This document shows, in pieces, positions 1 through 34,224 of a stretch of DNA of 34,224 bases. The notes beneath the pieces are model-generated. The model was not told where the DNA came from, did no database searches, and saw nothing but the letters and a program-made list of their open reading frames with translations. A program made the position numbers and the translations under genes. The number at the start of each line of letters is the position of its first letter. The first letter of the stretch is position 1. Source of the stretch: Verrucomicrobiota bacterium (lineage in GTDB: Bacteria > Verrucomicrobiota > Verrucomicrobiia > Limisphaerales > JACDHS01); assembly GCA_013820875.1 (NCBI GenBank), contig JACDHS010000051.1, positions 1 through 34,224 of the forward strand, written 5' to 3'.

Positions 1-4
1 GGTC

Positions 5-17
5 GGCGCGTAGCGCC
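5..17. repeat. Short triloop palindrome
   Basis: GGCGC and GCGCC form a perfect 5-bp stem around a GTA loop at the window edge. It resembles four longer triloop palindromes in other intergenic gaps of this window. It may be the end of a larger element cut off by the window. Confidence 0.4.
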
Positions 18-30
18 GAGTTCCCAACCC

Positions 31-86
31 AGCACTCCATTACTCCAATACTCCATCGCCCCACCACTCCATCACTCCATTGCCCC
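31..86. repeat. ACTCCAT-type short-unit repeat
   Basis: The heptamer ACTCCAT and close variants recur several times in this stretch (ACTCCATTACTCC, ATACTCCATCG, CACTCCATCACTCC). The same words form both arms of a hairpin between pgk and tpiA at 10736-10802, so this is a dispersed family. No gene function is apparent. Confidence 0.7.
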
Positions 87-92
87 GTCAGG

Positions 93-120
93 TTGAACTA
101 AGAAAGACCGGCGGTAGATT
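93..120 (+). promoter_or_regulatory. Candidate sigma70-type promoter for the small membrane protein
   Basis: TTGAAC (93-98) and TAGATT (115-120) are separated by 16 bp. Each matches the housekeeping consensus at four of six positions. Transcription would start almost at the ATG at 126, giving a very short leader. This is motif matching by eye only. Confidence 0.3.
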
Positions 121-125
121 TCAAC

Positions 126-383
126 ATGAATACCGTTGAAACACGTCAAGCCAAGTTCAGTATTCCCTCCATCATCGCGATTGTGGCCGCGGTTTTAAGT
201 TTCACGACGGGAGCTTTTTTCGGCTTTGTGCTCGCTGTTATCGCCATCATTTTCGGGTTGATTGGAGTGGCTCTCTCTTTGTCCCCAAGTGTTCGGGGCG
301 GCGTTATGAGCACACTGTCATTGTTCGCCGGAGCAATTGCGTTAATCGCGGCGGTCATCAAAGCCTTCATGTGGTTGTTCTAA
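126..383 (+). CDS. Small hydrophobic membrane protein, unknown function
   Basis: This 85-residue protein has a short polar N-terminus (residues 1-12). Two or three hydrophobic segments follow, at about 13-32, 34-54 and 62-84, with few charges between them. The glycine- and alanine-rich helices resemble the small DUF4190-like multi-spanning proteins common in bacteria, but I cannot assign it to a family with certainty. It is most likely an inner-membrane protein. The ATG at 126 is the only sensible start, because the hydrophobic region begins soon after it and a candidate promoter lies just upstream. The gene stands alone, 252 bp before the catalase. The opposite strand of the same stretch is also open, but that is a shadow without a plausible protein. 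Confidence 0.6.
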   Translation: MNTVETRQAKFSIPSIIAIVAAVLSFTTGAFFGFVLAVIAIIFGLIGVALSLSPSVRGGVMSTLSLFAGAIALIAAVIKAFMWLF

Positions 384-561
384 ATCGGCAGGAGAATTGT
401 TCGCCGCTTCATCTCTCCAGGGAAAAACCGATTGGGATTAAGAGGACGTGCCCTCGTGTTTTCATTCTGCGGTTCTGCCAGAGCAAACAATCGGCGTTTC
501 CCTGAATTGACGTCATTCGGTGCGAAACGGATGTTGCGAGGCTTTGGCAAAGGCGGGCGAT

Positions 562-576
562 GGGTGCGACGCACCC
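562..576. repeat. Triloop palindrome upstream of the catalase gene
   Basis: GGGTGC and GCACCC pair perfectly around a GAC loop. It lies in the 252-bp gap between the small membrane protein and the catalase. There is no T-tract after it, so it is not an obvious terminator. It belongs with the other triloop palindromes of this window. Confidence 0.5.
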
Positions 577-623
577 GGTTGCAGGAACTTCCACCCAAGG
601 CACAACCAGGGACCACATATTCA

Positions 624-629
624 GAGGAG
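624..629 (+). promoter_or_regulatory. Ribosome binding site that sets the catalase start
   Basis: GAGGAG lies 6 nt before the ATG at 636. The reading frame stays open upstream to 432, but that stretch encodes an arginine-rich sequence unlike catalase. This site decides in favour of 636. Confidence 0.8.
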
Positions 630-635
630 AAAAAA

Positions 636-1622
636 ATGATTCTACGCATTGATCGGTTGGCCACCGCGTTACCCCGGCCAAAATCTCCAAACGCAAATGC
701 CGCTGCGGCAGTCCAGGAATTGCTCGGAGGCAAGTTTGGCGAAATGTCCACACTGATGAACTACACCTACCAGTCGTTTAACTTTCGCGGACGCACGAAG
801 CTGCGGCCGTTCTACGACCTGGTTTCGAACATCGCGGCTGAGGAATATTCACATATTGAACTCGTTGCCGCGACCATCAACCTGTTGCTTTCCGGCACGA
901 CCAAAAGGTCGGACCGCAAAAAGGCAAACGGTTCAAAGGAGAACGCGGCTTCCATGGAAGACGCCCAGAATTGGCGGAACAGCTATCACTTCATCGCCGG
1001 CGGTCAAACGGCCTTGCCGGTGGATTCCATGGGGGTTCCCTGGAATGGCAGTTACGTTTTTTCGAGCGGCAATTTGAAGCTGGATTTGTTGCACAACTTT
1101 TTCCTGGAATGCGGCGCGCGCGCAAACAAGATGCGCGTTTACGAAATGACCAGCGATCCGACTGCACGTGCCATGGTGGGTTTCCTCCTCGTGCGCGGTG
1201 GCGTCCATATTCTGGCCTATGCACGCGCGTTGGAAAAACTAACCGGCACAGATATCAGCGGACTGTTGCCGATTCCGGACGTGAGCAATAAAAAATATCC
1301 TGAAGCGCGCAAACACGAAGAGCAGGGGTTGCATCGAATTCTTTACCGTTTCAGCACGGCGGATTATGGGCGCATCGGTGAAATCTGGAAAGGAGTGCAT
1401 CCTGAGGATGGCCAGGAACTAACTGTTTCGAATGAAATTCCGGAAGGCGCACCATGGCCCGAACTCGAGGACGAGCCGCAATTGCCATCGCCGGGAGTGG
1501 ATCCGGAGATGATCGCCTATTTTGCGAGGGCAATCGGCGGGCCGAAGAGCGAGGTGGAAGAAGCCGCGCCGCGCAGTAAACGACGTTTCCAGGCCCAGAC
1601 TCCGACAAGCCGGAGTCGTTGA
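636..1622 (+). CDS. Manganese (non-heme) catalase
   Basis: The 328-residue protein belongs to the dimanganese catalase family, which converts hydrogen peroxide to water and oxygen. A four-helix-bundle core spans about residues 22-205. The expected metal ligands are visible: E36 in GKFGEMST, E70 and H73 in AAEEYSHIE, E158 in FFLECGAR and H191 in GGVHILAYA. The C-terminal third (about 210-300) carries the family's conserved segment, with YPEARKHEEQGLHRILYRFS. The last 25 residues are basic, probably disordered, and poorly conserved. No signal peptide is present, so a cytoplasmic location is expected. The start at 636 is supported by a strong ribosome binding site. The gene appears monocistronic and converges on lpxB with a 44-bp gap. 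Family assignment is firm; activity is inferred from the intact ligands. Confidence 0.93.
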   Translation: MILRIDRLATALPRPKSPNANAAAAVQELLGGKFGEMSTLMNYTYQSFNFRGRTKLRPFYDLVSNIAAEEYSHIELVAATINLLLSGTTKRSDRKKANGSKENAASMEDAQNWRNSYHFIAGGQTALPVDSMGVPWNGSYVFSSGNLKLDLLHNFFLECGARANKMRVYEMTSDPTARAMVGFLLVRGGVHILAYARALEKLTGTDISGLLPIPDVSNKKYPEARKHEEQGLHRILYRFSTADYGRIGEIWKGVHPEDGQELTVSNEIPEGAPWPELEDEPQLPSPGVDPEMIAYFARAIGGPKSEVEEAAPRSKRRFQAQTPTSRSR

Positions 1623-1666
1623 TTGAGGAAAGTGGCTGTCAGAAGGCGAACCATAGCAGGTTAAGA

Positions 1667-2845
1667 TTACCCATCCAGGTTCAAGATCGCCTCTGCCGCC
1701 CGGCGGCTGGCGCCGATTGTGCCGAGCGTCGAGACGATTTGTGCGAGGTCGGTTTGCATGGATTGTCGGCGGGCAGGATTTCGCAATAGATCCAAAGCAG
1801 CATTCGCAATGTTCGACGGGGTAGCGTTGTCTTGCACGAATTCGGGATAAACTTCCTTGCCGGCCAAAATGTTCGGCATGGAAAGATATTTCACCTGCAC
1901 GATGCGTTTGCCGATCTGATAGGTGCTCCAGGATGTTTTGTACATTGCGATCGTCGGGACGCCAAAATAGGCGCACTCGATCAGCACCGTCCCGGTTGAG
2001 GCGAGGGCGAGTGTGGCCTGGGGCAGCGCCTGCGTCAGGTTTCCGATCTGCACGTGAACATCCGCGGGAATGGAACAAATCTGCTGCGCGTAGATTTTCA
2101 ATTCTTCGGTCGGGAGAACCATTTCGAATTGCGCTGTCGTCTGTTCGTTCTGAATGATGGCAGCCGCTTCCAGCATGACGGGCAAATGCCGTTTCAATTC
2201 GCCGCGACGACTTCCCGGGAGCAGAAGAATCTTCGCGGAATCTGTCGGTGCGCCGGTCGCTGTCGAGAAATTGTGGCTGGCGTAACGATCGAAAATAGGG
2301 TGCCCAACGAATTCCACCCGGAGATCGGGAACGCGTTTGGCATACCAATCTTTTTCAAACGGGAAAATGCAAAGAAGCAGGTCAATATCCTGCGCCATCT
2401 TTTCGGCCCGACTCGGACGCGACGCCCAGACCTGCGGAGAAACGAATTGCACGATCTTCGGAGTCCAGTTTTTGCAATCGGCCTGATTGTCGCGGATGCA
2501 GGCGCGGATGGCGTGAGCGAAGCGGCGGTTGAACCCGGAAAAATCGACGAGGACGATCAGTTCCGGTTTCTTTTCAACAGCAAGTTTGAGCAGGTCATTG
2601 AAGATGCGACGGAACTTGCCGTAATTGCGGAGAACATCAGCCAGCCCGATTACGGCATGGCTCGTCATATCAATGGCGAGCGTAACTCCGGCTTCCACCA
2701 TTTTAGAACCACCCGCCCCAAAGAACTTTGGTGCTTGTGGAACCGCTGATTGTGCAAAACCATTGCGCAATTCCGCCACCAGTTGAGCCGCCAGGGCGTC
2801 GCCGCTTGCTTCGCCAGCGATGAACATGACGGAATCGCACTTCAT
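1667..2845 (-). CDS. lpxB: Lipid-A-disaccharide synthase LpxB
   Basis: This 392-residue glycosyltransferase (family GT19) joins UDP-2,3-diacylglucosamine to lipid X, releasing UDP and forming the lipid A disaccharide at the inner face of the cytoplasmic membrane. The N-terminus carries the family motif FIAGEASGD. Further marks are VDFSGFN, VSPQVWA, GHPIFDRY, the nucleotide-site motif LLPGSRRGELKRHLP and ALASTGTVLIECAYFGVP. The frame is open upstream to 3271, but the methionine at 2845 is the natural start. It precedes MKCDSVMFIAGEASGD and overlaps the previous stop as ATGA, which points to translational coupling. Length agrees with the family's usual size of about 380-400. It is the last gene of a three-gene operon. 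Its presence shows an outer membrane with lipid A-type glycolipid. Confidence 0.95.
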   Translation of the reverse strand: MKCDSVMFIAGEASGDALAAQLVAELRNGFAQSAVPQAPKFFGAGGSKMVEAGVTLAIDMTSHAVIGLADVLRNYGKFRRIFNDLLKLAVEKKPELIVLVDFSGFNRRFAHAIRACIRDNQADCKNWTPKIVQFVSPQVWASRPSRAEKMAQDIDLLLCIFPFEKDWYAKRVPDLRVEFVGHPIFDRYASHNFSTATGAPTDSAKILLLPGSRRGELKRHLPVMLEAAAIIQNEQTTAQFEMVLPTEELKIYAQQICSIPADVHVQIGNLTQALPQATLALASTGTVLIECAYFGVPTIAMYKTSWSTYQIGKRIVQVKYLSMPNILAGKEVYPEFVQDNATPSNIANAALDLLRNPARRQSMQTDLAQIVSTLGTIGASRRAAEAILNLDG

Positions 2846-3228
2846 AATTGCCCTGTGTCCTTCGGCTTCACCTGGTTGAGCATTCCGGCAAACTTCAGAG
2901 GTAGCAAGGCAACGGCGATACCGAACAGGAAATTCGTCAGTTTGGCCATGACGAAAATGGGCAGGGGAAATGGATTGGTTTTCCATACTTCGTTTTCGAA
3001 TCGGTGAATGCTCGTGGGAACAGGGAACCCTTTGATGCCAACGACCGGGTTCGGCTGATACTCGACGAGAAACGCGCAGTAGATGCCGAGAACAACCCCG
3101 ATCACCAGCATGACTTTGAACCGCTTGCGCCAAACCGGTGAAACTTCGCCACGACGCAACGCGCGATATGAGCTGTAGATGATCCAAATGGAAATCGCCA
3201 GGACGGGGATGATGAAAAGCAGGCCCAT
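2842..3228 (-). CDS. Unknown integral membrane protein in the lpxB operon
   Basis: I do not recognise this 128-residue protein. It has an N-terminal membrane segment (about 1-21), a basic loop containing RRGEVSPVWRKRFK, and a second membrane segment (about 38-55). A roughly 40-residue stretch, probably exposed, contains NPVVGIKGFPVPTSIHRFENEVW. A third hydrophobic segment follows at about 90-113. Its ATG at 3228 overlaps the TAA of the dehydrogenase gene by one base, and its TGA overlaps the lpxB ATG as ATGA. It is therefore embedded in the lipid A operon. A role in the envelope or in handling lipid A precursors is a guess from context only. Confidence 0.8.
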   Translation of the reverse strand: MGLLFIIPVLAISIWIIYSSYRALRRGEVSPVWRKRFKVMLVIGVVLGIYCAFLVEYQPNPVVGIKGFPVPTSIHRFENEVWKTNPFPLPIFVMAKLTNFLFGIAVALLPLKFAGMLNQVKPKDTGQL

Positions 3229-4256
3229 TATTTTGGAGTGTTTGATTCCTGAATTTGTCGCGTGATCTCAAATGCCAGGTCCAGGGCGCGCTTGGCGGAT
3301 TCGCCGCTGACCCGTGGCGTCAATTGTTGTTCAACGCATTCGACGAAATGAGCGAGTTCCAGTTTAAGCGGTTCTTCTTTTTCGATTGGCACGGGTTCAC
3401 GGACGATACGTTTTCCACCGAACTCACTGACTATGGCGGAGTCCTTTGCGCGCAAAAGTTTCTTGAGCAGTGAGGATTCCTCTTCGCCTTCCCGGGCGAT
3501 ACGATAAATGAACCCTTCCTGCGCCCGATAATCCAGGGAAAGATAACTGGTCATTTCGCCGCTGCTGAACACCCGGATTTTCCGCATCCGTTCGGGGCTG
3601 ATCCGGCTGGCGGTCAGGTTCGCGACGCAACCATTGGCAAAGCGCAATCGGGCATTCGCGATGTCTTCGGATTTGCTCAGGACGGGAATGCCGACGGCAT
3701 CTACGCTGGTGAGCGGCGACTTAACAAAAGCGAGCACCACATCGAGATCATGGATCATCAGGTCAAGCACCACGCCCACATCGGTGCTGCGGGCCGGGTA
3801 GGGCGAGAGTCGATGCGTCTCGATGAAGCGCGGTTCTGTCGCCACACTTTCGAGGTATTTGAAGACGGGATTGAAACGTTCGACATGGCCGACCTGGAGA
3901 ACGCAGCGATGCTGCTGGGCCAGTTGGACGAGTTCTGCGGCCTGGGCGGCATTGTCGGTCATCGGCTTTTCGACGAGCAGATGTTTGCCTTGCATGAGCA
4001 ATTGTTTCGCGAGATCGAAATGGGTGAACGTCGGGGTGACAATGTTCAACGCATCAGCGGCAGCGGCAGCTTCTGCCACCGAAGTAAAGGCGGGCACCCG
4101 GCATTTCTCGGCAATCTTGCGCGCCGTTTCCGGGGAGGAATCGTAAACGCCGACAAATTGGACTCTTCCGGCAGCGGCGAGTTCAGAATAGATGCGCGCA
4201 TGTTCCTTCCCGAGCGAACCTGTTCCCAACACCGCGACTTTGAGGGTAGCAGACAT
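3228..4256 (-). CDS. Gfo/Idh/MocA-family NAD(P)-dependent oxidoreductase, possibly GnnA-like
   Basis: This 342-residue protein has an N-terminal Rossmann fold beginning KVAVLGTGSLGKEHARIY. The family motif LLVEKPMT lies near residue 95, and the C-terminal domain contains GVVLDLMIHDLDVVLAF, whose histidine is the usual catalytic region. Family members oxidise sugars or nucleotide sugars with NAD(P). Its position directly upstream of lpxB fits a UDP-GlcNAc 3-dehydrogenase (GnnA), which with the aminotransferase GnnB makes 3-amino sugars for amide-linked lipid A. No GnnB is visible here, so the specific role is inference. The start at 4256 is chosen because the Rossmann fold begins at once. The open frame continues to 4652, but it runs through a repeat element. 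It is the first gene of the operon. Confidence 0.88.
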   Translation of the reverse strand: MSATLKVAVLGTGSLGKEHARIYSELAAAGRVQFVGVYDSSPETARKIAEKCRVPAFTSVAEAAAAADALNIVTPTFTHFDLAKQLLMQGKHLLVEKPMTDNAAQAAELVQLAQQHRCVLQVGHVERFNPVFKYLESVATEPRFIETHRLSPYPARSTDVGVVLDLMIHDLDVVLAFVKSPLTSVDAVGIPVLSKSEDIANARLRFANGCVANLTASRISPERMRKIRVFSSGEMTSYLSLDYRAQEGFIYRIAREGEEESSLLKKLLRAKDSAIVSEFGGKRIVREPVPIEKEEPLKLELAHFVECVEQQLTPRVSGESAKRALDLAFEITRQIQESNTPK

Positions 4257-4317
4257 GCGGGCATGTATAGGGATGACGCAGCCCGGTGCAAAGGCAAAAT
4301 GGAAACGGAATGGAAAG

Positions 4318-4549
4318 GGGGTGCAATTTTTTCCGGGTGAGATGGCGTAAAAACGGAGCGCGGCTGTGCTCGAAGAGTCAGCCGCAGCGGGTACGGCAAT
4401 AGTTGCGGCGTTCAGATTTTGCAGGCCCGCTTGATATCTCACGTGCTGCGGCTGATGCTGCGCACAAATCAGAACAATAGAAACAACGAACCGCGTCGCG
4501 GTTACGCCGCGCTCCGATCCTACAATCTCACCCGGAAAAATCACACCCC
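4318..4549. mobile_element. 232-bp structured repeat element, copy 1, with terminal inverted repeats
   Basis: The ends form an imperfect inverted repeat of about 25 bp. TTTTTCCGGGTGAGAT at 4328-4343 is the exact reverse complement of 4525-4540, and both sides extend outwards to GGGGTG. Inside, GGAGCGCGGC (4355-4364) and GCCGCGCTCC (4506-4515) form a second perfect inverted repeat. A hairpin, GCGGCTG pairing with CAGCCGC, follows around 4361-4386. A near-identical interior recurs at 9224-9400. There is no open reading frame of its own, so it resembles a MITE or a large REP-like element moved in trans. Compared with copy 2 it carries about 20 extra bases near 4472-4495. Confidence 0.75.
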
Positions 4550-4614
4550 TGGAAAGGGGAGTTCCACCACAGAGACAAGGAAAGGCCGCAAAATCCATAA
4601 GAGCCTGTTTGAAA

Positions 4615-4688
4615 ATGGGTGGAACGGGGCTACCACCCGTTGTCGGTGGCAACCTGCCACCGACTTCCCGGCATTCCCTACCGGGCTT
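4615..4688. repeat. Cluster of hairpins including a 10-bp-stem triloop palindrome
   Basis: GTCGGTGGCA (4642-4651) pairs perfectly with TGCCACCGAC (4655-4664) around an ACC loop. On its left, GGGTGG and CCACCC form a weaker stem. On its right, CCCGG and CCGGG form another. The cluster fills the gap between the 232-bp element and the NagB-like gene. No T-tract follows, so it is more likely a dispersed palindromic repeat than a terminator. Confidence 0.65.
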
Positions 4689-4742
4689 AAATTGTAAATG
4701 TCCGTTGCAATCGCAATGGGTTTCGTCAAAATCCGCTGAAAT

Positions 4743-5672
4743 ATGCCACGTAAACTCAGTTCTCTTGCGCCAGACTGGTGGGATTACACCACGCTCGACA
4801 CCGAAATCATCGAAGAAGCCGCAAAGCTGACGCCGGAAAAATTACTCAAACTTTCGCGTCCCGGTTTCAAGATTGTTTACTACGAGACACTGGAAGATTT
4901 CTACCTCGCGGAAGCACTTGAATATATCCAGGCATGGAAACAATCCACGGACGACAACCCCGTGGGTATCTGCGGACCGATCGGGCCGACCGAACAACTT
5001 CCGCTCGTCGCGCGTCTCGTGAATGCCCTCGGATTGAAACTTCATTCAGCCCACTTCTGGGGCATGGATGAATGGTTGATCAACAATAAAGAAGTGCCGC
5101 CGAGTCACCCGCTCTCATTTGAGAAGGCGGACCGCGAACTTTGTTTCAATCGGATTGAGAAGAAGTTGGTTATGCCGGATTCCAATCTCCACTTTCCGAA
5201 AGCCGACACGCGTGCATTTTCAAAAACCTGGGATGGCATTCGTTGCGCGGTAATGCAAGGCGGACAGGGCGACATCAAGCACTGGGCGTTTAATGATCCG
5301 CTCCCGCGCAAAGGCAAATACAAGAATTCGCCGCCGTCACCGGAAGAATATCGCAAGCTTGGAACCCGTGGCGTTAACCTGCATCCGGTGACCATCGCGC
5401 AGAACGCGCGCACCTCCGGAGGTGGTAATGTGACGCTGGTTCCGACGCAAGCGATTACGGTCGGCCCGGTTGAAACCTGGAAAGCTGAGAAGGTTTCCAT
5501 CTGGCACGCTGGCAATCACGACAATCCTTTCGGTCAACGGCTCACTGCTTACATGATTTCCAAAAAGATCGTGGATACCGCGGTGCCGATGTCACTCCTC
5601 GCAGATCATCCGAACGTGCAGTTTAACTATTTCCGTAAAGGAATCGGAACCTGTGCTGTGGAGATGCATTGA
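4743..5672 (+). CDS. NagB-like glucosamine-6-phosphate isomerase/deaminase family protein
   Basis: The 309-residue protein belongs to the sugar-phosphate isomerase superfamily that includes NagB, which converts glucosamine 6-phosphate to fructose 6-phosphate and ammonia. FWGMDEW (residues 105-111) matches the NagB segment with the catalytic aspartate. [14 protein letters not shown] (173-186) corresponds to the GxxGHIAFNEP region and keeps an Asp and a His. [17 protein letters not shown] and the C-terminal [13 protein letters not shown] also follow the family pattern. The sequence is longer than E. coli NagB (266) and diverges from it, so the substrate may differ. The ATG at 4743 is the start that gives the full domain. 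The gene is monocistronic and converges on comEC with a 35-bp gap. The family is clear; the exact reaction is inferred. Confidence 0.8.
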
Positions 5673-5707
5673 AAGTGGAGATTCAACCCACATGACATAG
5701 GGGGATG

Positions 5708-8158
5708 TTAATGTGACAGGCTGTTTCGAATCTTTTGAAGAAGCCCGGGGTCAATCCCATCTCCATTCATAATACGAATACCCGCTTCCTTTTGTTTTAA
5801 TTCAAAAGTCACCGCGCCGGAATCGCGTGTGAACAGGACTGGAACTCCACAGTTCTCCAAACGTTTACGCAACTGCGCCGAGGCCCGATCAGTCGCTGGT
5901 AGTTCGACGTCGGTGATGATGATCAGCTTGGGTTTCAAGCATTCGAGCAATGAACCGTGCAGCGGTTCGCCGTCGCGTGGTAAACCAGACACCACGACAT
6001 CCGCTTTCAATTCAGGGTGGCGTTCCATGATGAGGCTTTGTCCAGTGCGCGCGAGGTCGGAGAGGAACAGGAAGGTCACACCGTGAACGCTTCGTTTTAA
6101 AGCGAGTGGACCATCATCGGCTTGTGAAAATTTATCTCCTTTGCGCGGGTACAGAACGTTCCATCCAACGACCGAATCGCCCTCTGCCACTTCACTCCTG
6201 AGATCGGGTGTTTCATCGAGTTGCTTTAGCAGCGTTCGGTAAGGACTGGACCGAAAACTAACCGGGCTGGTGAAAACATGATCCACTCCGAACCCTGATA
6301 TAATGTTGGTAGCACCGCCGGTATGGCGAACATCACCGTGCGTGAGGAGCAGGTTGGAAAGACGATTAAATCCCTGGGCCTGGAGAAAAGGTTTCACCAC
6401 GTAATCGGCCGTGCGGGCATCGCCGCAGTCTATTATCAAATCATTTTTGCGACCGGGCGCATCGATCACGATTGAATCGCCACCGCCGAGAGGCATCACC
6501 GTGATCTTCCACGTTTGCGCTTCGCGTAACATCGTCATCACCCAGAGGAGCGAAACCACACCGAGTGCGGGGAGAGCCCAACGCTTGTGCTTCGTTTTGA
6601 AGATCCATCCCGTGAAAATGGAGAATACAAATCCATAGTAAGCGATGAACTCGAGCAATGAAGGAGAGCGGACATTGAGATAGGCTGCCGGTAACACAGC
6701 CGAATGATCGCTGACCCAAACCATGCTCCTCATGAAGAACCAGGCGGAATGGTTGAAGTATTCGGTCAACGGAGGAATCAACACCGCGGTGATTAAACTT
6801 CCGATCGTGCTCATCAGGGCGAAGCCAGCCAGGGGGACAACAAAAAGGTTCGCCAACAGACTCACGGGCGTGAACAGATGAAAATAGTTTGCGGCGAAGG
6901 GCAGGGAACCGAGCCATGCAGCCGCGGAAGTGATTAAAGTGACTGTGACAAAACGGATGGGAAGATCGAGCCAACGTTGCCATTTGGGACGCAGTTCTGG
7001 CGGGAGAAACGGGTCATGCTTCAACACGCGTTGACGCAAGCCTTCAAATGGCGGCATCAGCAACGCAATGCTCAGCACAACAAAAAACGAAAGTTGAAAG
7101 CTGGCTTGAAAGAGTTGTTGCGGTTGCCACAGCAGAATGATCAACGCCGCCGTGCCGAGAGAATTCAAGAGATCGCCGGGACGTTTCAACGACCAGCCCA
7201 GGATCACCACCGACATCATGATGCTGGAACGCACCGCCGATGGCTGCCAGCCCGTTGCCATGGTGTAAAACCAGAGCAGGGGAATCACCACCAGCCCCGA
7301 CCAGTGCCGCGGAACTCTCGCCACCCGGAGCAGCGTCAGGAGAATGCCTGCGATCAACGCGATATGGAGTCCGGAAATTGCGAAGATATGCATCGTTCCC
7401 GATTTCATGAATCGTTGCGAAGTCTCGGTATCCAGCGCCGATTTCCAGCCGAGCGACATCGCATAGATGAGATGCAACGATTCATCTTCCTCGGGCAAAC
7501 CGCGCTTCAAGCTCCTTTGCGACCACTTGATAAAACGATCTGAAAACGCCATGGATCGCGCCTCGGTGGATACTCTTTGCCAATCCTCTCCGTCACGCGC
7601 GGTCAGTTGGAAATAGATCTCCTGCCGACGCAAAAAATTCCGATAATCAAAAAGGCCTTCTGCGATTGGCTTGGGTGGCGGTTGCAGCACTCCGCTGATC
7701 TCCACTTCTTCTCCCTTGCGAAACCTGGTGTCGATTGGGCCGGAGGTGCTGACCAGGATTTCACCAAAGGAAGGTTCCCAATTATGTTTCTTCCGAAACG
7801 CACTGGTGCGGACGCGTGCGAGAGAGCGCGACACCGATTCCTCCGTGTTTTCATCGAGAGCTTTGCTTCGCGGTGTTTCGAGGAGTGTGCCGCGGATTGT
7901 GGCAAGTTCCGGCCTCTTGGAAAAATGCAGGCGCAGATCGTGCGGCGAAAGTATGGCGGAATGCCACGCGGCATTGGTCCATCCGACGAGGAACAGGAGC
8001 GCGAAAAGTGCATGAGTGCGAATTCTGTTTACGGCCAGGGAGACGCCGAGAAGGACGAAGCTCGAAATGAATAAAGCGGATAAGGGCAAACGAAGGTATT
8101 CCGCCGCGATGACACCAGCGGCGTAAGTGAGAGCGAAAATGGTGAGCGGTCGTCTCAT
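5708..8158 (-). CDS. comEC: ComEC/Rec2-family DNA uptake channel protein
   Basis: This protein of about 816 residues has the three-part ComEC layout. An N-terminal membrane region with an OB-like (DUF4131) domain comes first. A multi-spanning competence domain with MHIFAISGLHIALIAG follows. A C-terminal metallo-beta-lactamase-like domain begins near residue 570 (GGGDSIVIDAPG). ComEC conducts single-stranded DNA across the inner membrane during natural transformation. The usual metal motif HxDxDH reads H607-G-D609-V-R611-H612 here, with arginine in place of the second aspartate, so nuclease activity is uncertain. The start at 8158 overlaps the VanZ-like stop as TAATG; an in-frame ATG at 8164 is a close alternative. 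A longer open frame to 8242 is rejected because it lies inside vanZ. Confidence 0.9.
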   Translation of the reverse strand: MRRPLTIFALTYAAGVIAAEYLRLPLSALFISSFVLLGVSLAVNRIRTHALFALLFLVGWTNAAWHSAILSPHDLRLHFSKRPELATIRGTLLETPRSKALDENTEESVSRSLARVRTSAFRKKHNWEPSFGEILVSTSGPIDTRFRKGEEVEISGVLQPPPKPIAEGLFDYRNFLRRQEIYFQLTARDGEDWQRVSTEARSMAFSDRFIKWSQRSLKRGLPEEDESLHLIYAMSLGWKSALDTETSQRFMKSGTMHIFAISGLHIALIAGILLTLLRVARVPRHWSGLVVIPLLWFYTMATGWQPSAVRSSIMMSVVILGWSLKRPGDLLNSLGTAALIILLWQPQQLFQASFQLSFFVVLSIALLMPPFEGLRQRVLKHDPFLPPELRPKWQRWLDLPIRFVTVTLITSAAAWLGSLPFAANYFHLFTPVSLLANLFVVPLAGFALMSTIGSLITAVLIPPLTEYFNHSAWFFMRSMVWVSDHSAVLPAAYLNVRSPSLLEFIAYYGFVFSIFTGWIFKTKHKRWALPALGVVSLLWVMTMLREAQTWKITVMPLGGGDSIVIDAPGRKNDLIIDCGDARTADYVVKPFLQAQGFNRLSNLLLTHGDVRHTGGATNIISGFGVDHVFTSPVSFRSSPYRTLLKQLDETPDLRSEVAEGDSVVGWNVLYPRKGDKFSQADDGPLALKRSVHGVTFLFLSDLARTGQSLIMERHPELKADVVVSGLPRDGEPLHGSLLECLKPKLIIITDVELPATDRASAQLRKRLENCGVPVLFTRDSGAVTFELKQKEAGIRIMNGDGIDPGLLQKIRNSLSH

Positions 8159-8613
8159 TACCATCGCTTGCGCCAGCGCCCTATCATCCAGATCGCCAGG
8201 ATCCCCAACCCGGCGCCAAGTGTGTCTATGAGTACATCCCAAACCGATCCTTGTCGCGTGGGTTGAAAGGATTGATGCAATTCATCGGTGACGGCATACA
8301 GCGCCGCGATTCCGATGGCAAAAATCGCATCAGACCGGAGCCACGGTTTGTGCGGATGAAGCTTTGGTTTGCGTCTGGCGCGCCAGAGCAGGGCAGCGAG
8401 AATGGCGTATTCGGTGAGATGTCCGGATTTTCGGATGCCGTATTGGATTGCGCGAACGGTTTCGTCACTGGCATCCGGACTGAACCAGCGCAGGATCGGA
8501 CCGATGAAACGAGATGTTTGCTGGCTGGAAAGTGCCCCGGTGGACCCAGCGAAGATGAGCGTCATCCAGACGATCACCGGCAGCCAATAGATTGTAAACC
8601 TTCGAACGGGCAC
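8158..8613 (-). CDS. VanZ-like family membrane protein
   Basis: The 151-residue protein has a hydrophobic N-terminus (about 7-25). The VanZ-family core follows: KSGHLTEYAILAALLWRA near residue 63, then a helix and DELHQSFQPTRQGSVWDVLIDTLGAGLG near residue 110. The Asp, Glu, His and Gln residues in DELHQ and the RxGxxxDxxxD pattern are typical. Family members are small inner-membrane proteins. VanZ itself gives low-level teicoplanin resistance, but for most homologues the function is unknown, so no resistance should be assumed. The start appears to be GTG at 8613, since no ATG precedes the first membrane segment. It overlaps comEC by one base, so the two are probably cotranscribed. Confidence 0.87.
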   Translation of the reverse strand: MPVRRFTIYWLPVIVWMTLIFAGSTGALSSQQTSRFIGPILRWFSPDASDETVRAIQYGIRKSGHLTEYAILAALLWRARRKPKLHPHKPWLRSDAIFAIGIAALYAVTDELHQSFQPTRQGSVWDVLIDTLGAGLGILAIWMIGRWRKRW

Positions 8614-8796
8614 CTGCTATTTGTTCAAAGGATTGGTCGGTCACGCAAGCAAATGTGGTAGCGAAGGGGGATTTCCGAAGGCACGACCGCTGGTACGGCG
8701 GACGATGAACTTGTTTCGCGGAGCAGGATCTTTATCCCTTTGGGGAGTTGGGATGTTTTCGTAGCAACACCCTCGGTCCGCAGGGCGAGCTTATGT

Positions 8797-9146
8797 TTCC
8801 CGGAAACAGACCCCCCGCCCCGCGGGGCGGGGGGTGTTGTTACCGTTAGCAATACCCCTCTCCCCGTGGGGAATGGAAATATTTCGCGTAACAATACCCC
8901 TCTCCCCGTGGGTTGGGGGTATTGTTACCGTTAGCAGTATCCCTCTCCCACGGGGATGGGGGTATTGCTAACGTTAGCAATACCCCTCGCCCCGCGGGGC
9001 GACCCCCTTGTTACGGAAACAGACCCCTCTCCCCGCGGGGCGGGGGGTGCTGTTACCGTTAGCAATACCCCCTTCCCCGTGGGAAAGGGGTGTTGTTACG
9101 CGAAATATTTCCATTCCCCACGGGGAGAGGGGTCTGTTTCTGGGAC
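8797..9146. repeat. Array of eight GC-rich palindromes with about 43-bp period
   Basis: Palindromic cores begin near 8811, 8855, 8897, 8940, 8983, 9024, 9068 and 9115. Each is a variant of CCCCTCTCCCCGTGGGG followed by complementary G-runs, so each can fold into a stem-loop. Linkers of about 20 bp fall into three types: one with GTTACCGTTAGCAATA, one with GGAAATATTTCGCGTAACA and one with ACGGAAACAGA. The linker types appear in both orientations, and the outer ends (GGAAACAGACCCC and GGGGTCTGTTTC) mirror each other, so the whole array is a large imperfect palindrome. Linkers are not unique, which excludes a CRISPR array. The stretch 8614-8796 before it contains nothing recognisable. Confidence 0.8.
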
Positions 9147-9221
9147 TTTCTCCGCTGTAAGTGGCCGATTGACAGAGTTTTACGGGTTTCCGGGCGGAAT
9201 TCGGCAGTTTGGGGGGTGGCA

Positions 9222-9400
9222 GACGGAGCGCGGCTGTGCTCGAAGAGTCAGCCGCAGCGGGTACGGCAATATTCCGGCGTTCAGATTTTGCAGGCCCGCT
9301 TGATAATCTCGCGTGCTGCGGCTGATGCTGCGCACGAATCAGGCTCTGCGGTTACGCCGCGCTCCAATTCTACAATCTCACCCGGAAAAAATCACACCCC
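9222..9400. mobile_element. Structured repeat element, copy 2
   Basis: This stretch matches copy 1 (4354-4549) almost base for base, including GGAGCGCGGC (9225-9234), GCCGCGCTCC (9356-9365) and the right end with ATCTCACCCGGAAAAA. The left terminal repeat is not clearly preserved. Only a weak GGGTTTCCGGGCGG remains near 9183-9196, so this copy looks eroded or 5'-truncated. It sits directly upstream of pgk and abuts the GC-rich palindrome array. Confidence 0.75.
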
Positions 9401-9426
9401 ACAAATAAACCTCTTGGATTTACCCT

Positions 9427-9454
9427 TTGACTCAAAAGCAAGCTTCGCTATTCT
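9427..9454 (+). promoter_or_regulatory. Candidate sigma70-type promoter for pgk
   Basis: TTGACT (9427-9432) and TATTCT (9449-9454) are spaced by 16 bp. The predicted transcription start is near 9461, only about 10 nt before the pgk ATG, so the message would have almost no leader. It lies just downstream of the repeat element. No ribosome binding site is visible, consistent with a short leader. Confidence 0.45.
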
Positions 9455-9470
9455 TCGCGCCCTATTTGCT

Positions 9471-10727
9471 ATGGCGAAACTGACCGTTAACGACCTCGAT
9501 GTTAAAGGAAAACGCGTGTTCATGCGCGTGGATTACAACGTGCCAATGGAAGAAAAAGAGGGGCAGATGGTCATTAATGACATCACCCGCATCTCGGCAA
9601 CGTTGCCCACCCTTGAGTTGCTCACCAAAAAGGGGGCACGCATCATTCTCACCGCCCACCTTGGCCGTCCAAAAGGTAAACGCGAGCCATCCATGTCACT
9701 CAAGCCGGTGGCAGATAAACTTTCTGAAATGATCAGCCGTCCCGTGCAGTTTGTGGATGATTGTATCGGTGAAAAGGTCGAAGCAGCCGCGAATGCCCTC
9801 CAGAATGGTGAGATTCTCCTGCTCGAGAACGTCCGTTTTTACGCGGAAGAAGAAGCGAACGATCCTGCTTTTGCCGAAAAACTCGCGAAAGTCGCTGATA
9901 TTTATGTGAACGACGCTTTCGGCGCGGCGCATCGTGCCCATGCTTCCACGGAAGGTGTTGCTCGTCTCGTCGCCCAGCGCGGCGGCCAATGTGCCGCTGG
10001 TTTGCTGATGGAACGCGAATTGAAATATCTCGGCGATGAACTTTCCAATCCGGCCCGTCCATTCGTGGTGATCCTCGGTGGCGCCAAAGTTTCAGACAAA
10101 ATTAAAGTCATCGATACCCTGCTCGATAAAGCCGATACCATTTTGATCGGTGGAGCGATGGCATATACATTCAAGCTCGCGCAAGGTTTGAAAGTGGGTA
10201 AATCGCTGGTGGAACCGGACATGGTGGACACCGCGAAAGCCGCCCTCGAAAAGGCCAAACAGCGCAATGTGCAGTTTTTGCTTCCGAGCGATAACGTGGT
10301 CGCAACTCCGGTCAAAACAGACCGCCTGAACAAAAAAGGCAAGCCGGTCATCGAGTTGCACGATCATCGCGTGAACGGTGAACCGAACATTCCCGAAAAC
10401 GAAGAAGGGGTGGATATCGGCCCGGATACTGCTAAAAAATATTCCGAAGTGATCAGCAGCGCGAAAACGGTTCTTTGGAATGGTCCAATGGGCATTTTCG
10501 AAGATCCACGCTTTGCAGAAGGAACGTTCGCAGTGGCGAATGCGGTTGTGCAAGCGACTGAAAAGAACGGCGCGAAGACGATCATCGGCGGCGGCGACAG
10601 CGTAAAAGCGATGAACAAAGCCAAGCTTGGTGATAAAGTGACTTTCATGAGCACCGGCGGCGGTGCAAGTTTGGAATTTTTAGAAGGCGCAGTCCTGCCG
10701 GGTGTGGCAGCATTGAGTGAGAAATAA
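9471..10727 (+). CDS. pgk: Phosphoglycerate kinase
   Basis: The 418-residue cytoplasmic enzyme transfers phosphate between 1,3-bisphosphoglycerate and ADP, the first ATP-yielding step of lower glycolysis. The N-terminal substrate domain shows GKRVFMRVDYNVPM, then TAHLGRPKG and LLENVRFYAEEEAND. AFGAAHRAHAST and the hinge region follow, then FVVILGGAKVSDKI. The C-terminal nucleotide domain shows VLWNGPMGIFED and IIGGGDSVKAM, with FMSTGGGASLEFLEG near the end. Length is slightly above the usual 390-400 because of small insertions. The frame is open back to 9090 through the repeats, but MAKLTVNDLDV at 9471 is the natural start. It heads a pgk-tpiA-secG cluster, an order seen in many bacteria. Confidence 0.97.
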   Translation: MAKLTVNDLDVKGKRVFMRVDYNVPMEEKEGQMVINDITRISATLPTLELLTKKGARIILTAHLGRPKGKREPSMSLKPVADKLSEMISRPVQFVDDCIGEKVEAAANALQNGEILLLENVRFYAEEEANDPAFAEKLAKVADIYVNDAFGAAHRAHASTEGVARLVAQRGGQCAAGLLMERELKYLGDELSNPARPFVVILGGAKVSDKIKVIDTLLDKADTILIGGAMAYTFKLAQGLKVGKSLVEPDMVDTAKAALEKAKQRNVQFLLPSDNVVATPVKTDRLNKKGKPVIELHDHRVNGEPNIPENEEGVDIGPDTAKKYSEVISSAKTVLWNGPMGIFEDPRFAEGTFAVANAVVQATEKNGAKTIIGGGDSVKAMNKAKLGDKVTFMSTGGGASLEFLEGAVLPGVAALSEK

Positions 10728-10735
10728 CGGAATGT

Positions 10736-10802
10736 TGGAGTGATGGAGTAATGGAGTGTTGAAAACTTCCTTGTTCCAATACTCCATTACTCCACCACTC
10801 CA
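10736..10802 (+). repeat. ACTCCAT-family hairpin between pgk and tpiA, followed by T5
   Basis: The arm at 10736-10757 and the reverse complement of 10781-10802 match at 21 of 22 positions, around a 23-nt loop. TTTTT follows immediately at 10803-10807 and the tpiA ATG is at 10812. The form is that of an intrinsic terminator or attenuator placed almost against the tpiA start. The arms are built of the same words as the repeat at 31-86, so it may simply be a mobile repeat. Partial read-through into tpiA is possible. Confidence 0.65.
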
Positions 10803-10811
10803 TTTTTGAAG

Positions 10812-11576
10812 ATGAATAAAGAACGTAAGTTAATAATTGCAGGCAACTGGAAGATGAATAAGACCGTTGCCGAAGCGCTCATTCTCGCGCAGGGATTGAA
10901 GCGCGAACTCCGCGAGGTGAAGGAAGTGGATGTTGTTATCTGCCCCCCGTTCACGGCTTTGGAATCGGTTTCGAAAGAAATGCTCGATTCCAACATCCGG
11001 CTCGGCGCGCAAAACATGAGCGAAAACAATTTCGGCGCGTTCACAGGTGAAATCGCCGCTGGAATGCTGAGGGAACTGTCAGTCCGCTACGTGATTCTCG
11101 GCCATTCCGAGCGTCGCCAGTATCAAAAGGAATCAGACGAATTGATTTCCAAAAAGGCCCAGGCGGCGCATGCGGCTTCATTGAAGCCGATTGTTTGCGT
11201 GGGAGAAACTTTGGATGAACGTGAATCCGGGCAGACCGAAAAGGTCGTGGAAACGCAGGTTCGCGGCAGTCTCGCTGGGTTGACCAAGGATCAAATGGAA
11301 GAATCGGTTCTTGCCTACGAACCGGTTTGGGCGATTGGCACCGGCAAAACGGCGACTTCGCAACAGGCGCAGGATGTTCATGCTTTCATTCGCAAATTAC
11401 TCGTCTCAATGTTTGATGAAACGACAGCGCGGCGTGTTCGGATCCAATATGGCGGAAGTGTGAAAGCGCAGAATGCGCGTGAGCTGATGGGGCAAAAAGA
11501 TATTGATGGCGCTCTCGTGGGTGGGGCTTCGCTGGACATTCGTAGTTTCGGTGACATAATCAAAAACTCAATTTAA
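10812..11576 (+). CDS. tpiA: Triosephosphate isomerase
   Basis: The 254-residue TIM-barrel enzyme interconverts dihydroxyacetone phosphate and glyceraldehyde 3-phosphate. All active-site elements are present: N12 and K14 in IIAGNWKMNK, H98 in VILGHSERR, E170 in LAYEPVWAIGTGKTAT (loop 6), the phosphate-binding IQYGGSVK and the final GALVGGASL. The length is standard. A TTG at 10806 is in frame two codons upstream, but the ATG at 10812 is preferred. Eight bases precede secG, so these two genes are probably cotranscribed. The hairpin before the gene may separate or attenuate expression relative to pgk. Confidence 0.97.
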   Translation: MNKERKLIIAGNWKMNKTVAEALILAQGLKRELREVKEVDVVICPPFTALESVSKEMLDSNIRLGAQNMSENNFGAFTGEIAAGMLRELSVRYVILGHSERRQYQKESDELISKKAQAAHAASLKPIVCVGETLDERESGQTEKVVETQVRGSLAGLTKDQMEESVLAYEPVWAIGTGKTATSQQAQDVHAFIRKLLVSMFDETTARRVRIQYGGSVKAQNARELMGQKDIDGALVGGASLDIRSFGDIIKNSI

Positions 11577-11583
11577 AGAAAAT

Positions 11584-11994
11584 ATGATTACAGTGTTCAT
11601 TTGGCTGCTAACTGCAGTGTTGTTAATAGATTGTTTATTTCTCGTGTTGCTCGTGCTCGTGCAACTGCCAAAAAAGGACGCTGGCGCAGGCCTCGCCTTC
11701 GGTGGCGCCGCGACAGACGCCTTGTTCGGCGCGGGTTCAGGAACCGCCCTGACCAAGATTACCAAATATGCCGCGACCATTTTCTTCGTCGTGACACTCG
11801 CCCTCGCGGCGCTGCATTCGCACGATAAAAAGGACGTGAGATCTGCAGTGCAGGAATTAATGAAGCAAGAATCCTCCGCGCCGGCAACCCAGCCGAATGC
11901 CCTGGGGACTCCAGCAACTCTTCCCGAAGTCATTCCTGCCGCTCCGCAAGGCGCCCCGGCTCCGGTGCCACCAGCAGCGAACGATCAAAACTAA
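11584..11994 (+). CDS. secG: Preprotein translocase subunit SecG
   Basis: The 136-residue protein has the SecG layout of two membrane segments (about 3-27 and 58-78) joined by a cytoplasmic loop. The loop contains the family motif GAGLAFGGAATDALFGAGSG. SecG binds SecYE and stimulates SecA-driven protein export. The C-terminal tail (about 85-136) is long and rich in proline and alanine, unlike the short tail of E. coli SecG (110 residues), and is probably disordered. It lies 7 bp after tpiA. A pgk-tpiA-secG order is common and supports the call. Confidence 0.93.
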   Translation: MITVFIWLLTAVLLIDCLFLVLLVLVQLPKKDAGAGLAFGGAATDALFGAGSGTALTKITKYAATIFFVVTLALAALHSHDKKDVRSAVQELMKQESSAPATQPNALGTPATLPEVIPAAPQGAPAPVPPAANDQN

Positions 11995-12051
11995 AGATGC
12001 CGTTCAGTTTTATCAGAAGCCTTCTCGGAAAATCTCTGGGCGTTCACTGAA

Positions 12052-12070
12052 GACAGGCAAGATGCCTGTC
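12052..12070. repeat. Triloop palindrome between secG and the peptide importer
   Basis: GACAGGCA and TGCCTGTC pair perfectly around AGA. It could help to end the secG transcript, but no T-tract follows. It shares the GGCA/TGCC core with the palindrome at 4642-4664, which suggests one repeat family. Confidence 0.55.
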
Positions 12071-12099
12071 CTCCTTTAGGCACGCCTTTGCCGCACCGC

Positions 12100-13701
12100 A
12101 TGCGGCGTGGCGTCAGTTGGGCTTCTTACTGTGCGCTCGGTCTCACCCTGTTTTTTTCCGGCTGCGCTCAACCGGAGGAACCGGCGGATTTTGTGATTGT
12201 CAACGGATCGGAACCCGAATCGCTCGACCCCGCCATCATCACCGGCCAGGCGGAAAGCCGCATTGTTCGTTGCCTCTTCGAAGGCCTTGTTCGCCTTGAT
12301 CCAAAAAACGCCAGCCCCGTTCCTGGTATTGCTGACAAGTGGGACATCCTCGAGGACGGAAATGTTTACGTTTTTCATCTGCGCAGCAACGCGGTCTGGT
12401 CCACCGGAAGGCCCATTACAGCGGAAGATGTTGTTTATTCCTGGAAGCGGGTGTTGGAACCCGCCACTGCTGCCGACTATGCAGGGCAGCTTTATTTCGT
12501 AAAAAATGCCGAGGAATATAATACCGGAAAGCTGAAAGATTTTGAGCAGGTGGGTGTGAAAGCGGTTGATGCGCGAACTGTGCGCGTCGAATTGGTCGGA
12601 CCAACACCGTTCTTCCTTGATCTTTGCGCTTTCACGACCCTCGCCGTCGTGCCGCGCTGGACGATCGAAAAATACGGTGACCGCTGGTTGACCTCTGAAA
12701 ATCTTCCGAGCAGCAGCACGCATGTGTTGGAGTCCTGGCGCATTCAGGATAAAGTGCGCATTCGCAAAAACCCGCTGCATTGGGACGCAAAGAATGTTCA
12801 AAACGAGATCGTCGATTTTCTGCCGATGGATTCCGCCATGACCGCGATGAATCTTTACGAATCCCGTCAGGCCGACATTCTCTGGGACAAAACATTGATC
12901 CCCAGCGAACTGATGGATGTGCTCTCCAAACGTGAGGATTGTCATCGTTTCGATTATCTCGGCACTTTTTTCATGCGGTTCAACACCACCCGCAAACCTT
13001 TTGATGATCCACGGGTGCGCAAAGCGCTGGCGCTGGTCATTGATAAAAAGCGAATCGTGGAGCGCATCACGCGCGGCGGCGAAAGACCCGCGGACCATTT
13101 TGTCCCCAAAGGTATGGTGGTTTACGATCCGCCACCGGGCCTGGGCTATGATCCGGAACTTGCCCGCAAGCTGCTCGCGGAAGCTGGCTTTCCCGGCGGC
13201 AAAGGTTTTCCTTCATTTCAATACCTGAGCAAAACGGGGAAACAAGATGAACAGATCGGCGTCGAGATTCAGGCGATGTTTAAGGAGCATCTCGGCATCA
13301 ACATGGAGCTGAACCAAAAGGAGTGGAAAGTCTATTTATCGGCGCAAGGCAAACTCGATTTCGATGTCAGTCGCAGCAGTTGGATCGGCGATTACAACGA
13401 TCCAAATACATTTCTCGACATGTTCATGAGCAACAACGGGAATAATCGCACCGGCTGGAAAAGCGTGAAATACGATGATCTGATTCGCGAAGGAAATCTG
13501 AAAGTCGATCCGCAAGAGCGAGAGAAGATCCTGCAACAGGCGGAGATACTCCTCGTCCGTGAGGAAACGATCATCGCGCCCATTTACTTCTATGCTGGAA
13601 TCAACTTTTATCGTCCCGATGAATTAACAGGTATTTATCCAAACCTGTTGGATGAACATCCGATCTGGGCGATACGGAGGGTTAAGCGAGGATCGAACTG
13701 A
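12100..13701 (+). CDS. Peptide ABC transporter substrate-binding lipoprotein (OppA/DppA-like)
   Basis: The 533-residue protein is a family 5 extracellular solute-binding protein. A lipoprotein signal ends in TLFFSGC, with the acylated cysteine at residue 22. The mature part starts with VNGSEPESLDPA, typical for the family. Other marks are VYVFHLRSNAVWSTGRPITAEDVVYSWKR, FNTTRKPFDDPRVRKALALVIDK and SSWIGDYNDPNTFLDMF. It would capture oligopeptides in the periplasm and deliver them to the adjacent permease. The ATG at 12100 is preferred; a TTG four codons upstream (12088) is in frame. Its TGA overlaps the ATG of the first permease by one base. The cluster lacks ATPase genes. The substrate is inferred from the family; some members bind other ligands. 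Confidence 0.9.
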   Translation: MRRGVSWASYCALGLTLFFSGCAQPEEPADFVIVNGSEPESLDPAIITGQAESRIVRCLFEGLVRLDPKNASPVPGIADKWDILEDGNVYVFHLRSNAVWSTGRPITAEDVVYSWKRVLEPATAADYAGQLYFVKNAEEYNTGKLKDFEQVGVKAVDARTVRVELVGPTPFFLDLCAFTTLAVVPRWTIEKYGDRWLTSENLPSSSTHVLESWRIQDKVRIRKNPLHWDAKNVQNEIVDFLPMDSAMTAMNLYESRQADILWDKTLIPSELMDVLSKREDCHRFDYLGTFFMRFNTTRKPFDDPRVRKALALVIDKKRIVERITRGGERPADHFVPKGMVVYDPPPGLGYDPELARKLLAEAGFPGGKGFPSFQYLSKTGKQDEQIGVEIQAMFKEHLGINMELNQKEWKVYLSAQGKLDFDVSRSSWIGDYNDPNTFLDMFMSNNGNNRTGWKSVKYDDLIREGNLKVDPQEREKILQQAEILLVREETIIAPIYFYAGINFYRPDELTGIYPNLLDEHPIWAIRRVKRGSN

Positions 13702-14615
13702 TGTATTTTCTGAAGCGCATTTTAGGAATGGTCCCGCTGTTGTTGATCATCAGCTTCCTGGCGTTTTCACTCATCCGCATGGCCCCGGGCGGTCCATTCG
13801 ACAGGGAACGCAAACCTGCTTCTCCTGAAATCGAGCGCAACCTCGCTGCGAAGTATCACCTGGATAAACCGGTCTGGAAACAATATCTCATCTACCTTGG
13901 CGACCTGGCAAAAGGTGACCTTGGTCCCTCGCTGAAATATCGCAACCACTCTGTTAACGACATCATCAAGCAAGGGCTCCCGGTGTCGTTGATGCTGGGC
14001 GGTTTCGCATTTTGTTTCGCAATGGGTGTCGGCATTCCGCTCGGTTTTTACACCGCAATACGGCGGGGACAATGGGGAGATTACATCGGCAGCTTTTTTG
14101 CATTGCTCGCGTTTTGTATCCCGGCGTTTGTCGTTGGTCCCCTGCTCATCATGTTCTTTTCTATGAAATGGAAAATCTTTCCCGTGGCACTTTGGGAAAC
14201 ACCGCTCCATTTCATTTTGCCGACAGTCGCGCTGGGGCTCTATTTCTCCGGACGCATCGCGCGCCTGATGCGTGAAGGAATGTCGAACACGTTGCATTCG
14301 GAATTCATCACCACGGCTCGCGCAAAGGGGTTGAGTGAAGCTGCCATTCTTTGGAAACACGCTTTTCGTATCGCGGTGCTGCCGGTCGTTTCCTATTCCG
14401 GCCCATTGCTGGCGGACCTGCTAACCGGATCCTTTGTAGTCGAAAATATTTTCCGCATTCCTGGGATAGGCGTGTTCATGGTGAATAGCACGTTGAATCG
14501 TGATTACACCATGGTGGTCGGCCTCGTTCTTCTCTACGCAGTGCTTCTACTCGCCCTGAATCTATTGGTCGATTTCAGCTACAGCCTGCTCGACCGGAGG
14601 GTGCGCTATGAGTGA
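13701..14615 (+). CDS. Peptide ABC transporter permease, OppB/DppB-like
   Basis: The 304-residue inner-membrane protein has about six membrane helices. It begins MYFLKRILGMVPLLLIISFLAF, a hallmark of OppB/DppB permeases. The periplasmic loop after helix 1 carries IRMAPGGPFDRERKP. The ATPase-docking EAA loop is seen as EFITTARAKGLSEAAILWKHAFR, followed by VVENIFRIPGIGVFMVNS. With the next gene it would form the translocation channel. It overlaps the substrate-binding gene by 1 bp and the second permease by 8 bp, so the three genes are translated together. Confidence 0.93.
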   Translation: MYFLKRILGMVPLLLIISFLAFSLIRMAPGGPFDRERKPASPEIERNLAAKYHLDKPVWKQYLIYLGDLAKGDLGPSLKYRNHSVNDIIKQGLPVSLMLGGFAFCFAMGVGIPLGFYTAIRRGQWGDYIGSFFALLAFCIPAFVVGPLLIMFFSMKWKIFPVALWETPLHFILPTVALGLYFSGRIARLMREGMSNTLHSEFITTARAKGLSEAAILWKHAFRIAVLPVVSYSGPLLADLLTGSFVVENIFRIPGIGVFMVNSTLNRDYTMVVGLVLLYAVLLLALNLLVDFSYSLLDRRVRYE

Positions 14616-15648
14616 TCGCGTCGCCACGCCGGCAGAATCAACGTTACCGAATCCTCCTGCCAGGAAGACGGCGGAACACCTGAGCCCGAACCAACGCGCC
14701 TGGATGCGGTTCAAGAAAAACAAACCGGCGGTCATTGGAGGCTGGATTGTCATTGCTGTTGTTTTTCTGGCAATCGTGTGGCCGCTGTTCAGCAACCCAA
14801 AACTCGCCTCCCACCTTCCCGAGGCAATGACTTACGGGCAGGGCACCGTCACCGATGCGCAATTTCAGCCGCCCAGTTCCGCCCATTGGTTTGGAACCGA
14901 TATTCATGGACGCGATTTGTTGAGCCGCTTATTTCATGGAGCGCGCATTTCTTTGCTCGTCGGGGCCGTCGGAGCGACCGTCAGTTTGATCATTGGTGTT
15001 CTTTGGGGAGCGATTGCTGGTTATGTCGGCGGACGGACGGACAGCCTGATGATGCGGTTTGTGGATATTCTTTATTCCCTGCCCTCCATCATTTTCGTCA
15101 TCGTGCTTTTCACAGTGTTTGAGACAAAGCTGAAAACACGGCTCAACGGCTTTCAAAGTTTTCTCGAAGAGACATTCAAGTTCACGTTTGAAACACCGTT
15201 AAGTTCACAAGCGCCGATGTTCTTTCTGTTTATCGGACTGGGCGCTGTATCCTGGCTGACCATGGCGCGGATTGTTCGCGGACAGGTTTTATCTTTGAGA
15301 GGACGCAACTTTGTGGAAGCCAGCAGAGCCCTTGGCGCCAGCCATGCGCGGGTTCTCTTCAAGCACATTCTGCCGAATGTCTATGGGATTATCATTGTCT
15401 ATCTGACGCTCACCGTCCCCGCGATCATTCTCTACGAATCTTTCTTGAGTTATCTCGGGCTGGGCATTCAGCCGCCGCAGGCCAGTTGGGGGTCGCTCAT
15501 TGCCGAAGGAGCGCAACAGATTAATCCCATCCGCATTTATTGGTGGCTGCTCGTTTTTCCCGGCGGAATGCTCGTCACCACCCTGCTCGCCCTCAATTTT
15601 GTCGGCGACGGTTTGCGGGACGCGTTTGACCCGCGGGGAACCCGGTAA
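14608..15648 (+). CDS. Peptide ABC transporter permease, OppC/DppC-like
   Basis: The 346-residue permease has a cytoplasmic N-terminus of about 38 residues with NQRAWMRFKKNKPAVIGG, the usual OppC entry motif. A periplasmic segment has HWFGTDIHGRDLLSRLFHGAR. The EAA loop reads NFVEASRALGASHARVLFKHILPN. The end contains SYLGLGIQPPQASWGSLI and NFVGDGLRDAFDPR, both typical. An insert near 140-175 (ETKLKTRLNGFQSFLEE) lengthens a periplasmic loop. No OppD or OppF ATPase follows; the next gene is a sensor kinase. The importer must share ATPases encoded elsewhere. Confidence 0.93.
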   Translation: MSDRVATPAESTLPNPPARKTAEHLSPNQRAWMRFKKNKPAVIGGWIVIAVVFLAIVWPLFSNPKLASHLPEAMTYGQGTVTDAQFQPPSSAHWFGTDIHGRDLLSRLFHGARISLLVGAVGATVSLIIGVLWGAIAGYVGGRTDSLMMRFVDILYSLPSIIFVIVLFTVFETKLKTRLNGFQSFLEETFKFTFETPLSSQAPMFFLFIGLGAVSWLTMARIVRGQVLSLRGRNFVEASRALGASHARVLFKHILPNVYGIIIVYLTLTVPAIILYESFLSYLGLGIQPPQASWGSLIAEGAQQINPIRIYWWLLVFPGGMLVTTLLALNFVGDGLRDAFDPRGTR

Positions 15649-15698
15649 ACCAAAGACTCGACTCTGCTCCGCGTTGCCTATATTTTCTTTCATACGGC

Positions 15699-18600
15699 AT
15701 GTCTCTGAAACATCAGATGGGGTTGTTGTTCCGCAGTTTTTTATTCCTGTTTTTATTATTCCTGTTTGTTCCCAGGGCCAGCGCCATTGAAAGCGGGTGC
15801 AATCTTCTGAACATCGACGAAGCGGAGTATCTGCACCAGATATGGCGCGCCGAAGACGGCTTGCGCTCCCCCATGGTGAAGGCAATTTTGCAAAGCCGCT
15901 CCGGCTATTTGTGGTTCTGCACGGATGAGTCTTTTGTCCGTTTTGATGGTGTTCGCTTCCAGGAAATCGAAATCAAAACCACGGCTGAAAGAACCGATCG
16001 ATGGTTCACTGGCCTCGCGGAAGCTCATGACGGGAGCATTTGGGCTTCCAGTCTGAACGGCGGAGTCGTCCGCTTTCAAGGAGACACCCTCTCCCACTAC
16101 GATATGTCGCACGGACTGCTCACCAACTATGTCCTTTCCATCTTTCACGACAGCAAAAGCAATCTTTGGGTGGGAACCGCACTTGGCCTGAATCGTTTCG
16201 AGAACGGACGTTTTATCAGCTATACCAATGAACCCGGTTTAGTAGTGGAAGCCGTTCGAGCCATCACCGAAGACAGCAAGGGCAATCTCTGGATCGGAAC
16301 CGCCAAAGGTTTGGTCGCGATGCGCGACGGTCTCTTCCAAACATTCACCACGGACGACCTCCTTATTTTTGACGGGGTACTGAGCCTGTTCGAAGATCGC
16401 CAGGGGCGGTTATGGGTCGGAACAACTGTTGGACTCACTTGCCTGGTGGATGGCAGACCCATGCATTACACGACTGACGAGGGGCTGGCGCACAACACCA
16501 TTCGCGCCATTTTCCAGGATCGTTTCGGTAATATTTGGATCGGTTCCCAGGGTGGTCTGCAAAAATACAATAATGGAATCTTTTCAATTGTGCGGGTCGC
16601 TGACAGTACATCGGTAGATTTCGACGGTATCTCTTTCGTCTATGCGTTGAATGAAGATCATGAGGGAAATCTGTGGGTCGGAAACAACCTGGGATTGAAT
16701 CGTCTCAAAATTCAAAAGATCAAAACACTGACTAAGAACGACGGGCTGCCCCACAATCTTATCACTTCTGTTTTAGAAGATCGCGACCATAACTTGTGGA
16801 TCGCCACCTACGGTGGCGGTTTATCCCGATTGGCCAGCGGCCGGATCACCGTCTTTACGACAGATCACGGTTTACCGAACAATCACCTCCTTGGGCTTTG
16901 GCAGACTAAAGATGGCGCGATCTGGGTTGGCTCAGACCAAAAAGGCGTTACGCGAATTAAAGACGGTGTGTTTACGACCTATACAGACGGGAACACAAAG
17001 GAAAGGCCGTCGGAAAATACAGTTCGGGCGATTTTCGAAGATAGCGAAGGCACCCTCTGGCTCGGTCGCAATTCCGGCATGGTCCGCCTGCACAACGGTC
17101 AGATTATAGACTCGCCATTATATCCGGACGGTAACATTAAAAAGATAATCGAAGCCCGCGACGGAACGTTGTGGATTGCCTCCACTCAGGGGTTGACCTC
17201 GCTGCGCAAGAATCAAAGCGTCCTCTACACACGGAAAAATGGACTGCCGAGCGATCTTATTAATACCGTTTTCGAAGATTCCGAAGGCTACTTGTGGGTC
17301 GCAACCGAGAGCGGCGGCATTCATCGCAAAACGAATCAAGGATTTTCCCCTTCTCCACCTTCCCTTACAGAGCGCATTTTGCACATCACGGAGGATCAAT
17401 CAGGCAATTTGTGGCTCTCCACTCGTAACGGGATCTTTACCCTCAGCAAGAAACAGCTAAACTCCTTTGTGTCCGGCGAACAGGCCTCTGTGGAGGTGGT
17501 CTCCTACGGAAGACGCGATGGAATGAAACGCGCTCAATGCAATGGCATTGCTAATCCGGCTGGCTGGAACACGCATGATGGCCGGATCTGGTTCCCTACC
17601 ATGTATGGATTGGTGGTGTTCGATCCGAAAACCATTTTTAACAACGATGCCCCCCCTCCGCTGCTGATGCAGGACATCTCTGTCGATGGCAAACCGTTTC
17701 CGGTGCAGTCCGAATTCCACTTACCACCTGGCGAAGGCCAAATCGAATTTCACTACGCGGCCCTCAGTTTCCAGGCGATGGAACGCGTTTATTATCAATA
17801 TATTTTGGAAGGATTCGAGACCAACTGGGTGGATGCCGGCAGCCGCCGTATCGCCCGCTACACCAACCTGCGCCCGGGCCAATATCGTTTCCGTGTCAAA
17901 GCCAGCAACAATGACGGTGTTTGGAACGAGGCTGCCTTGACGACGACATTTTCTCTCGCGCCGCATTTTTATCAGACAAAAGGATTCTACGCGGCGTGCG
18001 TGCTGGCCACGGTACTTTTCGGGATGGGCATTAATGCAATCCGCATCAGGCAAATGCAACGTCGGGAGTTGCAGCTAAGCCAACTTGTGGAACACCGTAC
18101 TGCCAAACTGGAAGAAGCCCTCCGCTCCATGGAACGTTTCAACTACAGCATCGCGCACGACCTGCGCGCACCCCTCCGGGCTGTTCGCGGGTTCACCCAG
18201 GCTATCTGCGAAGATTACAACCAGGCCTTCGATGCCACTGGAAAAGAATATTGCAAACGTATCGAAGGCTCCATCGAACGAATGGACCAGTTGATTGACG
18301 ATCTCCTGACCTACGGGCGACTGACGCACACCGAGATTCATCTCGGATGGGTGGACTCAGAATCGGTCTTCAGGAAAGTGATCTGCGATTTCCAATGCAT
18401 CATCCAGGAAAAGAACGCCAGGATCGATGCGTCACTCCCGCTGCCGAAAGTTTGGGCCAACAGCACTTTGCTTGAACAAATTTTCAGCAATCTTATTGGC
18501 AACGCATTGAAGTTTGTTTCCCCGAATGAATCGCCAGAGCTTAAAGTCTGGGCGGAGAGCAAACCACACGGCACCCGCATCTATGTGAAAGATAATGGCA

Positions 18601-18806
18601 TCGGCGTCGCCTCTGAACATCAGGAACGCATCTTCCGGGTATTCGAAAGATTGCACCGCAACGAGGCTTATCCTGGGACCGGCATTGGTCTGGCCATTGT
18701 CGAAAAAGCAGCCGAACGGATGGAGGGCCGGGTGGGCGTAATTTCTGAACTGGGCAAGGGCAGTTGCTTCTGGATTGATCTTCCCAGACCACAAAAGAAT
18801 CATTAG
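15699..18806 (+). CDS. Membrane sensor histidine kinase with double beta-propeller and Y_Y_Y domain
   Basis: The 1035-residue protein has a signal peptide (1-28, ending PRASA). About a dozen or more two-component-regulator propeller repeats follow, of the form EDxxGNLWIGTxxGL, over about residues 50-660. That is enough for two seven-bladed propellers. A Y_Y_Y domain (about 680-755) and one membrane helix (about 762-781) lead to the cytoplasmic kinase. The phospho-acceptor H820 lies in SIAHDLRAPLRAV. The ATPase domain shows LEQIFSNLIGNALKF, VKDNGIGV and GTGIGLAIVEKAA. No receiver or DNA-binding domain is attached and no response regulator is adjacent, so its partner is elsewhere. In Bacteroidota such sensors often detect polysaccharides; the ligand here is unknown. 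Confidence 0.92.
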   Translation: MSLKHQMGLLFRSFLFLFLLFLFVPRASAIESGCNLLNIDEAEYLHQIWRAEDGLRSPMVKAILQSRSGYLWFCTDESFVRFDGVRFQEIEIKTTAERTDRWFTGLAEAHDGSIWASSLNGGVVRFQGDTLSHYDMSHGLLTNYVLSIFHDSKSNLWVGTALGLNRFENGRFISYTNEPGLVVEAVRAITEDSKGNLWIGTAKGLVAMRDGLFQTFTTDDLLIFDGVLSLFEDRQGRLWVGTTVGLTCLVDGRPMHYTTDEGLAHNTIRAIFQDRFGNIWIGSQGGLQKYNNGIFSIVRVADSTSVDFDGISFVYALNEDHEGNLWVGNNLGLNRLKIQKIKTLTKNDGLPHNLITSVLEDRDHNLWIATYGGGLSRLASGRITVFTTDHGLPNNHLLGLWQTKDGAIWVGSDQKGVTRIKDGVFTTYTDGNTKERPSENTVRAIFEDSEGTLWLGRNSGMVRLHNGQIIDSPLYPDGNIKKIIEARDGTLWIASTQGLTSLRKNQSVLYTRKNGLPSDLINTVFEDSEGYLWVATESGGIHRKTNQGFSPSPPSLTERILHITEDQSGNLWLSTRNGIFTLSKKQLNSFVSGEQASVEVVSYGRRDGMKRAQCNGIANPAGWNTHDGRIWFPTMYGLVVFDPKTIFNNDAPPPLLMQDISVDGKPFPVQSEFHLPPGEGQIEFHYAALSFQAMERVYYQYILEGFETNWVDAGSRRIARYTNLRPGQYRFRVKASNNDGVWNEAALTTTFSLAPHFYQTKGFYAACVLATVLFGMGINAIRIRQMQRRELQLSQLVEHRTAKLEEALRSMERFNYSIAHDLRAPLRAVRGFTQAICEDYNQAFDATGKEYCKRIEGSIERMDQLIDDLLTYGRLTHTEIHLGWVDSESVFRKVICDFQCIIQEKNARIDASLPLPKVWANSTLLEQIFSNLIGNALKFVSPNESPELKVWAESKPHGTRIYVKDNGIGVASEHQERIFRVFERLHRNEAYPGTGIGLAIVEKAAERMEGRVGVISELGKGSCFWIDLPRPQKNH

Positions 18807-18951
18807 CATAGAAATACCCGGTTGACGTCTCGTGCTCCGTGCCTCAGTTTTCTCGTTCGGGCCGCAGGCTGAAAACCTATTTGTTCGTCTTCGCTGGAGT
18901 TCGAAAGAATGGTTCTCCGTTAAATTGACGCAGTCGGCTACCGATTTTTTA

Positions 18952-20562
18952 ATGTTAACAATTCGTGATCTCAAGATGACCCTCGGCGGTCGCACACTGT
19001 TCGAAAACGCTTCGTTCCAGGTCAATTACGGCGACCGCGTCGCCCTGGTCGGCCCTAACGGTGCCGGTAAATCAACCCTGTTCTCCATCATTCTCAAACA
19101 ACGCGATCCCGATTCCGGCACTATCGAGCGCGATGAGTGGACGATGGTCGGTTATCTCCCGCAAGAAGGTGAAGCTCACGGTGACGAATCTGTGCTCGAC
19201 GTTGCCACTGGGCGAGTGGACGAATTACCGCGTCTTGAAAAACGCCTGCAGGAACTCGAAGCCGCTGGAAATGTTTCCAGCCCGGAATACATGGAGTCTC
19301 ACGCCAAACACGACGCCCTGAATGATCCACAGGTGGAAACCAAGGCTAAGAAAATGTTGCGCGGACTCGGCTACAAAGAAACGGACTTCAACCGCAAAGC
19401 TCGGGAAATGAGCGGTGGCTGGATCATGCGCGCCCGGCTTGCCCGACTGCTCGTCATGGAACCCGACCTTCTCCTGCTGGATGAACCGACCAACCATCTC
19501 GACCTGGTTTCACTGCTTTGGCTGCAAAAATATCTCAAGAACTATTCCGGCGCCCTGCTCCTCATTTCGCACGATCGCCAGTTCATGGATGAAATCGTCA
19601 CGCAGGTACACGACATTTCGGAGAAAAAGCTGATCGCCTATACTGGCAATTATTCGGACTTCCTTGTGCAACGGGAAGAGCGCTACGAACAGCAAGTATC
19701 CGCCTACAAAAATCAGCAGAAAGAAATTCAGTCGCTCCAGGAATTCGTCGACCGCTTTCGTTCCGTCACCTCCAAAGCTTCCCAGGCGATGAGCAAGCTC
19801 AAACAAATCGAGCGCATTGAACTGATCGAAAAGCCAGTCGCCCCCAAAAAGCCGTTTCGCTTTCAAATCCCGCAACCACCTCGCGGGGGACAGCGTGCCG
19901 TGTCGCTTCGCGGAATCCACATGTCTTACGGCACGAATACGGTTTACGAGGGCCTTGACCTCACCGTGGAACGGGGCGAACGCACCGTGCTGGTCGGACC
20001 GAACGGGGCAGGCAAATCGACGTTGTTAAAGATTCTCGCCGGAGTCGTTGAATTCCAACAAGGCGAACGTGATCTCGGTCACAACGCCAAGATCGGTTAT
20101 TTCAGTCAGCATCGCTCCGCCACACTTGATCCGGACAAGACGGTGCTCGATGAAGTTATGGCCAGTGCCCCTTTGATGCGGGAAGACGAAGCTCGCGGGA
20201 TTCTCGGGTCATTTCTTTTCCGCAAAGACGAGATATTTAAAAAGACGGACGTGCTCAGCGGTGGTGAAAAAACGCGGCTGAACCTGATTAAGTTTCTCGT
20301 TGATCCACCGAATCTGCTGCTGATGGACGAACCAACCACGCATTTGGACATTCATACAGTCGAGTCGCTGACCCTCGCCCTCGAACGTTACGATGGCACG
20401 CTCGTATTCATTTCCCACGACGTCCATTTCATCCGTCATCTCGCCACAAAAGTGCTCCACGTAAATGACGGCAAGATCAGCCCGTATGTAGGAGGTTATG
20501 ATTACTTCCTGGAGAAAACGGGGGGCCTCGAAGACGAGCGAGCTGCGCTGACTGCCAAATAG
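18952..20562 (+). CDS. ABC-F family ATPase (translation-associated)
   Basis: The 536-residue soluble protein holds two ABC ATPase domains without membrane segments. Domain 1 has the Walker A motif GPNGAGKST (residues 34-42), the signature MSGGW and LLLLDEPTNHLD. A charged linker (about 240-300) contains YEQQVSAYKNQQKEIQ and KASQAMSKLKQIERIE, the P-site tRNA interaction motif region of ABC-F proteins. Domain 2 repeats GPNGAGKST, LSGGEKTRL and LLLMDEPTTHLD. ABC-F proteins act on the ribosome E site to relieve stalled or blocked translation. The pattern is closest to the housekeeping Uup/YbiT/EttA groups, so antibiotic resistance is not implied. The frame is open to 18832, but MLTIRDLKMTLGG at 18952 begins the first domain. 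Confidence 0.93.
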   Translation: MLTIRDLKMTLGGRTLFENASFQVNYGDRVALVGPNGAGKSTLFSIILKQRDPDSGTIERDEWTMVGYLPQEGEAHGDESVLDVATGRVDELPRLEKRLQELEAAGNVSSPEYMESHAKHDALNDPQVETKAKKMLRGLGYKETDFNRKAREMSGGWIMRARLARLLVMEPDLLLLDEPTNHLDLVSLLWLQKYLKNYSGALLLISHDRQFMDEIVTQVHDISEKKLIAYTGNYSDFLVQREERYEQQVSAYKNQQKEIQSLQEFVDRFRSVTSKASQAMSKLKQIERIELIEKPVAPKKPFRFQIPQPPRGGQRAVSLRGIHMSYGTNTVYEGLDLTVERGERTVLVGPNGAGKSTLLKILAGVVEFQQGERDLGHNAKIGYFSQHRSATLDPDKTVLDEVMASAPLMREDEARGILGSFLFRKDEIFKKTDVLSGGEKTRLNLIKFLVDPPNLLLMDEPTTHLDIHTVESLTLALERYDGTLVFISHDVHFIRHLATKVLHVNDGKISPYVGGYDYFLEKTGGLEDERAALTAK

Positions 20563-20955
20563 TTACATCAACCTAAAAACGGCAGGTACTTGATAAAACG
20601 TCCATCAGAATAACCAATGTTGCCTTTGCAAGTGCCTGAAATAAAGCTGTTTGTGACTTTAGGATCAACTGCGGAGCAGTTGACCGGAATCAGCACTTCC
20701 CTATCGCGGCTCCGATTGGGTTATGCTGGATGGACCGATGGACCATGTTCCGAACGGAACGCCTCTCGGTTTCGCTCAAAAAACGGCGAGACAGGCGAAA
20801 AGACGTGACGATCATGCAGGTTTTTGGGCTTTCAGCGACTGCCTTCTGTCTCATTACAATTACAGATTCGTCCGACAAAACCGTTCCAAATCACGACTTT
20901 AAATTTTTACCTCTTGCCTAAAGTGAACTGGATTTTGCACGCTTGCGTTCGCTGA
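20563..20955. other. Intergenic stretch without a supported gene
   Basis: These 393 bp hold only short open frames (about 60 codons) with no recognisable protein and no ribosome binding site. One perfect triloop palindrome is present at 20665-20683. The ABC-F message has no clear terminator here. The promoter of the ROK-family gene should lie in the right half, but no convincing pair of boxes was found. Confidence 0.6.
20665..20683. repeat. Triloop palindrome
   Basis: TCAACTGC and GCAGTTGA pair perfectly around GGA. There is no T-tract. It is one of several short triloop palindromes in the gaps of this window. Confidence 0.55.
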
Positions 20956-22380
20956 ATGAATACGAATAACGGATTGCCTCTGATACCTCCCAGGATTGTT
21001 CCCGTTCTTGACCTGAATTTTCGTCCCGCTGTTTTGGCTAATCGTGCCTTCCGCCAGGAAGTCCGAACATCCGGCAACGTGTTTCCGCTCACGATCGCCT
21101 TGGAACAAGCGGATGGCTCCACGTTTCACTTTTCTACAGAAATATTTGCCGAAGGTCATCCGAAGGCAGTCGGCAATTTTATTTATGTCGAGCGCATCGT
21201 AAAGTTCCTGCTCTGGGCCTGGGGCGGTTATCGGGTTTATCTCAACGGCCCTGCCTCCCTCGGAGATAAACTAAAAGCGCACTTTGCCGAAACTCCCACG
21301 GGTAAGTTCGACGCCGATATTATGGGTAATCGTATTTATGAACGGCCTTTTGAAATCGTCGTGACTGACCTCATTCCGTCCGCTCGCGCCGCCACCGCTC
21401 CGCTTGGCCGGCATCTGGATGGTTGCCGGATCGGATTCGATCTCGGTGGCAGCGATCGTAAAACGGCGGCGGTGATCGATGGCAAAGTGGTCTTCAGCGA
21501 AGAAGTGGTATGGGATCCCTACATGCAACCCGACCCCGATTATCATTTGGCCGGCATCATGGATTCGTTACAGAAAGCAGCAGAACATTTGCCGCGCGTG
21601 GATGCCATTGGCGGCAGTGCGGCGGGTGTTTATGTGAACAATCGCGTCAAAGTCGCTTCTTTGTTTCGCGGTGTTTCCAAAGAGGATTTTAAAAAACGCG
21701 TGAAGGATATGTTCCTCGAAGTAAAAACGAAGTGGAACAATGTACCGTTCGAAATCGTAAACGACGGGGAAGTGACCGCGCTAGCCGGGTCGATGTCGCT
21801 CAACCGGAATGCAGTTTTGGGTATTGCGATGGGCACAAGTCAGGCTGGCGGTTATGTCACGCCCGAGGGAAATATCACCACCTGGTTGAACGAACTGGCT
21901 TTCATGCCGGTGGATTACAATCCGAATGCCGCACGGGATGAATGGAGTGGCGATTACGGTTGCGGCGTGCAGTATTTTTCTCAGCAAGCGGTTGCAAAAT
22001 TGATTCCTGCCTCGGGTCTCGAAGTGGATTCAAATCTTGGTTTCCCAGAGAAGCTGAAGGCGGTGCAGAGTTTCATGGAGAACAACGACGAACGTGCCGC
22101 AAAGATTTACCAGACGATCGGCACCTATCTCGGCTATGCCGTTGCACATTACGCAGATTTCTATGACTTGGAAAACGTGCTGATTCTCGGCCGTGTCACG
22201 AGCGGCAAAGGCGGTGACATCATCCTGGATGGAGCGAAGGAAGTGTTGAAAGCGGAGTTCCCGGAGCTTGCGCAAAAGATCACTTTTCACGTCCCTGACG
22301 AGAAAGACAAACGGCATGGACAGGCGATTGCTGCCGCAAGTTTACCAAAAATCGATCAGGAAATCCGCGAGGTAGCGTAA
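20956..22380 (+). CDS. ROK-family sugar kinase-like protein with N-terminal extension
   Basis: The 474-residue protein has a C-terminal ROK/hexokinase-type fold. The ATP-site motif RIGFDLGGSDRKTAAVIDG begins at residue 158. The catalytic-type aspartate D270 lies in EIVNDGEVTALAGS, and GIAMGTSQAGGYV follows. ROK proteins usually run to about 300-320 residues. This one has an extra 155-residue N-terminal region of unknown fold (NFRPAVLANRAFRQEV, FIYVERIVKFLLWAWGGYRVYL). The ROK zinc motif CxCGxxGCxE is missing; the matching region reads DEWSGDYGCGVQYFSQQAV. There is no helix-turn-helix, so it is probably an enzyme rather than a repressor. The sugar is unknown. It converges on the respiratory operon. 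Confidence 0.82.
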   Translation: MNTNNGLPLIPPRIVPVLDLNFRPAVLANRAFRQEVRTSGNVFPLTIALEQADGSTFHFSTEIFAEGHPKAVGNFIYVERIVKFLLWAWGGYRVYLNGPASLGDKLKAHFAETPTGKFDADIMGNRIYERPFEIVVTDLIPSARAATAPLGRHLDGCRIGFDLGGSDRKTAAVIDGKVVFSEEVVWDPYMQPDPDYHLAGIMDSLQKAAEHLPRVDAIGGSAAGVYVNNRVKVASLFRGVSKEDFKKRVKDMFLEVKTKWNNVPFEIVNDGEVTALAGSMSLNRNAVLGIAMGTSQAGGYVTPEGNITTWLNELAFMPVDYNPNAARDEWSGDYGCGVQYFSQQAVAKLIPASGLEVDSNLGFPEKLKAVQSFMENNDERAAKIYQTIGTYLGYAVAHYADFYDLENVLILGRVTSGKGGDIILDGAKEVLKAEFPELAQKITFHVPDEKDKRHGQAIAAASLPKIDQEIREVA

Positions 22381-22465
22381 CACCCCATCGCCAGCTTGCA
22401 TACGGCCGACGACTCTCTGGATTTCAAGTAACTCGTTACCTCTCTTCTACGAAGGTGTAAAAACA

Positions 22466-22490
22466 AAAGCCCGCTCTTGCAGCGGGCTTT
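22466..22490 (-). terminator. Intrinsic terminator of the ACIII operon
   Basis: AAAGCCCGCT and AGCGGGCTTT form a perfect 10-bp stem with a 5-nt loop. On the minus strand the stem is followed by a T-rich run (TTTTGTTTTT), which is the classical form, 26 bp after the last gene of the operon. On the plus strand the following bases are only weakly T-rich, so it may also end the ROK-family transcript less efficiently. Confidence 0.9.
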
Positions 22491-22515
22491 GCTTTCGAAA
22501 ACGACAAACGGAAGA

Positions 22516-23139
22516 TTATTCGGTCTCAGGAATCTTGAGCAACTCCTCGGCAGTCCAGGGTTGAGTTCGGCTATCCATCGTTGGCCGATGAGCCTTAACC
22601 TGTTCGACAGTAACTGCAGATGCATTGTTTCCCCAAGCTGCGTTACCTCGAATATAAGTTAATACAGCCGCCAAATCCTCATCCGAAAGACCTAGCTGTT
22701 GTCCCATGGCTAACATCGCTAAATTCCATTCTGTGCCTTTTACCGTAATCGGCCCTGTCAAACCATTGTACGCGATGAGCAATGCTCGTCCAGGCCCCGG
22801 CGTTAACACCCATTCGGAACCGGCCACTGGCGGGGCAACACCTGGACTGCCCAAACCGCTAGGTTGATGACAACCAGCACATGCGAGCGCATAAATCTTT
22901 TCACCGCGCTCGAACACGTCATCACCCGATTTCTTGGGGTGAAGCTTCGCTACTTCTTTCACCGATTTGAAAGGAGCATATACCTCTTTTCTAAAACCAC
23001 CGCCGTATTGATCAATGTGCAGGGCGCCCCAGTAGAGCAGCAATGCGAGCACGACGAAAATGAAAACGGGAGCAGCCGTCTGCGAAGCTTTTGGCTCCGA
23101 TTCATCATTGCGAACAGATTTCTTGGCGTCCGACTTCAT
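22516..23139 (-). CDS. Membrane-anchored monoheme cytochrome c
   Basis: The 207-residue protein has an N-terminal anchor (about 24-42) and a periplasmic cytochrome c domain. One heme site is seen, C87-A-G-C90-H91 in ALACAGCHQPSGLG. The likely axial methionine lies in LAMLAMGQQLGLSDEDLAAVLTYIR (M142 or M145). In position it takes the place of CcoP of a cbb3 oxidase, but CcoP carries two hemes and this protein only one. It could carry electrons between the ACIII cytochromes and a terminal oxidase. Its ATG overlaps the CcoO-like stop by 4 bp, and it is the last gene before the operon terminator. Confidence 0.88.
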   Translation of the reverse strand: MKSDAKKSVRNDESEPKASQTAAPVFIFVVLALLLYWGALHIDQYGGGFRKEVYAPFKSVKEVAKLHPKKSGDDVFERGEKIYALACAGCHQPSGLGSPGVAPPVAGSEWVLTPGPGRALLIAYNGLTGPITVKGTEWNLAMLAMGQQLGLSDEDLAAVLTYIRGNAAWGNNASAVTVEQVKAHRPTMDSRTQPWTAEELLKIPETE

Positions 23140-23822
23140 TTCTCTGGAGAATTGGTGTTGGTTGGCGTCGCAGCTTCCGCAGAAGCGGGTGCGGCGTTCG
23201 TGTCATCCGTTTCAGGCACTGTAGGTAAAGGAGATTCGAACAAAGAAGCGTCCGAACGAAGGCTTTTCATGTAAGCTACCAAAGAATCGGCGCGGTCGGT
23301 CGGAACTACTTCAAACCCCTCCTCAACTTCAAAGCCCTTTGGCAAATCCAAAGCATTGGCAGAGCGTTCCCCCCGGATTTTTCGTTTTTCGAAAAGGTAT
23401 TTATATTGTGGCATTAACGACTTCTCTATCGTGATCCGTGGATTGTAGAGATGCAGCAGATGCCATTTCGCATCCGGCATACGAGCGCCAATGTTGGCCA
23501 GATCAGGCCCGAGTCGGAGCGATCCAAATTGGACCGGTTCATCGCGGAGATAATCCTGGGCAACTGTGAAGCGGAGACCGTATTGAGGCACATCCTGAGG
23601 GCGCACTTGTTGCGTATGACAGGCGGCGCAACCTTCTGCGCGATAAACTTGCCTGCCTTGCTCAGCCAAACCCGAGTGCGGCGTAGGATATAGTGCCTCT
23701 GCATCGAAAGGTTTCGCGAGTTCCTGATGACCAAGCTGCTTCTGTGGGAGAAAAACCATTCCCGCCCATGACAGGGCAAAGCTGAGGAAGATTCCGAGGA
23801 AAAGAATCGGGCCGTAGTTCAC
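23136..23822 (-). CDS. CcoO-like cytochrome c subunit (cbb3 oxidase subunit II homologue)
   Basis: The 228-residue protein has one N-terminal membrane helix (about 4-24) and a periplasmic heme c domain. The CcoO hallmark GCAACHTQQVRPQDVPQYG includes C65, C68 and H69. SLRLGPDLANIGARM and ESLMPQY-like SLMPQYKYL follow, and M137 is the probable second heme ligand. All heme c determinants therefore look intact. This contrasts with the neighbouring CcoN-like protein, which has lost its cofactor ligands. The tail after about 185 is acidic, proline- and alanine-rich and probably disordered. It overlaps both neighbours by 4 bp, so its stoichiometric production with them is likely. Confidence 0.88.
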   Translation of the reverse strand: MNYGPILFLGIFLSFALSWAGMVFLPQKQLGHQELAKPFDAEALYPTPHSGLAEQGRQVYRAEGCAACHTQQVRPQDVPQYGLRFTVAQDYLRDEPVQFGSLRLGPDLANIGARMPDAKWHLLHLYNPRITIEKSLMPQYKYLFEKRKIRGERSANALDLPKGFEVEEGFEVVPTDRADSLVAYMKSLRSDASLFESPLPTVPETDDTNAAPASAEAATPTNTNSPEK

Positions 23823-25267
23823 TTGCGAGCCTCCTTTCCGCTACCGCAGCAAGCGGTGCAGCAACGTCGAATAACAGAAACGAGATTACTCAAAAACAAA
23901 AGGTGCGCTATCAGCAACAGAAGGAAGCCAATCGTGCCGATTCCGATAAACGGCACAGCAACACGAACAGATTTCATAAAATCAGAAAGCGGGTTGTTCC
24001 ATGAAGTACCTTGCAATATTCCGCCCACCCCCCAGGCAAAAACGATGAGAACCAATCCCGCGACAGAAAAGAGAAAATGACCTTTAACACGACCAAAGAT
24101 CCATTCAGTTCCTGCAATTCGCGGAACGATAAAATAGATCGCTCCGAATATCGCCATCGCTACCACGCCATAAGTGGCCAATTGCGCTATCGCCAGTCCG
24201 AAGAGTGTAAATTCCACCACCTGCGCCACCGGCGGCAAAAAATTGGCCGCGAATGCGAGTGCCCAAAGGATAAAAGCAAAAGCAGCAAACGAGATGAATT
24301 TGAATGCAACGCCTCCCTCTTGTTTCGCGGGGCTTTTGATCCATGTTGCGCGCCAATTGATAAACATCGCAACCGCTGGCACCAGCAGTAAAACGCTGGC
24401 AACCGTGCTTACACTCGGCATCCACGCCGGCAAACGTGCCCCGACCGGAATCCCGGACCAGCCAGCCGTCAGCAGCCATGACCAAAAACTGATCACTGCA
24501 AGGTAATGATTGTTCAGGAGTTGGTTGGAAACTTTTGGCACCATATAGAAAATAATCCCCAAAGCCAGCGGCATCAGCCACAGGAGCAGGAAACCATTCG
24601 CGAACCAATAAGCAATAGCCGCCTGCGTGGCACCGCGCACCGGAGAAACCAGCAGCAGCAGTCCTGCAGTGGAAAGCAACCAGGGAAAAATAAAGAATGC
24701 CGCCAGAATGAACCATTGAGAGACATAGGTATGCCGTTCATTACGATAGGCGAACGTCAACAGTCCGACAATTCCCATGATAAGATACGCGACGAACAAA
24801 ACAGCGACCGCATACTGCGGAAACTCAAACCATTCGTAACCCGTGCTCTGTCCAGTGAAAATCCCAAAGACACCGAGGAGAACGCCCAAATTCCAGAACA
24901 CCGCTCCAACGATCAGAGTGACTCCTGAAACCAGAGCAACTTTCCCCAACCGGCACAATATCCAGATGGCCGCAGCGATTCCCGCTTGTGAAAGGAAACC
25001 ATACAGGAACATATCCACCGCTGCGGGACGGACACGTCCGTAGGTGAGCCAGTCCACATTGGCCAGCATCCCAGCCGCGTGCATTTTGACGGAACCGAGC
25101 ACCGCGAACAGCGAACTCAGGGCCAGCCAAAGCAATGCGGCAGTGAAAAGAAACATCAACGCTCCACGACAAGAGGCGTCAATTTTTTCCACTGTTGGAA
25201 AAGCTGGATCGCGGTCGCCAGCGGCACCCGACGCAGGTTGATTAGGTGAAGAAGAAGAACGCATCAT
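23819..25267 (-). CDS. CcoN-like heme-copper oxidase subunit I homologue lacking all cofactor ligands
   Basis: The 482-residue protein has about 12 membrane helices and follows CcoN closely: YGRVRP, GYEWFEFP, the YMVPK helix end, ISFWSWL and AIYFIVPRIAG. Aligned by eye with Pseudomonas stutzeri CcoN, each key residue is replaced. The low-spin heme ligands H60 and H347 become A83 and Q362. The CuB ligands H207, H257 and H258 become N224, P274 and V275. The catalytic Y251 becomes A268, and the heme b3 ligand H345 becomes I360. The only histidines left (63, 179, 254, 397, 455) are outside these sites. It cannot reduce oxygen in the known way. The C-terminus has a cysteine cluster (RRCCTACCGSG). 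Its start overlaps the upstream gene by 4 bp; ATG at 25264 is an alternative. Confidence 0.88.
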   Translation of the reverse strand: MMRSSSSPNQPASGAAGDRDPAFPTVEKIDASCRGALMFLFTAALLWLALSSLFAVLGSVKMHAAGMLANVDWLTYGRVRPAAVDMFLYGFLSQAGIAAAIWILCRLGKVALVSGVTLIVGAVFWNLGVLLGVFGIFTGQSTGYEWFEFPQYAVAVLFVAYLIMGIVGLLTFAYRNERHTYVSQWFILAAFFIFPWLLSTAGLLLLVSPVRGATQAAIAYWFANGFLLLWLMPLALGIIFYMVPKVSNQLLNNHYLAVISFWSWLLTAGWSGIPVGARLPAWMPSVSTVASVLLLVPAVAMFINWRATWIKSPAKQEGGVAFKFISFAAFAFILWALAFAANFLPPVAQVVEFTLFGLAIAQLATYGVVAMAIFGAIYFIVPRIAGTEWIFGRVKGHFLFSVAGLVLIVFAWGVGGILQGTSWNNPLSDFMKSVRVAVPFIGIGTIGFLLLLIAHLLFLSNLVSVIRRCCTACCGSGKEARK

Positions 25268-25641
25268 TCGAATTCGCTCGGTTGTTCTGGAGCTTTGGGC
25301 GGCACTGCGGTGGCTTTGTCCAAGCGAGCCAACAGATCGGCACGGGCCGCCTTTGGATCCTTCGCCTTTTGAATAGTCACTTGCATCGCAAGGTCAACCG
25401 GCAGTCGAACCAGGTTCTTGCTTTGATCCTGCCATCCGATGTTGTTCAAAATTTCTGTATCAGCCAATTTCAGGTCCGCTGCAGCTTTGCGGCGTTCAAC
25501 AGAACGATCGGCGCCAATTGGTGCCGGTTTCGTGCTTAACATGAGCCACGCGAGCCAGCCGATGATTAAAAATGTGCCGAGAATTGCGACGGTATAAATC
25601 GCACCGCTCACAGAAGAAGGTTTTTTGTTCGAATCGCTCAT
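25264..25641 (-). CDS. Membrane-anchored periplasmic protein of unknown function
   Basis: The 125-residue protein has a polar N-terminus and one membrane helix (about 13-36, IYTVAILGTFLIIGWLAWLML). A charged periplasmic domain follows with NLVRLPVDLAMQVTIQKAKDP. The RLPVDLAM stretch resembles a short motif I associate with small subunits encoded beside cytochrome oxidases and ACIII, but I cannot name the family. It has no cysteine or heme motif. The ATG at 25641 overlaps the actF stop (TAATG) and its TGA overlaps the CcoN-like start (ATGA). It therefore sits exactly between the ACIII genes and the oxidase-like genes, and could be a structural bridge. That is inference from position. Confidence 0.8.
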   Translation of the reverse strand: MSDSNKKPSSVSGAIYTVAILGTFLIIGWLAWLMLSTKPAPIGADRSVERRKAAADLKLADTEILNNIGWQDQSKNLVRLPVDLAMQVTIQKAKDPKAARADLLARLDKATAVPPKAPEQPSEFE

Positions 25642-26894
25642 TATTTGCCTTCGTATTGAGCTACTACGTAAGTGGTCGCTCCTGGTAGTTGGTGAATGCC
25701 CAGTGCTTCACCCAACCGCGGATCCTTGATCGGATACGCAGGATGACTGAGAAAATGCTTGATCCAGACCACTGCCAAAACGCTGCCAATGAAAGCCATA
25801 CAAGCAAAGACCATTATAATGGACAGCGGTGCCTGGTCATATCCGTCGGGGAGGAGGACTGGCATGATGTTGTAGGAGATATCGCAGAAATGCATGAGCC
25901 ATGCCCAGATCGCCAGCGGAACTATCACTGTGCCACTGAGTTTCGCATCAATTCGAAGCAGCGCAAGAAACGGAAGAAAGAAGTGACCAAAGATCAGCAG
26001 CATACCGAACTGCCACCAGGTTCCCTGTTCACGTTTGATGTACCAGAAGGTTTCTTCCGGGATATTCGCATTCCAAATAATAAAATACTGGGAGAAATGG
26101 ATGTAAGCGTAGAAGACGGTGAATGCGAACATGAGCACACCGAGATCATGCCCCTGTCGGTTCGTAATCACTTTGCTCAAGTGGCCGGTGCGCTTCAAAA
26201 CCAGGGCCAGGAAGTAAACCGTCGCCAATGTAAACCAAACAGATTCCGCAAAGAAATAAACACCATACATCGTGGAGAACCATTGATGCTCCAATGACTT
26301 TACCCAGAGCATAATCGCCATGGTCACAGAAATGGCGAACAGGAACATCCCCCAGCAGGAATGAAAACGCATTTTGTAGGTGCATTGAGCCGACCCTGTT
26401 TCGTCCTGGCGCAGTGACCATGCTCGCAGCTTGCGAGTGAGCAACCACCAGACCAGGAAAATTCCACCGGATATTATATACCACGCTGGTTTATTAAGCA
26501 GGGCATGTTTTGCATGTAACGCATGGTCCGTATTCGGATCCATCGTCATCCACGGATAAATCGTCGGTGCCATGATCGCGATCGGGATGAACAGGATCGC
26601 CATGGTGGGAAAGAGCAAAACGGACAGATGCTCGGCAACACGGCGGATCGGAACAGACCAGGCGGCATCGAATAAATGATGGATTAATACCAGGAACAAT
26701 CCACCCACGCAGATGCTCAGGAAATAAATGTAAGCCGTGAGATAGGTGAAGCCAAACTGTTTCGGGTCAAGCATCGCGCCAATCAGGGCAATGACCAGCC
26801 CAATGCCTCCGACGATATATGGCACCTTCTTCCAACTGGACAAATCCAGCCGGGAATCGGCGCCGGGACCAACAGTTGTCGAGTGAGAACTCAT
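25641..26894 (-). CDS. actF: Alternative Complex III membrane subunit ActF
   Basis: The 417-residue integral membrane protein has about ten helices and belongs to the NrfD/PsrC-like group, as does ActC. Recognisable stretches are VLIHHLFDAAWSVPIRR, FIPIAIMAPTIYPWM, HALLNKPAWYIISGG and FYAYIHFSQYFIIWNANIPEETFWY, all typical of ActF of quinol:cytochrome c oxidoreductases. ActF packs against ActC in the membrane arm of ACIII and is proposed to take part in proton handling. A longer frame to 27020 is open, but it overlaps actE; MSSHSTTVGPG at 26894 leaves a 5-bp gap after actE. Assignment rests on sequence and operon position. Confidence 0.92.
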   Translation of the reverse strand: MSSHSTTVGPGADSRLDLSSWKKVPYIVGGIGLVIALIGAMLDPKQFGFTYLTAYIYFLSICVGGLFLVLIHHLFDAAWSVPIRRVAEHLSVLLFPTMAILFIPIAIMAPTIYPWMTMDPNTDHALHAKHALLNKPAWYIISGGIFLVWWLLTRKLRAWSLRQDETGSAQCTYKMRFHSCWGMFLFAISVTMAIMLWVKSLEHQWFSTMYGVYFFAESVWFTLATVYFLALVLKRTGHLSKVITNRQGHDLGVLMFAFTVFYAYIHFSQYFIIWNANIPEETFWYIKREQGTWWQFGMLLIFGHFFLPFLALLRIDAKLSGTVIVPLAIWAWLMHFCDISYNIMPVLLPDGYDQAPLSIIMVFACMAFIGSVLAVVWIKHFLSHPAYPIKDPRLGEALGIHQLPGATTYVVAQYEGK

Positions 26895-26899
26895 AGAAA

Positions 26900-27571
26900 T
26901 TATTTCTGTGCTGGAGCTGCGCTCAGTCCGGGCAATTTCGCACGAAGATCTGCCGGAACATCTTCCGGCGCACCCAAACGCGCAAGTTGCAAGGCCCGAA
27001 CATACGAGACGATTGCCCAACGATCGTTAACATCAATCTTATCACCGTAAGAACCCATCAACCCTTTTCCATGGGTGATGATGTCGAACAATTCACCATC
27101 GGTTTGACGAACAATTCGTTGATCATGAAGATTAGCAACGATAGTCATGCCAAATTTGGTAGTAATACCTTTGCCATCACCGCTGGCACCGTGACACGGC
27201 AAGCAAGTGATCGCATAACGTTCCTGACCGCGCGCCATCAATTGCTCGGTTACCGCGACAGGGAGCGTCTCAACATAGTTGGTGCTGCCAGCCTGGCGCC
27301 CCGTATTGAAAGGATGATCTTGAAACGGATAGACTTCTTGTTCGCCCAGTTTGGTTCCTTTGGTATAGGCAATAGTGCCGGGAACCTGAGCACGTGAACT
27401 ACGATTGTCCGGGAAAAAATCGAATGTTGTTTGTGGACGCAGCTTCGGCTGGCGATCCATGTCGGGAAATATCTCGATGGGCGGTTTGCGCGATGTGCTG
27501 CCGCGAAAACCGGCAATCGCCACGACGGTCACACAAAGGAGGAGCCAGAATAAAAGAAAGTAACGCATCAT
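26900..27571 (-). CDS. actE: Alternative Complex III monoheme cytochrome c subunit ActE
   Basis: The 223-residue protein has a short hydrophobic N-terminus (about 4-21) that serves as export signal or anchor. A conserved entry region reads PIEIFPDMDRQPKLRPQ, with GTKLGEQ and FNTGRQAGSTNYVETLP further on. The heme site is C123-L-P-C126-H127 in YAITCLPCHGASGDGKG, with M172 in GKGLMGSYGDK as likely axial ligand. In ACIII, ActE receives electrons and passes them to external carriers or an oxidase. The start at 27571 overlaps the actD stop as ATGA; the next codon is also ATG (27568). Confidence 0.93.
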   Translation of the reverse strand: MMRYFLLFWLLLCVTVVAIAGFRGSTSRKPPIEIFPDMDRQPKLRPQTTFDFFPDNRSSRAQVPGTIAYTKGTKLGEQEVYPFQDHPFNTGRQAGSTNYVETLPVAVTEQLMARGQERYAITCLPCHGASGDGKGITTKFGMTIVANLHDQRIVRQTDGELFDIITHGKGLMGSYGDKIDVNDRWAIVSYVRALQLARLGAPEDVPADLRAKLPGLSAAPAQK

Positions 27572-28107
27572 TCCTCCACGAGTTCAATATGCTTGCTGCC
27601 GGCCAATTCCAGCAACCTGCGGATTTCCGCTTCCGAATATTTCGGATCAGTTGATTCGACGACGATGAAAAACTTATCGTGTGTCACTTTGGCAAACCGG
27701 GCGCTCTTGAACAACGGACTATACCAACGTGGCAAACGATTCAAGAACATCATGCCGAGGATCGCTCCGAAGGCGCCGAAGAGAATGGTCAACTCGTAAG
27801 CAGGCGGGAAAGCACCGAACGGACTGAACATCGGTTTACCACCGACAATGAGTGGATAATCGATCGCATTCATCCACCAGATCATCAGCATGCCAAGGCC
27901 GTAACCAGCAACACCCCCGACGAAGGCGAACCAGCCGACCTTGGAATTACCCAGGCCCATGGCGGCATCCATTCCGTGGATTGGAAACGGAGTGTAAACG
28001 TCCCAGCGAGTGAATCCTTTTCCATGGATCACTTCTGCTGCGTGCATAACGTCAGCCGGAGTATCAAACTCTGCCAACAAAGCGTAAGGTGTTTGTGTCT
28101 GGGCCAT
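27568..28107 (-). CDS. actD: Alternative Complex III subunit ActD (DUF3341)
   Basis: The 179-residue protein has a soluble N-terminal part (YALLAEFDTPADVMHAAEVIHGKGFTRWDVYTPFP, described here in pieces: YALLAEF, KGFTRWDVYTPFPIHGMD). Two membrane helices follow, at about 58-79 and 104-122. The end has a second soluble segment with HDKFFIVVESTDP. This is the DUF3341 pattern of ActD, which holds no cofactor and stabilises the membrane arm. Its ATG (28107) overlaps the actC stop by one base and its stop overlaps actE by 4 bp. Confidence 0.92.
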   Translation of the reverse strand: MAQTQTPYALLAEFDTPADVMHAAEVIHGKGFTRWDVYTPFPIHGMDAAMGLGNSKVGWFAFVGGVAGYGLGMLMIWWMNAIDYPLIVGGKPMFSPFGAFPPAYELTILFGAFGAILGMMFLNRLPRWYSPLFKSARFAKVTHDKFFIVVESTDPKYSEAEIRRLLELAGSKHIELVEE

Positions 28108-29525
28108 CAGTGATGTCCTCCTTTGGCACCACCGGCGGGGTGATGCGGGTCAGCTTGCGGTGTGACTGCTTTTACTTCCGAGATTGCGATCATCGGCAGG
28201 AAACGCAGGAACAACAGGAACAAGGTAAAGAACATTCCGAACGTTCCAAGATAGGTCAGGATATCCACCGGGGTTGGGATGAAATAACCCCAACTCGATG
28301 GCAGATAATCGCGGTGAAGCGAGATCACGATGATCACGAAACGTTCGAACCACATCCCGATATTCACCAGAATCGAGGCGATAAATACGATGGCCAAATT
28401 GTTGCGGAACCGTTTGAACCAGAAAATCTGGGGCACGATGGTGTTACAGATGATCATCGCCCAATAACCCCAGGCATAAGGCCCAATCGCACGGTTGATG
28501 AACGCGAAACGTTCGTATTCGCTGCCGCTATACCAGGCGATGAAAAATTCCATCCCGTAGGCATAAGCAACGATTGAACCGGTCGCCAGCGTCACTTTGC
28601 ACATCAAATCGATGTGACGCATCGTGATGATATCCTCCAGTTTTAACATCTGGCGCAACGGCACCAGCAGCGTCAGCACCATGCCGAATCCAGAGAAAAT
28701 AGCGCCAGCCACGAAGTAGGGCGGGAAAATCGTCGTGTGCCATCCAGGGACTTGCGACACCGCGAAGTCCAATGAAACGATGGAATGCACCGACAACACC
28801 AGCGGGGTCGAAAGCCCGGCCAGGATCAAATACGCTTTTTCGTAATTGCTCCAGTGACGATTCGATCCAGTCCAGCCGAGTGCGAACAATCCATAAGCGA
28901 ACTTGCGAATCTTCGTCCTGGCACGATCGCGCATGACAGCAAGGTCAGGAACCAGGCCTACATACCAGAACAACGCGGACACAGTAAAATAAGTCGAGAC
29001 AGCGAACACGTCCCACATCAGCGGCGAACGGAACTGTGGCCAGATGGCATTCGCGGTCGGAATCGGGAATAACCACCAGTCGAACCAAACACGACCGACG
29101 TGCAATGCCGGATAAATACCGGCGCACATAACGGCGAAGATGGTCATCGCTTCAGCGGCGCGGTTCACCGCGGTGCGCCAGCGTTGGCGCAAGAGACACA
29201 AAATTGCGGAGATCAACGTTCCGGCGTGGCCGATACCGATCCACCAGACGAAGTTGATGATGTCCCAACCCCACATCACCGGGTGTTGATTACCCCAGAC
29301 ACCGACACCGACCGAAATTTGGTAGAGCAACATGGCGCCCAAAACTGCGGCTCCAAGTGCACTCGGAATGAAAGCCATCCACCACCACATCGGCGTTTTG
29401 CCTTCGACAATTCCCGCCACCCGGTCGGAGATCCAACCGATGCTGCGGTTATTTGCGACCAACGGCTCGCGTTCCAACTCACGCGGAGGCGGGGCTACCT
29501 TAAGATCTGGAACTGTGCTGGCCAT
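28107..29525 (-). CDS. actC: Alternative Complex III quinol-oxidising membrane subunit ActC
   Basis: The 472-residue protein of the NrfD/PsrC family has about ten membrane helices. Marks include [67 protein letters not shown] and [21 protein letters not shown]. ActC is the proposed quinol-binding subunit and lies against the iron-sulfur subunit ActB. The N-terminus is about 45 residues of soluble sequence. The C-terminus ends in a His-rich tail ([14 protein letters not shown]) that could bind metal or be disordered. The start at 29525 overlaps the actB stop by one base. Assignment is firm from sequence and context. Confidence 0.94.
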
Positions 29526-32500
29526 TAGTGCGTTCCTTTCGTCTCGCCGTGCGCGGTATCCGGGCCGTGTTTTTCAAAAGGATTTTGGCCTTCTGAATGA
29601 TTGTTCTTCTGATACTCACCGATGGTGAACGGATGTTCGTAAGCGTCCGGCATACTGGGATTCGGATTACGGATTTTCGCCAGGTAGGTGAGGCGCGGTT
29701 TAGTGAGCAGGAATTCCAACACAGAATAATTCCGCGGTTCCTGTTTCAACTTCGCCACTTGACTTTCCGGATCGGAAATATCACCGAAAACAATCGCGTC
29801 CGCCGGGCAAGCCTGCTGACAAGCCACCTTGGGCATTGTGCCTTCACTTTCTTTCACGCGAACATCGCCGGAAGCACCTGCTTTGACCTTTTGCGCGATC
29901 TTGGCTTGCTGGAGGCGTTGCACGCAGAAGGTGCATTTCTCCATGACGCCACGCATACGAACCGTGACATCTGGATTCTTCGCCATCTTGTAAAGATCCC
30001 AGTCGTCGCCCGTGCGCCAGCCTTTATCCGGATCCTTCAGCCATTTGGTCATGCCCCATTCGCCATCCACCTTGTTAATCATCGGCGTTGGGTACCAGGG
30101 ACCTTTCAATTCCTTCAGCGTGCGCTTGTTGTAATCGAAGAAATTGAAGCGACGGACCTTATACGGGCAGTTGTTTGAGCAGTAACGGGTTCCGACGCAA
30201 CGGTTGTAAACCATGAGGTTTAAACCTTCTTCGTCATGAACAGTCGCGTTGACCGGGCAAACACTTTCGCAGGGAGCAGCTTCGCAGTGCTGGCAAAGCA
30301 TCGGTTGCGTGACCATCTGCGGATCTTCAACAGTGCCGGCAAAATAGCGATCCAAGCGCAGCCAATGCATTTCGCGACCGCGACCCACCTGGTCTTTGCC
30401 AACGATCGGAACATTGTTCTCGCTTTGGCAGGCAATCGCGCAGGAGTTACATCCAACGCAACTGGTCAAATCGATAACCATACCCCATTGATGCAACGCT
30501 TGATCTTTCCGGGCATCCAACGGGTTTGGATACATGGAACGCATCCCTCCAGGAGGCTCCTGCAGATCCAATGCTTTAACGAAATCAGCACGCTTCTCGT
30601 ATTGATCGAGTGTCGCTTCACGAATGATCGGGCGACCGCGCATCGAACCGTGATCCTGGGTGACGACCAGTAGGTGTGTCTTACCGGTATTGGTCAGTTT
30701 CGCACCCGAAGCGAAACGGCGCGCGTTCCCCGGCAACAGGCGGTAGGCATTGTAGCCTGTCCCCTGCCCGATGCGTCCCGTGTTTTCACGGCCATAACCA
30801 AGCGCCATCCCAACAATGTTGTCGGCCAATCCGGGTTGGATCCAGGCGGGACCTTCCACTTCACGGCCATTGAGGGAAATCTTCACCAACGGAACCTGCA
30901 GGTTCGCGTTCTCGTGATTGACGACATCAACACCGAGTTGCTTCGCCGTCGCGGGACTCAATAAAATAGCGTTATCCCAAACAATCTTAGTGATCGGATC
31001 CGGCAACTCCTGCAGCCAGCCGTTGTTGTTGTACCGACCGTCATCCACGCTGTAATCGCGGTGGAAAACCACTTCCAACTTGTCCTGGGTCGGCGCAGGC
31101 GAACTCACGCCCGCCAGTTCCCTGGAACCGTTTTTCAGGCTCAACTTGGCATTAACCGCTTTCGGAGCGCTGCCCTTCCACAAACCATCGTGCAGAAAAC
31201 GCTTCCAGTTTTCTTCAAAATCTCCGGAACCAGCAATGTCCTTAATCGTATCGCGAACAACATCGTAAGGACGTGCGCTGTCCAGACCGGCAATCCGCGC
31301 CAGAACTTCCAGCTCAGTGACACCACCGAACAACGGTTCGATCAGCGGCTGAATGGAAACAACCGTGCCATCGCCGGTGCGAGCGTCGCCCCAGCTTTCA
31401 AGATAGTGCGCGGCCGGAAAATGCCATGTGCTGCCTGCAAAAGATTCGTCTTCATAATAGCTAAGACGAACGACCGTCTTCGCCTTCGCCTGGGTCTTTG
31501 CCCAGTCAAGCTCAGCGGGCGCCGTGTAAACCGGGTTTACACCGGAAACAACCAGAGTATCCACCTGGCCAGCATTCAAAGCTGTGGCCAATTGATCGAT
31601 GGAACCGGATTTAACGACTTCTTTCTGCTCAATGAAAGTTAAGGTCGAACCAACACTGCCGAGTTGCTGATTAATCGCAAACGCCAGGAGATGCACTGCC
31701 AATGGCTGACCACTTCCAGCAACAACGAGACTTTTGCCTTTGTTCGCTGCCAAATCCCTGGCGCATTCAGCGATCCACTTTTCATCGCCGCCGTACTGAC
31801 CGGCGAGAGTCTGCACTTCAGAACTGCTTTCACCCCCAATAGCCGCCAACAACTTCGCCGCCACCGCAGCCACCTGGCTCGGAGCCACGCGCAAACGGTG
31901 ATCCGCGTTCTGGGCAGTCAACGAGAACAAGCCTTCAACCAGGTAAAGGCGGTTCATGTCGGTGTTGCCGTTACGCAACTTACGTCCACTGGCAAAACCG
32001 GCGATATTACGAAACGCGTCTTCTTCAGCGCCGACGAAATCGCAATCCAGCGAAACGATGCGGCTCGCTTTGTCGTAATGATAAACCGCTTTGACGGACT
32101 GACCGGCAGCGATAGAGGCCGCTTCATTCACCACGTTGAACTCAACCGGTTCATGAATAAACCATTGCGCTTTTGGAAATTTCTTCGAGATCAGGCTCTG
32201 CAACCGTTCGCGCGACGGCGAACTGCTGCGATCGAGCAGGAACGCCAAACCTGCGCCGCCATTGGCCGAAAACTGTTTGGAAATCTGGGTCAACGCTTCA
32301 AAAGCCGCCACGCGCGACGAGGCACTGCCGCTTTTCGCGAAACGCATCGCACGATCCGGATCATACAAATTTAGAATCGACGCCTGGGTATAACGATCCG
32401 AGCCGCCATTGCTGCCAGGGTGGTTGGGATTACCCTCCACCTTGATTGGCCGGCCTTCATGCGAACGGACCAGCAACGGAACCGCACTCCCACGAGTCGG

Positions 32501-32803
32501 ACGCGCCGTCGCGTAGAATTGCGGAAGACCGTGGATATAACCCTCAGGCTGTTTGCCAAACGGCAGAATATACTCTTCAGGCTTGCGGCAACCAGTCAGG
32601 CCAAGACCCGCCAACAAGAAGGAGGCGGACATGATCTTGACGAAATTACGGCGGGAAACCGGATCAGTGAACTCACTGGCCCCAGCAGGAAATTCGCGGT
32701 CCACCCATTCACGAAATTCGGGCGTCTCAGCCAGGTCATCCAGGCTGCGCCAATATTTCGGACCAACTTCAGGCTCTGTACAGGTGGGAGGAATGGTTTT
32801 CAT
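29525..32803 (-). CDS. actB: Alternative Complex III molybdopterin-like and iron-sulfur subunit ActB
   Basis: The 1092-residue protein fuses two units. The first 48 residues precede a Tat-type signal, [20 protein letters not shown] (50-69), ending in a lipobox with C72. A molybdopterin-oxidoreductase-like domain spans about 75-740; in characterised ACIII this domain has no molybdenum cofactor. The C-terminal ferredoxin-like domain starts at C782 ([11 protein letters not shown]), followed by [27 protein letters not shown] and CTFCVQR with CQQACPAD. One of these sets has T in place of a cysteine, consistent with a [3Fe-4S] cluster beside three [4Fe-4S] clusters. The start at 32803 overlaps the actA stop as ATGA, so the longer frame to 32845 is rejected. 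Confidence 0.95.
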
Positions 32804-33450
32804 CGATGACAAGCCGAGCAATTTTGCAGGGATTGCACGTTCCAATCGTGCACAAATTTTGTTCCCATCTTCTTCTGTTCTTCCGGAGAAATCTCCAGAT
32901 CAAGGTTATAAACATCTTTCGGATGACGGATGTGTTGCGCCGGATCACGATGGCAATCCAGGCAGAAGGACATCGTAAACGATTTCTCCTGGCGAACTTC
33001 ATCCATGTGATTCACCTTCCCATGACACTCCACGCAGCTCACACCGCGGTTCACATGGACAGCATGGTTGAAATAAACGTAATCAGGCACCTTATGAATC
33101 TGCACCCATGGCACCGGCTTCCCGGTTTTGGCACTATCCCGAATAAGTTCGAGACGCGAATCGTCCTTTAGCACCTGGTTATGACAATTCAAACAGGTGG
33201 TGGCACTTGGAATGTTCGAGAACCATGACTTTTCGACCGCATCATGGCAATAACGGCAATCGATCCCCAACTGGCCGGCATGAATTTCGTGGGAAAAAGG
33301 AACAGGTTGAATCGGCTGATACCCAACCCGTCCGTAAGCCGGGGTGAGATAATAGGTGATGCCAGCCGTCAAAGTTCCCGCTACAACGAGTGCACCAATG
33401 GCAATCTTAAGCGGAAGCCGGTTGGTCCATTTTGGAAAAATGTCTGACAT
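32800..33450 (-). CDS. actA: Alternative Complex III pentaheme cytochrome c subunit ActA
   Basis: The 216-residue protein has a membrane anchor (about 13-34) and a periplasmic domain with five CxxCH heme sites: CRYCH (65-69), CLNCH (86-90), CVECH (139-143), CLDCH (163-167) and CSACH (211-215). Further histidines (H54, H57, H129, H132, H148) are candidates for distal ligands. PVPFSHEIHAGQLGIDCRYCH is typical of the class. ActA receives electrons from the iron-sulfur clusters of ActB. It is the first gene of the ten-gene operon. No clear ribosome binding site precedes the ATG at 33450. Confidence 0.95.
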   Translation of the reverse strand: MSDIFPKWTNRLPLKIAIGALVVAGTLTAGITYYLTPAYGRVGYQPIQPVPFSHEIHAGQLGIDCRYCHDAVEKSWFSNIPSATTCLNCHNQVLKDDSRLELIRDSAKTGKPVPWVQIHKVPDYVYFNHAVHVNRGVSCVECHGKVNHMDEVRQEKSFTMSFCLDCHRDPAQHIRHPKDVYNLDLEISPEEQKKMGTKFVHDWNVQSLQNCSACHR

Positions 33451-33606
33451 TTAATTTAGTTCAATCCGATTCATAGAGCGCCCACTTGCAACCAGAGCGC
33501 GGATTAATCATCAAATTTTAACGCGATTCAGGAGCAGACATAAGTGCGCCTGCTCTGCACGGGGCGAGATTAAGCGGGAACACTAAACGCAAGGCAAGCG
33601 AACTTT

Positions 33607-33620
33607 GTGAAATTTTTCAC
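33607..33620. promoter_or_regulatory. Palindrome upstream of actA, possible operator
   Basis: GTGAAA and TTTCAC pair perfectly across TT, about 160 bp before the actA start. The symmetric form suits a dimeric regulator. It does not match the FNR consensus. No regulator can be named. Confidence 0.3.
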
Positions 33621-33949
33621 GCAAGCTATTTTTGATGCGTTCCCACTAAACAAATTATGACTTCCCCTGGACAATAAGGGGGCACTCTAATCGACTGTCT
33701 TTAGCCCACGGTGAAAAGTCACTCTCCTCCTGAAGTTTTTTACAGGGTGAAAAAAAGTCACCCAATTCTGTGCCTCTATCCTTGGAAACGACTGCATTCT
33801 TAAAACGGCAGTTAAATAATAGCCTCGAAAAAAACGTAAAATCCGTAAAAACAAAGGAGATTGATGAGATAGGTAACGTTTTAGGCTTTCACGCGCCGAG
33901 TGAAAAAACTGCTCTTAGATAGTTTTGCCCCGTGCAAAACGGCCCTCAA

Positions 33950-34224
33950 AAAAGACTTTTTTGGTCAATGTCGGGACCGACTGGCCACCGAAACGGACTT
34001 TTTTGGCCAAAGTCAGGACTGACTTTGCTCAAAAAAGTCTTTTCCAGCCAAAGTCAGGACTGACTTTGCCCAAAAAAGTCTTTTTCAGCCATTGTCGGGA
34101 CTGACTTTGCCCAAAAAACTCTTTTTCGGCCAATGTCGGGACCGACTGCCCACCCAAACGGACTTTTTTGGTCATTGTCAGGACTGACTTTGCTCAAAAA
34201 AGTCTTTTCTGACCGTTGTCAGTC
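33950..34224. repeat. Tandem repeat, 41-42 bp unit, at least six copies
   Basis: The word TCRGGAC recurs at about 33971, 34013, 34053, 34095, 34136 and 34178, and a further unit begins at the window end. Each unit combines two inverted repeats, GACTTT with AAAGTC and GTCAG with CTGAC, so the array can form many hairpins. Units differ by a few substitutions. There are no unique spacers, so it is not a CRISPR array. It continues beyond the window. Confidence 0.85.

Follow-up and report, generated by a model that had tools for sequence, protein, structure and literature searches.

The 34,224-nucleotide stretch of verrucomicrobial DNA analysed here (contig JACDHS010000051.1 of assembly GCA_013820875.1; hereafter, the window) carries an ACIII operon in which a ccoN-like gene encodes a protein that, in its modelled structure, retains the cbb3 oxidase fold and, by alignment, has none of the cofactor ligands. 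We consider it reasonably probable that an ACIII-linked cbb3-type oxidase has here been reduced to an apo-CcoN scaffold for c-type hemes that pass ACIII electrons to another oxidase. More tentatively, many parallel events within a single phylum may have converted the catalytic subunit of a heme-copper oxidase into a membrane subunit that lacks cofactors and, as part of an ACIII supercomplex, carries a c-heme relay feeding other oxidases. A preliminary description had recognized the loss of the ligands in the window gene; what it missed were the ligated CcoN of the same operon, the likely parallel loss, and the methanotroph copies, whose gene cluster has been published under the name of a cbb3 oxidase.

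The apo-CcoN gene occupies positions 23819..25267 on the minus strand, starts with ATG and encodes 482 aa. Its frame is intact, as previously described, and overlaps by 4 bp both orf125 (25264-25641) and the CcoO-like gene (23136-23822). The product matches PF00115 (E = 6.6e-27) and, over residues 69-462, CcoN of the Pseudomonas stutzeri cbb3 oxidase (3mk7; phmmer against the PDB, E = 1.3e-20), to which it is approximately 22% identical; its score against TIGR00780 (CcoN), 99 bits, lies below the curated cut-off of 583. An AlphaFold2 model (pLDDT 91.9, pTM 0.91) has its best structural matches in cbb3 CcoN (3mk7, Z 49.9, rmsd 1.7 Å over 442 residues; 8smr, Z 50.0), with NO reductase a poorer match (Z 43.8). 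Homology and predicted fold thus both place the protein with CcoN among the heme-copper oxidases.

Against this background, the replacement of every heme and copper ligand and of the cross-linked tyrosine, as first claimed from the window sequence, held up when the protein was aligned with P. stutzeri CcoN and close homologues. In P. stutzeri numbering, the low-spin heme b ligands H60 and H349 correspond to A83 and Q362, the heme b3 ligand H347 to I360, the CuB ligands H207 and H257 to N224 and P274, and the tyrosine Y251 to A268. These assignments were the same in a MAFFT alignment, which included the fully ligated CcoNO of the same genome (L003), and in an alignment to a profile made from ligand-keeping homologues, which the window protein matches with an E value of 3.5e-121. 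The soft point is the third CuB ligand, H258, which is V275 by MAFFT and a gap by the profile, with a two-residue deletion alongside. Misalignment was considered and rejected, since pairwise HMMER, MAFFT and the profile all show the ligands to be absent. The window CcoN itself would accordingly carry none of the oxidase cofactors, as far as can be judged from its residues.

The gene is the eighth of a minus-strand operon with the order actABCDEF-orf125-ccoN-ccoO-cytc, in a genome of 5.7 Mb that is 99% complete, and the respiratory setting assigned to it earlier proves to be that of ACIII. ActA (32800..33450) is a pentaheme cytochrome c with five CXXCH motifs, also present in its homologues (Cytochrome_C7, 2.1e-11; QrcA, 3.2e-25), and ActB (29525..32845), the true start of which is probably downstream of the listed TTG, combines molybdopterin-enzyme-like and FeS domains (QrcC, 5.9e-55; QrcB, 4e-18; Fer4_7, 4.3e-11). 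These are followed by ActC, the NrfD-like membrane subunit on the quinol side (28107..29525; PF03916, 5.4e-24), ActD (27568..28107; PF11821, 3.7e-63) and the monoheme cytochrome c ActE (26900..27571; PF13442, 1.8e-12, and operon position). ActF (25641..26900; start codon tentative) was recognized by neither the Pfam nor the NCBIfam search and is assigned by its position and length, its homologues being likewise placed in other genomes; ActA to ActE are assigned by family and position, and the order of the set is conserved across genomes. Between ActF and CcoN lies orf125 (25264..25641), a small protein of 125 aa with one hydrophobic segment discernible by eye and no family found in a Pfam search; it occupies this place nearly always, whether or not the neighbouring CcoN is ligated, and is possibly an accessory subunit of ACIII or of the cbb3 module. 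All of these genes are on the minus strand, as are the two cytochrome genes downstream of ccoN. The first encodes a CcoO-like monoheme cytochrome c (23136..23822; FixO, 3.5e-29), the partner expected of a cbb3 oxidase, with its CAACH heme motif and methionine ligand (SLMPQYK) intact. In CcoP's place stands a membrane-anchored cytochrome c of 207 aa (22516..23139; PF00034, 8.3e-11) with a single CXXCH, which is therefore not a diheme CcoP.

Compared with the P. stutzeri cbb3 oxidase, the window module thus has in common the 12-helix fold, the CcoO partner with its c-type heme and the order of N, O and cytochrome c. It differs in that its CcoN is devoid of the ligands for heme b, heme b3 and CuB and of the tyrosine, and in that a monoheme cytochrome replaces the diheme CcoP.

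Homologues of the window CcoN are widespread among Verrucomicrobiota, mostly in metagenome-assembled genomes (MAGs) of Limisphaerales and Pedosphaerales; many of the compared genomes are MAGs. They were found in 83 of the 97 genomes sampled from the order and family, mostly with 30-46% identity over nearly the full length, and 103 of the 388 genomes sampled from the phylum have a match. The phylum sample and a scan of bacterial genomes further added Opitutia, Chthoniobacterales and others, plus two Planctomycetes. MAG records titled Akkermansia muciniphila (L046, L057, L076, L091, L103 and L117) group here with Limisphaerales or Pedosphaerales, and their labels look wrong.

Among 241 aligned proteins, one of them an outgroup, all seven residues are kept in 91 ("keepers") and not in 150 ("losers"). 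Besides the window copy, 149 homologues are without the full set, and almost all of these lie in the same operon. Of the 150 losers, 66 retain none of the seven residues and another 66 retain one; apart from one doubtful protein, partial sets reach three of seven, and H60 is retained in 28. Fully ligated CcoN occurs in the same ACIII operon, and a further 81 homologues of this type have all six histidines and the tyrosine. Wherever the contig allows, keepers and losers alike have the ACIII genes upstream and CcoO and cytochrome c downstream. Because so many losers keep one residue or none while homologues of the same type keep all of them, the absence of ligands in the window CcoN is more than a matter of chance. 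One doubtful protein among the 150, L097 (323-1819), reads HHCSHHH at the seven positions; it is the only PF00115 match of a Chthoniobacter MAG and was set aside because of a possible sequence error. One genome appears to have both a ligated and a ligand-less CcoN of the ACIII type on different contigs (L045/L015 and L109/L156, MAG PMV_1.23).

Close homologues that keep the ligands could have exposed the window copy as a recent product of decay. They do exist, but this is not how the window copy arose, and the early claim that the gene is maintained is borne out: frames are intact, dN/dS is well below 1 among homologues and the operon is conserved across the phylum. Close pairs of losers have dN/dS values of 0.05-0.22, compared to 0.03-0.13 for keepers; one higher loser value, 0.54, belongs to a pair that includes a gene split into two ORFs. 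The view that ccoN is a decaying pseudogene could appeal to the accelerated evolution of losers and to split frames in a few relatives, namely two related soil MAGs (L082 and L094) in which the ligand-less gene is broken into two ORFs through sequencing error or local decay. With frames intact in the great majority of some 150 losers and with selection and synteny as described, we regard this view as ruled out for practical purposes.

How often the ligands were lost depends on which part of the operon is examined. In the CcoN tree, 146 losers group together (SH-aLRT 96), and two to four changes between kept and lost states are needed. The tree of ACIII proteins (ActC+D+E+F, 1,244 columns), which is independent of the ligand sites, calls for at least 14 such changes, and that of CcoO and cytochrome c for at least nine. 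The latter two trees agree in placing L199 with keepers L084 and L093, L208 with keeper L209, L174, L181 and L187 with keepers, and L217 and L254 inside Chthoniobacterales. The CcoN tree carries long-branch warnings, and when loser groups were placed singly among the keepers, L199, L208, L225, L174, L252, L217 and L119 joined the keepers of their own relatives; the placement did not settle L256, L194, L263, L253 and the f64/f69 group. Because the single groups fall with their own relatives, we suspect long-branch attraction in the full CcoN tree, and the single origin of losers that it implies became doubtful. The same tree is the main argument for a different history, in which loss was confined to one or a few events and gene exchange then carried the ligand-less ccoN from operon to operon. 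Given the long-branch warnings and the match between most single-group placements and the two partner trees, we find this history quite unlikely. The interleaving of keepers and losers in the partner trees, together with the single-group placements, indicates instead that the ligands were probably lost repeatedly, on some nine or more occasions as reconstructed from these trees.

The cytochrome c partners have been retained alongside the ligand-less protein. The CcoO heme motif CXXCH is present in 39 of the 40 losers counted, together with the MP motif, and all 35 of the small cytochromes c counted in losers have one CXXCH. In one genome (G067; L281/L191, L281 1565-3793), apo-CcoN is even fused in frame to CcoO in a protein of 742 aa with the c-heme motif intact. 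Rates of evolution changed unevenly: relative to ActC, that of CcoN rises from 1.9 in keepers to 5.0 in losers (2.6-fold) and that of CcoO from 2.1 to 3.5 (1.7-fold), and ActF and the cytochrome show no increase.

Within apo-CcoN itself, the best conserved loser columns (window numbering, commonest loser residue) are W47, P65, G77, G90, W125, N126, P150, W185, W221, F261, P278, P280, W282, G404 and G416. All columns with entropy below 0.4 are Trp, Gly, Pro, Phe or Asn, without an acidic or basic residue, and the only acidic residues kept in at least 60% of losers, D30 and E148, lie near the membrane edges. As judged from these alignments, the pattern is consistent with a structural role, and nothing in it suggests a proton path. 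We considered periplasmic conservation as proof of docking and dropped the idea, because the periplasmic face is no better conserved in losers than the helices (p = 0.73); the cytoplasmic loops are the only region less conserved in losers, with helix ends and loop sides assigned by hand from the secondary structure of the model.

Two other readings of apo-CcoN have to be weighed against these data. In the first, the protein has acquired a new activity, for instance in conducting protons, ions or quinones, in assembly or in regulation, and is not a passive anchor. The faster evolution of ccoN than of the rest of the operon in losers implies that its constraint has changed, and a membrane protein with 12 helices could have functions beyond holding its partners; we nevertheless judge such an activity unlikely, given the makeup of the conserved columns, which disfavours a proton or quinone path, and the near-constant company of CcoO and cytochrome c. 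In the second, heme is still bound through other residues. Some losers do keep histidines, H60 among them, and H397 and H63 are the only common histidine columns in losers (79% and 71%); both are commoner still in keepers and so are not replacement ligands. With residues at the ligand sites varying freely and no substitute heme ligand seen among the histidine columns of losers, continued heme binding is very unlikely. Of the new roles raised in the preliminary description, a scaffold or docking subunit fits best, and a proton or quinone path is disfavoured by the conserved residues.

The scaffold reading can be formulated as a sequence of steps. An ACIII-linked cbb3-type oxidase operon, actABCDEF-orf-ccoN-ccoO-cytc, would have been ancestral in the group. 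In the window lineage and, independently, in several others, CcoN would have lost heme b, heme b3 and CuB, and reduction of O2 would no longer be possible. Apo-CcoN may then have been retained as a membrane anchor that keeps the c-type hemes of CcoO and of the small cytochrome c beside ACIII. Electrons would run from quinol through the FeS clusters of ActB, the hemes of ActA and ActE and those of CcoO and cytochrome c to another terminal oxidase. That apo-CcoN associates physically with ACIII and serves as a scaffold, and that electrons take this route, we infer from gene content and residue patterns.

Another oxidase that could serve as the acceptor is present in nearly all loser genomes. Besides the operon, the window genome encodes two aa3/caa3-like oxidases (L001 and L002) and the fully ligated CcoNO (L003) on other contigs, one of which is probably the terminal acceptor; this genome has no cytochrome bd match, and we found no aa3 gene adjacent to the operon. 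In several loser families, coxB, coxA and coxC (COX2, COX1 and COX3) lie immediately downstream of the operon. Another heme-copper oxidase match (E of 1e-52 or better) is present in 68 of 70 loser genomes; cytochrome bd is present in one of the remaining two (G067) and no more than an oxidase fragment in the other (G014), so that a ligand-less copy is never clearly the sole oxidase of its genome. No other heme-copper oxidase is present in seven of the 63 keeper genomes, among them G136 and G281, where the ACIII-linked CcoN is the sole PF00115 match at E ≤ 1e-52 and there is no cytochrome bd match. The excess of sole oxidases among keepers (7/63 versus 2/70) has the expected direction and is not significant (Fisher p = 0.084).

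Supercomplexes of ACIII with aa3 or caa3 oxidases, with direct electron transfer, are known from Flavobacterium johnsoniae and Rhodothermus marinus (PMC8552683, PMC5928083). There, too, oxidase genes follow those of ACIII; the adjacent oxidase is catalytic, whereas the window operon, known from its sequence, places an apo-oxidase module beside ACIII.

ACIII already contains a comparable component in ActB, a subunit that is not known to carry a molybdenum cofactor. The B1 domain of ActB is homologous to the catalytic subunit of molybdoenzymes (PMC5928083). Like apo-CcoN, ActB is a redox-enzyme module without its active-site cofactor that is kept as structure in the same complex; it derives from another enzyme family, and the loss in CcoN differs in that it seems to be repeated, with ligated relatives surviving in the same operon. 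ACIII would thereby gain a further module originating from an enzyme that has lost its cofactors, and the repeated loss and retention beside ligated relatives would provide a natural series for comparing catalytic and structural parts of a supercomplex.

The operon and protein family of the window are also those of the ACIII-adjacent "cbb3" of verrucomicrobial methanotrophs and Opitutaceae (PMC6688271, PMC8498564, PMC11102522). In methanotrophs, the cluster has been described as a cbb3-type oxidase (PMC6688271, PMC8498564) and linked to high oxygen affinity (PMC6688271), and in M. caldifontis IT6 a cbb3 and an aa3 oxidase are reported to adjoin ACIII (PMC11102522). In Methylacidiphilum strains Kam1 (G287) and SolV (G177), the seven residues of the ACIII-adjacent ccoN are SESSHFV, and neither genome yielded a ccoN match at or above the curated cut-off; their pmoA-family matches, four in Kam1 and three in SolV, equal the published values (PMC6688271). 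The loss of ligands makes a catalytic role of this ccoN unlikely in the two strains. Since protein and cytochrome c partners are retained despite ligand loss, genes that annotation presents as functional oxidases probably encode structural components, and "cbb3" genes of methanotrophs and their relatives that seem unable to bind oxidase cofactors in the usual way would call for a rereading of oxygen affinity and respiratory chains. We found no prior report of ligand loss in CcoN in the searchable open-access literature.

Two further observations concern other genes of the window genome. On contig C205 (L004 and L006), a COX1 resembling NO reductases and oxidases, with a CuA-type partner, adjoins a second, weaker COX1 relative, which keeps some histidines and is possibly a second reduced paralogue. 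Within the window and unrelated to the operon, positions 15699-18806 encode a protein of 1035 aa in which propeller-like motifs are repeated and one end resembles a histidine kinase, as judged by eye.
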